DNA from: Burkholderiales bacterium
GTDB taxonomy: Bacteria > Pseudomonadota > Gammaproteobacteria > Burkholderiales > SG8-39
Direction of reading: 5' to 3'
Length of the DNA stretch: 64,000 nt
Assembly: GCA_026417035.1 (NCBI GenBank)
Contig: JAOAEA010000006.1
Span: 1 to 64,000 of the forward strand
Part shown: piece after piece, positions 1 to 64,000 of the stretch
Position numbering within the stretch: the first letter of the stretch is position 1
Layout of the letters: each line of letters begins with the position of its first letter
The notes under the pieces: model-generated
The model's database searches: none
The model's input: only the letters and a program-made list of their open reading frames with translations
Told to the model about the DNA's origin: nothing
Position numbers and translations under genes: made by a program

Positions 1-1774
1 GGGCCTCCTCGATCACCTGCGCCGGCGTCGCGTCGGGGGGGCGCGCCTCGGGCGAATACGGGATGCGCGTGGCGATGCGCGCGAGCCACTCGACCTGCTG
101 CGCGCAGGCGCGTTCGTCGAGGGCATGGCGCGGGCTCGAGAGGATCGCCATGGCGAAGAGGTTCACCGGGTTGACGACCACCGCGGCGTTGATGCGCTCG
201 GCCATCTCGCGCCCGAGGCGCCCGGTGAGCCGCTTGGCGAGCTCGCGCTGCGCGTCGGCGCCGAGCGCCTGCCAGCCGGGCGCCTCGCGCTCGAGGAACT
301 CGCCCGCCGCGAGCGGCCGGCCGAAGGCGATCGCCGCGGCGCCGTAGCGCTCGCGCAGGCTGCGCACCGAGCCGAGGAGCCCGCCGAGCGATTCCCGCCG
401 CTTCGGCGCCCCCTCCAGCTCGGCGACGAACGTGCGCCCCTCGAGGAGCTTCTCGTAGCCGATGTACACCGGCGTGAGCAGGAGCGGCCGCGGGTGCTCG
501 CGCATGTAGCTCTCGAGCGTCATGCCGAGGAGCCCGCCCTTCGCCGGGAGCGTGCGGCCGCTGCGGCTCCTGCCGCCCTCGATGAAGTACGCGATCGGGA
601 AACCCTTCGCGATCATCGTGTGCATGTACTCGCGGAAGGTCGCCGCGTAGAGCGGCTCGCCCTTGAAGCTCCGGCGCAGGAAGAAGGCACCGCCCCGCCG
701 CAGGATCGGCCCGACGAGCGGGAAGTCGAGGTTCGCGCCCGCCGCGATGTGCGGCGGCGCGAGCCCCTGCTGATAGACGAAGTACGAAAGCAGCAGGTAG
801 TCGAGGTGGCTGCGGTGGTTCGGCAGATACACGATGCCCTTGCCCGGCGCCGCCTTCACGATCTCCTCGGCGCGGATCACCTCGACGCGGTCGTAGAGGC
901 GGCTCCACAGACCGCGCAGCACCAGCTCGAGCGCGCGGATCACCGGGTAGCTGAAGTCGGAGGCGATCTCCCAGGCGAACTTGCGTGCGCGCGCCTCGGC
1001 CTTCGCCAGCGGGATCTTCAGGCGCTCGGCCTCGGCGGCGATCGCCGCCTGCATCGCCGGCGTTTCCATCATCGCGTCGATGAGGTTGCGCCGGTGCGAG
1101 AGGTCGGGCCCGATCGCCGACTCGCGCGCGCGCCGGAAGTAAAAGCGCAGGAAGCGGTTGGCGGTGCGCGCCGCCGCGGCCGGGTCGGTCTCCTCGTCCA
1201 CGAGGCGCCGCAGGGAGATGGGCTCCGCGAACCCGACGCGCGTCTGCCGCCCGTTCACCAGGATGATGAAGAGCTGGCGGATGGCGCCGACGCTCGCCCA
1301 GGCGTCGGCGAAGAGCGCCTTCAGCAGCGTGTCCTGCGATCCGGGCGCGCGGCTCCACAGGACCGTCACCGGGACGAGCCGGACGTCGGCGGCGGGGTCG
1401 CGGATCACCGTCCGGATGAGGCGCGCGAGCACGGCGGAGGGCTCGGCGGTGCGCGGGCTCAAGGGGTTCGGGTTGAGCACCACCGAGAACACCGAGTGCT
1501 TCTCCCCCGGGAACTGCGGCCCGAGCGGCGCGACCGGCGAGGGCAGGCCGAGCCGCTCGGCCTCGCGGTCGAGCACGAGCACGCTCGAGAGATGACGGTC
1601 CTGCAGGACGTAGCAGACCGGGCGCGCGGGATCGATGCCGAGGTCCGCGATCCGCTCCGGCGTCACCTGCGCGCGCACGAAGAGATAGAGCAGGCGCCGC
1701 AGCAGCGCGAACAGGAGCGCGCCGGGGGTGAGCCGCCTGCGCGGGGGAGACCGGGGCGCCGGGTCGTTCGTCAT
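1..1774 (-). CDS. plsB: Glycerol-3-phosphate acyltransferase PlsB, 3'-truncated by the window edge
   Basis: The minus-strand frame is open from an ATG at 1774 to the window edge (591 codons visible; the family is usually about 800 residues). PlsB transfers an acyl chain to the sn-1 position of glycerol-3-phosphate at the inner membrane, the first step of phospholipid synthesis. The acyltransferase box NHRSHLDYLLL (HxxxxD) lies near residue 315. It is followed by IAAGANLDFPLVGPILRR, the FFLRRSFKG segment and the YFIEGGRSRSGR motif, all diagnostic of the family. The N-terminal region carries the LSPRTAEP-type regulatory stretch seen in long PlsB proteins. It is a housekeeping gene outside the photosynthesis cluster and diverges from the genes to its right. 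The C-terminus is not visible. Confidence 0.93.
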   Translation of the reverse strand, partial: MTNDPAPRSPPRRRLTPGALLFALLRRLLYLFVRAQVTPERIADLGIDPARPVCYVLQDRHLSSVLVLDREAERLGLPSPVAPLGPQFPGEKHSVFSVVLNPNPLSPRTAEPSAVLARLIRTVIRDPAADVRLVPVTVLWSRAPGSQDTLLKALFADAWASVGAIRQLFIILVNGRQTRVGFAEPISLRRLVDEETDPAAAARTANRFLRFYFRRARESAIGPDLSHRRNLIDAMMETPAMQAAIAAEAERLKIPLAKAEARARKFAWEIASDFSYPVIRALELVLRGLWSRLYDRVEVIRAEEIVKAAPGKGIVYLPNHRSHLDYLLLSYFVYQQGLAPPHIAAGANLDFPLVGPILRRGGAFFLRRSFKGEPLYAATFREYMHTMIAKGFPIAYFIEGGRSRSGRTLPAKGGLLGMTLESYMREHPRPLLLTPVYIGYEKLLEGRTFVAELEGAPKRRESLGGLLGSVRSLRERYGAAAIAFGRPLAAGEFLEREAPGWQALGADAQRELAKRLTGRLGREMAERINAAVVVNPVNLFAMAILSSPRHALDERACAQQVEWLARIATRIPYSPEARPPDATPAQVIEEA

Positions 1775-2007
1775 GGGTTGGCGGATTCGATCGCTGGCGC
1801 GCGGGCCCGTGTGCGGCCGAAGTCCCCGCACGACGCCGGAGTTTACCCGCGGGGAAGCGACGAGGCCGGGTCGGGCCCCGCGCGCCGCCCGTCTTTTCGC
1901 GGCGCGCGCGCAGGCGTAGTCTGCCGGCGGCGGCGCGGCCGCCCCGGCTCCGACCACTGCCTGCCGGCCGCCGCGCGGCCCGCGGGCCGAGCGAAGGGAG
2001 GCTCACC

Positions 2008-2446
2008 ATGCAGCACCTTTCGCAGGCAGCGGTCGTCGCGCTCTCCATGTCCGCCGGGCTCGCGTGGAGCCAGACCGCGCCGCCGGTGCAGTTCGCCCGC
2101 AGCGGCACGAAGGCGGACAATGCGCGCAAGCTCGCGGAGGAGAACAAGTCGCTCGAACTCACGCGCGATCCGAAGGCCTGCTTCGGCGAGATGCGGCTCA
2201 CCGACAGCCCGCGCATCCAGCTCGTCGTCGCGGTGCCCTCGCCGAAGTGCAGGACGGGGAAGCTCCTCAACGTGTACGACCCGTCGCGCGCCGGCCCGTG
2301 GTACCCCCCTCTTCCGGCAGGGGCAGGGCGTCTGCGGCAACACGATCGCGGCCGGACCGCAGACGCACGCGGGCCCGATGATCACCATCGACGGGCGCCG
2401 CTACTGGGAGACGGGCGACGGGTACGTCCCCTACACCGGGCGCTGA
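2008..2446 (+). pseudogene. Small secreted protein gene with an apparent one-base frameshift
   Basis: The ATG at 2008 follows a good ribosome-binding site (AAGGGAGG). The product begins with a signal peptide (hydrophobic stretch VVALSMSAGLAWSQ). The frame reads normally to about residue 100 (AGPWY) and then enters a run of six C at 2304-2309. Past that point the initial frame continues as arginine/aspartate-rich shadow sequence, while the +1 frame reads LFRQGQGVCGN and ends sensibly with GDGYVPYTGR and a stop at 2446. Removing one C restores a single protein of about 145 residues with several cysteines. I do not recognise the family. Either the gene is genuinely broken or the homopolymer is miscounted. 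It stands between the divergent plsB and a small lipoprotein gene. Confidence 0.6.
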
Positions 2447-2559
2447 CGGGCCGACACGCCGCCGTGTCGCGAACGGCCGAGGCGGCTGCGAGGTTCCTCT
2501 GGCAACATTGCGGCATTCCCGGCGCGCCGGGAGACCGACGACGAACCCAGGAGTCCACC

Positions 2560-2880
2560 ATGCCGAAAGGCCGTCTCGCCGCTTTCGCGCTGCCGCTCGC
2601 GGCCGCCCTCCTCGCGGGCTGCCAGAGCGCGGCGCAGACGCTCGCCGACGAACAGGGCGTCGCCGTCATGACCGCGACCAACCGCGCGCGCTTCGAAATG
2701 GCCTGCCCGCAGGCCGTGGGACAGGTCCTCTCGCAGAACCTGCTGCAGCCGGCGGTGTGGGGCGGCCTCGAGCGCGCCGAGTACACCGTCGGTGTCGAGG
2801 GCTGCGGCCAGCGCCGCACCTACATCGTCATCTGCCAGATCGGCTCGCCGGCGTGCTTCGCCGGCGCGGCGCGGTTCTGA
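2560..2880 (+). CDS. Small lipoprotein of unknown function
   Basis: This gene encodes 106 residues. The ATG at 2560 is preceded by CCAGGAGTCCACC, a good ribosome-binding site. The N-terminus is a lipoprotein signal: positive MPKGR, hydrophobic FALPLAAALLAG, then lipobox LLAGC with the lipidated Cys at about residue 21. The mature part holds four more cysteines (in MACPQAV, GCGQRR, VICQIG and PACFAG), consistent with two disulfides in the periplasm. I do not recognise a named family. The gene is in the same frame as the start of the broken gene upstream but is separated from it by stop-free spacer, so an independent start is the simplest reading. It stands alone before the MDR gene. Confidence 0.7.
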   Translation: MPKGRLAAFALPLAAALLAGCQSAAQTLADEQGVAVMTATNRARFEMACPQAVGQVLSQNLLQPAVWGGLERAEYTVGVEGCGQRRTYIVICQIGSPACFAGAARF

Positions 2881-2909
2881 GCCGCGGCGTCGCGAGCGGG
2901 ATTCGGCGC

Positions 2910-3923
2910 GTGCGCGTCTTCCAGATCCAGGACGACTGGGGGATGGACCACCTCCAGCTCGCCACGCGCCCCGATCCGAGGCCCGGACCGGGCGAGGTGC
3001 TCATCCGGATGAAGGCGGCGTCGCTCAACTACCGCGATCTCCTCGTCCCGGGCCGCGGCTACGGCTCGTTCACCGGCAACCTGCCGCTCATCCCGCTCTC
3101 GGACGGCGTCGGCGAGGTCGTCGAGACCGGCGCGGGCGTGACGCGGGTGAAGGCGGGCGACCGCGTGTGCCCGTGCTTCCACCAGGGCTGGATCGCCGGC
3201 GCGCCCGATCTCGAACGGCTCACGCAGACGCTCGGCGGGCCGCGCGACGGCACGATGGCCGACCTCATGTGCCTCTCCCAGGAGGGCGTCGTGAAGGCCC
3301 CGGCGCATCTCTCCGACGAGGAAGCGGCAACGCTGCCCTGCGCCGCGCTGACGGCATGGAGCGCGCTCGTTACCTACGACGCGCTCGCGCCCGGGTCGCG
3401 GGTGCTGGTGCAGGGCACCGGCGGCGTGGCGCTCTTCGCGATCCAGTTCGCGAAGCTCCTCGGTGCGCACGTCACGGTGATCTCGTCGAGCGACGCCAAG
3501 CTCGCGCGCGCGAAGGCGCTCGGCGCCGACGCCGGGATCAACTACGCCACCACGCCCGAGTGGGCCAAGGCGACGCGCGAGATCACCGGCGGCCGCGGCT
3601 ACGACCACATCGTCGAGCTCGGCGGCGAGAAGACGCTGCCGCAGTCGCTGCGCGCGATCCGTCCCGGCGGGACGCTCTCGATGATCGGCGTGCTCTCCGG
3701 CCCGAGCCTCGCCGCGCCGCTCGGGCTGGTGGTGACGCGCCAGGTACGGCTCCAGGGCATCACCGTCGGCCACCGCGACGGCTTCGAGGCGATGATGCGC
3801 GCGGTCGGCGAGCACGGGCTGCGCCCGGTGATCGACCGGGTCTTCGGCTTCGCGGCGCTCAAGGAGGCGATGGCGTATCTCAAGAGCGGCGCGCACTTCG
3901 GCAAGGTCTGCATCCGGCACTGA
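2910..3923 (+). CDS. Zinc-independent MDR family NAD(P)-dependent oxidoreductase
   Basis: The product is 337 residues in the alcohol dehydrogenase/quinone oxidoreductase (MDR) superfamily. The N-terminal GroES-like domain has KAASLNYRDLLVPGRGYG and PLSDGVGEVVETG. The Rossmann domain has VLVQGTGGVALFAIQFAKLLGA near residue 168 and an NADP-type VISSSDAKLARAKALGAD. The structural zinc four-cysteine lobe of classical alcohol dehydrogenases is absent, so it resembles a quinone/enone reductase. I chose the GTG at 2910, giving MRVFQIQDDWG; the next ATG (2943) would remove conserved N-terminal residues. The substrate is unknown. The gene precedes bphO on the same strand, but nothing links it to photosynthesis directly. 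Confidence 0.85.
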   Translation: MRVFQIQDDWGMDHLQLATRPDPRPGPGEVLIRMKAASLNYRDLLVPGRGYGSFTGNLPLIPLSDGVGEVVETGAGVTRVKAGDRVCPCFHQGWIAGAPDLERLTQTLGGPRDGTMADLMCLSQEGVVKAPAHLSDEEAATLPCAALTAWSALVTYDALAPGSRVLVQGTGGVALFAIQFAKLLGAHVTVISSSDAKLARAKALGADAGINYATTPEWAKATREITGGRGYDHIVELGGEKTLPQSLRAIRPGGTLSMIGVLSGPSLAAPLGLVVTRQVRLQGITVGHRDGFEAMMRAVGEHGLRPVIDRVFGFAALKEAMAYLKSGAHFGKVCIRH

Positions 3924-3958
3924 AGGTGCATCCTGCCGGACCGGAAGACGCAGCGGCC

Positions 3959-4636
3959 GTGAACGCCCCGCTCCCGCAACCCCGAGCGCCCGCGCGGCCC
4001 GACGCAGCGGAAGCGATGCGCGCGGCCACGCGCGCGCTGCACGCCGAGGTCGAGCGCACCGGGATCTTCCGCGACCTCCTCGCCGGCCGCGCGACGCCGC
4101 GTGCCTACGCGCTGCTGCTCGCGGGCCTGCTGCCCGCATATCGCGCGCTCGAAGCGGGGCTCGAGCGGCACCGCGGCTCGCGGCGGCTGCATGCGCTCGC
4201 CGAGCGCGGCGTTTACCGCGCGCGCGCGATCGAGCACGACCTCGCGCGCCTCGCGGGGCCCGCCTGGCCGCAGAGGCTGCCGCGTCTCGCGGAGGCCGAC
4301 CGCTACGGGGAGCGCGTCGCCCGCGCCGGCGAAGGCGACGGCCTGCGCCTCGCCGCGCACGCCTACGTGCGCTACCTCGGCGACCTGAACGGCGGACGCA
4401 TCCTCGGCCGCGTGCTCGCGCGGTCGCTCGGCCCGGCGGCGGCAGGCCTCGCCTTCCATGCGTTCCCGGAAATCCCCGACCTCGACGCGTTCAGGGCGCG
4501 CTACCGGGATGCGATCGGCAGGGCGGCGGCGGACGAGGCGGAGACGCGCGAGCTCGCCGCCGAAGCGGTCGCGGCGTTCCGGCTCAACATTGCGCTCGCG
4601 GCGGCCGTCGCGCAGGCCGCGGACGCGGCGCGCTGA
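3959..4636 (+). CDS. bphO: Biliverdin-producing heme oxygenase
   Basis: The product (225 residues from GTG 3959) cleaves heme to biliverdin, CO and iron, supplying the chromophore of the bacteriophytochrome encoded convergently 12 bp away. The proximal heme-ligand region is TRALHAEVERTG (His about 28), and the distal helix signature is AHAYVRYLGDLNGGRILGRVL, with the flexible GDLNGG glycines. The length fits bacterial BphO/HmuO proteins. An in-frame ATG at 4016 is a possible shorter start; it leaves only a few residues before the ligand His. Pairing bphO with a phytochrome is common. A dedicated heme oxygenase beside bphP and ppsR suggests that chromophore supply serves light control of this cluster. 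Confidence 0.9.
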   Translation: MNAPLPQPRAPARPDAAEAMRAATRALHAEVERTGIFRDLLAGRATPRAYALLLAGLLPAYRALEAGLERHRGSRRLHALAERGVYRARAIEHDLARLAGPAWPQRLPRLAEADRYGERVARAGEGDGLRLAAHAYVRYLGDLNGGRILGRVLARSLGPAAAGLAFHAFPEIPDLDAFRARYRDAIGRAAADEAETRELAAEAVAAFRLNIALAAAVAQAADAAR

Positions 4637-4648
4637 CCGCGGCCCGGC

Positions 4649-6820
4649 TCAGCTCTTCGCTTCGCCCTCGCCGGCGACGCGGCTCGCGTGCTCGACCAGG
4701 TGCTCGAGCATCTCGGCCGACCGCGCCACCGACCGGCGCACCGCCTCGAGCATCGCGGGCATCGCGCCCGGATCCGTGCCGTCGGCGATCTCCAGCGCCG
4801 CGAGCTGCGCGTTCTCGACGACCGCGGAAAGCAGGTTCCGGTAGAGGAGGCCGGCGCTCGAGTCGAGCCGCGCCGAGAGCGGGCGATGGCCGGCCACGAT
4901 CTGCTCCTGGAAGCGCCGCCGCGCGACCTCGGCCGCCTTGCGCTCGCTCAAGTCCGTGAGGACCACGACGAAGCCGAGCACGCGGCCGGGGCCGGCGAAG
5001 ATCGGGTCGGCGCGCACGAGCACCGGCTTCGCCGTCGCCGCGAGCGCCGCCTCCACCCGCCAGGGATGCCGGTGGCCGAGGAGCGTGGCGCAGCTCGCGC
5101 GGGCCTCGTCCCGGTCGGCGAAGAGGGCCGGGAGCTCCTCGAGCGAACGCGGCGGGCGCGCCCCGACCAGCGAATCGAAGGCCTTGCTCGCGACGAGGAT
5201 GCGTCCGCCCGCGTCGGCCACGAGCACGGGCTGCTCGGATTCCCCGACCTGGCGGCTCACCTGCGCGAGCTGGTCGTCGGCGATCAGCATGCGCACCGAA
5301 CGGAACTGGATCACGATGTCGGCGACCGACTCGCCGATCAGGCGCGCGGCCGCGAGCTCGGCGGGGCCCCAGGGATCCGCCGTGCCTTCGACGACCTGGT
5401 GCCACTTGGCGAACGACCGCCGCGGCGACAGGTCGGCCGGGCTGTCGCCGACGACCACCGGCTTGGTCGGGTCGCCGCCCCACACGACCGTTCGCACGCG
5501 CTCCGGCCGGAACCAGAGGATGTATTCGCCGGGCATGTTCGAGACCGGCGTCGCGAGGAGCCCGCTCGCCACCGGCGTGAGCGCGGCGAAACGCGGCTCG
5601 TCGCGCCCGAGCGACGCGGTCGCGAAGACCGGGGCGCGGGGCCGCTCGTCGAGCCAGCGCCCGAGCTCGCGCAGCGCCTGCGTCCCGGGCACCTCGCCGG
5701 CGGTGAGGATCTCGCCCTCGAAGAGGAGCGCGGCGCCGGTCGCCTCCAGCGGCTGGAGCAGTGCCTGGGTGCGGTCGAAGAGCGCCGCGCGCCAGTCCCC
5801 GTCGCGCGAGATCGCCTCGGCCATGCGCTGCTCGAGGCGCCGCACGGAGAGCTCCGCGTGGGCCTGCGCGAAGCTCTCGAGCGCCGCGATGCGCGTGGCG
5901 ATCGTCTCGGCGAGCAGCTCGCATACGGTGCGCACCTCGTAGTGCACGAAGCGCGGCGCGTAGTGGTGGCAGGCGACGAGCCCCCAGAGCTTGCCGCCCA
6001 CGACGAGCGACACGACCAGCGTCGCGCCGACGCCCATGTTCTTGAGGTACTGGATGTGGATCGGCGACATGCTGCGCAGGAAGCACAGCGACATGTCGAG
6101 CTCCGCCCCGGTGAGCGGCGAGACGCGCGGCTCGAGCGGCACCGGCGCGTACGCGACGTCGGCGAGCACGCGGACGCGGTTCCGCTCGTACAGGCGCCGC
6201 GCGATCTGCGGGATGTCGGAGGCCGGGTAGCGGTTGCCGAGGAAGGGCTCGAGCCGGGGCTCGCGGCGCTCGGCGAACACCTCGCCGTGGCCGTCCTCGT
6301 CGAAGCGGTAGACCATCACCCGGTCGTACCCGGTGAGGTCCTTGAAGGCGGCGGCGGCCTCCTCGGCGAGGGCGCGCAGCGACGGGCAGCCGACCAGCCT
6401 GTGGATCGCGGCCTCGACGTGCTTCGAGAGATCCACGGGCGGACCGGCGCGCTCGAGCTCGACGACGAGCCCAGCGCCCTGGACACGGTGCAGCAGGCAG
6501 TCGAACGCCGCCGGCGGCGTGCCGGCTCGGCAGCGGACGGCGACCGGGATCTCGCCGAGCGGCTCGGCGAGGTGCGGCCGCATGCAGCGCGCGAGGCTCC
6601 CGCCGAGGTCGCCGAGCGTGCGCCCGACGAGGGCGCCCTCGAGGCCGAGGAACGCGGCCGCGTTCGCGCTCGCCTGGACGATGGCGAGATCGGGCTCGCG
6701 CACCACGAGCAGCGCTCCATGGGGCTGGATCGAGCCGGCGAGGTGGATCTGCTCGCGCTCGCAGTTCGACAGGTCGGCTTCGCCGAAGGCGGGGGCCTGC
6801 GGTTCGGGCGCGCGGAGCAT
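4649..6820 (-). CDS. bphP: Bacteriophytochrome without histidine kinase domain (RpBphP1-like)
   Basis: The product is 723 residues, starting at the ATG at 6820; longer in-frame extension would run into ppsR1. Domains in order: PAS (about 15-120) with the biliverdin-binding Cys20 in LSNCEREQIHLAGSIQPHG; GAF (about 140-310) with the chromophore-pocket motif RYPASDIPQIARRLY and PIHIQYLKNMGV; PHY (about 320-500) with WFRPE and the tongue segment SPRRSFAKWHQVVEG; a further PAS (about 510-640) ending DLSERKAAEVARRRFQEQI; and a short helical C-terminus. No H-box with ATPase (HATPase_c) follows, so this is not a kinase. This matches the architecture known for Rhodopseudomonas/Bradyrhizobium phytochromes that bind and inhibit PpsR in far-red light. 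The adjacent ppsR1 supports the same role here, by inference. Confidence 0.92.
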   Translation of the reverse strand: MLRAPEPQAPAFGEADLSNCEREQIHLAGSIQPHGALLVVREPDLAIVQASANAAAFLGLEGALVGRTLGDLGGSLARCMRPHLAEPLGEIPVAVRCRAGTPPAAFDCLLHRVQGAGLVVELERAGPPVDLSKHVEAAIHRLVGCPSLRALAEEAAAAFKDLTGYDRVMVYRFDEDGHGEVFAERREPRLEPFLGNRYPASDIPQIARRLYERNRVRVLADVAYAPVPLEPRVSPLTGAELDMSLCFLRSMSPIHIQYLKNMGVGATLVVSLVVGGKLWGLVACHHYAPRFVHYEVRTVCELLAETIATRIAALESFAQAHAELSVRRLEQRMAEAISRDGDWRAALFDRTQALLQPLEATGAALLFEGEILTAGEVPGTQALRELGRWLDERPRAPVFATASLGRDEPRFAALTPVASGLLATPVSNMPGEYILWFRPERVRTVVWGGDPTKPVVVGDSPADLSPRRSFAKWHQVVEGTADPWGPAELAAARLIGESVADIVIQFRSVRMLIADDQLAQVSRQVGESEQPVLVADAGGRILVASKAFDSLVGARPPRSLEELPALFADRDEARASCATLLGHRHPWRVEAALAATAKPVLVRADPIFAGPGRVLGFVVVLTDLSERKAAEVARRRFQEQIVAGHRPLSARLDSSAGLLYRNLLSAVVENAQLAALEIADGTDPGAMPAMLEAVRRSVARSAEMLEHLVEHASRVAGEGEAKS

Positions 6821-6839
6821 GGGCGCCGCTGGCGGCGGA

Positions 6840-8216
6840 TCAGCCCGCCCCGGTGGCGGGGGCTTCGGCGTCGCGCGCGAGGCCGTAGCGGTCGAGCTTC
6901 GCGTAGAGACTCTGGCGCGAGAGGCCGAGGAGCTCCGCCGCCGCCGTGCGGTTGCCACCGGTGAGCGCGAGCGCGGCCTCGACGTAGTGGCGCTCGACCA
7001 CGCCGACGGTCTCCTTCACGAGCGCGGGCAGCGTCGTCTTGCCGATCTGGTCGGTGAGCGAGCCGAGCACCGCGCCGAGGCGGTCCGCGCCCGGCGCCAC
7101 GGGCGCCAGGCGCCGGCCGACATCGCGGATCGTGACGCCGAAGTACCTCGGGTCGACCTCCGCATCGCCGGTGGCCGAGATCTCCACGGAAGTCTCGCCG
7201 CCGAGCTCGCCCTGGATCGTCGTGGCGAAGAGCCGCACGACACCGTGACGGGCGAGATTGGCGAGCAGCACCGTGAGGTCCGCGCCCGGACGGCCCAGCC
7301 AGCGGCCCAGCCGCTCCCCGAGGACCATCGCTTCCGCGCCGACCTGGACGAGGTCAAGGAACGCGCGGTTCGCACGCCGGATCACGCCCTCGCGATCGAG
7401 CACGGCGAAGGCATCGGGGCTGCGGTCGACCAGCGCCTCGACGGAGGGCGTCTCGGGCGCCTCCCGCACCGCGGGCGCCATCGCCGCCGCCGAGAGCTGC
7501 AGCAGGTAGACCGGCCCTCCTTCCGCGTTCATGAACGAGGCGCGCAGCAGCCAGGCGTGGCGGTCCGGTCCGAGATGCACGACGAGACCCGGCGCGCGGC
7601 CCTGCTCCCGCGCGCGGAGCAGCGTCGCCTCGACGCGCTCGCGGTCCTCGGCGGCGACCTCGGGCAGGAAAGGCCGGCCGGCGAGGTCGTCGGCGCTCGC
7701 GCCGGTGCGGCCGAGCGCGCGCAGCGCCGCGGGATTGGCCTCGATCACCCGCAGGTCGGCGACCCGCAGGAGCAGCACGGCCTCGTGCGACGCGTTGAAG
7801 AGCAGCCGGTAGCGCGTCTCGGCGTGGCGCAGCTTCCAGTAGTCGCGCTCCATCGCCTGCTGCGCCGCGATCAGCCGCGATTGCAGCTCGGCCACCGCCT
7901 GCAGGCTCTTGCCGATCGCGATCAGGCCGCCGTGCTCGCCGAGCCCGACGGTCGTGTACTCCATGAGGAGCTCGCGCCCGCTCGGGAAGCGCTGCGTGAG
8001 CTGGCGCAGCACGGGGGCGCGGGCCTCCCGCGCGTCCTCCAGCAGGTGCCGCACCTTCTCGCCGCCCGCGTCGGCCACGGTCTCCGCCCAAGGGCGGCCG
8101 ATCCAGGCGTCGACCCCCTCGCCCGCCGCAGCCCCGCCCAGCGTCGCCTCGCGGATCACCCCGTTCCGGTCGAGGACCAGGGTCACGTCGGGGTGGGCAG
8201 CGTTCGCGGTGGCCAT
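6840..8216 (-). CDS. ppsR: PpsR/CrtJ-family transcriptional regulator, cysteine-free paralog
   Basis: The product is 458 residues with the full PpsR layout: an N-terminal PAS-like region (VTLVLDRNGVIREA), a Q-linker (QSRLIAAQQAMERDYWKLRHAETRYRLLF), two PAS domains (about 130-230 and 250-370) and a Fis-type helix-turn-helix at the C-terminus (ALTGGNRTAAAELLGLSRQ, then SLYAKLDRYGL). The protein contains no cysteine at all. The position equivalent to the redox Cys of R. sphaeroides PpsR (C424) is Tyr in VVERHYVEAA. It is therefore unlikely to sense redox through thiols. It lies 19 bp upstream of bphP on the same strand, so the two are probably co-transcribed and functionally paired. Whether it represses or activates cannot be read from sequence. 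Confidence 0.9.
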   Translation of the reverse strand: MATANAAHPDVTLVLDRNGVIREATLGGAAAGEGVDAWIGRPWAETVADAGGEKVRHLLEDAREARAPVLRQLTQRFPSGRELLMEYTTVGLGEHGGLIAIGKSLQAVAELQSRLIAAQQAMERDYWKLRHAETRYRLLFNASHEAVLLLRVADLRVIEANPAALRALGRTGASADDLAGRPFLPEVAAEDRERVEATLLRAREQGRAPGLVVHLGPDRHAWLLRASFMNAEGGPVYLLQLSAAAMAPAVREAPETPSVEALVDRSPDAFAVLDREGVIRRANRAFLDLVQVGAEAMVLGERLGRWLGRPGADLTVLLANLARHGVVRLFATTIQGELGGETSVEISATGDAEVDPRYFGVTIRDVGRRLAPVAPGADRLGAVLGSLTDQIGKTTLPALVKETVGVVERHYVEAALALTGGNRTAAAELLGLSRQSLYAKLDRYGLARDAEAPATGAG

Positions 8217-8272
8217 GAAGCCTCTTTTCGGAATCGCGCGCCGCGCGGGCGGGCCGGGCAGTCGGTCGAGCC

Positions 8273-8647
8273 TTACGGATCGCGTGTCAACCGCATTCTA
8301 GCCCTGTGGGACCCATATTTTCCGACACTTTCCTCGAAAACCGCCCCGGGGCGCCCCCGAGACCCGTCCCCGGCGGCCGCTTGCGGCCGCCAGCGGCGAT
8401 AGAGGTCGGCCGAGTGGGCGGCGAGCGCCGCGGCGAGGCACGCGGCGATCCAGCGCCAGCCCGCGCCCGTCAGGGCGCCGCGCAGCGCGAAGAGGAGCAG
8501 CCCGCCGGCGAGGAAGTTTGGCAGGAGGTCGAGGACCGTCGGGCCGCGGCCGGCGAGGCGCCGCCAGGCGTACAGCGCGACGGCCTCGAGCATCATCAGC
8601 GCGAGGATCAGGTCGACGATGCGGCCGGTCGCGAAGAGCTCTGCCAT
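8273..8647 (-). CDS. Small integral membrane protein of unknown function
   Basis: This gene encodes 124 residues with three likely membrane helices: residues 8-27 (GRIVDLILALMMLEAVALYAW begins the first), about 40-58 (LLPNFLAGGLLLFALRGAL) and about 63-82 (WRWIAACLAAALAAHSADL). A charged cytoplasmic tail follows (RRWRPQAAAGDG). The ATG at 8647 lies about 90 bp downstream of the bchP stop, on the same strand, so it may be the last gene of the bchG-bch2-bchP operon. I do not recognise a characterised family, and the last 20 residues look poorly constrained. Nothing in the sequence gives an enzymatic role. Confidence 0.65.
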   Translation of the reverse strand: MAELFATGRIVDLILALMMLEAVALYAWRRLAGRGPTVLDLLPNFLAGGLLLFALRGALTGAGWRWIAACLAAALAAHSADLYRRWRPQAAAGDGSRGRPGAVFEESVGKYGSHRARMRLTRDP

Positions 8648-8734
8648 CGGCCCGGAGAAGCTTGGCGCTGGGGCGGTTGAAGGGTGCTTCGTCTTGCCCG
8701 CTCTCGGGCGTCCTCTCGCGGCACGCGGCCTGCG

Positions 8735-9922
8735 TCAGGGCGACGCGAGGCCCATGAGGTGCGCGAGGTCCTTGAAGAAGATGCGCACGTGCGCCACCGG
8801 CTTCGCGCGCACGAGCTTCTTGTGCATGTAGGCCTGCCACGTGAGCGTCTGCACGTCCGGGTCGCGGCAGATGGCGACGAAGCGCTCGCGGCGCCGGTCG
8901 CTCGAGTACCAGAAACGCTGCATCATCCCCAGGATGAAGAAGACGCGCCCGTGCGCCTTCATGAACCGTTTGCGCGCGGCGGCGAGGGCGCGGGGGTCGC
9001 CGGTCGCGAGGAAGGCGTCGGCCGCCTCGGCCGCGAACCGGCCGCCCGCCATCGCGTAGTAGATGCCCTCGCCGGAAGCGGGCGCCACGACGCCCGCGGC
9101 GTCGCCGGCGAGCAGGACGTCGCGGCCGTTGTCCCAGCGCCGCCGCGGATGCAGGGGGATCGGCGCGCCCTCCCGGCGCACCGTGTCGGTCGCGGCGAGC
9201 CCCGTCGCGGCGCGCAGGGATTCGACGGCGCCGCGGAGCGAGAACCCTTTGCTCGCCGAGCCGACACCGACGCTCGTCGTCTCCCCGTGGGGGAAGATCC
9301 ACGCGTAGAAGTCGGGCGACAGCCAGCCCTGGTAGTAGACGTCGCAGCGCGCGCCGTCGAAGTCGGCGCTGCCGCCGCCCGGCGAGCGGATGATCTCGTG
9401 ATAGGCGAACACGCAGGGGACCTCTTCGGCCCGTGGCATCGCCTGCCGCGCCACGGCCGAGTTCGCGCCGTCCGCGCCGATCACCGCGCGCGCACGCACC
9501 CGCCCTTCGCGGCCGTCGCGCCCCCGGTAGCAGACCACCGCGGTGCCGTCGGGGTCGCGTTCGAGGCGCTCGAAGACGCCGGCGCGGCGCACGGCGCCCG
9601 AGGCCGCGGCGCGCTCGCGCAGCCATTCGTCGAAATGCTCGCGGTCGACCATCCCCACGAAGCCGCCGTCGATGGGCATGTCCACGCGCCGCCCGGAGGG
9701 CGCCACCATGCGGGCCGAGGTGACGCGCGCGACGAGGAGCGACTCGGGGATCTGGAACTCCCGGATCAACGCCGGCGGAATCGCGCCGCCACAGGGTTTG
9801 ATGCGTCCCGCGCGGTCGAGGAGCAGCGTCGCCCGGCCGCGGCGGGCGAGGTCGTCGGCCGCCGTGGCGCCGGCCGGACCGCCGCCCACCACCACCGCGT
9901 CGAAGGTCTCGATCCCGGCCAT
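8735..9922 (-). CDS. bchP: Geranylgeranyl reductase for bacteriochlorophyll
   Basis: The product (395 residues) is a flavoprotein that reduces the geranylgeranyl tail of bacteriochlorophyll a to phytyl, the last step of pigment synthesis. The N-terminus has the FAD Rossmann motif VVVGGGPAGATAADDLARRG. KPCGGAIPP and MVDREHFDEWLRERA follow, and the second FAD signature VLLAGDAAGVVAPASGEGIYYAM is near residue 275. The C-terminal WQAYMHKKLVRAKP is typical of BchP. The ATG at 9922 is 5 bp after the stop of the upstream PucC-family gene, so bchG-bch2-bchP form one operon, as in other purple bacteria. Normal length; no defects seen. Confidence 0.95.
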   Translation of the reverse strand: MAGIETFDAVVVGGGPAGATAADDLARRGRATLLLDRAGRIKPCGGAIPPALIREFQIPESLLVARVTSARMVAPSGRRVDMPIDGGFVGMVDREHFDEWLRERAAASGAVRRAGVFERLERDPDGTAVVCYRGRDGREGRVRARAVIGADGANSAVARQAMPRAEEVPCVFAYHEIIRSPGGGSADFDGARCDVYYQGWLSPDFYAWIFPHGETTSVGVGSASKGFSLRGAVESLRAATGLAATDTVRREGAPIPLHPRRRWDNGRDVLLAGDAAGVVAPASGEGIYYAMAGGRFAAEAADAFLATGDPRALAAARKRFMKAHGRVFFILGMMQRFWYSSDRRRERFVAICRDPDVQTLTWQAYMHKKLVRAKPVAHVRIFFKDLAHLMGLASP

Positions 9923-9927
9923 GGCGC

Positions 9928-11286
9928 TCACCTCTGGGCGATGCCGGCGATCGCCCCGCCGGAGGGGCGCGCGAACGCGCTGCGCGGGTGCGCGGCCGTC
10001 GGCTTGCCGAGCTGCAGCGCGAGCGCACCCGCCGCGAGGAACAGCACGGCCTCGGCCGCGAAGACGCTCGCGTAGGCCGGCAGCGGCGAGCCGAAGAGCC
10101 AGCGCGCGGCATCGACGGCGGCCGTCCCGGCGAAGCCGCCGGCGCCGAAGGCGATCGCCTGCGCCGCGCCCCAGACGCCCATGCGCACCCCCTCGCGCGC
10201 GGCGCGCCCTTCGCTCACGTAGCCCATCATGGCGCCGATCGCGGCGATCGCGAACGCACCGTTCGCCGCGCCGAGCGCGAACACCGAAGCGCGGAGCGGC
10301 CAAGCGGGGCCGACGAAGCCCGCCAGCGCGAGCGCGAAGAGCGCCGCAGCCGAGGCCGCGCAGCCGCCGATCGCCCAGAGCCGCATCGAGCCGAAGCGGC
10401 GGCTCGCCCAGGCGCTGCCGGCGACGCCCACGAGGAGCATCCCGGCGAGCACGCCGGCGTTCTGCACGCCCGAGAGGCGCGTCGACTCGCCGGGGCTGAG
10501 GCCGAAGACGGCCCCCGCGAACGGCTCGAGGATCAGGTCCTGCGCGCTGTAGGCGAGCATCGAGACGAAGACGAAAACCGTGAAGCGCCGCGCCAGGGGC
10601 TCGGCCCAGACCTCGCGGAACGCCTCCCGGAAAGGCGGCTTCCCCGTGCGCTCCGGCGCCGCCTGCCCGCCGGGGGCGGCCCGAACGCGGGGCTCGACGT
10701 TCCAGACCGCGAGGACCGCGACGGCGAAGGCGGCCACGGCGACGCCCGAGGTCACGGCGACCAGCCGCGCCGGCGAGAACGGGTCCAGGAAGTGGCCGGC
10801 GACGGTCGCGGTGACGATGAAGCCGACGATCATCATCACCCACGCGAGCGTCGCCGCGGCAGCGCGGCGTCCTGGCGCGACGCTCGTGGCGAGCAGCACG
10901 AGGAGCGAGGTGCCGCACGCGCCGACACCCAGCCCGATGAGCACGAAGGCGAGGACCGCGAGCGCGATGCCCGCAGCGGGATCGGCCGCCATCCACGCGA
11001 CCGCGACCGCCGCGGTGATCCCGCCCGCCGCGAGAACCGCCATGCCGCCGACGATCCACGGCGTGCGGCGGCCGCCGACATCGGAGCCGTAGCCGAGCCG
11101 CGGCCTGAGCATCTGCACCGCGTAGTGCAGCGCGACGAGCGCGCCGGGCAGCATGGCCGGCAGCGCGAGCTCCACGACCATCACCCGGTTCATGGTCGAG
11201 GTCGTCAGCACGACGACCGCGCCGAGGGCGGCCTGCACCAGCGCGAGCCGCAGCGTGCCGAGCCAGCCGAGCGGGGACGGGGTCAT
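9928..11286 (-). CDS. PucC/BCH2-family transporter between bchG and bchP
   Basis: The product (452 residues) has about 12 membrane helices and belongs to the PucC/LhaA/Bch2 branch of the major facilitator superfamily. Family marks are LTTSTMNRVMVVELALPAMLPGALVALHY near the N-terminus and, in the second half, YSAQDLILEPFAGAVFGLSPGESTRLSG. The position between bchG and bchP is that of ORF428 in Rhodobacter capsulatus. These proteins are thought to deliver pigments or help assemble light-harvesting complexes; the exact substrate is not established. The start overlaps the bchG stop by four bases (ATGA), indicating translational coupling. A second member of the family, lhaA, is in the bchF superoperon. 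Confidence 0.9.
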   Translation of the reverse strand: MTPSPLGWLGTLRLALVQAALGAVVVLTTSTMNRVMVVELALPAMLPGALVALHYAVQMLRPRLGYGSDVGGRRTPWIVGGMAVLAAGGITAAVAVAWMAADPAAGIALAVLAFVLIGLGVGACGTSLLVLLATSVAPGRRAAAATLAWVMMIVGFIVTATVAGHFLDPFSPARLVAVTSGVAVAAFAVAVLAVWNVEPRVRAAPGGQAAPERTGKPPFREAFREVWAEPLARRFTVFVFVSMLAYSAQDLILEPFAGAVFGLSPGESTRLSGVQNAGVLAGMLLVGVAGSAWASRRFGSMRLWAIGGCAASAAALFALALAGFVGPAWPLRASVFALGAANGAFAIAAIGAMMGYVSEGRAAREGVRMGVWGAAQAIAFGAGGFAGTAAVDAARWLFGSPLPAYASVFAAEAVLFLAAGALALQLGKPTAAHPRSAFARPSGGAIAGIAQR

Positions 11287-12185
11287 GAGGCCGCGCGCAG
11301 CGCGAAGGCCGCGACCAGCATGCCGAGGACGAAGAAGTTGACGCCGCGTGCGCTGTACCAGAGGGCGCGGCCGCGAGGATCGCCGAGGAAGCGGATCATC
11401 AGCGCGAGTTGCACCGCGAGCAGGGCCGCGACGAGCGCGGCGTGCAGCGGGCGGCCCCAGCCCACGAGCAGCGCGACGACGACCGCCTGCGGCGCGGCCA
11501 TCATCAGGCAGGCGGCGCGCGCGGCGGCACGCACGCCGAGGCGCACCGGCAGCGAGCCGATGCCCATGCGCCGGTCGCCCTCGATCGCCTTGAAGTCGTT
11601 CAGCGTCATGATGCCGTGCGCGCCGAGCGAGTAGAGCGCGGCGAGCGCGAGGACGCGCGGCTCGGGGAGCGCGCCGCCGACCATCACCGCCGCGCCGGTC
11701 ACCCAAGCGAGCCCCTCGTAGGCGATGCCCACCGCAGCGTTACCCCACCAGCCGTTGCGCTTGAGCCGCAAGGGCGGCGCGCTGTAGGCCCACGCCAATA
11801 CGAGGCCGGCGGCCGCCGCCCCGAGGACCCACGGCCCGAGCGCCGCCGCGACCGCGAGCGACAGCACCGTCCACGCGATGGCGATGTAGAGGCCCCAGTA
11901 ACCCGGGACGCGTCCGGAGGGGATCGGGCGGTGCGGCTCGTTGATCGCGTCGACGTGGCGATCGAACCAGTCGTTCACCGCCTGGCTGGTCGCGCAGAGG
12001 AGCGGCCCCGCGAGGAGGATCCCGGCGGCGGCGACGGCCCACTTGCCGTCGAGCGCGACACCGGAGGAGACGACGCCGCAGCCGAACGCCCACATCGGCG
12101 GGAACCAGGTGATGGGCTTGAGCAGCTCGAGCACCGCTCCCGGCGAGGGCAAGGGCACAGCTGCGCTGGAGGCGAGGCGCGCCAT
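11283..12185 (-). CDS. bchG: Bacteriochlorophyll synthase (geranylgeranyl/phytyl transferase)
   Basis: The product is a 300-residue UbiA-family membrane prenyltransferase that esterifies bacteriochlorophyllide a with geranylgeranyl diphosphate. The first Asp-rich motif is SQAVNDWFDRHVDAINEPHRPIPSGR (NDxxDxxxD; shown in pieces as NDWFDRHVD and NEPHRPIPSG) around residue 70. The second loop has NDFKAIEGDRRMGI near residue 200. Seven to nine hydrophobic helices cover the rest. It is the first gene of the minus-strand operon bchG-bch2-bchP. About 105 bp separate its start from the ppsR2 stop, and that gap holds a degenerate pair of PpsR-type palindromes. The ATG at 12185 gives a start typical for the family. 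Confidence 0.95.
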   Translation of the reverse strand: MARLASSAAVPLPSPGAVLELLKPITWFPPMWAFGCGVVSSGVALDGKWAVAAAGILLAGPLLCATSQAVNDWFDRHVDAINEPHRPIPSGRVPGYWGLYIAIAWTVLSLAVAAALGPWVLGAAAAGLVLAWAYSAPPLRLKRNGWWGNAAVGIAYEGLAWVTGAAVMVGGALPEPRVLALAALYSLGAHGIMTLNDFKAIEGDRRMGIGSLPVRLGVRAAARAACLMMAAPQAVVVALLVGWGRPLHAALVAALLAVQLALMIRFLGDPRGRALWYSARGVNFFVLGMLVAAFALRAAS

Positions 12186-12188
12186 GGA

Positions 12189-12232
12189 CGCACGTTAGTC
12201 CTGACACATCGTCTCGTCAAGACGGCGTTACA
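12189..12232. promoter_or_regulatory. Candidate tandem PpsR sites upstream of bchG (degenerate)
   Basis: On the minus strand two 18-mers match the PpsR/CrtJ consensus TGT-N12-ACA in their first half and partly in the second: TGTAACGCCGTCTTGACG (12215-12232) and TGTCAGGACTAACGTGCG (12189-12206). They are separated by 8 bp, the same spacing as the stronger pairs elsewhere in the cluster. The second lies within a few bases of the bchG start, so binding there could block transcription of bchG-bch2-bchP. The half sites are weaker than at bchC or bchE, so this is a tentative call. Confidence 0.45.
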
Positions 12233-12290
12233 TACCAGCCCGGCAGAGAGCGTTCCGCAAGCCCGTCGCCGGACGGGGCGCGGCCGCAGG

Positions 12291-13727
12291 CTACTCGTCG
12301 CTTTCCTGGGCTTGGGTTTCGACGCCGTCGAGATCGCCCAAGCCGTACCGGCGCATCTTCACGTAGAGGCTCTGCCGGCTGAGGCCGAGCATCTCGGCGG
12401 CAGAGGCGCGGTTGTCGCGGGTGAGCTCGAGCGCGGCCTCGATGCAGAGCCGCTCCACGACGTCGACCGTGTCGCGCACGAGATCCTTGAGAGACACGCG
12501 GCCGATCAGCTCGGTGAGCTGCTCGACCGAGCGCGGCAGGTCGGGGCGCCCCGGCGCGCCGGCGCCGAGCCTGCGGCCGACGTCGCGCATCGAGAAGCCG
12601 AGCCACGTGTCCTCGCCGCGACGGGCGACGACGGCGGACACTTCCACTTCGACGACGGAGCCGTACTCGCCGCGCAGGATCGTGCCGAACAGGCGCACGG
12701 CCTCGTGCTGGCGCAGGTTCGCGACCAGCACGTTGAAGTCCACCCCCGGGCGTCCGAACCAGCGGTCGAGCGACTCGCCGCGCGCCTGCTCTTCCGTCGC
12801 GAGCTGGACGAGCTCGAGGAACGCACGGTTGGCGGCGACGACACGCCCGTCGGCATCGGTGACGACGAAGCCCTCGGGCAACCGCTGCACGGCCTCGAGC
12901 AGCGCGTGGCTCGCCTGCGGCAGTCGGGTGGCGGCGCCGTCGGGTCCGGCGGGTGCGAGCCGCACCAGGCACAGCGCCGCATTCTCCTGGCGGAAAAGCG
13001 AGGCGGAGACGACGCATTCGCCGCCGTCGGCGAGGCGCGCGCGCACGTCCTCGGCGCGGCCCGCGGCGCGCACCGTGGCGAGCAGCGCGTGTACCGCGCG
13101 CGCGCCCTCCTCGGTGAAGCCCGTCGGGAAGGCGCGGCCGACGAGCCGCGCCGCCGGCTCGCCGAGGACGCGGCCCGCGGCCGGATTCGCTTCCACGATG
13201 CGCTGCGTGGCCGCGTCCACCACGAGGATCGCCTCGGACGAGAGCTGGAACAGCAGCCGGTAGCGGGTCTCCACGTCGCGCAGCCGCGAGTATTCGCGCT
13301 CGAGCGACTGCTGGGCGGCGACCAGGCGTTGCTGCAGCGCCGCCACCGTGCGCAGGTCGCGGCCGAGCGCGACCAGGTTGCCCTCGCGGCCGAGCCTGAT
13401 CGCCGAGTAGAGGATCGGAATGTCCTCGCCGCGGGGCGAGGGGTGGTTCAGCTGGCGCCAGCGTGCCGCGGACTGGGCGCCCGCCTCGCGCAGCAGCGCC
13501 TCCACCTTCGGCCGGCTTTCGACGGTGACGGTCTCGGCCCAGCGCTGGCCGACCCAGTTCGCTTCGGCGCTGTCGAGCGCCAGCTCGTCGCTGCCGAACG
13601 AGAGGTCGCGGATGACGCCCTCGCGGTCGACCACCAGCGCGACGTCGGCGGCCGCGGAGATCAGCCGCCCCGCGGTGTCGGCATCGAGCGTGCCGATCGA
13701 CTCGCGCGGTGCGGTGAAGGGTTTCAC
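12291..13727 (-). CDS. ppsR: PpsR/CrtJ transcriptional regulator with redox cysteines
   Basis: Starting from GTG 13727 the product is 478 residues, close to the usual PpsR/CrtJ length; an upstream in-frame ATG (13841) would overlap ppaA by 41 bp and add an Arg-rich tail unlike the family. Layout: N-terminal PAS-like region (DVALVVDREGVIRDL), Q-linker (QQRLVAAQQSLEREYSRL), two PAS domains, then a Fis-type helix-turn-helix (DNRASAAEMLGLSRQSLYVK). Cys238, Cys253 and Cys428 are present; the last two sit where R. sphaeroides PpsR has C251 and C424. It is therefore the likely redox-responsive aerobic repressor of bch, crt and puf genes. It is downstream of ppaA on the same strand, the classic ppaA-ppsR pairing. 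Confidence 0.93.
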   Translation of the reverse strand: MKPFTAPRESIGTLDADTAGRLISAAADVALVVDREGVIRDLSFGSDELALDSAEANWVGQRWAETVTVESRPKVEALLREAGAQSAARWRQLNHPSPRGEDIPILYSAIRLGREGNLVALGRDLRTVAALQQRLVAAQQSLEREYSRLRDVETRYRLLFQLSSEAILVVDAATQRIVEANPAAGRVLGEPAARLVGRAFPTGFTEEGARAVHALLATVRAAGRAEDVRARLADGGECVVSASLFRQENAALCLVRLAPAGPDGAATRLPQASHALLEAVQRLPEGFVVTDADGRVVAANRAFLELVQLATEEQARGESLDRWFGRPGVDFNVLVANLRQHEAVRLFGTILRGEYGSVVEVEVSAVVARRGEDTWLGFSMRDVGRRLGAGAPGRPDLPRSVEQLTELIGRVSLKDLVRDTVDVVERLCIEAALELTRDNRASAAEMLGLSRQSLYVKMRRYGLGDLDGVETQAQESDE

Positions 13728-13800
13728 GGGGGACGCGCCGCCGTTCCGCTGCCGGATGCGCCGCGCAGGGTCGCCAGGCCGCGCGGCCGCCGGCTCCCGC

Positions 13801-14694
13801 TCAGCTCGCCGTCGCCGAGAAACCGAGGAGATCCTCGGCAAGCTCGAGCGCCTCGCGGCCGTCGCTCGCCGCCGCGTCCGCCCCGACAGCGGACGCGAGC
13901 TCCGGATGGCCGATGAACACGCTGCCGCCGACGATCACGCCGATGGCGCGGTTGCGCGACCCCCGGCGCAGCTCGCGGATCGTCTCGGCGAGCGCGTCGA
14001 GGTGGCGCTCGCAGCTCGCCGACAGGCCGAGCACGCTGAACCAGTCGCGGCGCACGACCTCGAGCAGCTCGCGCCGCGTCGCCGCCGGCGCGGCCCAGAC
14101 ATCCCAGCCATGGCGGCGGAAGAGCTCCGCGACCATGAAGAGCCCGAAGGTGTGCTGCTCGCCGGGCACCGGGGCGAGCAGCGCGCGCCGGCCCAGCTCG
14201 CGCGGCTCGGCGAGGTTCGGGTACTCCGCGCAGAGCGAGCGCAGCATCCGCTGGAGACGCCACAGGCCCACCGTCACCTCGGTGAAGTCGCAGAGGTCTT
14301 CGTTCCAGAGGTCGCCGAGGCGGCGCGCCGCGGGCGCGAGGAGCTGCAGGCACAGCGCTTCGAGCGGCACGCCGCGCGCGCGGATCGCGTCGAGATAGGC
14401 GGCGGCCGGCGCTTCGTCGTCGGCGAGGATGCGTCGGGCGAACTCGACCACTTCCTCGGCGCTCGGCGAGCTCGCCGCCTCGGCATCGCCCTCCCCGGCG
14501 GCATATCCGGCGCTGCGGTGCGCCAGCATCAGCCGGGGGATGACCTCGCCTTCGATGGCGCGGACCAGCCCGGCGAGCGGTCCGGCGAGCGCGTGCGCCG
14601 CGTCCGTCCCGTCGTTGCCGGTGGCTCCCCCGAGATGCGAATCGAGCTCTTCCCGGCAGTCCCGCGCCACGCTGTGCTGCGTCAATCCAGCCAT
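13801..14694 (-). CDS. ppaA: PpaA/AerR-type B12-binding antirepressor
   Basis: The product (297 residues from ATG 14694) has a C-terminal cobalamin-binding fold of the SCHIC/AerR type. The cobalt-ligand motif is PVPGEQHTFGLFMVAELFRRHGWDVW with His181, preceded by the helical TEVTVGLWRLQRMLRSL and followed by the GVIVGGSVF strand-loop. In Rhodobacter, AerR/PpaA binds B12 in light and modulates CrtJ/PpsR. Here it is immediately upstream of the cysteine-containing ppsR. The ATG at 14694 has AAGGAGG five bases ahead, better than an in-frame GTG at 14715. It is transcribed divergently from bchF, with PpsR-like palindromes in between, implying feedback on its own operon. Confidence 0.92.
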   Translation of the reverse strand: MAGLTQHSVARDCREELDSHLGGATGNDGTDAAHALAGPLAGLVRAIEGEVIPRLMLAHRSAGYAAGEGDAEAASSPSAEEVVEFARRILADDEAPAAAYLDAIRARGVPLEALCLQLLAPAARRLGDLWNEDLCDFTEVTVGLWRLQRMLRSLCAEYPNLAEPRELGRRALLAPVPGEQHTFGLFMVAELFRRHGWDVWAAPAATRRELLEVVRRDWFSVLGLSASCERHLDALAETIRELRRGSRNRAIGVIVGGSVFIGHPELASAVGADAAASDGREALELAEDLLGFSATAS

Positions 14695-14860
14695 ACATGC
14701 CTCCTTCGCGCCCACCGCCCAAGGATCCGGGCCTCAGGGCGCGGTGACGCGCTCTGCCAGGTTTCGCGGGTTCCGACGCCCGCCTGCCGACCATTGAGCC
14801 AGAACTCGCCCGGCTCAACAAGACGGCCTGTGGACTATTTCACGACCACCGGACCCCAAA

Positions 14861-14894
14861 TGTCAAGCTATCGTGACGTTCCACATGGTTGACA
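14861..14894. promoter_or_regulatory. Candidate overlapping PpsR sites between ppaA and bchF
   Basis: Two near-consensus 18-mers share two bases: TGTCAAGCTATCGTGACG (14861-14878, TGT-N12-ACG) and CGTTCCACATGGTTGACA (14877-14894, CGT-N12-ACA). The outer halves are exact TGT and ACA, and the inner halves each carry one mismatch. They are in the 255-bp divergent gap between ppaA (minus) and the bchF superoperon (plus). Unlike the other pairs in this window, they overlap rather than being spaced 7-8 bp. The surrounding 40 bp are distinctly richer in A/T than the flanks. Confidence 0.55.
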
Positions 14895-14921
14895 TCCGGT
14901 GGGAACGGGGCTAGCTTGTGA

Positions 14922-16751
<1,830 letters not shown>

Positions 16752-16754
<3 letters not shown>

Positions 16755-16890
16755 CAGCGTGATGCGAAACGCAGGCATGGCAGCCACGAGATCCCCCCGG
16801 GAAAGCCCTCCGCGAGCGAGGCGCGCGTTTCGCGTCACTGGGTTTGGGGATCCAAAAGGGGGTGTGGCCCCTTTTGCATCCACTTGCTAG
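16752..16890 (+). repeat. 139-nt intergenic element, copy A (bchN-bchB)
   Basis: This stretch starts exactly at the bchN TAG and ends in TTGCTAG 13 bp before the bchB start. It aligns without gaps over all 139 nt to the puhC-acsF spacer (27263-27401), with 103 identities (74%). The two ends can pair: TAGC with GCTA, then GATGCGAAA (16762-16770) with TTTTGCATC (16872-16880), including one G-U pair in RNA. An inner hairpin is CAAAAGGGG/CCCCTTTTG (16853-16876 region). One reading frame stays open through the element but has no start codon. It may be a structured RNA inside the superoperon transcript or a MITE-like palindromic insertion. It probably supplies or borders the bchN stop codon. Confidence 0.8.
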
Positions 16891-16903
16891 GGGAGGCGGA
16901 CCC

Positions 16904-18464
16904 GTGCAGCTCGCGCTCTGGACCTACGAGGGGCCGCCGCACGTCGGCGCGATGCGCATCGCCGCCTCGATGCGCGACGTGCACTGCGTGCTGCACGCGC
17001 CGCAAGGCGACACCTACGCCGACCTCCTCTTCACGATGATCGAGCGCCACGACCGGCGCCCGCCGGTCACCTACACGACGTTCCAGGCGCGCGACCTGGG
17101 CGGCGACACGGCGGACCTCGTGAAGACCGCCGTCGCCGAGGCTTTCGCGCGCTTCGCCCCGAAGGCGATGCTCGTCGGCGAATCGTGCACGGCGGAGCTC
17201 ATCCAGGACCAGTCCGGCGCGCTCGCGCAGTCCATGGCGTTGCCGGTGCCGGTGGTGCCGCTCGAGCTGCCGGCGTACTCGAAGAAGGAGAACTGGGGCG
17301 CGGCCGAGACCCTCTACCGCCTCGTGCGGACGCTGCTCGCCGGGCGCGCGCCCGCCCCCGGCGCGGCGCGCCCCGCGCGGTCCGGGGGCCGCGGCCCGAC
17401 CGCGAACCTGCTCGGCGCGACCGCGCTCGGCTTCCGCGCGCGCGACGACGTCGTCGAGATCGGCCGGCTGCTCGCCGAGCTCGGCATCGGCGTGAACGCG
17501 GTGGTGCCGCTCGGGGCCACCGCCGACGACATCCGCCGGCTGCCGGAAGCGGACTTCAACGTCGACCTCTACCCGGAAGTCTCGCGCGCGACCGCCACCT
17601 GGCTCGAGCGCGCCTTCGGCATGCCCTACACCCGGACGATCCCGATGGGCGTGCGCGGCACCCGCGAGTTCGTCGCGGAGGCCGCGGCGCTCGCCGGCGT
17701 CGACCCCGCCCCGGTGCTCGCCCGCGAGCGCCCGGGCGCGGCTGGCCTGTCCGCGTCGCAGTCCCGGCTCGCGTGGTACGCGCGCTCGGTCGACTCGACC
17801 TACCTCACCGGCAAGCGCGTCTTCGTCTTCGGCGACGCGACGCACGCGATCGCCGCGGCGCGCGTCGCGGCCGAGGAGATCGGCTTCAGCGTCGTGGGCC
17901 TGGGCACCTACGCCCGCGAGTTCGCGCGCGACGTGCGCGAGGCGGCGAAGCGCTACGGCGTGGAGGCCCTCGTCACCGACGACTACCTCGAGGTCGAGCG
18001 CGCCATCGCCGCGGCCGCGCCCGAGCTCGTGCTCGGCACGCAGATGGAGCGCCACATCGCCAAGCGCCAGGGCATCGCCTGCGCGGTGATCTCGGCGCCG
18101 CTGCACGTGCAGGACGTTCCCGCCCGCTACAGCCCGGTCTACGGGTTCGAGGGGGCGAACGTGCTCTTCGATTCGTGGGTGCACCCGCTCGTCATGGGGC
18201 TCGAGGAGCACCTGCTCGCGATGTTCCGCGAGGACTTCGAGTTCCACGATGCGGCGGCCGCGTCGCACCTCGCGACGAGCGGCGCCGCTGCGGCGCGCGC
18301 GCCGGCGCCGGCCGCGCCGGCGTGGACCGCCGAGGGCGAGCGCGAGCTCGCCAAGATCCCCTTCTTCGTGCGCGCGAAGGCGCGCCGCAACACGGAGCGC
18401 TTCGCCGCGGAGCGCGGGCTCGCGACGATCACGGTCGACACGCTCTATGAAGCCAAGGCGCACT

Positions 18465-18475
<11 letters not shown>
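16904..18475 (+). CDS. bchB: Light-independent protochlorophyllide reductase subunit B
   Basis: The product (523 residues from GTG 16904, preceded by GGGGAGG) is the B subunit of the BchNB catalytic heterotetramer. The N-terminus ([20 protein letters not shown]) is the family start. [15 protein letters not shown] carries a cluster-ligand Cys, [16 protein letters not shown] follows, and [24 protein letters not shown] is near residue 400. The C-terminal 45 residues, [17 protein letters not shown] onward, form the usual PCP_red domain after an Ala/Pro linker. It overlaps bchH by 11 bp. The ribosome-binding site lies just after the 139-nt element, so that element is in its leader. Confidence 0.95.
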
Positions 18476-23142
<4,667 letters not shown>

Positions 23143-23158
23143 ACGAGTGCCGCCCGCC

Positions 23159-23863
23159 ATGCCGACCCTCTCCTACCACGACCGCCGCAGCGAGCTCGCG
23201 ACGTACTTCGACCGCACCGCCGCCGAGGCGTGGTCGCGGCTCACCTCCGACGCGCCGGTCGGGCGCATCCGCGCCACCGTGCGCGCCGGCCGCGACCGGA
23301 TGCGCCGGACGCTGCTCGACTGGCTGCCCGCCGACCTCGCGGGCGCACGCCTCCTCGACGCCGGCTGCGGCACCGGCGCGCTGGCGGTGGAGGCGGCGCG
23401 CCGCGGCGCGCGGGTCGTCGCCGTCGACCTCTCGCCGACGCTGGTCGCGCTCGCGCGCGAGCGCACGCCGGCGGAACTGCCCGCGGGCGCGATCGATTTC
23501 CGGGTCGGCGACATGCTCGACCCGGCGCTCGGCCGCTTCGACTTCGTCGTGGCGATGGACTCGCTCGTGCACTACGAAGCGCGCGACGTCGTGCGGGTGC
23601 TCGCCGGCCTCGGGGCGCGGGCGGCGCACGCGATGGTCTTCACCTTCGCGCCGCGCACCGCGCCGCTCGCGCTGATGCACGCCGTCGGCCGGCTGATCCC
23701 GCACCGCCACCACCGCGCGCCGGCGATCGAGCCGGTCGCCGAGCCGCTGCTCCGGCGGCTGCTCGCCGCCGACGCGGCGCTCTCCGGGTGGCGCCCCGGC
23801 CGCACCGAGCGCGTCGCGTGCGGTTTCTACACGTCGCAGGCCATGGAGCTCGTCCGGGAATGA
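23159..23863 (+). CDS. bchM: Magnesium-protoporphyrin IX methyltransferase
   Basis: The product (234 residues from ATG 23159; a GTG at 23147 is possible) methylates the C13 propionate of Mg-protoporphyrin IX with S-adenosylmethionine. The SAM motif is ARLLDAGCGTGALAVEAARRGA near residue 60, followed by VVAVDLSPTLVALARER. The N-terminal YFDRTAAEAWSRLTSDAPVGRIR and the C-terminal CGFYTSQAMELVRE are family-specific. Its stop overlaps the lhaA start (ATGA). No strong ribosome-binding site is seen, so translation may depend on coupling to bchL. Confidence 0.95.
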   Translation: MPTLSYHDRRSELATYFDRTAAEAWSRLTSDAPVGRIRATVRAGRDRMRRTLLDWLPADLAGARLLDAGCGTGALAVEAARRGARVVAVDLSPTLVALARERTPAELPAGAIDFRVGDMLDPALGRFDFVVAMDSLVHYEARDVVRVLAGLGARAAHAMVFTFAPRTAPLALMHAVGRLIPHRHHRAPAIEPVAEPLLRRLLAADAALSGWRPGRTERVACGFYTSQAMELVRE

Positions 23864-25311
23864 ACCGCGGGCGCGCCACCGTCGGGATCGGCCTGCGCCT
23901 CGCCCGGGGCTGGACGCGGCTCGCGCCGCGCTTCCTGCCCTTCGCCGACGCCGCCACTGCGGAGCTCCCCCTGCCGCGGCTGCTGCGGCTCGCGCTCTTC
24001 CAGGTGTCGGTCGGCATGGCCGCCGTGCTCCTCACCGGCACGCTCAACCGGGTGATGATCCTCGAGCTCTCCGTCCCGGCGTGGCTGGTCGCGCTGATGG
24101 TGTCGTTGCCGCTCGTGTTCGCCCCGGCGCGGGCGTTCATCGGTTTCCGCTCCGACCACCACCGCTCGGTACTCGGCTGGCGCCGGGTGCCCTACATCTG
24201 GATGGGCACGCTCGCGCAGTTCGGCGGGCTCGCCATCATGCCGTTCGCGCTGCTCGTGCTCTCCGGCGAGGGGCACGGCCCGGTGTGGGTCGGCCAGGCC
24301 GGCGCGGCGCTCGCGTTCCTGCTCGTCGGCGCGGGGCTCCACACGACGCAGACCGCCGGCCTCGCGCTCGCCGCCGACCTCGCGCCGGAGGCGTCGCGCC
24401 CGCGGGTGGTGGCGCTCCTCTACGTGATGCTGCTCGCCGGGATGCTCGCCGCCGCGCTCGTCTTCGGCCGCCTGCTCGCGGACTACAGCCACCTGCGCCT
24501 CATCCAGGTGATCCAGGGCGCGGCGCTCGCCACCATGGCGCTCAACCTCGTCGCCCTTTGGAAACAGGAAGCGCGCGACCCGGCGCGCACCGCCCCGGAC
24601 CGGCCGCGGCCGGCGTTCCGCGACGCCTGGCGCGAGTTCACCCGCGACCGCCGCGCGACCCGCTTCCTCGTGGCGCTGGGCCTCGGGACGGCCGCCTTCT
24701 CCATGCAGGACGTGCTGCTCGAGCCCTACGGCGGCGAGATCCTCGGGCTCCCGGTCGGCGCGACGACCACGCTCACCGCGTTCTTCGCCGCCGGCACGCT
24801 CGCCGCGTTCGCGCTCGCGGCGCGCGCGCTCGGCCGCGGCGCGAACCCCTACCGGCTCGCGGCGGGCGGCGCGGTCGCCGGCCTCTTCGCGTTCGCGGCG
24901 GTGATCCTCGCCGCGCCGCTCGGCTCGGCGGACCTCTTCCGCGCGGGCGCCACGGCGATCGGCTTCGGCGGCGGCCTCTTCTCGGTCGGGACGCTGACCG
25001 CGGCGATGGCCTTCGACCGCGGCGGCCGCAGCGGGCTCGCGCTCGGCGCCTGGGGCGCCGTGCAGGCTTCGGCGGCGGGCCTCGCGATCGCGGCCGGCGG
25101 CGCGATCCGCGACCTCGTGTCCGGGCTCGCGACGCGAGGCGCGCTCGGCCCGGCGCTCGACGGCCCGGCCGCCGGCTACGGCGCCGTCTACCACGTGGAG
25201 ATCGCGCTCCTTTTCGCCACCCTGGTTGCGATCGGCCCGCTCGTGCGTTTCGCGGGCGCGGCGCGCGCGCAGCCGCCCTCGAGGTTCGGGCTCGCCGAAT
25301 TCCCCGGCTAG
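23860..25311 (+). CDS. lhaA: LH1 assembly protein LhaA (PucC family transporter)
   Basis: The product (483 residues) has about 12 membrane helices and belongs to the PucC/LhaA branch of the major facilitator superfamily; in Rhodobacter it is needed for normal LH1 assembly. Features are LTGTLNRVMILELSVPAWLVALM, the loop FRSDHHRSVLGWRRVPYIWMGT (conserved in LhaA), LHTTQTAGLALAADLAPE and, in the second half, FSMQDVLLEPYGGEILGLPVGATT. It sits directly before puhA, as in other purple bacteria, and is translationally coupled to bchM. It is a paralog of the transporter between bchG and bchP. Confidence 0.93.
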   Translation: MNRGRATVGIGLRLARGWTRLAPRFLPFADAATAELPLPRLLRLALFQVSVGMAAVLLTGTLNRVMILELSVPAWLVALMVSLPLVFAPARAFIGFRSDHHRSVLGWRRVPYIWMGTLAQFGGLAIMPFALLVLSGEGHGPVWVGQAGAALAFLLVGAGLHTTQTAGLALAADLAPEASRPRVVALLYVMLLAGMLAAALVFGRLLADYSHLRLIQVIQGAALATMALNLVALWKQEARDPARTAPDRPRPAFRDAWREFTRDRRATRFLVALGLGTAAFSMQDVLLEPYGGEILGLPVGATTTLTAFFAAGTLAAFALAARALGRGANPYRLAAGGAVAGLFAFAAVILAAPLGSADLFRAGATAIGFGGGLFSVGTLTAAMAFDRGGRSGLALGAWGAVQASAAGLAIAAGGAIRDLVSGLATRGALGPALDGPAAGYGAVYHVEIALLFATLVAIGPLVRFAGAARAQPPSRFGLAEFPG

Positions 25312-25336
25312 CCGTCATTCCCAGCGGAGGTCACTC

Positions 25337-26116
25337 ATGCCCACAGGCGCCATCACCGGCTACATGGACGTAGCCCAGCTCGTCCTCTACGCGTTCTGGA
25401 TCTTCTTCGCGGGGCTCATCTACTACCTCCACCGCGAGAACAAGCGCGAGGGCTACCCGCTCGAGTCCGACCGCACCGACCGGACCAGCCGCGTCCAGGT
25501 CGTGGGCTTCCCGTCGATGCCCGCGCCCAAGACCTACAAGCTCCCGCACGGCGGCGAGGTGACGGTTCCCAACGACAAGCGCGACGCGCGCCCGGTCAAG
25601 GCGGCGCCGGTGGCGGGCTTCCCCGGCGCCGCGCTCGAGCCCACCGGCGACCCGCTCGCCGACGGCGTCGGCCCGGCCGCCTGGGCGGAGCGGGCGGACC
25701 GCCCGGACCTCACGCTCGAGGGCGAACCGAAGATCGTGCCGCTGCGCGTCGCGGCCGACCACTACCTCGAGTCGCGTGACCCGGACCCGCGCGGCATGCG
25801 GGTCGTCGGCGCCGACGGCAAGGTGGCGGGCGTGATCCGCGACGTGTGGATCGACCGCTCCGAAGTCATCATCCGCTACCTCGAAGCCGAGGTGGGCGGC
25901 GGCAACGCGGGCCGCCGCGTGCTGGTGCCGATGAACCTCGCGCGCATCCGCGACGGCGCGGTGCACGTGAAGACGCTCATGGCGCACCAGATCGCGACGG
26001 TCCCCGGGCTCGCCAAGCCGGACCAGGTGACACTGCGCGAGGAGGACCGGATCTGCGCCTACTACGCCGGCGGCACGCTCTACGCCGAGCCGCGCCGGCA
26101 GGAGCCCTGGCTGTGA
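25337..26116 (+). CDS. puhA: Photosynthetic reaction centre H subunit
   Basis: The product (259 residues) has one N-terminal membrane helix (DVAQLVLYAFWIFFAGLIYYL, residues 11-31) and a cytoplasmic PRC-barrel domain that caps L and M and guides protons to the secondary quinone. Signatures are HRENKREGYPLESDRT just after the helix, FPSMPAPKTYKLPHG, and YLESRDPDPRGMRVVGADGKVAGVI. The C-terminal ITLREEDRICAYYAGG-type segment appears as VTLREEDRICAYYAGG. The start ATG at 25337 follows GCGGAGG. The stop overlaps the puhB GTG. Confidence 0.96.
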   Translation: MPTGAITGYMDVAQLVLYAFWIFFAGLIYYLHRENKREGYPLESDRTDRTSRVQVVGFPSMPAPKTYKLPHGGEVTVPNDKRDARPVKAAPVAGFPGAALEPTGDPLADGVGPAAWAERADRPDLTLEGEPKIVPLRVAADHYLESRDPDPRGMRVVGADGKVAGVIRDVWIDRSEVIIRYLEAEVGGGNAGRRVLVPMNLARIRDGAVHVKTLMAHQIATVPGLAKPDQVTLREEDRICAYYAGGTLYAEPRRQEPWL

Positions 26117-26766
26117 GCACGCCCGCCTGCGAGGAGATCCGCGGCATCCGCGAGCCGCTGCCGGAGGGCGAGCGCGTCCTGTGGCAGGGCGCGCCCGACT
26201 GGCGCTCGCTCGCGGTCCGCGCCCTGCACGTGCGCAAGCTCGCGATCTACTTCGCCGCGCTCGTCGCGCTGCGGGTCGCGCTGGCTGCCGCCGACGGCGA
26301 ATCCGCGGCCGCGGCCGCCGCGAGCGCGGTGTGGCTCGTCGCGCTCGCCAGCGCGGCGCTCGGGATCCTGGCGCTCGTCGCGTGGCTGTCGGCCCGCACG
26401 ACGATCTACGCGATCACCACCGGCCGGGTGGTGATGCGCGTCGGCATCGCGCTGCCGATCGTCGTGAACCTGCCGCACCATGCCATCGAGTCCGCGGCCC
26501 TGCGCACCTACGCCGACGGCACCGGCGACCTCCCGCTCCGGCTGAAGGGCGACGTGCGCCTCGCCTACGCGCACCTGTGGCCGCACGCGCGCCCGTGGCG
26601 TCTGCGGCACCCGGAGCCGATGCTGCGCAGCCTCCCGGGCGCCGCCGCGGTCGCGGAAACCCTGGCGCGGGCGCTCGCGGCGGCCGCGCAGGTTCCCGTG
26701 CAGTGGCGGGCCACGCCGTCGGAGCAAGCGAACGCGCCCGCGCCGGGGCAGCCCGTCACGGCCTGA
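26113..26766 (+). CDS. puhB: Photosynthetic complex assembly protein PuhB
   Basis: The product (217 residues from GTG 26113, overlapping puhA by GTGA) is a PH-domain-like membrane protein that assists reaction-centre assembly in Rhodobacter. It opens with PLPEGERVLWQGAPDWRSLA, the pattern of bacterial PH-domain membrane proteins. Hydrophobic helices follow at about 40-58 and 68-90, then YAITTGRVVMRVGIALPIVVNLP and the segment GDLPLRLKGDVRLAYAHLWPH typical of PuhB. The C-terminal tail is Ala/Pro-rich. It sits between puhA and puhC, as expected. Confidence 0.93.
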   Translation: MSTPACEEIRGIREPLPEGERVLWQGAPDWRSLAVRALHVRKLAIYFAALVALRVALAAADGESAAAAAASAVWLVALASAALGILALVAWLSARTTIYAITTGRVVMRVGIALPIVVNLPHHAIESAALRTYADGTGDLPLRLKGDVRLAYAHLWPHARPWRLRHPEPMLRSLPGAAAVAETLARALAAAAQVPVQWRATPSEQANAPAPGQPVTA

Positions 26767-26803
26767 GCGCTCGGGCAGCCACGCGGACCTCGAGGAGAAG
26801 ACC

Positions 26804-27265
26804 ATGAGCGATCCCTTTGCCGACCGGTCGATGCCGCGCGGCGTCCTGCTCGGCGCGGCGGCGCTCATCGGCGCTGCCCTGGTCGCGGTCGCGGCGGTCC
26901 GCCTGACCGGCGTCGGCACCGCCGTGTTCCCGCCCTCCGCGCAGGCGGTGAGCCAGCGCGACCTGCGCTTCGAGGACCGCCCCGACGGCAGCGTGGCGGT
27001 CCACGAGGGACACGGCGCCGAGCCCGCGTTCGTGCTCGCCCCGGGCGAGGATGGGTTCATCCGCGCGACCCTGCGCACCTTCGCGCGCGAACGCCGCCAC
27101 GTCGGCGTGGGCGCCGAGGCGCCGTTCCGGCTCACGGCCTGGTCGGACGGACGGCTCACGCTCGAGGACCCGGTGACCGGCCGGCGCGTCGACCTGGAGG
27201 CGTTCGGGCCGACCAACGCCGGCGCGTTCGCCCGGCTGCTCGTCGCTGCGAACGGCACCCGCTAG
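26804..27265 (+). CDS. puhC: Photosynthetic complex assembly protein PuhC
   Basis: The product (153 residues) has one N-terminal membrane helix (GVLLGAAALIGAALVAVAAV) and a periplasmic domain. The motifs SQRDLRFEDRPDGSVAVHEG, FVLAPGEDGFIRATLRTFARERR and FRLTAWSDGRLTLEDPVTGRRVDLEAFGPTNAGAFARLL match PuhC, a factor for reaction centre-LH1 accumulation. The ATG at 26804 has CGAGGAGAAGACC ahead of it. Its TAG stop is the start of the second 139-nt intergenic element. Confidence 0.93.
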   Translation: MSDPFADRSMPRGVLLGAAALIGAALVAVAAVRLTGVGTAVFPPSAQAVSQRDLRFEDRPDGSVAVHEGHGAEPAFVLAPGEDGFIRATLRTFARERRHVGVGAEAPFRLTAWSDGRLTLEDPVTGRRVDLEAFGPTNAGAFARLLVAANGTR

Positions 27266-27401
27266 CGGCGTGATGCGAGGCGCCGGAATGACAGCGGCGG
27301 GAACCCTGCCGGAAAGCCTCCCCCGAGCGAAGGGCGCGTCTTGCGTCGCCGGCTCCGGGGATCCGGCAGGGCGTGCGGCCGCCTTCGCGTCGAGTTGCTA
27401 G
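27263..27401 (+). repeat. 139-nt intergenic element, copy B (puhC-acsF)
   Basis: Same length, orientation and relative position as the bchN-bchB element (16752-16890): it begins at the puhC TAG and ends in TTGCTAG, 52 bp before acsF. It is flanked by CTAG on both sides (27262-27265 and 27398-27401), which could be a 4-bp target duplication. The ends pair as TAGC/GCTA and GATGCGAGG (27273-27281) with CCTTCGCGTC (27382-27391). Compared with copy A, several paired positions changed in ways that keep pairing (U-A against U-G, G-U against G-C, AA/UU against GG/CC-type changes). One frame is open throughout but lacks a start. Confidence 0.8.
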
Positions 27402-27453
27402 ACCCGGGCGCGCGGCGCTCGCCGCGGCGCGCCCCAAGGAGGAGGGAGACCCG

Positions 27454-28518
27454 ATGGAAACGACGTTCCCGATCTCGAGCCCGGCCGACGCGACCGAGCG
27501 CGCCCGGGCGAACACGCTGCTCAGCCCGCGCTTCTACACGACCGACTACGCCGCCTTCGACCGGCTCGACGTCTCGGCGATCCGCGCCGAATGGGACGCG
27601 ATGCTCGCCGAGTACGAGGGCGACAACAACCACGACCACTTCCAGCGCCCGCCAGAGTTCGCCGCCGAGGTGCGCGAGCTGCCCGACGACCTGCGCCAGG
27701 AGTTCCTCGACTTCCTGGTGAGCTCGGTGACGGCCGAGTTCTCCGGCTGCGTCCTGTACAACGAGATCCAGAAGAACGTCGCGAACCCCGACATCAAGGC
27801 GCTCATGCGCTACATGGCGCGCGACGAGTCGCGCCACGCCGGCTTCATCAACCAGTCGCTCAAGGACTTCGGCCTGGGCGTGGACCTCGGCGGCCTCAAG
27901 CGCACCAAGGCCTACACCTACTTCAAGCCGAAGTACATCTATTACGCGACCTACCTCTCGGAGAAGATCGGCTACGCGCGCTACATCACGATCTACCGCC
28001 AGCTCGAGCGGCACCCCGAGCGGCGCTTCCACCCCATCTTCCGGTGGTTCGAGCGCTGGTGCAACGACGAATTCCGCCACGGCGAGTCGTTCGCGCTCAT
28101 CATGCGCGCGAACCCGCACCTCCTGCGCGGGCCGAACAAGCTCTGGATCCGCTTCTTCCTGCTCGCCGTGTTCGCGACGATGTACGTGCGCGACCACGCG
28201 CGGCCCGTGATGCACCGGGCGATGGGCTTCGAGCCGACCGAGTACGACTACGCCGTGTTCCGCATCACCTCGGAGATCTCGAAGCAGGTGTTCCCGCTGA
28301 CGCTCGACATCGACAACCCGAAGTTCCGCGCCGGGCTCGACCGGCTCGTCCGCATCGCGGCGGCCGCGGCGAAGGCGAAAGCGCGCGGCGGCCTCCTCGG
28401 CGCGCTCCAGCGCGTCGCACTGGCGGTCGCGGGCGCGGCCACCTTCGCGCGGCTCTATCTCCTGCCGACGATCCCCAACGCGCTCCCGGAGCGCGTGCGG
28501 CTCGCGCCGGCCTGGTAG
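27454..28518 (+). CDS. acsF: Aerobic Mg-protoporphyrin IX monomethyl ester cyclase
   Basis: The product (354 residues from ATG 27454, preceded by AAGGAGGAGGGA) forms the isocyclic E ring using O2 and a diiron site. Two carboxylate-bridged metal motifs are plain: [20 protein letters not shown] near residue 125 and [19 protein letters not shown] near residue 205, with [20 protein letters not shown] supplying a further Glu. [25 protein letters not shown] is also typical. The anaerobic enzyme for the same step, BchE, is encoded at 51.7 kb, so this organism can close the ring with or without oxygen. Confidence 0.96.
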
Positions 28519-28540
28519 CGGGCCGCGGCGGGGCATCTCG

Positions 28541-29419
28541 ATGGCCGATTACGCGCTCCCGGTGGCGTACGCGCTGTTCGTTTGGTGGTTCGCCACCGGG
28601 CTGGTGCTCCTCCTCGACGGCCTGCCCCGCCGCACCTATCGCTGGAGCATGCTCGGCGCGACGGCGCTCCTCGGCGCGGCGCTCTACGGGCTCGCCGCGA
28701 CGGCCGCCGACGCGACGGTCGCGGGCGCCTACGTCGCGTTCACCTGCGGCGTGCTCGTCTGGGCCTGGCAGGAAGTTGCGTTCCTCACGGGCTTTCTCGC
28801 CGGACCGCGCCGCACGGCCTGCCCGCGCGGCTGCGACGGCTGGCGGCACTTCGGCCACGCGATCCAGGCGATCCTCTACCACGAGCTCGCGATCCTTGCC
28901 GCCGCGGCCGCGGTCGTCGCGCTCACCTGGGGGGCGCCCAACCAGGTCGGCGCGTGGACGTTCCTGATCCTCTGGGTCATGCGGCAGAGCGCCAAGCTCA
29001 ACCTCTTCCTCGGCGTGCGCAACCTCGGCCTGGAATTCCTGCCCGACCATCTCGCCTACCTCGCGAGCTTCTTCAGGCAGCGGCCGATGAACCTGCTCTT
29101 CCCGGTCTCGGTCACCGCCGCGACGTGGGTGCTCGCGCTCATGGCCGAGCGCGCCCTCGCGCCGTCCGCCACGCCCTTCGAGGTCGCGGGGCTCGCGCTC
29201 TGCGGCGCGCTGCTCGGGCTCGCGATCCTCGAGCACTGGTTCCTGGTGCTGCCCCTGCCGGTCGCCGCGCTCTGGCAATGGGGCCTCAAATCGCGCGCGT
29301 CGCGCACGGCCCTGGCCGAGGAGGCGTCGGTGCCACGGATCGGGATCGACGACCCGCGCGCGCGGCCGCCGCGCTGGCGCGTCGCCGGGCGCGCCTACGG
29401 CCCGAGGGTCGGGCCTTAG
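28541..29419 (+). CDS. puhE: Photosynthetic complex assembly protein PuhE
   Basis: The product (292 residues) is a polytopic membrane protein with about seven helices. Recognisable PuhE (DUF3623) segments are ALFVWWFATGLVLLLDGLPR at the start, VLVWAWQEVAFLTGFLAGPRRTACP, HFGHAIQAILYHELAIL, and WVMRQSAKLNLFLGVRNLGLEFLPDHL followed by YLASFFRQRPMN. Loss of PuhE in Rhodobacter alters bacteriochlorophyll levels and complex assembly; the molecular activity is not known. It starts 22 bp after acsF, completing the puhA-B-C-acsF-E block. Confidence 0.93.
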   Translation: MADYALPVAYALFVWWFATGLVLLLDGLPRRTYRWSMLGATALLGAALYGLAATAADATVAGAYVAFTCGVLVWAWQEVAFLTGFLAGPRRTACPRGCDGWRHFGHAIQAILYHELAILAAAAAVVALTWGAPNQVGAWTFLILWVMRQSAKLNLFLGVRNLGLEFLPDHLAYLASFFRQRPMNLLFPVSVTAATWVLALMAERALAPSATPFEVAGLALCGALLGLAILEHWFLVLPLPVAALWQWGLKSRASRTALAEEASVPRIGIDDPRARPPRWRVAGRAYGPRVGP

Positions 29420-29494
29420 GCGCGCCGTGCACCGCGCGCCGGGACGGCGCTCTCCGCGCCCGCCGTCGCGCCGCGCATCGGCTACATTGCGGGC

Positions 29495-30400
29495 GTGAGC
29501 GCGTCGCCCCCTTTCCTGCCGCCGGCCCTCTCAGGCGAGCGCCGCGAGATCGACTCCCGGGCCGGGCGCTTGAGCTACTACACGGACGCCCCGCGCGGCC
29601 AGCCCGCCGCACGGCCCCTGCTGCTCGTGCACAGCGTCAACGCGGCCGCGTCGGCCTACGAGGTGCGGCCGGTCTACGAGCACTACCGCGCCACGCGCCC
29701 GGTCTATGCGCCCGACCTGCCCGGCTTCGGCTTCTCCGACCGCAGCGATCGCGAGTACACGCCGCGGCTGATGACCGACGCGGTCCACGCGGTCCGGGAA
29801 GAGATCACCCGCGCGCACGGGCCGGGCCCGGTGGACGCGCTCGCGGTGTCGCTCGGCTGCGAATTCCTGGCGCGCGCGGCGGTCGAGACGCCCGCAGGGT
29901 TCGCGAGCCTCGCCTTGGTGAGCCCGACCGGCTTCGACGGCGGCGCGCCGCGGCTCGGGCCGGAGGGCAGCCACCGCGGCATGCCCTGGCTCAGGGCCGC
30001 GTTCACGTTCCCGCTCTGGAGCGAGGCGTTCTTCCGGGCGCTCACCAGCCGCGCGAGCATCCGTTTCTTTCTCGCGAAGACCTGGGGCAGCGCGGCAATC
30101 GACGCGGGCCTCGCCGAGTACGACTGGCTCACGGCGCGCCAGCCGGGCGCGCGCCACGCGCCCTATTTCTTCGTCTCCGGCTTCCTCTTCTCCAACGACA
30201 GCGGCCGCGTGTACCGCTCGCTCGCGCAACCGGTGTGGATGAGCCACGGCGTGCGCGGCGACTTCACCGACTACCGCGGGAAGCGCGCGTTCGAAGAGCG
30301 GCCCAACTGGCGCTTCACGGTCTTCGACACCGGCGCGCTGCCGCACTTCGAGGCGCCGCGCGCGTTCCTCGCCGCCTACGACGCGTTCCTCGCGCGCTGA
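29495..30400 (+). CDS. Alpha/beta hydrolase at the end of the bchF superoperon
   Basis: The product (301 residues from GTG 29495) has the alpha/beta-hydrolase core: LLLVHSVNAAASAYEV (oxyanion strand), APDLPGFGFSDRSD, nucleophile elbow LAVSLGCEF with Ser in the middle, and LPHFEAPRAFL near the end with the catalytic His. The family contains BchO, found elsewhere in this cluster, but this protein differs and lacks the BchO end sequences. It begins 75 bp after puhE on the same strand and is the last plus-strand gene before the puf terminator. Its substrate is unknown. Confidence 0.8.
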   Translation: MSASPPFLPPALSGERREIDSRAGRLSYYTDAPRGQPAARPLLLVHSVNAAASAYEVRPVYEHYRATRPVYAPDLPGFGFSDRSDREYTPRLMTDAVHAVREEITRAHGPGPVDALAVSLGCEFLARAAVETPAGFASLALVSPTGFDGGAPRLGPEGSHRGMPWLRAAFTFPLWSEAFFRALTSRASIRFFLAKTWGSAAIDAGLAEYDWLTARQPGARHAPYFFVSGFLFSNDSGRVYRSLAQPVWMSHGVRGDFTDYRGKRAFEERPNWRFTVFDTGALPHFEAPRAFLAAYDAFLAR

Positions 30401-30408
30401 CGCCGGGC

Positions 30409-30438
30409 AAAAAGAGAGGCGGCCGGGCCGGCCGCCTC
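30409..30438 (-). terminator. Rho-independent terminator of the puf operon
   Basis: In the 72-bp convergent gap after pufC, GAGGCGGCC (30416-30424) and GGCCGCCTC (30430-30438) form a perfect 9-bp stem with a 5-nt loop. On the minus strand the stem is followed by TCTTTTT. This marks the end of the crtEF-bchCXYZ-puf transcript. No T-run follows on the plus strand, so it should not terminate the hydrolase gene efficiently. Confidence 0.85.
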
Positions 30439-30472
30439 GTCGGCGGGGAGCTGCCGAAGAAATTCGCCGGAG

Positions 30473-31843
30473 CTACTTGACCGTCACCTCGACGCGCCGC
30501 GCCTGCGGATCCTCGCCCGCGACGTTCGCCTGCACCGCGATCGGCTTCACCAGGACGACGCGCTCCTCCGCGATCCCGGCGACCTTGAGCGCGTCGCGCA
30601 CCGCGACGGCGCGGTTCTTCGCGAGCTCCTGGTTCGCCGCGGCATCGCCGGTGGCGGAGTGGTAGCCGGAGACGGTCGCCTTGGCCCGCGGATCGGCCTT
30701 GAGCTTGGCCACGATCGTCGTCAGCGTCTTCGGCGCGGCGTCGTGGAGCGCGGCGGAACCGACGCCGAAGTACACGACGACCATCTCGCCGACGACCACC
30801 GGCTCGGGCACGGGCGCCGCCACGGCGACCTTGCCGACGGCGGCGAGCGCGGGATAGTCCTTCAGCATGTTCGCGCCGCCGAGCGGCTTGTGCATCCCCT
30901 GGTGGCAGGTGGCGCAGTTCGCCTTCGGGGCGTCGCCGAGCGGGCCGAGCCGCTCCGCCGGGTAGGTCTTGCCGAGCGGCTCGAGGTAGTGCGCGTTGAG
31001 GTCGCGCACCATGCGGATCCCGTACCAGGCGGTGGCGCGCGTCGGCGGACCCTCCCACGACGCGAACGAGCGGCTGTTGTGGCAGAAGGTGCAGTTCTCG
31101 CCGAGCGCCTGCGAGATGTGCATCATCAGCCCGTAGGTCGCCTCGGTCTGCTGGATGCTCGCCTCGTGGCCGTTCGGCAGCGCCTGCGGGGCGAGCACGC
31201 GGATCTGCTGCGCGCCGCCGAGGAACGGCGAGAACGGGTCGTAGGGCAGCGAGGCGAGCGCGACCGACTGCGCCGCCGCGTTCTGGCCGGCGCGGCTGCC
31301 AGCGAGGCCCCTGGTGGTCCGCGGCCCGGGATCGGCGGTCCAGTAGTTCGCAGGCACCGCCTGCCCGCGGTGGCAGGTGTAGCAGGTCACCCCGGTGTCG
31401 GCGACGTGCTTCTTCCAGTCGGCGTTGATGTGCCGCGTCATCTGCAGCATGCGGCGCGCGACCACCTTCGTGTAGAGGTTGTCCTCGGAGAGGTCCTTGC
31501 CCTCGACGTGACAGTAGAGGCAGGCCTTGTCCGGGGGCGCGACCCAAGTCGTGATCGCGACCATCAGCCGGTTGAAGTCGTTCACGCTCAAGTCGGTCAG
31601 CACCTGGACGTTCTTGTAGACCGACGTCGCGGGCGGGCTGCCCGGCTCCGCCGGCGGGGTCGGCGCCGGGGCCACGTTCGCGGCGGCCCTCGCCGCGAGG
31701 ATGCGCGGGTTCTGGATGTCCACCATGCCCGTGCCGCGGAAGCCCTGCTGCGTCGACTCCATCGGCGGCCGCTCGCAGCCGGCGAGGAGGAGTGCGGCCG
31801 CGACGCCCGCGGCCGCGGCGAGCCTGCTCGTGTTCGCGTTCAT
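30473..31843 (-). CDS. pufC: Reaction-centre tetraheme cytochrome with C-terminal OmpA-like domain
   Basis: The product is 456 residues; PufC is normally about 330-360. It is a lipoprotein (LLLAGC, Cys23). Four heme sites follow: CLYCH at 108-112, CYTCH at 154-158, CTFCH at 251-255 and CATCH at 310-314, with [20 protein letters not shown] between. This part donates electrons to the special pair from the periplasmic side. After a Val/Ala/Pro linker (about 335-352) the last 104 residues read [39 protein letters not shown] and [15 protein letters not shown], ending ARRVEVTVK, an OmpA-like fold. The peptidoglycan-binding Asp of GHTD appears as Ser (GYHS), while the Arg in NRA is kept. The start overlaps pufM by four bases. 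Confidence 0.93.
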
Positions 31844-32820
31844 TGCGGCGCTCCCGGAAGGGTTGCCGGATCGACCACCGGCGGGAAGACGTCGGGTATG
31901 GGCGGGGCGACGCCGTGCTTGACGGCCCAGAGGTACCAGTTGTCCACGACGGTCCCGGTGAGCAGGATGCCGATGCCCCCGGTGAGCGGCGTCAGCACCG
32001 CGAACCACCACGCCCAGCGGTGGATCGACTCCATCGTCGCGTTGAAGCCCATGGTCCAGCGCCAGAAGAGCGCGGCGCGCTCGGAGGCCGTGCCACGGTC
32101 GGTGATCTGCTCGAGCTCGCGCTCGCCGGCGAAGCGGCTCACCGCGAGGATGGTCGCGCCGTGCATCGCGAACAGCATCGTCGAGCCGTACAGGAAAGCG
32201 ATCGACAGGGCGTGGAACGGGTTGTAGAAGAGGTTGCCGTAGCGGATCGAGAAGGCCGCCGTCCAGTCGAGGTGCGGGAAGATGCCGAAGGGCACCGCCT
32301 CGCTCCAGCTGCCCATGAGCAGCGGCCGGATGAAGCCGAGCACGAGGTAGAGCCAGATCGCCGAGGCGAACGCCCAGGCGACGTGCGTGCCCAGGCCGAG
32401 CGCGCGCGCGCGGCGGTAGGTGCGCAGCCACCAGAGCAGGATCGACGCGGTGAGGAAGAAGCCCGCGATCAGCCACCAGCCGCCCTTGTTGAGCGGCGGG
32501 ATCCTCAGGCCGTACTCGGGCGGCGGCGGCTCGAGCGCGAGCCAGGGCAGCTGCCGCACGAACTGGACCGGGTCCCAGTTCACCGACGCCCACATGTTGA
32601 GCCCGATGATCTCGATGGCGATGACGCCGCAGACGATCGACGCGAGGCCGAGGAAGCCGAGGTAGAACGGGCCGATCTGCGCGTCACCGATCTTGCCGGC
32701 CCAGTAGGCGAAGAACGGCTTGCCCTGCCGCACCCACGAGCTCGGCCCCATCGGCACCCCCAGGTGCACGGGGCTGCGCACCTGCACGCTGGTGAAGATG
32801 TTCTGATACTCCGCCGCCAT
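31840..32820 (-). CDS. pufM: Photosynthetic reaction centre M subunit
   Basis: The product (326 residues) is one of the two core pigment-binding subunits, with five membrane helices. The N-terminus [12 protein letters not shown] is typical. The bacteriochlorophyll ligands lie in [30 protein letters not shown], and iron ligands occur in [14 protein letters not shown], the loop Glu region [22 protein letters not shown], and [20 protein letters not shown]. The start is 18 bp after the pufL stop with GGGAGAGAA ahead. The C-terminal tail (about 20 residues past the last helix) contacts PufC in known structures. It overlaps pufC. Confidence 0.97.
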
Positions 32821-32838
32821 GATTTCTCTCCCTGCGCC

Positions 32839-33663
32839 CTAGCGCCAGATCGGAAGGTCGAGCCACCAGCTCCACCACTCGGGCCAGCCGCGCGTCCAGA
32901 ACGGACCGCTGATCACGATGCAGATCGCGCTCCAGATGCCGGCCGCGAGCGCGAGGAAGAGCCCCAGCCGGTGGATGCCGAGCGAGCCGATCGAGTAGCC
33001 GACGAGGTCGCGGAAGTACGCGTTCTCGTGCTCGGCCCCCTTCACCGTCTCGCCGCGCTTCGGGTTGGTCGCCGAGAGGATCAGCGACCCGTGCAGCGCG
33101 AGCGCGAGCGTGGTCGTGAAGAAGAGCGACACCGCGATCATGTGCGCCGGGTTGTAGTGGAAGTGCAGGTACTGGTAGCCGACGTTCGAGACCCAGTCGA
33201 GGTGGCTGAAGATGCCGTAGGGGAAGCCGTGCCCCCACGCCCCGAGCAGGAGCGGGCGGATCACGACCAGCGTCACGTAGGCGAAGATCGCGACGCCGAA
33301 CGCGAACGGGACGTGCAGCCCCATGCCGAGCTTGCGCGCGATCTCCACCTCGCGCAGCGCCCAGGAGACGAACGCGCCGATCGCGCACACCGTGATGAGC
33401 TGCCACAGCCCGCCCTCCTTGAGCGGCGCGAGCTTCAGGCCGTAGCTCAGGTCGGGCGGCGCGATGCTGATCTGCCAGATGTTCCAGGTCGGTCCCAGCG
33501 CCGCGCCCCAAATGATGAGGGCGGTGCCGAGGATGGAGAAGAAAATCGTCGTCACGCCGAAGAAGCCGACGTAGAACGGCCCGACCCAGAAGTCGAAGAG
33601 GTCGCCCCCGATCAGCGTTCCTCCGCGAACGCGGTACTTACGTTCAAAGCTGAGCATGGCCAT
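32839..33663 (-). CDS. pufL: Photosynthetic reaction centre L subunit
   Basis: The product (274 residues) starts at ATG 33663, giving [19 protein letters not shown], the near-universal PufL N-terminus; AAGGAG lies upstream. Five membrane helices are present. Pigment and iron ligands are in [39 protein letters not shown] and [35 protein letters not shown], near residue 210, is the quinone-side signature. The protein carries the special pair, accessory bacteriochlorophyll and the secondary quinone. It follows a stable hairpin that separates it from pufA. Confidence 0.97.
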
Positions 33664-33712
33664 CGCTCGGTTCTCCTTCAAAGGCCAGGGTGCTGCGCGC
33701 TCGCGGTCGCGG

Positions 33713-33763
33713 ACGCGGGCGGGGACGGGCGCACGCCCGGTCCCCGTCCGCCTCCGCCCGCGT
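33713..33763 (-). promoter_or_regulatory. pufA-pufL intercistronic hairpin
   Basis: Beginning 6 nt after the pufA stop, the minus-strand RNA can fold into a long GC-rich stem. ACGCGGGCGG pairs with CCGCCCGCGT at the base, and GGGGAC and GGGCG pair with GTCCCC and CGCCC above, interrupted by an 8-nt bulge. No U-run follows, so it is not a simple terminator. In Rhodobacter a hairpin at this place protects the upstream LH1 mRNA segment and gives more LH1 than reaction centre. The same role is inferred here. Confidence 0.75.
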
Positions 33764-33769
33764 GCCGGA

Positions 33770-33988
33770 CTACTGCGTCGCCGTCGGCGCGGGAGCCTGC
33801 ACCGTGGTGACCGGCGCGGCCGGCATCACCTGCGAGCTCTTCGCCTTGGGCGCCTTCTGCCCTTCGATCCAGTTGTACTTGTCGGTGCTGAGCAGGATGA
33901 AGTGGATCAGCAGCGCAAGCGCGAACAGGAAGACGAAGAGCGCGATCAGGGTCCTGCGGGGGTCGAAAAGAAGCCAGAGTCGCCACAT
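33770..33988 (-). CDS. pufA: LH1 alpha polypeptide
   Basis: The product (72 residues) starts [14 protein letters not shown], the standard LH1 alpha N-terminus, followed by one membrane helix ([20 protein letters not shown]) with the bacteriochlorophyll-ligating His29 and the post-helix [12 protein letters not shown]. The C-terminus is extended by about 20 Ala/Pro/Thr/Val-rich residues (ending [10 protein letters not shown]), as in some purple bacteria. TAGGAGAAACGGAAAC precedes the ATG. It is 13 bp downstream of the pufB-like orf74, not directly after pufB. Confidence 0.96.
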
Positions 33989-34001
33989 GTTTCCGTTTCT
34001 C

Positions 34002-34226
34002 CTATGCGAGGTACGACATGAACGTGTAGACCGATGCCTTGACGCCTTCCACCAGCGAGCGCGCGCCCTCCGCCCCGGGGAACCAGGCGCGCCAGTCCCG
34101 CGTGACGACCTGCGCCGCGAGCGCGATCAGCAGGAAGACGATGAAGCTCGCCACGAAGATGCCGCGAAAGCCCGGCGAGGGGCCCTGCGGCAGCCGCGAC
34201 GGCGAGTCCCTTCTTTCTCCAGTCAT
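34002..34226 (-). CDS. PufB-like protein lacking the bacteriochlorophyll-ligating His, with C-terminal extension
   Basis: The product (74 residues from ATG 34226) lies between pufB and pufA. Its first 49 residues align to PufB with no gaps and 19 identities, including FRGIF/FHGVF, the SFI..F membrane stretch and WRAWF/WRPWL. At residue 39, where PufB has the bacteriochlorophyll ligand His, this protein has Gln; His21 of PufB is Arg. After the WRAWF end it continues for 25 residues ([20 protein letters not shown], then SYLA), an amphipathic helix. A longer frame starts only at a TTG, so I chose the ATG. It could be a pigment-free LH1-associated subunit, a ring spacer or an assembly factor. I cannot tell whether such proteins are already described. 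Confidence 0.85.
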
Positions 34227-34253
34227 AGTCTGACCCGTCCCCAAAGGGCCCCG

Positions 34254-34403
34254 TCAGAGCCAGGGCCTCCAGTTCCACGCCAGAACGTGGGCGATGATGG
34301 CGACCACCGTGAAGGCGATGAAGCTGGTCATGAAGACCCCGTGGAACTCCTTCGCCTCGTTCTCGGTCAGCCCGGACAGCGAGCCTTTCCTTTCCTCAGC
34401 CAT
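34254..34403 (-). CDS. pufB: LH1 beta polypeptide
   Basis: The product (49 residues) is LH1 beta. It has the cytoplasmic segment [18 protein letters not shown], one membrane helix and the terminal [15 protein letters not shown], in which His39 ligates bacteriochlorophyll and WRPW is the beta signature. TTGGAGGTACTGCACAT precedes the ATG. It is the first puf gene, 179 bp after bchZ. That gap has no perfect TGT-N12-ACA site, suggesting puf may be read through from bchCXYZ or controlled by other factors. No pufQ is present upstream. Confidence 0.96.
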
Positions 34404-34582
34404 ATGTGCAGTACCTCCAAGAGGGCCTTGCGGCCGTTACCGCGCAACTCCCGCGCGGCGGGGATAGTCGTGAAAAACCCCGGCACGACAACCGTTCTGC
34501 CCGATGCCGCCGGGCAGGTTCCTGCTCGCCGCCGGCGCGCGCGCCGCGCGCCCGGCAACGGAGGCGGACCGCCGCCGCGCGC

Positions 34583-36034
34583 TCATGCGGGCAGCGCCTC
34601 CTTCGCCGCGCGGCGCGACCCGGCGAGCCGGGCGGCGCTCACGCGCTCCTCGCCCGCGAGCCGCGCCTCGCGCTCCGCGGCGTCGCGCAGGCGTTTCGCG
34701 GCGGAAATGCGCACGAGCACCGGGTAGGACTCGACCATTTCGTCGAGCAGCGCCCGGGCGTCGTCGTCCCACGGCAGCTCGGCGTGCAGCCGCGTGGGCG
34801 TGGCATCGACACGGTCGAGCTCCGCGCCAAGCGGCAGGATGTTGAACAGCGCGTCGAACAGCGCGTTGCAGAGTTCCTGCACGACGTAGGTCGCGCCGGC
34901 GTAGCCCATGAACGGCGTGCCCGTGTGGCGCCGCACGATGGCTCCCGGGAACGACGCCGGGACGTACACGGCCCGGGCGCCGGCCTCGGCGAGGTACATG
35001 CGCTCGTTGTAGCTGCCGAAGAGCACGAGCGGCGTCTTCTCGCGCACCGCCTGCCGCACCGCCTCGTTGTCGGGCTTCGCGCCGGGGCGCCGCGCGAAGG
35101 CGAACGTGCACGGCAGCCCGAGCTCGCCCTCGAGGAAGTGGCGCAGGCCGCGCGCGTAGGTCTCGCCGGCGACGACCGCGAAGCTCGCCGTGCCGAAGAA
35201 GTCCTGCGTGACCGAGCGCCACAGGTCCCACAGCGGCTTGAGCGTGGTGTGCTTCTCGCGCTCGATGAACGGCTCGGGATCGAGGCCGAGGAGCCCGCCG
35301 AGCGCGCGCAGGAACTTCGTGGTGCTGTGCAGGCCGATCGGCGCCTGCAGGTAGGGCCGCTCGAGCGCCTCGCACAGCATCCGCCCGAACTCGCGGTACA
35401 TGCAGACGTTCGCGTCCGCCTCGGCGAGCCTGGGCACGTCGGCGAGGTGGCTCCCGAGCGGGAACACCATGTTCACCTCGGCGCCGATGCCTTCGACGAG
35501 CCGGCGCACCTCCGCGAGGTCCGAGTACATGTTGAACGTGCCGTAGGCCGGGCCGATGATGTTGACGCGCGGCTTCTCGCCCTCGCGGCGCGGCCGGCGC
35601 GGCGGGACCTCTTTCGGCCCGTACTCGGTCCACAGCCAGTACAGGGCGCGGTTCGCGCTCTGCCACTGGTCCTCGTCGATGGTCCGCGGCAGGAAGCGCT
35701 GGATGCTCGTGCCCTCGGGCGTGACGCCGCCGCCGATCATCTCGGCGATCGAGCCGGTCACCACGACCGCGGGCAGGTCCGGGTCGAGCGTCGCGTGCGC
35801 GCGGCGCATCGCCTGCTCGGTGCCCTTCTGGCCGAGCTCCTCCTCAGCGAGCCCGGTGACGACGATCGGCAGCTCGTGCGGCGGCAGGGCATCGGTGTAG
35901 TGCAGCACGCTGGTCACCGGCAGGTTCTCGCAGCCGACCGGCCCGTCGATGACGACCTGCAGCCCCTTGACCGCGGTGAAGACGTACACCGCGCCCCAGT
36001 AGCCGCCCGCGCGATCGTGATCGGCCACGAGCAT
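34583..36034 (-). CDS. bchZ: Chlorophyllide a reductase subunit Z
   Basis: The product (483 residues) is a nitrogenase-like catalytic subunit of chlorophyllide a oxidoreductase, which with BchX and BchY reduces the C7=C8 bond. Motifs are [27 protein letters not shown] near residue 30, [22 protein letters not shown] (seen as ITEMIGG-type segment), and [10 protein letters not shown] plus [17 protein letters not shown] in the middle. The ATG at 36034 shares one base with the bchY stop (TGATG), implying coupling. It ends 179 bp before pufB on the same strand. Confidence 0.95.
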
Positions 36035-37656
36035 CAGGTCGCCTCCTCGCTCTTGCGCTGCTTCGCGGCCTTGGCGAGGCGGCGCCGGTAGTTCTCGCGG
36101 AACTGCGGCCGATCCGCGGGCACGTCCTCCCAGACGCCGCTCGCGTGGCCTGCGCCGACGCCGTCGAAGAAGGCCCGCATCTCGCCGAAGCGCGTCTTCG
36201 CGGCGAGCGCCGCGTTCACCACCTGCGCGAGCGAGCCGGCGCCGGCCGGGCCCATGAGCGGTCGCGCGGAGATGAGGTTGGTGAAGTAGAGCGCCGGGGT
36301 CGCCCGCTCCTTGGCCTTCTGCACCACCGGCGTCGTGCCGATGGCGAGGTCGGGCGCGAACTCCTCGAGCGCGGCGAGGTCGTGCTCGAGCGAGGCGCGG
36401 TACTGCACGCGCACGCCCTTCGCCTCGAGCCACTCGCGGTCGGGATCCGACCAGCGCGTGCGCGGGCACGCGGTGCCGACGTAGCGCACGTCGGCGCCGC
36501 TCTCGACGAGCAGCCGCGCCACCAGGAGCTCGGAGCCCTCGTAGCCGGACAGGGTGATCCGGCCCCGGACCGGACTCCTGGCGAGCGCGGCCCGGATCGC
36601 GGGGAGCACGCGGTTCTTCGCGGCGTCGACCTTCCCGCGCGCGACGCCGCACGCCGCGCCGATCGCCTCGAGCCACGCGGCGGTGCCGTCGTGGCCGACC
36701 GGCGCGGAGCCGACGATCGTGCGCCCGGCGGCCTCGAGCTCGCGGAACGACGCCGCGTAGAAGGGGTGGATCGCCGCCGCCGCCGCGCAGTCGAGCGCCG
36801 CGTAGAGATCGCGCCATTCGCGACACGGCGTGGAGGGCGCGAGCGAGAGCCCCATGGCGCCGAGCATCATGCCGATGCCCACCGGGTCCGCGGGGAACAT
36901 CTCGCCGACGAGCGTGACGGTGGGCCGGGCGCTGCGCCCGCCGCGCGGCGCCTGAACCGGCCCCGCCTCGGCCTCGGTGCGCGCGTACTTGAGCATCGCA
37001 CCGGCGAGGACGTCCTTCGCCTCGGCGTGCGTCGGCACGCCGAAGCCGGGGACGTCGATGCCGATGATGCGCACGCCGTTGATCTCCTTCGGCAGCAGCC
37101 GCAGCGGCACGCCGGACGCGGTGGGAACGCAGAGGTTCGTGACCACCACGGCGTCGTAGAGCGCCGGGTCGGCGAGCTTGAACACCGCCTCGCGGATGTC
37201 CTCGAAGAGCTTGCCGGTGACGAGCGTTTCCGAGTTGAACGGGACGTAGCCGACGGTGCGTTTCGCGCCGTAGAAGTGCGACGTGAAGGTGAGCCCGTAG
37301 ACGCAGCACGCCGAGCCCGAGAGCACGGTCGCCGTGCGGCGCATGCGCAGGCCCACGCGCAGCGACCCGAACGCCGGGCACATGCTCTGCGGCTGGTCGT
37401 GCGGCCCGGTCGGGTAGTCCCGCGCATAGCGCTCGAGCGTCTCGCTCGCGCCCGCGGCCGCGGCGGCACGGCGCAGCGTCTCTTTGCCCGCGTGGCAGCC
37501 GGTGCCTTCGGCCTGCGGGGGCGCGACCGGGGGCCTGGCGAGGGCGGGCGCGCCGTCGTCGGCGAGCGGCGCAGCGCTCGCGCCGTCGTAGACGACTTCG
37601 CCGGTGCCACCGCCGCCGGCGGGGTCCTGCGTGCGATCGGTGCGCAGCGCGGCCAC
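36034..37656 (-). CDS. bchY: Chlorophyllide a reductase subunit Y
   Basis: The product (540 residues from GTG 37656) is the second nitrogenase-like subunit of chlorophyllide a reductase. Conserved cysteines are in [19 protein letters not shown] and [36 protein letters not shown] and [18 protein letters not shown] follow. The N-terminal 40 or so residues before the first conserved helix are Ala/Pro-rich and variable. The GTG lies two bases after the bchX stop; no ATG is available until well inside the conserved part, so the GTG is favoured. The family is usually around 500 residues. Confidence 0.93.
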
Positions 37657-37658
37657 GG

Positions 37659-38675
37659 CTAGCTCTCGTCGTAGACCACTTCGAGCGATTTCCTCGGCGC
37701 GACGTCGCGGCCGAGCATGTCGGCGACGGTCGCCGGCTCCAGGACCACGCCGCGTCCGACCGCCTCGCCCTTGAAGAGCCCGAGGAGCGCGTCCTGGGTG
37801 AGGGGCTTCGGGTGCACCGGCGGCGCCTCGGCGACGTTGGTCGCGAGCGCGGCGAAGAGCGGCCCCCACTGGCCGTCGGGACGGCCGACGATCTCGTAGT
37901 TGGCGCTCTTCCTGCGGATGTCCTCGTTCGCCGGGATCGAGGCGAGCACCGGGATGCCGACGGCCTGCGCGAAGGCCTGCGCCTCGCCGGTGCCGTCGTC
38001 CTTGTTGACCACCAGGCCCGCGACCCCGACGTTCCCGCCGAGCTTGCGGAAGTACTCGACCGCCGAGCAGACGTTGTTGGCGACGTAGAGCGACTGCAGG
38101 TCGTTCGAGCCGACGACGATCACCTTCTGGCACATGTCGCGCGCGATCGGCAGGCCGAAGCCGCCGCAGACGACGTCGCCGAGGAAGTCGAGCAGGACGT
38201 AGTCGAAGCCCCAGTCGTGGAAGCCGAGCTTCTCCAGCGTCTCGAAGCCGTGGATGATCCCGCGCCCGCCGCAGCCGCGGCCGACCTCGGGGCCGCCGAG
38301 CTCCATCGCGAAGACGCCCTCGCGCTTGAAGCAGACGTCGCCGATCGCGACCTGCTCGCCGGCGAGCTTCTTCCGCGACGAGGTCTCGATGATCGTCGGG
38401 CACGCGCGGCCGCCGAAGAGGAGCGACGTGGTGTCGCTCTTCGGATCGCAGCCGATGAGCAGCACCTTCTTGCCCTGCCGGGCCATCATGTAGGAGAGGT
38501 TGGCGAGCGTGAAGCTCTTGCCGATGCCGCCCTTGCCGTAGATGGCGATGATCTGCGTGCGCTTCGCCGCGGGCGAGGTGTGCACCGGCGGCGGCTCGAC
38601 CGCCGCTTCGGCGCGCAGCCGGATCTTCATCACCTCGAGGGCCGCCGGGCCGGCGGTGACGCGCTCTTCGCTCAT
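37659..38675 (-). CDS. bchX: Chlorophyllide a reductase iron-sulfur ATPase
   Basis: The product (338 residues) is the NifH/BchL-like electron donor of chlorophyllide a reductase. The P-loop is [20 protein letters not shown] near residue 40; the Phe after the P-loop Ser (GKSFT) is typical of BchX rather than Bch[19 protein letters not shown] and the cluster cysteines in [13 protein letters not shown] and [14 protein letters not shown] are present. The ATG at 38675 overlaps the bchC stop by four bases (ATGA). Length is normal. Confidence 0.96.
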
Positions 38676-39610
38676 GCGCAACCTCTCCAGTCGAGGACCA
38701 TCTTCAGGCAGGCGGGATCGCCGAACGCCGTGCGGTAGGCGCGCGCGGCCTGCGTCGCGCCGTCCACGTGCGTGATGAGCCCGTCGAGGGCGAGGCGCCC
38801 GGACTCGGCGAGCGCCTTCGCCGCGAGCAGGTCGGGCTCGCGCCACTCCGCCGCGACGCGGATGCGCGCCTCGCGCATGAACGCGGGCGGGAAGGCGAAC
38901 GAAAGCGGATCGCTGTAGAAGCCGGCGAGCACGACTTCCCCGCCCGGCGCGAGCCGGCCGATGAGCGCGTCGAGCAGCGCGGCGTCGCCGCTCACGTCGT
39001 AGATCGAGCGGTAGTCACGCCGCTCGTCCCCGACGGGATCGACGACGCGGTAGCCGCGCGCGCCCTGCGCGCGCTCCGCGTTGCGCTCCCAGACCACCGG
39101 GTCGCCGCCGGCGTGTACCGCGAGCCGCGCGAGCAGGCGCCCGAGCACGCCGTGGCCGACGATGAGGTCGGGCACACCGGCGCCCGGGGCCGCGAGCGCG
39201 TGTTGCGCGGTCGCCGCGAGCGCGAGCAGCACGGCGCGCTCGCCGAGCGCTTCGTCGACCGGGATGGCGCGGGCCGCGGGGACTACCACGCGGCTCGCCG
39301 CGCCGCCGAAGAGCCCACGCACTTCGCCGTAGCAGCGCGCGCCCGGGACGAAGACGCGCTCGCCGACGCGCCGCTCGGCGAGCGGTCCGGCGGCGGCGAT
39401 GCGTCCGACCGATTCGTAGCCGGGCACGAGCGGATAGCCCATGCCGGGAAAGGGCGGCATGCGCCCGGTGAAGAGCAGGCGCTCGGTGCCGGTACTGATG
39501 CCGCTCCACTCGACATCGACGACCACGTCCGCGTCGCCGGGCGGTGTGAGCTCGAGCCGGCTCAACACGAGCTCGCTCGGGCGCTCGACGACCACGGCCA
39601 GCGTCTTCAT
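38672..39610 (-). CDS. bchC: 3-hydroxyethyl bacteriochlorophyllide a dehydrogenase
   Basis: The product (312 residues) oxidises the C3 hydroxyethyl group to acetyl, using NAD. It belongs to the MDR superfamily: WSGISTGTERLLFTGRMPPFPGMG near the start, YPLVPGYESVGRI, then a nucleotide-binding region PDLIVGHGVLGRLLARLAVHAGG, and YDVSGDAALLDALIGRLAPGGEVVLAGFY. The final AYRTAFGDPACLKMVLDW is BchC-specific. It is first in the bchC-X-Y-Z-puf run. The 133-bp gap upstream carries the best-formed PpsR site pair in the window. crtF lies beyond it on the same strand. Confidence 0.95.
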   Translation of the reverse strand: MKTLAVVVERPSELVLSRLELTPPGDADVVVDVEWSGISTGTERLLFTGRMPPFPGMGYPLVPGYESVGRIAAAGPLAERRVGERVFVPGARCYGEVRGLFGGAASRVVVPAARAIPVDEALGERAVLLALAATAQHALAAPGAGVPDLIVGHGVLGRLLARLAVHAGGDPVVWERNAERAQGARGYRVVDPVGDERRDYRSIYDVSGDAALLDALIGRLAPGGEVVLAGFYSDPLSFAFPPAFMREARIRVAAEWREPDLLAAKALAESGRLALDGLITHVDGATQAARAYRTAFGDPACLKMVLDWRGCA

Positions 39611-39675
39611 GCGTCGGCTCCGCGCGCTCGGTTCATGGCACGGCCTTCGGGCGTGTTGGAGGAATTCGGACCCAA

Positions 39676-39719
39676 TGTCAGTCTACGCTGACTCTTTGGT
39701 GTGTCAAGTCTAATTAACA
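39676..39719. promoter_or_regulatory. Tandem PpsR/CrtJ sites in the bchC promoter
   Basis: TGTCAAGTCTAATTAACA (39702-39719) is a perfect TGT-N12-ACA palindrome. TGTCAGTCTACGCTGACT (39676-39693) differs only in its last base. They are 8 bp apart, the arrangement to which CrtJ binds cooperatively at Rhodobacter bchC. The region is strikingly AT-rich for this genome and overlaps the likely bchC promoter within the crtF-bchC spacer. Confidence 0.85.
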
Positions 39720-39743
39720 TGCCAGCCGCCCACGCCCGCCGTT

Positions 39744-40877
39744 CTAGGAGGGCCGCCGCCCGACCACGATCGAGGCGGCGACCGGGTTGCGGGTGGCGAG
39801 CCGCCGGATTCGCTCGAACCCGGCGCGCGCAAGCAACGCCTCGACCTCCCGCGCGCTCCGCGGGCGGCCGCTCCCCATCGCCAGCAGGTAGAAGCCGAAG
39901 TAGGCGTCGCCGACCGGCTCGGCGCCCGCCGTGCCGGACATCGGCTCGGCGACGAGGACCGTCCCCCCGGGCGCCAAGGCTTCCCACACCGCCGCGAGCA
40001 GCGCCAGGGCCGGCTCGTCGTCGTGGTCGTGGAGCACGCGGACCAGCGTTGCGGCGTCGGCGCCGCGCGGCAGCGGCGCAGACCGGAAATCGCCGCCGTA
40101 CGCGGTCGCACGGTCGGCGAGGCCGCACGCGGCGAAACGGCTGCGTGCGCGCTCGGCCACCGGCGGAAGGTCGAAGAGGAGGAGGCGCAGGGCCGGCCAG
40201 CGCGCCCCGACGCGCGCGAGGAACGCGCCGTCGCCGCCGCCCACATCGAGCACCGTCCGGTGCCCGCCGAGCGGGTAAGCGTCGAGGATCTCGTCCGCGA
40301 CCAGCGTCTGCGACGCCGCCATCAGCGACGTGTAGGCCGCGACCCGCTCCCCGTCGAGCGCCGCCGGATCGCTCGCCGAGGCGTACGCCCAATAGCCCGA
40401 GAGGCCCGTCGGCGGCCGTTCGCCGCGCAGCAGCGCGACCGGATCGGCGAGGTCGCCGTAGAGCAGCGCGTGGTGCTCGACCATCGCCGCCACGCCGGAG
40501 TTGCCCGCAAGCGCCGCGCCCAGCGGGCCGAGCCCGAAGCGTCCGCCGCCGCGCGGGGCAGCGAGCCGCAGCGACACGGCCGCCGCAAGGAGCCGCGCCG
40601 TCGCCGACTCACTGAGCGCGAGGCGCGGCGCAAGGGCAGCTACCGTCCGCGGTCCCTCGAGCAGGATCTCCGGCAACCGGAGCCTGACGAAGGCAGCGAG
40701 CACCTGCGAATAGACGAAACCCGCGCAAAGGTCGAAGAGCGCGCGGGCCCGCCGGCGGGCCACCCATCGGGTGAGGGGGAACCCGGCGGCCCAGCGCTGG
40801 AACCGCCGGCTCGCGAGGACGCGATCGCGGGCCGTGTGCCAGCGGTCGAGCCAGGGGAGAACCGCGTCCACGGGCAT
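39744..40877 (-). CDS. crtF: Hydroxyneurosporene O-methyltransferase
   Basis: The product (377 residues) methylates the C1 hydroxyl of hydroxylated acyclic carotenoids with S-adenosylmethionine. It has the N-terminal dimerisation helices FDLCAGFVYSQVLAAFVRLRLPEILLEGP and the SAM-binding region TVLDVGGGDGAFLARVGARWP near residue 215. LLFDLPPVAERARSRF follows, then VRVLHDHDDEPALALLAAV and APGGTVLVAEPM. It lies 35 bp after crtE and is followed by the PpsR-controlled bchC promoter, the crtEF-bchCXYZ-puf superoperon order known in Rhodobacter. Confidence 0.94.
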   Translation of the reverse strand: MPVDAVLPWLDRWHTARDRVLASRRFQRWAAGFPLTRWVARRRARALFDLCAGFVYSQVLAAFVRLRLPEILLEGPRTVAALAPRLALSESATARLLAAAVSLRLAAPRGGGRFGLGPLGAALAGNSGVAAMVEHHALLYGDLADPVALLRGERPPTGLSGYWAYASASDPAALDGERVAAYTSLMAASQTLVADEILDAYPLGGHRTVLDVGGGDGAFLARVGARWPALRLLLFDLPPVAERARSRFAACGLADRATAYGGDFRSAPLPRGADAATLVRVLHDHDDEPALALLAAVWEALAPGGTVLVAEPMSGTAGAEPVGDAYFGFYLLAMGSGRPRSAREVEALLARAGFERIRRLATRNPVAASIVVGRRPS

Positions 40878-40912
40878 CGCGCCCGCTCGCCGGCCGGGCG
40901 GTGGTGGCGCTC

Positions 40913-41782
40913 CTAGGCCGCGCGGCGGGCGAGGTCGCGCGGGAGCAGCGCGTCCACCTCGGCGCGGATCTGCGCCCGCAGCGCGTCGCCGCCCCGGCAC
41001 ACGGGAATGGAATCCACCGCCTCGCCGACGAGGAGGTCGAGGCGGCGGACCGCCCCGGCGAGCCCGAGCTCGCGCACCGCGTTCGGACGCCCCAGGGCCG
41101 CGTCACGACCCGTGGGCTTTCCGAGCTGCACGGGGTCGGCGGCGACGTCGCGGACGTCGTCGGCGACTTGGTAGGCCTCGCCGATCCGCTCGCCGAACGT
41201 GCGCCACGCGCCGGGATCCGCGCCAGCGGCGGCAGCGCCGGCGCAGGTCGCCGCCGCGAACAGCGCCCCGGTCTTCTGGCGCTGGTAGTCGGCGAGCACG
41301 ACGTGCGGTTCGCACTCCCACGCCTGGCCGGCCACGATGCCCGTGGGCATGCCGACGCCCCGGCTGATGATGAGCAGCAGCTCGGCGAAGCGGTGTGGCG
41401 ACCAGGCGCCGCCCGCCGCGAGCATCTGGAAGGCGAGCACGATCAACGCGTCGCCGGTGAGCACCGCCACGCGCTCGCCGAAGGCCCGGTGCACCGAGGG
41501 CTTGCCGCGGCGCAGTGGCGCGTCGTCGAAGCAGGGCAGGTCGTCGTGCACCAGCGAGGCGCAGTGCAGGAGCTCGATCGCGGCGGCGGCCGCGTCGGCG
41601 ACGGCTGGCCCATCCTCGCCGCAGGCGCCCGCCACGGCGAGGCAGAGCCGCGGGCGAATCCGCGCACCCCCGGGGAACACCGCATACCGGATCGCGGCGG
41701 CCAGCTTCGGGGGTGCACCGGACGCCTCCACCCGTGCCACCGCCGCCGACAGGACCTGCTCGATTCGCGCCACGGCGTCCAT
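40913..41782 (-). CDS. crtE: Geranylgeranyl diphosphate synthase
   Basis: The product (289 residues from ATG 41782, with CGGAGGAAC ahead) makes the C20 precursor of carotenoids and the bacteriochlorophyll tail. The first Asp-rich motif is LVHDDLPCFDDAPLRRGKPS, and the second is YQVADDVRDVAAD, with a conserved FPGGARIRPRL near the N-terminus. A longer frame back to 41854 would run across the PpsR palindrome and is unlikely. It is divergent from crtD, with a perfect PpsR site between them. Confidence 0.95.
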   Translation of the reverse strand: MDAVARIEQVLSAAVARVEASGAPPKLAAAIRYAVFPGGARIRPRLCLAVAGACGEDGPAVADAAAAAIELLHCASLVHDDLPCFDDAPLRRGKPSVHRAFGERVAVLTGDALIVLAFQMLAAGGAWSPHRFAELLLIISRGVGMPTGIVAGQAWECEPHVVLADYQRQKTGALFAAATCAGAAAAGADPGAWRTFGERIGEAYQVADDVRDVAADPVQLGKPTGRDAALGRPNAVRELGLAGAVRRLDLLVGEAVDSIPVCRGGDALRAQIRAEVDALLPRDLARRAA

Positions 41783-41809
41783 GGTTCCTCCGGTACGTGG
41801 GACAGCGGT

Positions 41810-41853
41810 TGTAAATTGTTCTTGTCGCAATAAAGTGTAAGCTACTATAGACA
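41810..41853. promoter_or_regulatory. PpsR/CrtJ sites between crtE and crtD
   Basis: TGTAAGCTACTATAGACA (41836-41853) is a perfect TGT-N12-ACA palindrome. Exactly 8 bp away, TGTAAATTGTTCTTGTCG (41810-41827) keeps only the first half. The block from about 41805 to 41855 is AT-rich and sits in the 117-bp divergent gap, so binding could control both the crtE-crtF operon and crtD-crtC. Confidence 0.8.
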
Positions 41854-41899
41854 CAGCCTACCCTCTAGGTCAACGGCAATCGGCAGGAGGCCGAAGCCG

Positions 41900-43387
41900 A
41901 TGGGCGCGAAACGCGTGGTGGTCGTCGGCGCGGGCATGGCAGGACTCGTCGCGGGGCTCGAGCTCGCGGCGAGGGGGGGCGCCGTCACCATGCTGGAGCG
42001 CGCCGAGGCGCCTGGCGGGAAGCTGCGCGAGGTGGAGATCGGCGGGCGGCGTCTCGACGCCGGACCCTCGGTGTTCACGATGCGCCACGTCTTCGACGAG
42101 ATCTTCGCCGCGGCGGGCGCCTCCCTCGACGAGCACGTGCGGCTCGCCCCGGCGGAGCTCCTCGCGCGCCACGCCTGGAGCGAGCGCGAGCGGCTCGACC
42201 TCTACGCCGACCTCGCGCGCTCCGAGGACGCGGTCGGCGCGTTCGCGGGCGCGGCGGAGGCCAAGCGTTTCCGCGAGTTCGCCGAGCGGGCGCGGCGCAT
42301 CTACACCACCCTCGAGCGGCCCTTCATGCGCGCGGCGCGGCCGAGCGCGCTGGCGCTCATCCGCGCCGTGGCGCCGCAGGGCATCGGCAAGCTCTTCGCG
42401 ATCACGCCGTTCGAGACGCTCTGGCGCGCGCTCGGCGACCACTTCCGCGATCCGCGCCTGCGGCAGCTCTTCGCGCGCTATTCGACCTACTGCGGCTCCT
42501 CGCCCTTCCTCGCGCCGGCGACGCTGATGCTGATCGCGCACGTCGAGCTCGACGGCGTCTGGCTCGTGGAAGGCGGCATGCATCGCCTCGCACGCGCGCT
42601 CGCCGCGCTCGCGGCGAGCCGCGGCGCGCTCTTCCGCTACGGGGCGCACGTGGCCGAGGTGGTCCTGGCGAAGGGCCGCGCGGCCGGCGTCGTGCTCGCC
42701 TCCGGGGAGCGCGTCGAGGCCGACGCCGTGGTGCTGAACGCGGACAGCGCCGCGCTCGCGGCGGGGTTCTTCGGCAGCGCGGTCGCGAAGGCGGCGCCCG
42801 GCGTGTCGCGCAAGGAGCGCTCGCTCTCGGCGATCACCTGGTCGCTCCTTGCGAGGACCGAGGGCTTCCCGCTCGCGCGCCACACGGTGTTCTTCTCGGA
42901 TGCGTACGCGGCGGAGTTCGACGACATCTTCATCGGCCAGCGGGTGCCCGCCTCCCCCACGGTCTACGTCTGCGCCCAGGACCGCGACGACCGCGGCCTG
43001 CCCGCGCCGAGCGGCGAGGAACGTCTCTTCTGCCTGGTGAACGCGCCGGCGAACGGTGACGCGCGCCCGCTCGCGCCAGAGGAGGTCGAGGCGGCGACGC
43101 AGGGCGCCTTCGGCCGCCTCGCCCGCTGCGGACTGCACGTGGCCCGCAGGCCCGAAGCGACGGTGGTCACGACGCCCGCCGACTTCGAGCGCCTCTATCC
43201 CGGCACCGGCGGCGCCCTCTACGGCCGCGCGTCGCACGGCTGGCGCGCTTCGTTCGACCGGCCGGGCTCGCGCAGCCGGGTCCCCGGCCTCTACCTCGCC
43301 GGGGGCAGCACCCACCCGGGCGCGGGGCTGCCGATGGCGGCGCTCTCGGGCCGGCTCGCGGCGGCGAGCGTGCTCGCGGAGGCCTGA
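41900..43387 (+). CDS. crtD: Methoxyneurosporene dehydrogenase (carotenoid 3,4-desaturase)
   Basis: The product (495 residues) is an FAD-dependent phytoene-desaturase-like enzyme acting after CrtC. The N-terminal dinucleotide motif is VVVVGAGMAGLVAGLELAARG, followed by MLERAEAPGGKLREVEI. RRLDAGPSVFTMRHVFDEIF and RYSTYCGSSPFLAPATLMLIAHVE mark the CrtD type. The C-terminal FAD signature is GLYLAGGSTHPGAGLPMAAL. GGCAGGAGGCCG precedes the ATG at 41900. It begins a two-gene plus-strand operon with crtC, divergent from crtE. Confidence 0.95.
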   Translation: MGAKRVVVVGAGMAGLVAGLELAARGGAVTMLERAEAPGGKLREVEIGGRRLDAGPSVFTMRHVFDEIFAAAGASLDEHVRLAPAELLARHAWSERERLDLYADLARSEDAVGAFAGAAEAKRFREFAERARRIYTTLERPFMRAARPSALALIRAVAPQGIGKLFAITPFETLWRALGDHFRDPRLRQLFARYSTYCGSSPFLAPATLMLIAHVELDGVWLVEGGMHRLARALAALAASRGALFRYGAHVAEVVLAKGRAAGVVLASGERVEADAVVLNADSAALAAGFFGSAVAKAAPGVSRKERSLSAITWSLLARTEGFPLARHTVFFSDAYAAEFDDIFIGQRVPASPTVYVCAQDRDDRGLPAPSGEERLFCLVNAPANGDARPLAPEEVEAATQGAFGRLARCGLHVARRPEATVVTTPADFERLYPGTGGALYGRASHGWRASFDRPGSRSRVPGLYLAGGSTHPGAGLPMAALSGRLAAASVLAEA

Positions 43388-43389
43388 GA

Positions 43390-44328
43390 GTGCCGCCACC
43401 CTTCGATGCGGAGGTCCCCGCCGGCGGCTACGCCTGGTGGTACGTCGACGCGCTCGCGGACGACGGCCGCCACGGCATCAGCCTCATCGCCTTCGTCGGC
43501 AGCGTGTTCTCGCCCTATTACGCGTGGCGGCGCGGACGGTCGGGCGCCGCCGACCCGCTCGACCATTGCGCGCTCAACGTGGCGCTCTACGGCGAGCGCG
43601 GCAGGCGCTGGGCGATGACCGAGCGCGGGCGCGCGCGGGTGCGCCGCGCGCCCGCCTCGCTCGCGATCGGCCCGAGCGCGCTCTCGTGGGACGGCGACGC
43701 GCTCGCGATCGCGATCGACGAGATCACCGCGCCGCTCCCGGGGAGGATCCGCGGGCGCGTTCGGGTGCGCCCCGCCGCGCTCGGCAGCCGATCGTTCGCG
43801 CTCGACGCGGCGGGCCGGCATCGCTGGACCCCGGTCGCGCCGTGCGCGCGCGTCGAGGTCGCGCTCGAGAGCCCGCGGCTCGCCTGGAGCGGTCCCGGCT
43901 ACTTCGACGCCAACACCGGGGACGAGCCGCTCGAGGCCGCGTTCCGCCGCTGGGACTGGTCGCGCGCGGCGCTCGCGGGCGGCGACGCGGCGGTGCTCTA
44001 CGACGTGGAGCGGCGCGACGGCACCCGGCTCTCCCTGGCGCTGCGCTTCGACCGCGGCGGCGGCGCGCGCCCGTTCGCGCCGCCGCCACGCGTCGGGCTG
44101 CCGCGCACCCTCTGGCGCGTCGCGCGCGGCACGCGCGCGGACGACGGCCGCACCGCGCGCGTGGCGCGCACACTCGAGGATGCGCCGTTCTACTCACGCT
44201 CGGTGGTCCGCGCGCAGCTCCTCGGCGAGGGCGTCACCGCCATGCACGAGAGCCTGTCGCTCGACCGGTTCCGTTCCGGATGGGTGCGGGCGCTGCTTCC
44301 CTTCCGCATGCCACGCGTGGCGCGCTGA
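43390..44328 (+). CDS. crtC: Hydroxyneurosporene synthase (carotenoid 1,2-hydratase)
   Basis: The product (312 residues from GTG 43390) adds water across the terminal double bond of neurosporene or lycopene. Signature stretches are EVPAGGYAWWYVDALADDGRHG, FVGSVFSPYYAWRRGRSGAADPLDHCALNVALYG and, further on, SPRLAWSGPGYFDANTGDEPLE. RSVVRAQLLGEGVTAMHESLSLDRF lies near the end. The start lies two bases after the crtD stop, so crtDC is a coupled pair. With CrtF and CrtD this gives methoxylated acyclic carotenoids. No crtA is in the window, so spheroidenone formation cannot be inferred. Confidence 0.93.
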   Translation: MPPPFDAEVPAGGYAWWYVDALADDGRHGISLIAFVGSVFSPYYAWRRGRSGAADPLDHCALNVALYGERGRRWAMTERGRARVRRAPASLAIGPSALSWDGDALAIAIDEITAPLPGRIRGRVRVRPAALGSRSFALDAAGRHRWTPVAPCARVEVALESPRLAWSGPGYFDANTGDEPLEAAFRRWDWSRAALAGGDAAVLYDVERRDGTRLSLALRFDRGGGARPFAPPPRVGLPRTLWRVARGTRADDGRTARVARTLEDAPFYSRSVVRAQLLGEGVTAMHESLSLDRFRSGWVRALLPFRMPRVAR

Positions 44329-44334
44329 GGATCC

Positions 44335-44496
44335 TCAGCCCCGGCCGTCGTCGGGCGGCGCCGGATCGCGCGGCGCGCTCGGCCCGGCATCGCGCCGGCG
44401 GTCGCGGCGCAGCTTGTAGAGCTCCCAGACGGCGAAGGCGATGACGCCGCCCTCGAAGAGGAAGGTCAGCCAGCCGATCGAGCTCCCTTCGTCCAC
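44335..44496 (-). CDS. Single-span membrane microprotein, paralog of the 51-residue neighbour
   Basis: From GTG 44496 this frame encodes 53 residues: a short N-terminus, a hydrophobic helix IGWLTFLFEGGVIAFAVWEL and a basic tail YKLRRDRRRDAGPSAPRDP. It shares the helix end and WELYxLRRxRxRD pattern with the 51-residue protein encoded just upstream, indicating a duplicated gene. It is the last gene of the minus-strand run bchI-D-O-crtI-B-orf144-orf51-orf53 and is convergent with crtC, 6 bp away. I do not recognise a named family. Confidence 0.6.
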   Translation of the reverse strand: MDEGSSIGWLTFLFEGGVIAFAVWELYKLRRDRRRDAGPSAPRDPAPPDDGRG

Positions 44497-44518
44497 GGGC
44501 CCGCCCGGGGTGGCAGGA

Positions 44519-44674
44519 TCAACCGTCTTCGCCGCGCTCGTCCGCAGGAGGGCCACGCCCCGCGTCGTCCCTGCTGCGGCTGCGGCGCAACGCGTAGAGC
44601 TCCCAGATCCCCCAGCCGAGCACGGCACCGAGCACCAGCAGCAGCTCGGCGAAGACGAGCGCGCCCGATTCCAT
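44519..44674 (-). CDS. Single-span membrane microprotein downstream of crtB
   Basis: This frame encodes 51 residues from ATG 44674. The hydrophobic helix GALVFAELLLVLGAVLGWGI ends in WELYALRRSRSRDDAGRG. The length and layout suggest a small bitopic membrane protein with an N-terminal periplasmic end and a positive cytoplasmic tail. It begins 11 bp after the orf144 stop, so it is likely co-transcribed with the carotenoid and Mg-chelatase genes. The near-identical motif in the next small ORF supports it being a real gene rather than chance. Confidence 0.65.
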   Translation of the reverse strand: MESGALVFAELLLVLGAVLGWGIWELYALRRSRSRDDAGRGPPADERGEDG

Positions 44675-44685
44675 CCCGTGCCCCG

Positions 44686-45120
44686 TCAGGCGGCGGCGCG
44701 CTCGCGCTCGGGCGCCCCTCGCGCGGGCAGCGCCGCGACGGGTGCCTCGGCCGCGGGACCCGCCGCCTCCGGCTGCACGGGCGCATAGAAATCCACCGGC
44801 GGGTGCTTCGTCTTCACGTGGAGCCAGTAGCCGTACGCCGCGAGGGCGGCTAGGAAGCCGCCGAGGTCGAAGAGGGAGAGGTAACGCCCGCCGTCGAGCC
44901 AGTGATAGGCGAGCACCGTCTTCACGCCGACCCAGGCGAGGAAGAAGAGGAGGATCGGCCGCACGATCTCGCCGAACACGAAGAGCCGCGACTGCGGCTC
45001 TGCGCCGTCGGGGATGCCCGCCGCGCGGCGCGCCGCGATCCGCCGCGCGCGCAGGGTCACCGCGGCCCACGCGAGCGCGGCGCCGACGAGGACGAACATC
45101 GCTCCGACCAGATTGCGCAT
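44686..45120 (-). CDS. Small membrane protein of unknown function after crtB
   Basis: The product is 144 residues from ATG 45120, preceded by GCGGAGGAAGCG. It has an N-terminal helix (NLVGAMFVLVGAALAWAAVTL), a basic loop, and two further helices (VRPILLFFLAWVGVKTVLAY and SLFDLGGFLAALAAYGYWLHV), then a hydrophilic Ala/Pro/Glu tail. It follows crtB by 17 bp and leads two membrane microproteins. I do not recognise the family. Its fixed place among pigment genes suggests a role in complex assembly or pigment handling, but that is inference. Confidence 0.7.
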   Translation of the reverse strand: MRNLVGAMFVLVGAALAWAAVTLRARRIAARRAAGIPDGAEPQSRLFVFGEIVRPILLFFLAWVGVKTVLAYHWLDGGRYLSLFDLGGFLAALAAYGYWLHVKTKHPPVDFYAPVQPEAAGPAAEAPVAALPARGAPERERAAA

Positions 45121-45137
45121 CGCTTCCTCCGCTTCGC

Positions 45138-46199
45138 TCAGGCGCGGCCCGCGGCCCGCGCCACCTGCTCGCGCCGCTCGAGCCGCTCGAAGAGGTCGAT
45201 GATGCGCGCGAGCCGCGCCTCCACGTTCCAGAGCGGGATGCGCGCGGCGGGCTCCGGCGCGGCGTGCCCCGCCGCGGCGGCTTCGACGAGGAAGCGGGTC
45301 TCCGCGAGCGGGGGCGACGCGTCCATCGGCTGCGGCCGTGCGGCGGCGGCGAGCGCGCCCCAAAGAAGCTGCGCCTTGCGCGCCGCGGGCACCACCGCAC
45401 GGGTGGTAACCGAATCGAGGCCGCGCCGCTCCACCTCGCGGCCGATCTCCGCGTAGAGGAGCCGCGCGGCGTGCATGCCCGGGCGGCAGCCCGCGGGCAG
45501 CGCCGAGACGCCGGCGGCGGCGCGCGCGTAGAGCGCATCGGCCGCGTCGAGAAGCCGCTGCACCACTGCGCCGAGCGCCTCGCTGTGCGCGGGCCGGGCG
45601 AGCCACGCGTCCGGATCGATGCCGGCCTCGCGCAGCCACGCGCACGGCAGGTAGATGCGGCCGAGCCGTGCGTCCTCGCCGACGTCGCGCGCGATGTTGG
45701 TGAGTTGCATCGCGACCCCGAGGTCGCAGGCGCGGGCGAGCACGGCGCCCGAGCGCGCGCCCATCACGAGCGCCATCATCGCGCCGACGGCGCCCGCGAC
45801 GCGCGCCGCATAGGCGTTGAGCTCCGCGAGCGTCTCGTAGCGCCGCCCGCCAGCGTCCCATTCGAACCCTTCGAGCAGCGCCTCGGGCAGGGCCCGCGGG
45901 ATGGCGAAACGCGCGACCACGCCCGCGAAGGCGCGCTCGGCGGCCGTGTCCGCGGGCCTTCCGGCATACACGCGCTCGAGCCGCTCGCGCAGGCGCGCGA
46001 GCGCGCCGCGCGGGTCGCGCTCCGCGTCGACCGCGTCGTCGGCGAGCCGGCAGAAGGCGTAGAGCGCGGTGGCCGGCAGGCGCACCGCGCGCGGCAGCAC
46101 CAGCGACGCGGCGAAGAACGTGCGCGAGCCCTGACGCAGCATCGCCGCGCAGGCGGCGATGTCCGCAGGCGCCGCGGCCTCAGGCGAGCGCGGCCGCAT
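45138..46199 (-). CDS. crtB: Phytoene synthase
   Basis: The product (353 residues from ATG 46199) condenses two geranylgeranyl diphosphates to phytoene. The first Asp-rich motif is AFCRLADDAVDAERD; the second is QLTNIARDVGEDARLGRIYLP, with GSRTFFAASLVLPRAVR at the N-terminus. AGCRPGMHAARLLYAEIG is conserved near the C-terminal third. The start overlaps the end of crtI by 20 bp; a later ATG (46142) would cut the first conserved helix. crtIB pairing is typical of phototrophs. Confidence 0.94.
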   Translation of the reverse strand: MRPRSPEAAAPADIAACAAMLRQGSRTFFAASLVLPRAVRLPATALYAFCRLADDAVDAERDPRGALARLRERLERVYAGRPADTAAERAFAGVVARFAIPRALPEALLEGFEWDAGGRRYETLAELNAYAARVAGAVGAMMALVMGARSGAVLARACDLGVAMQLTNIARDVGEDARLGRIYLPCAWLREAGIDPDAWLARPAHSEALGAVVQRLLDAADALYARAAAGVSALPAGCRPGMHAARLLYAEIGREVERRGLDSVTTRAVVPAARKAQLLWGALAAAARPQPMDASPPLAETRFLVEAAAAGHAAPEPAARIPLWNVEARLARIIDLFERLERREQVARAAGRA

Positions 46200-47712
46200 C
46201 GGGCACCACCGTGTCGAGGATGCGCGCCGAGGAGAGCACGCCGGGCAGGCCGGCCCCGGGATGCGTCCCGGCGCCGACGAGATAGAGCCGCTCGACGTCC
46301 TCGCTGCGGTTGTGCGGCCGGAACCACGCGCTTTGCGAGAGCACCGGCTCCATGCCGAAGGCGGCGCCGCGCCACGCGAGCAGCCGGTCGCGGAAGTCCT
46401 GCGGCGTCGTGACGAAGGAGGTGGCGAGGTCGCGCTCGAACCCCGGGAGGAGCGTCTCATCGAGCCGGCGCGCGATCGCCCGGCGGTAGGGCTCGGCGGC
46501 GGCGCGCCAGTCGGTGCCGCTCTCGAGGTGCGGCACCGGCGAGAGCACGTAGAAGGCATCGCAGCCCGGCGGCGCGAGCGAGGAATCGGTCGCCGTGGGC
46601 CGATGCAGATACAGGCTGAAGTCCGGGGCGAGCACCTTGCGCTCGAAGATGTCGTGGAGCAGCTCGCGGTAGCGCGGGCCGAGGACGATCGTGTGGTGCG
46701 GCACCTCGGGGTAGCGCCGGCGCGTGCCGAAGTACCACACGAACACGCCCATGGAATAACGCGCGCGCTCGATGCGCCGGTCGGTCCAGCGCCGCCGCGC
46801 CGCAGAGGGCACGAGGTGCCGGTAGGTCCACGCGGCGTCGGCATTGGACACGACGATGTCGGCGGCGACGGTCTCGCCGCAAGCGAGGCGCACGCCGGTC
46901 GCGGTGCGCCCGCGGAGGAGGATCTCGGCGACCTCCGCGCCGTAGCGGACCTCGTTGCCCTGGCGCGCGACGAGCCGCGCGAGCCCGTGCACCAGGCTGC
47001 CGGTGCCGCCCATCGCGAAGTGCACCCCCCAGCGGCGCTCGAGGAAGGAAATGAGGCCGTAGATGGAGGTGACGTTGAAGGGGTTGCCGCCGATGAAGAG
47101 CGGATGGAACGACAGCGCGAAGCGCACGCGCTCGTCCCGGACGTGCTTCGCCGCGAGGCCGTAGATCGTCCGATAGCTCTCCAGGCGCAGCATGTCGGGC
47201 GCGATGCGCGCCATGTCGCGCCAGGAGTCGAAGGGCACGTGGCCGAGCCGCTCGAAGCCGACCCGGTAGATCGCCTCGGAGGCGCGCATGAAGCGCTCGT
47301 AACCGGCGACGTCCCCGGGCGCGAGCCGCGCCACCTCCGCGCGCATCGCCGCCGCGTCGCCGGAGGTGTCGAAGCAGGTGCCGTCGTGGAAGCGGATGCG
47401 GTAGAAGGGCGAAAGGGGCCTGAGCTCGACGTCGTCCGCCAGCCGCCGCCCGGCGAGCGCCCAGAGCTCCTCGAAGAGAAACGGCGCGGTGACGATGGTC
47501 GGCCCGGCGTCGAAGGTGAAGCCGTCGCGCCGGTGCACGTAAGCGCGGCCCCCGGGCGCGTCGAGCCGCTCGAGGACCGTCACCCGGTAGCCGCGCGCTC
47601 CGAGCCGGACCGCCGCGGCGAGGCCGCCGAAGCCCGCGCCGATGACGACCGCGTGCGGGCGCCGCCGCTGCAAGGCGGTGACAGGCTCTCTTGACAAGCT
47701 GGCCGTCAGCAT
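46180..47712 (-). CDS. crtI: Phytoene desaturase
   Basis: The product (510 residues) introduces double bonds into phytoene to form neurosporene or lycopene, with FAD. The N-terminal motif is AVVIGAGFGGLAAAVRLGARG with VLERLDAPGGRAYVHRRDGFTFDAGPT following. SFHPLFIGGNPFNVTSIYGLI is in the middle, and the C-terminal signature LYLVGAGTHPGAGLPGVLSSA closes it. The ATG at 47712 is 8 bp from the bchO stop, so crtI is read from the bchI promoter region. Whether it makes three or four desaturations cannot be read from sequence here. Confidence 0.95.
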   Translation of the reverse strand: MLTASLSREPVTALQRRRPHAVVIGAGFGGLAAAVRLGARGYRVTVLERLDAPGGRAYVHRRDGFTFDAGPTIVTAPFLFEELWALAGRRLADDVELRPLSPFYRIRFHDGTCFDTSGDAAAMRAEVARLAPGDVAGYERFMRASEAIYRVGFERLGHVPFDSWRDMARIAPDMLRLESYRTIYGLAAKHVRDERVRFALSFHPLFIGGNPFNVTSIYGLISFLERRWGVHFAMGGTGSLVHGLARLVARQGNEVRYGAEVAEILLRGRTATGVRLACGETVAADIVVSNADAAWTYRHLVPSAARRRWTDRRIERARYSMGVFVWYFGTRRRYPEVPHHTIVLGPRYRELLHDIFERKVLAPDFSLYLHRPTATDSSLAPPGCDAFYVLSPVPHLESGTDWRAAAEPYRRAIARRLDETLLPGFERDLATSFVTTPQDFRDRLLAWRGAAFGMEPVLSQSAWFRPHNRSEDVERLYLVGAGTHPGAGLPGVLSSARILDTVVPDAAALA

Positions 47713-47720
47713 GGCGGACA

Positions 47721-48752
47721 CTATAGCAGCGCCGTACCGGCCGCTGGCGGTCCCGGGGCGTGGCGCTGGCGAAGGGCTCCGGCGCCGCGGGCGAGCCGCA
47801 CGATCAGCGCGGCGACCTCCTCCGGACGTTCCTCGTGCGCGAGGTGGCCGAGGCCGTGCAGGGACTCGAGCCTGGCCGCCGGCACGAGCCGTTGCACGCG
47901 GCGGGACTCGGCGGGCGGAACCGTCCGGTCGTTCTCGGCCACGATCAGCGCGAGCGGCACGGTGAGCCGCGGCAGATCGTGCACGAGAGGACGGAGATCC
48001 CAGTTCGCCATCATCGCGAGCGCCCCGGCGACGTGCCCCGGGCGGCGGATCAGCCGGCCGTAGAGCTCGATGCCCTCGCGGTCGAGGCGCGAGCCCGTGC
48101 CCGCGACGAGGCGCGCCACCGCGCCGCCGTCGGCCGCCCGCCATGCGAAGACCCGCGGCACCAGCGGTGTCGCCGCGAGGAGCCGCGCCATCGGCGAGAA
48201 GATCCGGCCGGGAACGCCAGTGAGCGGCAGCAGCGCCCCGTTCAGGCTCACGAGGAGCTTCGGCGCGATGGCCCCGTCGAGGCACATGCGCGCGAGGATC
48301 GCGGCGCCGGCGGAGTGGCCGATGGCGAGGCTTGGGCGGAGGCCCACGGTGTGGAGCAGCGCGGCGACGGCAGCGGCCATCCCGGGTAGCGTGAAGCCCC
48401 GCGGGGGCGGCGCTTCGGTGAAGCCGTGGCCCGGCAGGTCCGGCGCTACGACGGTGAAGTGGCGCGCGAGCGCCGGGGCGAGACCGCGCCACGAGTGGGT
48501 GGCCGCGCCGGTGCCGTGCAGGAGCAGCGCGACCGGCCCTTGCCCGAGGATCTGCACGTGCCACCTGAGGCCCGCCGCGGCGACGAAGCGGCTCGCCTCG
48601 CGGTTCGGCCAGTCGCGCCCGTCCAGCTCCCACACCGGGCGGTCGGATCGGGCGCGGCCCGACGCCGGCTTGCCGCGGAGCCCTCCCGCGGGGCGCACCC
48701 TGCGCGCGCCCCGCGCCGCGGCGGACTGCCGCTGTGCAGAGCGGGCCGTCAT
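47721..48752 (-). CDS. bchO: BchO, alpha/beta hydrolase next to Mg-chelatase genes
   Basis: The product (343 residues) is the alpha/beta hydrolase conserved downstream of bchD in phototrophs. It has VALLLHGTGAATHSWRGLAPALAR, VVAPDLPGHGFTEAPPP, the nucleophile elbow AIGHSAGAAILARM with Ser, and the catalytic His in LHGLGHLAHEERPEEVA. An N-terminal basic stretch of about 40 residues precedes the WPNREAS motif typical of BchO. The start overlaps the bchD stop by four bases. The catalytic substrate is not firmly established; a role in Mg-protoporphyrin handling is proposed for the family. Confidence 0.92.
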   Translation of the reverse strand: MTARSAQRQSAAARGARRVRPAGGLRGKPASGRARSDRPVWELDGRDWPNREASRFVAAAGLRWHVQILGQGPVALLLHGTGAATHSWRGLAPALARHFTVVAPDLPGHGFTEAPPPRGFTLPGMAAAVAALLHTVGLRPSLAIGHSAGAAILARMCLDGAIAPKLLVSLNGALLPLTGVPGRIFSPMARLLAATPLVPRVFAWRAADGGAVARLVAGTGSRLDREGIELYGRLIRRPGHVAGALAMMANWDLRPLVHDLPRLTVPLALIVAENDRTVPPAESRRVQRLVPAARLESLHGLGHLAHEERPEEVAALIVRLARGAGALRQRHAPGPPAAGTALL

Positions 48753-50509
48753 CGCGCCGCCGCCGCGCTCGCACGCACGGCGCGCGAGAGCTTCGCCGAA
48801 TCGACGTGGGGCAGCGGCAGGTAGCGTGCGCCCATCTCGGCCGCGAGCCGTCCGGCGAGCGGCTGCGGACGGGGCGAGGTGTCGACCACCATCGCCGCGA
48901 CGCCCGCATCGCGCAGCACGCGCGCGGCGGCGAGCGCCTCCTCCTCGGCGCGGGTGCGGCCGCCGTCGCGGGCGACGTTCGCGCGGCCGTCGGTGAGCAG
49001 GACGACGACCGGCGTCTCGCCGCGGCGCCCGACGGCTTCGGCGAGCGCCGCGGCGACGTCGATGCCGGCCGCGAGCGGCGTCCCGCCGCCGCCAGGAAGC
49101 GCCGCCAGGCTGCGCTTGGCCCGAGCGAGCGAGCGCGTCGGCGGCAGGAGCAGCTCGGCGCCTTTCCCGCGGAACGCGACGAGCGCCACCCGGTCGCGGC
49201 GCACGTAGGCGTCGGCGAGCAGGAGCTCCACCGCGCCCTTCGCCTCAGATAACCGGTGCAGCGCGGCCGAGCCCGATGCGTCGACGACGAAGATCGTCGT
49301 GGTCTGCGCGCGCTGCCTGAACCGCGTCACGCGGAAGTCCTCGCGGCGGACTTCGACGCGCGGCGTTCCACCGTCGGCGCGCGCCGCGGCGCCGCGCTCG
49401 CGCCGCCGGAGGGGCTGCCACGGCGCCGCCGCCCGCAGCGTTTCGACCACGTTGAGGCGCGCGCCGCCGCGCGGGTCGCCGGCCCGCGTTCCCGTCGGCC
49501 GGCCACGCAACCGCGAGCGCTGGACGGCGCCGGCCCGCCCGGCAGAGGGCATCCGCGTGCGGGCGGCCCGCACGCGGAGCTCGGCGAGCAGGCCGGGCGG
49601 GATCGCCGCCTGCGTGGCCTCGAGGACGATGTCCGCCAGCGCGCCGCCATCGCCGTCCGGACGTTCCGTCTCGCTTCCGGACCCGGGTGGGTCGGGCGCG
49701 TCGGGCCTCGGTTCTTCGGAAGGCGGCTCCGCCGGCGGCAGCGCGGTTGCGCGCGGCGCGAGCACGAGGCGGCCGGCGAGGCTCGCGTCCTCCTCGGCGA
49801 CCGCGTCGCGGCCGGCGAGCGCCGCCGCGGCGCGCGCTGCGCGCAACGCGAGGAGCGGGATCCGCATCGAGCCGATGCCGATGGCCGCGGCCGTCGCCAC
49901 CAGCGCCTCGAGGACGCAATCGGCGGCGCGTACGCGCGCGAGGCGGCTGCGCGCCTGCGCGGCGGCGGCGGCGTCGAGCCCCGCGTCGTGCGCTTCGCGC
50001 GCGCTCAGGCCGGTGAGGTCGACGGGGAATGCGAGGCGGTCGGCGAGCACCGCCGGCGTGCGCTCGTCGGGCGACGCGCCTTCGTCGAGCGCGAGCACCC
50101 CGAACCGGGCCGCGAGCCGCAGGCCGAGCCCGTCGCGCTCGACCGCTGCTTCGCCCGTGTCGAGCGCCGCGGCGATGCGTGCCGCGGCGCCGGGCGCGAC
50201 CCGTTCGGCCATCGCGAGCACCAGCGCGCCGCCGTCGGCCTCGGCGAGCAGCCCGCGCTCGGCCACCGGCCGCCCCGAACGCAAGGTCGCCGCGAGATCG
50301 AGCCCGCCGAGGAGACGCCCGTCGGTGACATGGATCGGCACGCGGCGCCAAGGCGCCCCGTGCGGCATCAGGGTCCGCACGAGCGCCAGCCAGCGGTCGC
50401 GCACCGGCCCGGCGTGCGCGCGCAGCAGCACGCCGCCGGTACCGTGCGGATCGGTGGCGAAGAGCGCGGCGGCGAGCACCGCGTCCGCCCAGGGCGAGCG
50501 CGGGCTCAT
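48749..50509 (-). CDS. bchD: Magnesium chelatase subunit D
   Basis: The product (586 residues) forms the ATPase ring of Mg chelatase together with BchI. It has a degenerate AAA+ region in the first 230 residues without a Walker A motif, a middle acidic and Pro-rich linker ([19 protein letters not shown]), and a C-terminal von Willebrand A domain. The metal-ion site there reads [20 protein letters not shown] (DxSxS), and [15 protein letters not shown] follows. It overlaps bchI and bchO by four bases each. Length is normal. Confidence 0.94.
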
Positions 50510-51534
50510 GCCGGCCCGAACTGCTCGGCGAGCGCGCGCTCGACGCGGGTCGTGGATCCGGCGTCGTCGAGCGGGTTGCGGCGCAGCCGGTGGCGCAACG
50601 CCGCGGGGGCGACGCGGCGCAGGTGCGCTTCGCCGACCGCTCCGTCGCCCTCGAGGCTCGCGAGCGCGCGCGCCGCGCGCATGAGCGTGAGCTCACCGCG
50701 CAGCCCGTCGGTGCCGAGCCGCATGCAGAGCTCCGCCGCAGCGCCGAGCGCCGCGTCGGGAACCGCCACGCCGGGAAGCCGCTCGCGCGCCGCGAGGATG
50801 CGGCGCCGCAGCCGGGCGTCCTCGCGCTTCCAGCGCGCGGCGAACGCGGCCGGGTCGCGGTCGAACGCGTCGCGGCGGCGCACGACCTCGATGCGCACGG
50901 CGAGCTCCGACGGGGTCTTCACCTCCACCGAGAGGCCGAAGCGGTCGAGGAGCTGCGGCCGGAGCTCGCCCTCCTCCGGATTGCCGCTGCCGATCAACAC
51001 GAAACGCGCCGGGTGCCGCACCGAGAGCCCCTCGCGCTCGACGACGTTCTCGCCCGAGGCGGCGACGTCGAGGAGCACGTCGACGAGGTGGTCTTCGAGG
51101 AGGTTCACCTCGTCGATGTAGAGGAAGCCGCGGTGCGCGCGCGCGAGCAGGCCCGGCTCGAAGGCCTTCACGCCGTGGGCGAGCGCGCGTTCGAGATCGA
51201 GCGCGCCGACGACGCGGTCCTCGGTGGCGCCGAGCGGCAAGTCCACCACCGGCACCGGCACCAGCCGCGACTTGGGGGGGCCGTTCCCCTTGGCCCCCGT
51301 GCAGCGCTCGCACAGCTTCGCGACTGCGCCCGGGTCGCAGCCATAGGGGCAGCCGACCACTGCACGCATCGGCGGCAAGAGCGCCGCCAGCGCGCGCACC
51401 GTGGTGGACTTCCCGGTGCCCCGGTCGCCGAAGACGAGGACCCCGCCGATGGTCGGATCGACCGCCGCGATCAGGAGGGCGAGCTTCATCTCGTCCTGGC
51501 CGACGATCGCCGAAAACGGGAATGCCGTCGCCAT
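50506..51534 (-). CDS. bchI: Magnesium chelatase ATPase subunit I
   Basis: The product (342 residues) is the AAA+ motor of Mg chelatase. Walker A is [20 protein letters not shown] near residue 38 and Walker B is [42 protein letters not shown] and [18 protein letters not shown] (sensor 1 and arginine finger) are clear. An insertion between Walker A and VVDLP holds four cysteines ([20 protein letters not shown]), a possible metal site. It is first in the bchI-D-O-crtI-B operon; the PpsR pair near 51.7 kb is upstream. Confidence 0.95.
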
Positions 51535-51665
51535 CGCCTCACTCCTTCGGGGCCGGCCGCCGGCCGGCGGCGCCGGTGCAGCGCCGGTCGCCGCGCACGC
51601 CGCGGCCGCCATGGCCCGGCCCCTGCGCCGAGCCTGCAAGCACGGGTCGGTTTGATTTTGACATG

Positions 51666-51708
51666 TGTCAACAAATTCTGACAGTGGTATTGTTAGCCTC
51701 AGTTGACC
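51666..51708. promoter_or_regulatory. Tandem PpsR/CrtJ sites between bchI and bchE
   Basis: TGTCAACAAATTCTGACA (51666-51683) is a perfect TGT-N12-ACA palindrome. TGTTAGCCTCAGTTGACC (51691-51708) differs in its last base and lies 7 bp away. The AT-rich block is 36 bp upstream of the bchE start and about 130 bp from bchI, in a divergent gap. Both transcription units could be repressed from here under oxygen. Confidence 0.85.
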
Positions 51709-51744
51709 TACCCCGATCCGTCGGGCAGCGCCACGGAGGCCGGC

Positions 51745-53460
51745 ATGCGCATCCTGCTGATTCATCCGAACTATCACTCCGGCGGCGCGGAGATCGCCGG
51801 CAACTGGCCCCCCGCCTGGGTCGCCTACGTCGTCGGCTACCTGAAAGCGGGCGGTTACACGGACGTGACGTTCGTGGACGCCATGACGAACCACCTGGAC
51901 GACGAGGCGGTGCGGGCGCGGATCGCCGCGGTCCGCCCGGACATCGTCGGCTGCACCGCGATCACCCCGGCAATCTACAAGGCGGAGCGCCTGCTCCAGA
52001 TCGCCAAGGAAGTCGACCCGGGCATCGTGACCGTCCTCGGCGGCATCCACGGGACCTTCATGTATCCCCAGGTGCTCAAGGAGGCCCCCTGGATCGACGC
52101 CGTGGTGCGTGGCGAAGGCGAGCAGGTCTTCCTGAACCTCGTGCGCGCGGTGGACGACGGCAGCTGGCGGACCGACCGCAGCTCGGTCCGGGGCATCGCC
52201 TACCTCGCGGCGGACGGCAGGGTCGTCGCCACGCCCGCCGAGCCCCCGATCGCCGACCTCGACCGGATCGCGCCCGACTGGGGCATCCTGGAGTGGGCGA
52301 AGTACGTCTACATCCCGATGGGCGTGCGCGTCGCGATCCCCAACTTCGCGCGCGGCTGCCCGTTCACGTGCAGCTTCTGCAGCCAGTGGAAGTTCTGGCG
52401 CGACTACCGGGTGCGCGATCCGAAGAAGGTCGTGGACGAGATCGAGCAGCTCGTGCGCGAGCACGGCGTCGGCTTCTTCATCCTCGCCGACGAGGAGCCG
52501 ACCATCCACCGCCGGAAGTTCATCCAGTTCTGCGAGGAGCTGATCGCGCGCAGGCTCGGCGTGCTGTGGGGCATCAACACGCGCGTGACCGACATCCTGC
52601 GCGACGAGAAGCTGCTGCCGATGTTCCGCAGGGCGGGCCTCATCCACGTCTCGCTCGGCACCGAGGCGGCGGCGCAGCTCAAGCTCGACCGCTTCAACAA
52701 GGAGACGACGATCGCCCAGAACAAGAAGGCGATCCAGCTCCTGCGCGAGGCGGGCATCGTCACCGAGGCGCAGTTCATCGTCGGCCTCGAGAACGAGACC
52801 GCCGAGACGCTCGAGGAGACCTACCGCATGGCGCAGGACTGGAAACCCGACATGGCCAACTGGGCGATGTACACCCCCTGGCCGTTCTCGGACCTCTTCC
52901 AGGAGCTCGGCGACAAGGTCGAGGTGTTCGACTTCGAGAAGTACAACTTCGTGACGCCGATCATGAAGCCCGACGCCATGGACCGCGGCGAGCTGCTCGA
53001 CCGGGTGATGCACAACTACCGGCGCTTCTTCATGCGCAAGGCGTTCCTCGAGTACCCGTTCACGCGCGACCGGCAGCGCCGCAAGTACCTGATGGGCTGC
53101 CTCAAGGCGTTCGCCAAGAGCGGCTTCCAGCGCACCTTCTACGACCTCGGGCGCGTCGGCTACTGGGGTCCGCAGACGCGCAAGACGGTGAGCTTCGGCT
53201 TCGACGGCTCGCGCCGCATCGACCCGGCGACGGCCCAGGCGCTCGCGCGGGTCGACGACGGCTGGGTCACGATGCACGGACCCAAGATCGAGCACCGGCG
53301 CCGCAAGGGCGAGGAGAACGTGCGCATCGCGATGGCGTGCGGCGGTGGCAAGGAGCAGCTCGAGGATAGCGAGCCCGAAGCCGCCTCGGCGCGCGCCGGC
53401 GCGCCGCTCGCGAACACGGCGCCCGGCACGCCTCTGGCACACGCGGCGCCGTCGCGCTGA
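51745..53460 (+). CDS. bchE: Anaerobic Mg-protoporphyrin IX monomethyl ester oxidative cyclase
   Basis: The product (571 residues from ATG 51745, with CACGGAGGCCGGC ahead) is a B12-dependent radical-SAM enzyme that builds ring E with oxygen from water. The N-terminal B12-binding region begins [22 protein letters not shown]. The radical-SAM cluster motif is [20 protein letters not shown] near residue 205. [23 protein letters not shown] and [10 protein letters not shown]-type sequence [19 protein letters not shown] follow. The last 40 residues are low-complexity and Ala-rich. It duplicates the role of AcsF under anoxic conditions. Confidence 0.95.
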
Positions 53461-53474
53461 GCGGCCTTGCGGCG

Positions 53475-54101
53475 ATGACCGGCGCGCGACCCGCGGCGGG
53501 GGATGCGCATGCGGGCGTCGGGGCCGGACGCATCGGCCCGAACGCCATCGTGCGCGTCGCGGAGGCGCTCGAGGCGCGCCTCGGCGCCGGTACGCGCGAC
53601 GACCTCTTCCGCGCCATCGGCCTGGCGGCGTATCTCGAACGCATGCCGGAGCGGATGGTGGACGAGGCCGAGGTCGCGCTTCTCCAGGCGCGGCTCGTCG
53701 CCGACCTCGGCCGCAGTCTCGCCCGGGAAGTGAACCGCGACGCCGGGGCGCGCACCGGCGACTATCTCCTTCGCCACCGCATCCCCGCTCCGGCGCAACG
53801 GGCGCTGCGGCTCCTGCCGGCGCCGCTCGCCGCGCGCGCGCTCGCCGCCGCGATCGCGCGCCACGCCTGGACGTTCGCGGGCAGCGGGGCGTTCGCCTAC
53901 GTGCCCGGTAAACCATTCCGCTTCACGATCGCCGGCTGCCCGCTCTGCCGCACGATGCGCGCGTGCCAGCCCATGTGCGACTACTACGCCGCGACCTTCG
54001 AGCGCCTGCTGCGCGCCCTCGTGGCGCGCGAGGCCCGCGTCACCGAGACGGCCTGTCAGGCCGCGGGCGCCGCGGCGTGCGCTTTCGACGCCGCCTGGTG
54101 A
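53475..54101 (+). CDS. bchJ: BchJ, 4VR-domain protein
   Basis: The product (208 residues) has a V4R/4-vinyl-reductase-type ligand-binding domain. Features are [80 protein letters not shown] and [16 protein letters not shown], ending in a cysteine-containing tail. In Rhodobacter bchJ mutants accumulate divinyl pigment, but the main 8-vinyl reductases are other proteins (BciA, BciB); none is seen here. It starts 14 bp after bchE, which may suggest a carrier role around that step. Confidence 0.9.
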
Positions 54102-54147
54102 TCCGGCTCGCGGCGGGCCCGCGCGGCGGCGCCGGTAGAATGCGCGC

Positions 54148-54573
54148 ATGCTCAAGCTCCTCGTCGCCGTCGACGGCTCCGAGAACGGCCTGCGCGCGGT
54201 GCGCCACGTCGCCGACCTCGCGCGGCGCGGGATCCGCGTCGAGGCCGTCCTCCTCAACGTGCAGCCGCCGGTGATGTCCGGCGAGGTCGGCGCGATCGCG
54301 CCCGCGGAGCTCGCGGAGGAAGTGCGCGCCGCGGCCTCCGCCGAAGCCCTGCGCACGGCGCGTGCGCTGCTCGCGGAAGCGCCCGTGCCGGCCGTCGAGC
54401 AGGTGGCCACGGGCGATCCGGCGCAGGCGATCGTGTCGGCTGCGGAAGCGGCGCGCTGCGACGGCATCGTGATCGGCCGGCGGGGCCTGGGCCTCGTCGC
54501 GAGCCTCGCGCTCGGGTCGGTGTCGTCGCAGGTGCTGCGGCTCGCCACGCTGCCGGTCACGGTGGTCAAGTGA
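54148..54573 (+). CDS. Universal stress protein UspA family (first of two)
   Basis: The product (141 residues) begins MLKLLVAVDGSENGLRAVRHVADLA and ends with the ATP-binding loop CDGIVIGRRGLGLVASLALG, then SVSSQVLRLATLPVTVVK (G-x2-G-x9-G-S). This is a soluble USP of the nucleotide-binding class. Its stop overlaps the GTG of the next usp gene, forming a pair. It starts 46 bp after bchJ on the same strand and may be transcribed with bchE-bchJ. Function in this cluster is unknown; stress or oxygen response is a family-level expectation only. Confidence 0.88.
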   Translation: MLKLLVAVDGSENGLRAVRHVADLARRGIRVEAVLLNVQPPVMSGEVGAIAPAELAEEVRAAASAEALRTARALLAEAPVPAVEQVATGDPAQAIVSAAEAARCDGIVIGRRGLGLVASLALGSVSSQVLRLATLPVTVVK

Positions 54574-55010
54574 GCGACGCGGCGCCCCTCAGGCTGCTCG
54601 TCGCCGTGGACGGCTCCGCACCGAGCCTGCGCGCGCTCGACTACGCCCTCAGGCTCCGCGCAGAGGCGCCTGCCGCGGAGCTCGTGCTCGTCGCGGTGCG
54701 CGAGCCGATGCTCGTCGTCGAGGCGCTGCTCGCCCCGCGCGAGGAGCTGATCGAGCACTGGTCCGCCTCGCGCACGCACGAGCGCCTGCGCGCCGTGCGC
54801 GAGAAGCTCGAGCGCGCCGGAGCGAGCGGCGACGTCGAGATCGTCGACGGCGTGCCCGCGGAGGTGATCGTCGCCCGCGCGCGCGAGCTCGGCGCCGACC
54901 TCGTCCTCATGGGCAGCCGCGGCCTCAACCCCTTGCGCGAGCTGGCGCTCGGCTCGGTCGCGAAGTCCGTGCTCGCGCTCGCCGACTGCCCGGTCGTCGT
55001 CGTGCGGTAG
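54570..55010 (+). CDS. Universal stress protein UspA family (second of two)
   Basis: The product (146 residues from GTG 54570) begins RLLVAVDGSAPSLRALDYAL and ends in ADLVLMGSRGLNPLRELALG, then SVAKSVLALADCPVVVVR, the nucleotide-binding USP signature. It diverges from its upstream neighbour enough to be an old duplication rather than a recent copy. The pair probably forms homo- or heterodimers. After it comes a non-coding gap of 258 bp with a strong hairpin at 55051-55070. Confidence 0.88.
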   Translation: MSDAAPLRLLVAVDGSAPSLRALDYALRLRAEAPAAELVLVAVREPMLVVEALLAPREELIEHWSASRTHERLRAVREKLERAGASGDVEIVDGVPAEVIVARARELGADLVLMGSRGLNPLRELALGSVAKSVLALADCPVVVVR

Positions 55011-55050
55011 GGGCGGGGCCACCGGCTGGCAATCCGGCTGGACGCTCCCG

Positions 55051-55070
55051 GCGTCGCCTTTGGGCGACGC
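55051..55070. terminator. Possible terminator hairpin after the usp pair
   Basis: GCGTCGCC TTTG GGCGACGC is a perfect 8-bp stem with a 4-nt loop, 40 bp after the second usp stop. No T-run follows on either strand, so termination would need Rho or the structure may act in RNA stability. The rest of 55011-55268 holds no gene. Its last 130 bp are AT-rich (TTTTTTGATTGCAAAAAC around 55170) and probably include the promoter of the thiolase gene. Confidence 0.4.
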
Positions 55071-55268
55071 ACCGCGCCGGGAACCGGGGCCGCACTACCC
55101 GCATCCGTGGCCCGGTCCGACCGTCCGCGTTGACGGATCGCAAAATGCCCGTCACCCAGTGGTGCTAGTTTTTTGATTGCAAAAACAAGAGCGCATCCCG
55201 GCCACCGCGCAACGGCCGGGACAAGAACGGCCGAGCAGTCATCCTTCGGCTGGCAAAGGAGCAAGGCC

Positions 55269-56546
55269 ATGAGAAACCGCTTGAGCGAGAAAGTCGCCAT
55301 CGCGGGGGTCGGGTGCACCCGCTTCGGCAACATGCTCGAAGCACCCGAGCTCAAGGGCAAGAGCATCCAGGAGATCGCGGCCGACGCGGCGCGCGAGGCC
55401 CTGGAGGATGCCCACATCACCGCGCAGGACATCGATGCTGTTTACGTCGGCAACGCCATGGTGCACAGCTCGCAGACCCCCGCGACGCAGACGCAGATCG
55501 CGAAGTGGATCGGCGCGCAATTCAAGGCCGGCATGCACTTCGAGGCGCAGTGCTCGACGACGAACGTCGGAGCAGCGCTCGCCGCGCAGGCGATCGCCTC
55601 GGGCGTGTACGACCGGGTGCTGGTGATCGGCGTTGAAACGACGCGCACGCGGGTCAAGGGCTACAGCCCCTACGAACGCGAGGCGATCCCGGCGCAGCAG
55701 ACCTGGCTATGGACGGACATGGCGGTAAACCAGGCCTATTCGGTGCCGCAGGGGTACGACATCTTCTCCACCTACAACGGTCTGCTGGCGCTGGGCTACT
55801 GCCGCAAGTACGGGATCTCGGTCGACGATTTCGACCGCGGCATGTTCGAGCTCTGCCGGACGCGCCGCCTGCACGGCTCGATGAACCCGAAAGCGAACGA
55901 GCAGGAGACGCTGGAGCAGGTGGCCACGCGCTACGGCTTCGACGACGCGTGGGAGTTCTGGCGCTCGCCGGAGAACCCCTTCTGCGCCTGGCCGTCGCGG
56001 GTGCGCAGCCTCGTCACGACCGCCGACGGCGCGTCGGCGATGGTGCTCGCGCGGGCCGGGGACGCCAAGGCGATGAACCCGCAGCCCGTCGAGCTCAAGG
56101 GCTTCGGCATCTGCCACTCCGACCTGCCCTGGTACACGGACGATCCGACGTTCTGGAAGTTCGACAAGATCGCAACCGACCAAGCCTTCGCGATGGCCGG
56201 CATCACGGCCGCGGACCTGGACTACGTGCACACGCACGACTGCTCCCACATCTCGGGCATCTGCACCGCCGAAATGATGGGCTACCTCGAGGCCGGTAAG
56301 GGGCTCCAGGCGGCGTGCGAGGGGCGCCTGCGGTTCGACGGCGACCGGCCGATGTCGACGCACGGCGGCCGCCACGCTTTCGGGCACGCATGGGCGGCGA
56401 GCGCCGGTTCGGACACCTACGAAGCAGTGCTGCAGATGCGCGGCAAGGCCGGCAAGCGACAGATGCCCAAGCGGCCCGAGATCGCCGCGATTCACACGCA
56501 TGGCTACGCCATGGTCGGGACCACCATTGTTCTGGGAGCGATGTGA
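55269..56546 (+). CDS. Thiolase-like acyltransferase (SCP-x type)
   Basis: The product (425 residues from ATG 55269, with AAAGGAGCAAGGCC ahead) is a thiolase-superfamily enzyme of the SCP-x/DUF35-partnered type. It begins KVAIAGVGCTRFGNM. The nucleophilic Cys is in FEAQCSTTNVGAALAAQA near residue 96, and HTHDCSHISGICTAEMMGYLEAG and GGRHAFGHAWAASAGSDT supply the His motifs. The GHP of degradative thiolases is GHA here. It is followed at once by a zinc-ribbon OB-fold protein, the usual partner. Acyl-CoA metabolism is likely; the substrate is unknown. Its base composition is visibly less GC-rich than the pigment genes. Confidence 0.85.
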   Translation: MRNRLSEKVAIAGVGCTRFGNMLEAPELKGKSIQEIAADAAREALEDAHITAQDIDAVYVGNAMVHSSQTPATQTQIAKWIGAQFKAGMHFEAQCSTTNVGAALAAQAIASGVYDRVLVIGVETTRTRVKGYSPYEREAIPAQQTWLWTDMAVNQAYSVPQGYDIFSTYNGLLALGYCRKYGISVDDFDRGMFELCRTRRLHGSMNPKANEQETLEQVATRYGFDDAWEFWRSPENPFCAWPSRVRSLVTTADGASAMVLARAGDAKAMNPQPVELKGFGICHSDLPWYTDDPTFWKFDKIATDQAFAMAGITAADLDYVHTHDCSHISGICTAEMMGYLEAGKGLQAACEGRLRFDGDRPMSTHGGRHAFGHAWAASAGSDTYEAVLQMRGKAGKRQMPKRPEIAAIHTHGYAMVGTTIVLGAM

Positions 56547-56547
56547 C

Positions 56548-56997
56548 ATGTGTGCGCAAGCTACTCAAAGGGTCGAAGCCCGCGCTCCGGCGGCGGAGGC
56601 GAAGTCGTACGTCGAGCAGTACTACGATGCCCTGCGCGATGGCCGGTTTCTCGCCCACAAGTGCCGCAAGTGCGGCCGCTACACCTTCCCGCCGACGACC
56701 TGCTGCGAGCACTGCGGCAGCTGGGACTTCGAGGCGGCCTACCTCTCAGGGCGGGGCATGCTCCTATACGCCTCGCACGGGATCGCCCCGCCGCCGCACC
56801 CGCGGTTCGCGGGGATCGCGCCCTACGTCTACGGGCAGATCATGCTCGACGAGGGCGTCGCGGTGCAGGCGATCGTGCGCGGCGTCGAAGCGACGCCGCA
56901 GGCGCTGCGCGCGATCTTCGAACGCGGCCCGCTGCCGGTGAACGCCTGCGTCATGAGCATGACGGATCTCCCGGTGCTCGCGTTCGAGCTCGCCTGA
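56548..56997 (+). CDS. DUF35 zinc-ribbon/OB-fold acyl-CoA partner protein
   Basis: The product (149 residues from ATG 56548, overlapping region of the upstream stop) has the rubredoxin-like zinc ribbon CRKCGRYTFPPTTCCEHCG (four metal cysteines) after a helical YVEQYYDALRDGRFLAHK, then an OB-fold beta domain GMLLYASHGIAPPPHPRF and VYGQIMLDEGVAVQAIV. Proteins of this kind bind acyl-CoA and form complexes with SCP-x-like thiolases. It starts one base after the thiolase stop. Together the pair looks like a small catabolic or biosynthetic acyltransferase unit. Confidence 0.85.
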   Translation: MCAQATQRVEARAPAAEAKSYVEQYYDALRDGRFLAHKCRKCGRYTFPPTTCCEHCGSWDFEAAYLSGRGMLLYASHGIAPPPHPRFAGIAPYVYGQIMLDEGVAVQAIVRGVEATPQALRAIFERGPLPVNACVMSMTDLPVLAFELA

Positions 56998-57058
56998 CGC
57001 CGAGGCGTTGGAAGCCGCCGCTTCGCGCGGGCGGCCGTGTCGTGAACGGCGGCGCGGG

Positions 57059-57760
57059 CTAACGTTCCGCCGCTTCGGCGAGCTCGCGCACCTGCGCGAG
57101 CAGGCCCTCCGCGGTGATCGAGGGCACGACCGGAACGCCCGCCTCGCGCAAAACGTCCGCGGTCCACACGTTGCACGTGCGAAAGAGGTGGAACGCTTCG
57201 CGCGAGGCGTAGAAGCGGCCCGCACCGCCCGGGAGGGTGGCGAGCCGGACCGGCCTGCCCTCGGCATCGAGCTCGTGGCTCGCGGCGACGCGCGCAACGA
57301 GTCGCGCGAGGCCCTCGTGCGTCACCGTCAGCGCGACGGCATCGCCCGGCTCGAAACGGCGCGCGACCGGCGCATCGAGCGCGACGAAGAGGAGTACACC
57401 CGGCGTCGGCCAGAGGAGCGCGCGCGCGGCGAGCCACACGCCGGGGTCTTCGGCCTGGTAGTACTCGCGGTCGCCCCAGCCGACCTCGAGGTATTCCGCG
57501 TGGGGAAAGTCGCGCCGCGCCGGCCACGCGTCCGCGGGGACGTCGGCCGCGCGCACTGCGATGCCGGTGTGCATGGCGCGCGCGACGACGTAGACGACGT
57601 GCGCACCGGCCTGCGGCGACGGCGGCTCGAGCCGCTCCGCGCGCGGGGCGGCGCACGCGGCGGCGAGCGCCGCGAAGAGCGCCGCCGCGAAGCGGACCGG
57701 AGAGCTCGCGCGCCCGCTAGCGGCGTGGCGGAGCCGGGCCACCGAGCTGCTGGTCGCCAT
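57059..57760 (-). CDS. DUF2459 family protein, probable lipoprotein
   Basis: The product is 233 residues (ATG 57760; a GTG at 57742 would give a cleaner signal peptide). The N-terminus has a basic stretch and the hydrophobic VRFAAALFAALAAACAAP, with a possible lipobox Cys. The core AHVVYVVARAMHTGIAVRA, then HAEYLEVGWGDREYYQAEDPG and NVWTADVLREAGVPVVPS match the DUF2459 (TIGR02117) family, whose activity is not known; conserved His, Asp and Cys (HTG, GWGD, TCNVWTA) suggest a NlpC/P60-like or related fold. Its start overlaps the end of the protease gene upstream. Confidence 0.75.
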   Translation of the reverse strand: MATSSSVARLRHAASGRASSPVRFAAALFAALAAACAAPRAERLEPPSPQAGAHVVYVVARAMHTGIAVRAADVPADAWPARRDFPHAEYLEVGWGDREYYQAEDPGVWLAARALLWPTPGVLLFVALDAPVARRFEPGDAVALTVTHEGLARLVARVAASHELDAEGRPVRLATLPGGAGRFYASREAFHLFRTCNVWTADVLREAGVPVVPSITAEGLLAQVRELAEAAER

Positions 57761-58922
57761 AGAGCGCGAGCCACTTCAGGATGTCCTCGCGCAGGATCAA
57801 CCCCTGCAGCCGGCCGTCGGCGATGACCGGCAGCTGGTTGACGTTCCTCGCCGCGAGGAGCGAGAGGGCCTCGAGCGCGTCGTCCCCGGGCGCGACCGAG
57901 GCGAGCGCGTCGGCCGGCGTCATGATCGCCGCGACCGCGGTCTCGTCCCAGCGCTCGCGCGGCACGCGGCGCACGTCGGCGAGCGTCACCATCCCGACGA
58001 GCCTCCCGCCGTCCTCGACCGGGAACGCGCGCTGGTCGCTCGCGAGGAGATAACCCGCCACGAAGTCCGACACCGCGAGCCCGGGCGGCACCGCGGCGAG
58101 GGCGCGGCGCATCAGGCGCGCCACCGGCACGTTCTCGAGCGCGTCACGCACGAGCACCTGGCGGTAGCTCGCGAGCGCGGCGTTGTTGAGAAACCACCCG
58201 ATGAACATCAGCCACAGCCCGCTCACGAGGCCGACGCCGAACACGGGCACGCGGATGCCGGCCGCCATGGCGAGCCCCACCGCGATGAGGAACCAGGCGA
58301 AGCCCTGCCCCGCGCTCGAGGCCCATCGGGTCGCGCGGCGGAGGTCCCCGCTCGCGCCCCAGAGGAGCGCGCGCAGCACCCGGCCGCCGTCGAGCGGGAA
58401 CGCGGGCACGAGGTTGAACGCGGCGAGCACGAGGTTCACCTGGCCGAGCCAGAGGAGGAGCGTCGCCGGTGCGCTCAAGGCCGCGAGGAGCCGCTCCGGG
58501 TGCTCGGGGTCGAGCTCGAGCGGCCCGACGAGCGCCGCAGAGGCGGCGAGCGCGGCGAGCCCGATCGCGAGGCTCGTGAGCGGACCCACGATCGCCATCG
58601 CGAGCTCGGCCCGCCAGCCGTGCGGCTCGCGCTCGAGGTGCGCCATGCCGCCGAAGATGAAGAGCGTGATGCGGCGGATCGTCATGCCGCGCGCGCGGCC
58701 GACGAGCGCGTGCGCGAGCTCGTGCAGCAGCACCGATACGAAGAAGAGCGCCGCGGCGGCGAGCGCGGTGCCCCAGGCGAGGAGGGGCGGCCAGTCCGGA
58801 TGCCAGGCGGGGAAGAGCCCGAGCGCGAGCGCATTCGCGATCAGGAAGAACACGATCGCGAGGCTCCAGTCGAGGTGGATCGCGATGCCCGCGATGCTGC
58901 CGATCCGGATGCCGTTGCCCAT
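57717..58922 (-). CDS. Site-2 protease family (M50B) metalloprotease with CBS domains
   Basis: The product (401 residues from ATG 58922, with GGGGGCGAGG ahead) is a membrane zinc protease. The catalytic motif VLLHELAHALVGR (HExxH) is near residue 57, and the third ligand is in NLVPAFPLDGGRVLRAL near residue 165. About six helices form the protease core. The C-terminal half has two CBS domains (DFVAGYLLASDQRAFPVEDG and ALSLLAARNVNQLPVIADG), nucleotide-responsive regulatory modules. A longer frame to 58952 exists but MGNGIRIGSIAGI is the usual start. Substrates are unknown. Confidence 0.9.
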   Translation of the reverse strand: MGNGIRIGSIAGIAIHLDWSLAIVFFLIANALALGLFPAWHPDWPPLLAWGTALAAAALFFVSVLLHELAHALVGRARGMTIRRITLFIFGGMAHLEREPHGWRAELAMAIVGPLTSLAIGLAALAASAALVGPLELDPEHPERLLAALSAPATLLLWLGQVNLVLAAFNLVPAFPLDGGRVLRALLWGASGDLRRATRWASSAGQGFAWFLIAVGLAMAAGIRVPVFGVGLVSGLWLMFIGWFLNNAALASYRQVLVRDALENVPVARLMRRALAAVPPGLAVSDFVAGYLLASDQRAFPVEDGGRLVGMVTLADVRRVPRERWDETAVAAIMTPADALASVAPGDDALEALSLLAARNVNQLPVIADGRLQGLILREDILKWLALYGDQQLGGPAPPRR

Positions 58923-59244
58923 CCTCGCCCCCCTGTCGACCGCCCCGAGCATAGCCCGCGGCGGCCGGATCTACGCGCGGCCGCCGCGCAAGCCGCGTTC
59001 GGCGCCGCCGTCGCGCCCGCGCGACGGCCGGCTCGGGCAAAGGCAGCCGGTGCGACGCGCCCGACGCCTCCGCGGACGGCGGCCGGCGCCCGAGGGTTTT
59101 CCAGGCCATGGGAGTCGACGATAATCGCGATGCCCCGGGCGGCGCCGGGATTTCCGCTCCCGCCCGTGGTGCCGGCGGGCGCAAGCCGAGGAGCGATCGG
59201 CGCCGCCCGCCGCCCCCGCAACGGCCTGTCACCGAGGAGCACTC
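58923..59244. other. Non-coding divergent gap between protease and lapA genes
   Basis: This 322-bp stretch separates the minus-strand protease gene from the plus-strand lapA. Open frames across it are Arg/Pro-rich and of shadow type. It should contain both promoters, but I see no clear -35/-10 pair or palindrome. The only recognisable site is the ribosome-binding sequence CCGAGGAGCACTC just before the lapA ATG. Confidence 0.5.
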
Positions 59245-59469
59245 ATGAGGTTCGTCTACATCGCGCTGATCGTCCTCGCGACCGCGCTGGTGGCCCTGTT
59301 CAAGTTCCAGAACCTCGAGACCGCCACGGTGTCGTTCCTCAACATGAGCGTCACGCTGCCGGTCTCGGTGCTGGTCCTCGTGATCTACGTGCTCGGGATG
59401 CTCACCGGCGGCGCGCTCTTCGGCCTGCTGAAGAGCTGGGCGCGCAAGGCGATGGCGAAGCCGGAATAG
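59245..59469 (+). CDS. lapA: LapA-domain (DUF1049) small membrane protein
   Basis: The product (74 residues) has two membrane helices: [20 protein letters not shown] and [25 protein letters not shown]. The central [17 protein letters not shown] segment matches LapA/DUF1049 proteins, which in E. coli work with LapB in controlling lipopolysaccharide synthesis. No lapB follows here. CCGAGGAGCACTC gives a good ribosome-binding site. A stem-loop ends the transcript 8 bp downstream. Confidence 0.85.
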
Positions 59470-59476
59470 GAAGAAA

Positions 59477-59501
59477 AAGGCCCGCGGGTCGCGCGGGCCT
59501 T
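59477..59501 (+). terminator. Stem-loop terminator after lapA
   Basis: AAGGCCCGCG (59477-59486) and CGCGGGCCTT (59492-59501) pair perfectly over 10 bp with a 5-nt loop. AGAAAAA precedes the stem on the plus strand, which on the minus strand is a short T-run after the hairpin. It can therefore end both lapA and the tRNA-Ala gene coming from the right. Confidence 0.75.
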
Positions 59502-59514
59502 CGTCCGGTGTCGG

Positions 59515-59590
<76 letters not shown>

Positions 59591-59706
59591 GAAGGGGGCG
59601 GATTTTACCCCGGAGCGGGAACTCGGCACAACTCGGCCCCCGGTCCGGGTTGCGGGGGCCGCGGGGTGGCGCCTATAGTCGGCCGTCCTTCCGAGGAGAG
59701 CCGCCC

Positions 59707-60456
59707 ATGCAGATCACGCCCCCGTTCGGATTCCGGGAAGTCGTGCCCCTCCAGCGCACCCACGGCGTGCGCCTGCCCGCGCCCGGCGCGCTGCCCGACT
59801 TCGCGCCGGTCACGAACGCGATCCCGGTGAGCTACAGCGAGTTCGCCGTCGCCTCGCACGACTACCCGATCGTCTTCACGTCGAACGACGAGGGCAAGAC
59901 CTACGCCGCGGTCGCCGTGCTCGGCCTCTCCCGCGGCGAGAACCTCTTCGTGCGCGACGGCCGCTGGGAGCCGAACACCTACGTGCCGGCCTACGTGCGC
60001 CGCTACCCGTTCTGCATGTCGCGCGTGCGCATGAACGACGTCGAGCAGCAGCAGCGGCTCATCTGCGTCGAGAAGGCCTACCTCGCCGAGGACGGCGAGA
60101 AGCTCTTCGACGCCGAGGGCAAGCCGCTCGAGCGCTGGGCGCCGATCGAGAAGCTGCTGAACGAGTACGAGGCCGACCTCGACCGCACCCGCGAGATGTG
60201 CGCGATCCTCGCCGACTACGCCCTGATGGAGCCGTTCTCGCTGCAGGCGAGCGTGGCGGGCGGCGCGCCGTTCACGCTCTCGGGCATGGCGCGGGTGGAC
60301 GAAAAGAAGCTCGAGTTCCTGAACGCCGCGCAGACGAAGAACCTCTTCAAGAAGGGGATCATGGGCCGGATCTACGCCCATCTCATCTCGCTCGACAATT
60401 TCCAGCGCCTGCTCGGGCGCCGCGCCGCCGCCGCGCCCCCCGCCGCTGCGGCCTGA
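59707..60456 (+). CDS. SapC family protein
   Basis: The product (249 residues from ATG 59707, with CCGAGGAGAGCCGCCC ahead) matches the SapC family found near S-layer genes in Campylobacter but widespread in Proteobacteria. Motifs are [12 protein letters not shown] near the N-terminus, [47 protein letters not shown] and, near the C-terminus, [22 protein letters not shown]. No signal peptide is present. Its biochemical role is not known. The last 15 residues are Ala/Pro-rich. Confidence 0.88.
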
Positions 60457-60517
60457 GGGGAACGCCGCGCTTCTCTCCGGACCCCCGATCGCGGCCCGCC
60501 GCGATCGGAGCGCCACG

Positions 60518-61264
60518 ATGCCCGCCTTCACGCGCCGCCGTTTCCTCGCCGCCTCCGGTGCGTTCGCGCTCGCGGGCTGCGCGACGCGGCCGCTCGGCGT
60601 TCCCGACGCGACGCAGGTTCCACCCCCGGATTGGAAGGTGGGCGACACGTGGGTCTACCGGCGCACCGATGCCTACACCGGGCTCGACGCCGGCTCGCCG
60701 GTGACGCGCCGCGTGACCGAGGCGGGCCCGAACGCGATCCACGTCCCGGCGACGACGGCGGCGGGGACGTTCGTGAGCGACACGGTGTTCGCGAACCCGA
60801 GCGCGATGCTCTCCGGCACGCTCTCCGGCTTCGGGCCGATGACGGGCCGCTTCGTGCCGCCGCTCCGCTATTACGACTTCCCCCTCTTCTCGGGGAAGAG
60901 GTGGAGCCAGCAGCTCAACCGCGTCGACGCGGGCGGCTTCGACAACTTCATGACGCTCGCGGCCTCGGTCGAGGGCTGGGAGACCTTCGCGGTGGCGGGC
61001 CGGAAGCTCCGCGCGATCGCGATCCGCCGCTACTTCATGCTCGGCCTGCTGCCGATGGGGCTCGGCCTCGACATGGGCAATTCGTTCCGCTGGGACCTCG
61101 AGTGGTACGCGCCCGAGATCGGCGGATTCGTCTCGCTCGACCAGCAGGAGCGCTATCAGCCGAACCGCTTCCAGATCATGTCCGACGCGCCGAGCGACTG
61201 GTATCGGTACGAGCTTCGCTCGTTCCAGAGGACAGAGGACAGAGGACAGAGGACAGAAGGCTAG
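60518..61264 (+). CDS. Tat-exported lipoprotein of unknown function
   Basis: The product (248 residues from ATG 60518) has a twin-arginine signal FTRRRFLAASGAFALAGC with a lipobox Cys at about residue 21. The mature part has WKVGDTWVYRRTDAYTGLD and a beta-rich core (FPLFSGKRWSQQLNRVD, WETFAVAGRKLRAIAIRR). I do not recognise a named family. The last ten residues (RTEDRGQRTEG) are encoded by a heptamer repeat GAGGACA, part of a palindromic element at 61226-61343; the original C-terminus may have ended near YRYELRSFQ. It is convergent with tsaC. Confidence 0.75.
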   Translation: MPAFTRRRFLAASGAFALAGCATRPLGVPDATQVPPPDWKVGDTWVYRRTDAYTGLDAGSPVTRRVTEAGPNAIHVPATTAAGTFVSDTVFANPSAMLSGTLSGFGPMTGRFVPPLRYYDFPLFSGKRWSQQLNRVDAGGFDNFMTLAASVEGWETFAVAGRKLRAIAIRRYFMLGLLPMGLGLDMGNSFRWDLEWYAPEIGGFVSLDQQERYQPNRFQIMSDAPSDWYRYELRSFQRTEDRGQRTEG

Positions 61265-61343
61265 AGGCCCCACCCCGGCCCTCCCCCTGGAAGGGGGAGG
61301 GAGACCAGCGAGCGCAAGCTCTAGCTCTCTGTCCTCTGTCCTC
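61226..61343. repeat. Compound palindrome with GAGGACA repeat arms
   Basis: Four direct copies of the heptamer GAGGACA (61227-61255) form the left arm. The right arm CTCTGTCCTCTGTCCTC (61327-61343) is the inverse. Between them lies CCCTCCCCC TGGAA GGGGGAGGG (61281-61303), a perfect 9-bp hairpin. The element spans the end of the Tat lipoprotein gene and abuts the tsaC stop at 61347, so it could act as a bidirectional terminator or be a miniature mobile palindrome that replaced the lipoprotein C-terminus. Confidence 0.7.
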
Positions 61344-61346
61344 CGA

Positions 61347-62435
61347 TCAGGTCTCGTCCGACGCGGGCGCGGCGCCGGCGGCGCGGCGCAGGCGGTCGTT
61401 CACCGCGGCCCACGCCGGCGTCTGCGGCGGCTGCTCGACGAGGATCACGTCGGCCCCGGTGGCGTCGAGCGCGCGCAGGCTCGCGTAGAGCTCGTGGGCG
61501 TACTGCGCGGCGACCGCCGGCACCACGCGCTGCAGCGCGGGCGCGAGCCGCGGCAGCGAGACTTCGAGGGCGAGCGCGGCGACGCGCCGGCCCTTGTGCG
61601 AACCGACGATCTCGATCATCTCGCGCCGGCGCACGAGCTTCACGTGCGCGCGCGGCGCGTAGTGCGTGCCGTGGCGGCCGGGCGCGCGCGGCGCTGCCTC
61701 GCCCGGCGGGGCGAGCGCGGCCCCGAGGACCTGCTCGATCGCGGCCACGGGCACGCCGCCGGGTCGCAGGAGCCGTGGCGCCTCGCCCGACAGGTCGACG
61801 ATCGTCGATTCGATGCCGACCGGCGACGCGCCGCCGTCGAGGATCAGCGGGATCGCCGTGCCGAAGTCGGCGCCGACGTGCTCGGCCGTGGTGGGGCTCA
61901 CACGGCCGAACTTGTTCGCCGATGGCGCGGCGACGCCGCCGCCGAACGCGGCGAGGAGCGCCTGCGCCACCGGGTGCGAGGGCACGCGCAGCGCCACCGT
62001 GTCCTGGCCGCCGGTGACGACGCCGGGCACGCGCTCGGCGCGCTTCAGCACGAGCGTGAGCGGGCCCGGCCAGAACTGGCGGGCGAGCCGGCGCGCCGCA
62101 TCGGGGATCTCGCGCGCGAACGCCTCCACCCCCTCCGCCGCCGCGAGGTGGACGATCACGGGATGGTCGGCGGGCCGCCCCTTAGCCTTGAAGATCTTCG
62201 CCACCGCGTCGGGGTTCAGCGCATCGGCCCCGAGCCCGTAGACCGTCTCGGTCGGGAAGGCGACGAGCTCGCCCGCGCGCAGGAGCGCCGCGCCCTCGGC
62301 GATCGTCTCGTCATTCGCGACCTTGATGTGCGGCGGCTCGGGCGGTGGCGGCGCCTCGGCGAGCAGCCCCTGCGCGTGCCCGGCTCCCGCTTCGCCTGGC
62401 GGCAAGGCCTCCGGTGTCGTCGTTTCCTGGCTCAT
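61347..62435 (-). CDS. tsaC: L-threonylcarbamoyladenylate synthase (TsaC/Sua5)
   Basis: The product (362 residues from ATG 62435) makes threonylcarbamoyl-AMP for the t6A37 modification of tRNAs reading ANN codons. The YrdC core has ELVAFPTETVYGLGADALNPDA, IFKAKGRPADHPVIVHLA, WPGPLTLVLKRAERVP, APSANKFGRVSPTTAEHV and GIESTIVDLSGEAPRLLRPGG. A C-terminal Sua5 domain follows (GTHYAPRAHVKLVRR and on), so it is the long form. It is downstream of purK on the same strand, the usual order in Burkholderiales. The first 40 residues are Pro/Glu-rich and not conserved. Confidence 0.93.
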   Translation of the reverse strand: MSQETTTPEALPPGEAGAGHAQGLLAEAPPPPEPPHIKVANDETIAEGAALLRAGELVAFPTETVYGLGADALNPDAVAKIFKAKGRPADHPVIVHLAAAEGVEAFAREIPDAARRLARQFWPGPLTLVLKRAERVPGVVTGGQDTVALRVPSHPVAQALLAAFGGGVAAPSANKFGRVSPTTAEHVGADFGTAIPLILDGGASPVGIESTIVDLSGEAPRLLRPGGVPVAAIEQVLGAALAPPGEAAPRAPGRHGTHYAPRAHVKLVRRREMIEIVGSHKGRRVAALALEVSLPRLAPALQRVVPAVAAQYAHELYASLRALDATGADVILVEQPPQTPAWAAVNDRLRRAAGAAPASDET

Positions 62436-62493
62436 CGTTCTTTCCATCTTTCGCGCGCGGGCTCTCGCGAGCGTCCGCGCCACGGTTACGGGT

Positions 62494-63639
62494 TCACCGT
62501 CCGATCCCGAGCGAGCTGCGGATCGCCCGCGCCGTCGCGAGCGCTTCGTCCACGGTCGCGCCGAGGCAGGTGACATGGCCCATCTTGCGCCCGGGCCGCG
62601 CGTCGCGCTTCCCGTAGAGGTGGAGCTTCGCCGCCGGGTGCGCGAGCACGCGCGTCCAGTCGGGCTCGCCGTCGCGCCACACGTCTCCCAGCAAGTTCAC
62701 CATCACTGCGGCGCGATGCTGGTCGGTCGAGCCCAACGGGAAGCCCGCGAGGACGCGCGCCTGCTGCTCGAACTGCGAGGTGACGCAGGCGTCGATCGTG
62801 TAGTGGCCGGAGTTGTGCGGGCGCGGCGCGATCTCGTTGACGCGCAGCTGGTCGCCGGCGAGCACGAAGAACTCGACGCACAGCACGCCGACGTAGCGCA
62901 GGCCCTCCGCGATCGCGTGCGCGGCCTCGCGGGCACGCGCCGCGACCGCCGCCGGCACGCGCGCCGGCGCTATGCTCGTGTCGAGGATGCCGTGCGCGTG
63001 CTCGTTCTCGGCGACCGGGAAGGCGGCCGCCTCGCCGGTTTCGCGCCGCGCGACGACGACCGACACCTCGCGCTCGAGCGGGAGCATCCGCTCCAGCACG
63101 CAGGGCACGCGCCCGAAGCGCTCGAACGCGGCGCGCGCCTCCTCCCGCGAGGCCACCCGCGCCTGCCCCTTGCCGTCGTAACCGAGGCGCGCCACCTTGA
63201 GGATGCCCGGCAAGAGGTCCGCCGGCGCGAGGTCGAGGTCGGCGGCGGTGCGCACCGGCGCGAACGGTGCGGTGTCGATGCCGCAGGCGCGCACGAATTC
63301 CTTCTCGCGGATGCGGTCCTGCGCGATCGCGACCGCCTCGGCCGCCGGGCTCACGCGGCAGTGCGCGGCGAGGTATTCGAGCGCCCGCGCGGGGACGTTC
63401 TCGAACTCGGTGGTGACACCATGGCAGAGCCCGGCGAGCTCGGCGAGGCCATCGGGATCGAGGTAATCGGCGCGGATGTGCCGGTCGGCGACGCTCCCCG
63501 CGGGCGAATGCTCGCCCGGGTCGAGCACGGCGACGCGGTAGCCCATGCTCTGCGCCGCCATGGTGAACATGCGCCCGAGCTGCCCGCCGCCGAGGAGGCC
63601 GAGCCAGCCGCCGGGTTGGATGATGCTGCGATCGGTCAT
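62494..63639 (-). CDS. purK: N5-carboxyaminoimidazole ribonucleotide synthase
   Basis: The product (381 residues from ATG 63639) makes N5-CAIR from AIR, bicarbonate and ATP in purine synthesis. It has the N-terminal LGLLGGGQLGRMFTMAAQSMGY and the ATP-grasp region VARLGYDGKGQARVASREEA. PVAENEHAHGILDTSIAPAR and VGVLCVEFFVLAGDQLRVNEIAPRPHNSGHYTI (ligand Glu and Asn in VNEIAPRPHNSGH) are diagnostic. It lies between purE and tsaC. A 145-bp spacer separates it from purE and contains an inverted repeat. Confidence 0.95.
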   Translation of the reverse strand: MTDRSIIQPGGWLGLLGGGQLGRMFTMAAQSMGYRVAVLDPGEHSPAGSVADRHIRADYLDPDGLAELAGLCHGVTTEFENVPARALEYLAAHCRVSPAAEAVAIAQDRIREKEFVRACGIDTAPFAPVRTAADLDLAPADLLPGILKVARLGYDGKGQARVASREEARAAFERFGRVPCVLERMLPLEREVSVVVARRETGEAAAFPVAENEHAHGILDTSIAPARVPAAVAARAREAAHAIAEGLRYVGVLCVEFFVLAGDQLRVNEIAPRPHNSGHYTIDACVTSQFEQQARVLAGFPLGSTDQHRAAVMVNLLGDVWRDGEPDWTRVLAHPAAKLHLYGKRDARPGRKMGHVTCLGATVDEALATARAIRSSLGIGR

Positions 63640-63655
63640 CGGTGTAGAACGGTCC

Positions 63656-63757
63656 GCGGAGGACGCGGGGTGCCGCGGCGGCAGGCGGGGCACGGCGGAA
63701 CCTCTTTCGGCCGGCAGCGCGCCATGCGTCGAACCCGGCGTCCTCAGCGTCCTCCGC
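63656..63757. repeat. Inverted repeat in the purE-purK spacer
   Basis: GCGGAGGACGC (63656-63666) is inverted as GCGTCCTCCGC (63747-63757), an 11-bp perfect pair with an 80-bp spacer. A second copy of the CGTCCTC heptad adjoins the right arm. The spacer is unusually long between two genes normally close together. The arm motif GAGGAC resembles the heptamer of the 61226-61343 palindrome, which suggests related intergenic repeats. Confidence 0.5.
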
Positions 63758-63784
63758 CGTGGGTACTCCCGTGCCGCGCGCCGC

Positions 63785-64000
63785 TCACGCGCCGGGCAGC
63801 TTCATCGCCCGCACCTGCTTCACCAGGTCTGCGCGGTAGGCGTCGAGCTTCGCGGCGAGCTTCGCGTCGGCGGTCGCGAGCAGCGCCACCGCGAACAGCG
63901 CCGCGTTCGCCGCGCCCGCCTCGCCGATCGCGAAGGTCGCCACCGGGACGCCCTTCGGCATCTGCACGATCGAGAGGAGCGAATCCTCGCCGCCGAGGTG
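63785..64000 (-). CDS. purE: N5-CAIR mutase PurE, 5'-truncated by the window edge
   Basis: The frame is open from the right edge to a stop at 63785. Visible residues include [19 protein letters not shown] and [22 protein letters not shown], the C-terminal half of PurE, which isomerises N5-CAIR to CAIR. The N-terminal part with the SxSD motif lies beyond the window. It heads the purE-purK-tsaC group. Confidence 0.93.

Follow-up and report, generated by a model that had tools for sequence, protein, structure and literature searches.

A small open reading frame (ORF) at the place of the gene examined here, designated X, has been described twice. ORF74 of Roseateles depolymerans is located, by its locus tag, between pufB and pufA (PMC10037100), and ORF2 of Rubrivivax gelatinosus is listed as a protein of unknown function that was compared with PufA2 and set aside given its low identity and the lack of a His (PMC12817894). 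X matches both, likened by place and length. All three are positioned between pufB and pufA, ORF74 also encodes 74 aa, and ORF2, like X, is without the central His. An earlier reading of the DNA, made from the letters alone (the sequence-only reading), had raised the questions of whether a function is already assigned in related species and whether the protein is ever made. In the available text of the two papers, ORF2 and ORF74 are both of unknown function (PMC12817894, PMC10037100), and ORF74 mRNA is among the three most changing puf loci (PMC10037100), evidence that is at the mRNA level. A Roseateles-like genome (G662), tied to Roseateles by one exact match to a 20-mer primer from PMC10037100, encodes an X ortholog of exactly 74 aa between pufB and pufA that is 56% identical to X over 70 aligned positions. 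The second primer from PMC10037100 was not found near X in this genome, which may therefore belong to a closely related species and not to R. depolymerans itself. As far as their available text goes, the ORF74 and ORF2 papers do not describe a beta paralogy, the tail or a link to the form of PufB, and the originals from 1994 and 2002 may note the beta likeness. The ORF itself is already known; added here are its beta lineage, distribution, residue statistics, the origin of its tail and its complementarity with tailed beta.

Gene X and the puf operon

The window, the whole 64,000-nucleotide stretch that was analysed, contains the following puf operon features, all on the minus strand and given in the direction of transcription.

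34254 to 34403, minus strand: pufB, LH1 beta, short form, 49 aa, ligand His39 present (PF00556, E 9.6e-12)
34238 to 34242, minus strand: Shine-Dalgarno-like GGGGA of X (duplex energy with the anti-SD -8.1 kcal/mol)
34002 to 34226, minus strand: X, beta-like paralog of 74 aa (ORF74/ORF2 family), with ATG at 34226 and a stop codon ending at 34002
34083 to 34175, minus strand: predicted transmembrane (TM) helix of X, residues 18-48 (AlphaFold2, 16 homologs)
34110 to 34112, minus strand: Gln39 codon (CAG) of X, at the site of the bacteriochlorophyll (BChl)-ligand His of PufB (X-PufB alignment)
34068 to 34079, minus strand: PGAE motif of X, residues 50-53 (residue counts, 59 distinct homologs)
34008 to 34055, minus strand: conserved C-terminal helix of X, residues 58-73 (AlphaFold2, dN and residue counts)
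33770 to 33988, minus strand: pufA, LH1 alpha, 72 aa (PF00556, E 1.6e-17)
33675 to 33775, minus strand: pufA-pufL intergenic hairpin (-59 kcal/mol, z -1.84)
32839 to 33681, minus strand: pufL, reaction-centre (RC) L subunit (PF00124)
31840 to 32820, minus strand: pufM, reaction-centre M subunit (PF00124)
30473 to 31843, minus strand: pufC, tetraheme cytochrome subunit with a C-terminal OmpA domain (PF02276, PF00691)

The sequence-only reading gave no strand for X. Its description of X as a PufB paralog between pufB and pufA is confirmed by a single BLASTP comparison with PufB of the window, which aligns the two without gaps and with 19 identities in 49 positions (E 9e-14), placing Gln39 of X opposite the ligand His39 of PufB and Arg21 opposite His21. 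A further 25 residues, from P50, come after WRAWF. The intergenic gaps are 27 bp (pufB to X) and 13 bp (X to pufA), and no terminator-like site was found between the three genes. An AlphaFold2 model of X based on 16 homologs (mean pLDDT 71) has a helix at residues 18-48, with a pLDDT of 86 for residues 21-40 as a block, and a second helix at residues 58-73. A fold search with this model returned one match (E 9), two helices being too little for such a search, and tblastn of X against plasmids gave one weak match, without annotation.

Domain profiles do not recognize the X family. The best of 16 members reached E 0.09 with PF00556, short of the cut-off, and neither PF05398 (PufQ) nor PF11511 (PufX) matches X. 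In the genome that includes the window (89.6% complete), pufA and pufB alone score above the PF00556 cut-off, and LH2 genes were accordingly not observed; PufX had no match and PufQ had no match over the cut-off, in agreement with the earlier statement that pufX and pufQ are absent. PufC of the window has its OmpA domain (PF00691) after the tetraheme domain (PF02276), and similar PufC tails are present in six relatives (L015, L091, L125, L129, L131 and L133), all of which carry X.

Distribution and conservation of X

Homologs of X, for which the sequence-only reading had proposed a search in other puf operons, are indeed present at the same place. A sample of 398 Burkholderiales genomes contained 48 with pufM, two of which were left out as their contigs end in this region, and of the 46 with a readable pufB-pufA region, 38 have X and 8 do not. 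In a sample of the whole phylum there were 27 phototrophs outside Burkholderiales, and none of the 24 puf operons fetched from these has X. The record titles of the named loci point to Burkholderiales, many of them to Comamonadaceae. Two records, titled Rickettsia typhi and Bordetella parapertussis (L029, L032), have comamonad-like puf operons on their contigs, and their titles look wrong or the bins contaminated. The gene order pufB-X-pufA is constant across the family, X being 74 or 75 aa in length, and X forms one clade relative to beta and the other small ORFs (SH-aLRT 96, from few alignment columns). Three loci (L078, L079 and L082) have a divergent LH1 pair, with a beta that starts NPSGLTD and low beta and alpha scores, and still have X between pufB and pufA.

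The ligand position is occupied in the 59 distinct X sequences by Gln (50), Thr (5), Ser (2), Gly (1) or Leu (1), and never by His, whereas the ligand His is kept in all 57 partner PufB sequences. In the alignments, the N-terminal beta motif GLTxxEAxEFH is also gone from X. Other positions are almost invariant: A35, W45 and W48 are each present in 58 of the 59 sequences and, within PGAE, P50 and G51 are present in all 59, A52 in 57 and E53 in 56. The median dN/dS is 0.43 for X, 0.21 for beta and 0.28 for alpha, consistent with purifying selection on X, and with conserved homologs at the same place in many genomes this rules out a chance ORF. Within X, constraint is strongest in the tail (PGAE...GVKxxVYTFMSHL), which has a median dN of 0.24 versus 0.73 elsewhere.

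The tail of X and long-form LH1 beta

The PDB matches of X are LH1 beta chains, and the best of these have long C-termini. The best match, 8z81_B (E 1.5e-9 with the single protein and 1.4e-14 with the profile), gives an alignment that extends into the tail; no X-type chain was found in the PDB, and PufX and protein-W were not among the matches. Burkholderiales without X (G007, G088, G222, G307 and G336) encode a PufB that has both the His and a tail, such as PGSEGYTSMYEGIKAAVYNVVPYAFMG. When the X and long-beta profiles were compared, hhalign gave 99.7% and a score of 121, with 100 column shuffles reaching at most 32, and the tails alone gave 98.5%, far above the column shuffles. A PufA control gave about 1%. 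Chance similarity of X and long beta is rejected by the shuffles and this control. On these profile and PDB comparisons, the tail of X is homologous to the C-terminus of the long-form LH1 beta of relatives and of solved structures. The 25 residues, which had been read as an addition to X, were therefore not gained by X but lost from PufB of the window, and pufB of the window is, as judged by the same homology, a short copy from which the tail has been lost.

In the operons sampled, X and a tailed beta do not occur together. In 70 operons with distinct L and M, X is present with a short beta in 37, a long beta without X in 19 and neither in 14; there is none with both. The best tree of L and M requires at least four changes of X, whereas well-supported branches force only one, so that the exclusion is clean, yet reflects few independent events, and a tree-aware independent-pairs test of it cannot reach significance. 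Three Burkholderiales (f22) and several Alphaproteobacteria are devoid of both X and a beta tail, and the tail is therefore not essential to LH1. In the literature surveyed, no function was found assigned to the beta tail.

Expression

Suyama and co-workers (PMC10037100) report that the major 1-kb puf transcript covers pufA, pufB and ORF74 together. In a sigma-factor mutant these three loci show the greatest reduction, and they also change most on carbon starvation. The anti-SD duplex energies in the window are -10.6 kcal/mol for pufB, -8.1 kcal/mol for X and -7.3 kcal/mol for pufA and, over 57 operons, the SD strength of X does not differ from that of pufA (p 0.15) or pufB (p 0.11). Sub-stoichiometric translation of X was considered and is not supported by this comparison. 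Stem-loops at the pufA-pufL site raise LH1 over RC transcripts in Rhodobacter sphaeroides (PMC5725709). In the window, X precedes the pufA-pufL hairpin and has a ribosome site like those of pufB and pufA, which puts it with the genes expressed at the LH1 level, as the sequence-only reading had supposed. Given the co-transcription and a normal ribosome site, X is probably made in LH1-like amounts, as judged from mRNA- and initiation-level data.

Possible functions

The explanation that we tentatively prefer, and regard as quite possible, is that X is an accessory subunit of LH1 that derives from beta, is devoid of the His ligand and would provide the beta tail in trans. The gene for a long-tailed beta would have been duplicated, with one copy, pufB, keeping the pigment ligand and losing the tail. 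In the other, X, the ligand His and the GLTxxEAxEFH motif at the N-terminus would have disappeared, but the TM helix and the C-terminal helix would have been retained, along with the interface residues A-4, W+6, R/K+7 and W+9. X would then insert like beta and pair with alpha or sit beside beta, with its tail helix on the periplasmic side, where it would do what the tail of beta may do in relatives, namely brace the RC-LH1 ring and set its quinone pores. X retains the periplasmic-end residues used by beta and could pair with alpha. Against the accessory-subunit reading stand the loss of the N-terminal beta assembly motif, the lack of an X-type chain in the PDB, the phototrophs that have neither X nor a beta tail, and the small number of events behind the mutual exclusion. 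We infer the presence of X in RC-LH1, its copy number, its topology, the absence of pigment and the role of the tail. In other chlorophyll proteins Gln is known to ligate Mg, and X can therefore be called only presumably pigment-free. A more far-reaching proposal, and a somewhat unlikely one, is that the RC-LH1 of phototrophic Burkholderiales has a third LH1-level polypeptide that is pigment-free, beta-derived, present in many copies and carries the periplasmic tail that elsewhere is fused to beta. No description of a core antenna with pigment binding and tail split over two paralogs was found in the literature surveyed.

The main rival, which we consider unlikely, is that X is a PufQ-type biogenesis factor that handles BChl or its precursors, acts at the haem/BChl branch or is a chaperone for alpha, and does not stay in the ring. 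PufQ has reported roles in pigment handling and with ferrochelatase (PMC5725709), and the genome has no PufQ over the cut-off. At the pufQ position, three Burkholderiales that do not have X (f22) encode a small TM protein, and operons with X have no such ORF. The family of these pufQ-position ORFs gave hhalign values of 97.2% with X, not equalled in 100 shuffles, and 95.6% with long beta, likewise above all shuffles, and it is this similarity to both that makes a PufQ-like role of X conceivable. The tail of X alone, however, gave 2.6% with this family (4 of 60 shuffles as high, not significant), and X with Rhodobacteraceae PufQ gave a weak 41% (3 of 100 shuffles). The C-terminus of PufQ is predicted to be cytoplasmic (PMC5725709) whereas that of X, by beta homology, should be periplasmic, and the Burkholderiales with a long beta have neither X nor an ORF at the pufQ position. 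That X is PufQ itself was rejected, as there is no Pfam match and column shuffles can equal its profile similarity with the PufQ of Rhodobacteraceae. Many Alphaproteobacteria-like genomes in the phylum sample also have a small TM ORF upstream of pufB; pufQ-position ORFs were recorded at L087-L089, L097-L103, L106, L111 and L112, with PF05398 below the cut-off. In profile comparison, the tail alone of the pufQ-position ORF gave 90% with the Burkholderiales beta tail, and this ORF may also be of beta ancestry.

The sequence-only reading had suggested a PufX-like opening of the ring. X as a single-copy ring interrupter, similar in role to PufX or protein-W and creating one pigmentless beta position and a quinone gap, is less favoured and in our view quite improbable. 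A beta-like helix unable to hold the usual BChl could end the ring, the genome has no PufX match, and a single-copy LHC-domain chain in the RC-LH1 entry 8k5o matches the X profile weakly (E 0.012). That opening gained no direct support, given the lack of a match to PufX or, in the PDB, to PufX or protein-W, which has three TM helices (PMC7806223), and the LH1-level position of X, before the pufA-pufL hairpin and with normal ribosome sites, whereas pufX comes after pufM. This position and the pufB/pufA-like ribosome sites argue for many copies of X rather than one per ring, and the relatives carry the homologous tail on each of their beta subunits. The 8k5o chain, which is chain 4 of that entry, has 105 aa and is present once, may be a precedent for beta-like chains in single copy. 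Least probable, and in our estimate very unlikely, is that X is an ordinary ring beta with Gln (or Thr/Ser, perhaps via water) as the BChl ligand, generating an LH1 spectral variant. The prevalence of Gln at the ligand position, a residue that, as noted, can ligate Mg, and the conservation of the pocket residues A-4 and W+6 are as such a role would have it, but Thr, Ser, Gly and Leu also occur at this position, the N-terminal motif and its His are missing, and the constraint on the tail exceeds that on the rest of X.

X is present in most of the sampled phototrophic Burkholderiales, freshwater aerobic anoxygenic phototrophs included, in the middle of the antenna operon, and so far has been an ORF of unknown function. 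Regarding X as a ligand-less, tail-keeping beta paralog, as in the accessory-subunit reading that we prefer, provides a concrete hypothesis for the role of the beta tail and predicts an extra subunit in the RC-LH1 of this group of Burkholderiales. In X and PufB, pigment binding and the function of the tail would then be naturally separated, so that each could be tested on its own.

Comparison with known small proteins of LH1

PufX and protein-W are, as X would be, small non-pigment membrane proteins (of the RC-LH1 of other lineages), but neither has sequence similarity to X; pufX has a different operon position and, in place of the three TM helices of protein-W, the AlphaFold2 model of X has one long helix and a short C-terminal helix. 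PufQ resembles X in size, in having a single TM helix and a conserved C-terminus, and in being encoded in the puf operon, but pufQ precedes pufB, X is not matched by PF05398 and the profile similarity is weak. The LH1 gamma of Blastochloris and the gamma-like polypeptide of Rhodopila globiformis (PMC9640540) are pigment-free small helices present in many copies, as inferred for X; the gamma-like polypeptide, however, has 22 aa, versus the 74 aa of X, and is reversely oriented (PMC9640540), and no sequence relation to X is shown. Long-tailed LH1 beta chains are found, for example, in PDB entries 8z81_B, 7xxf_B and 9m8m_B and in the Burkholderiales loci L080 and L083-L085. Although X differs from these in having neither the ligand His nor the GLTxxEAxEFH motif, and in falling below the PF00556 cut-off, it has in common with them one TM helix, the residues W+6, R+7 and W+9, and a C-terminal tail.
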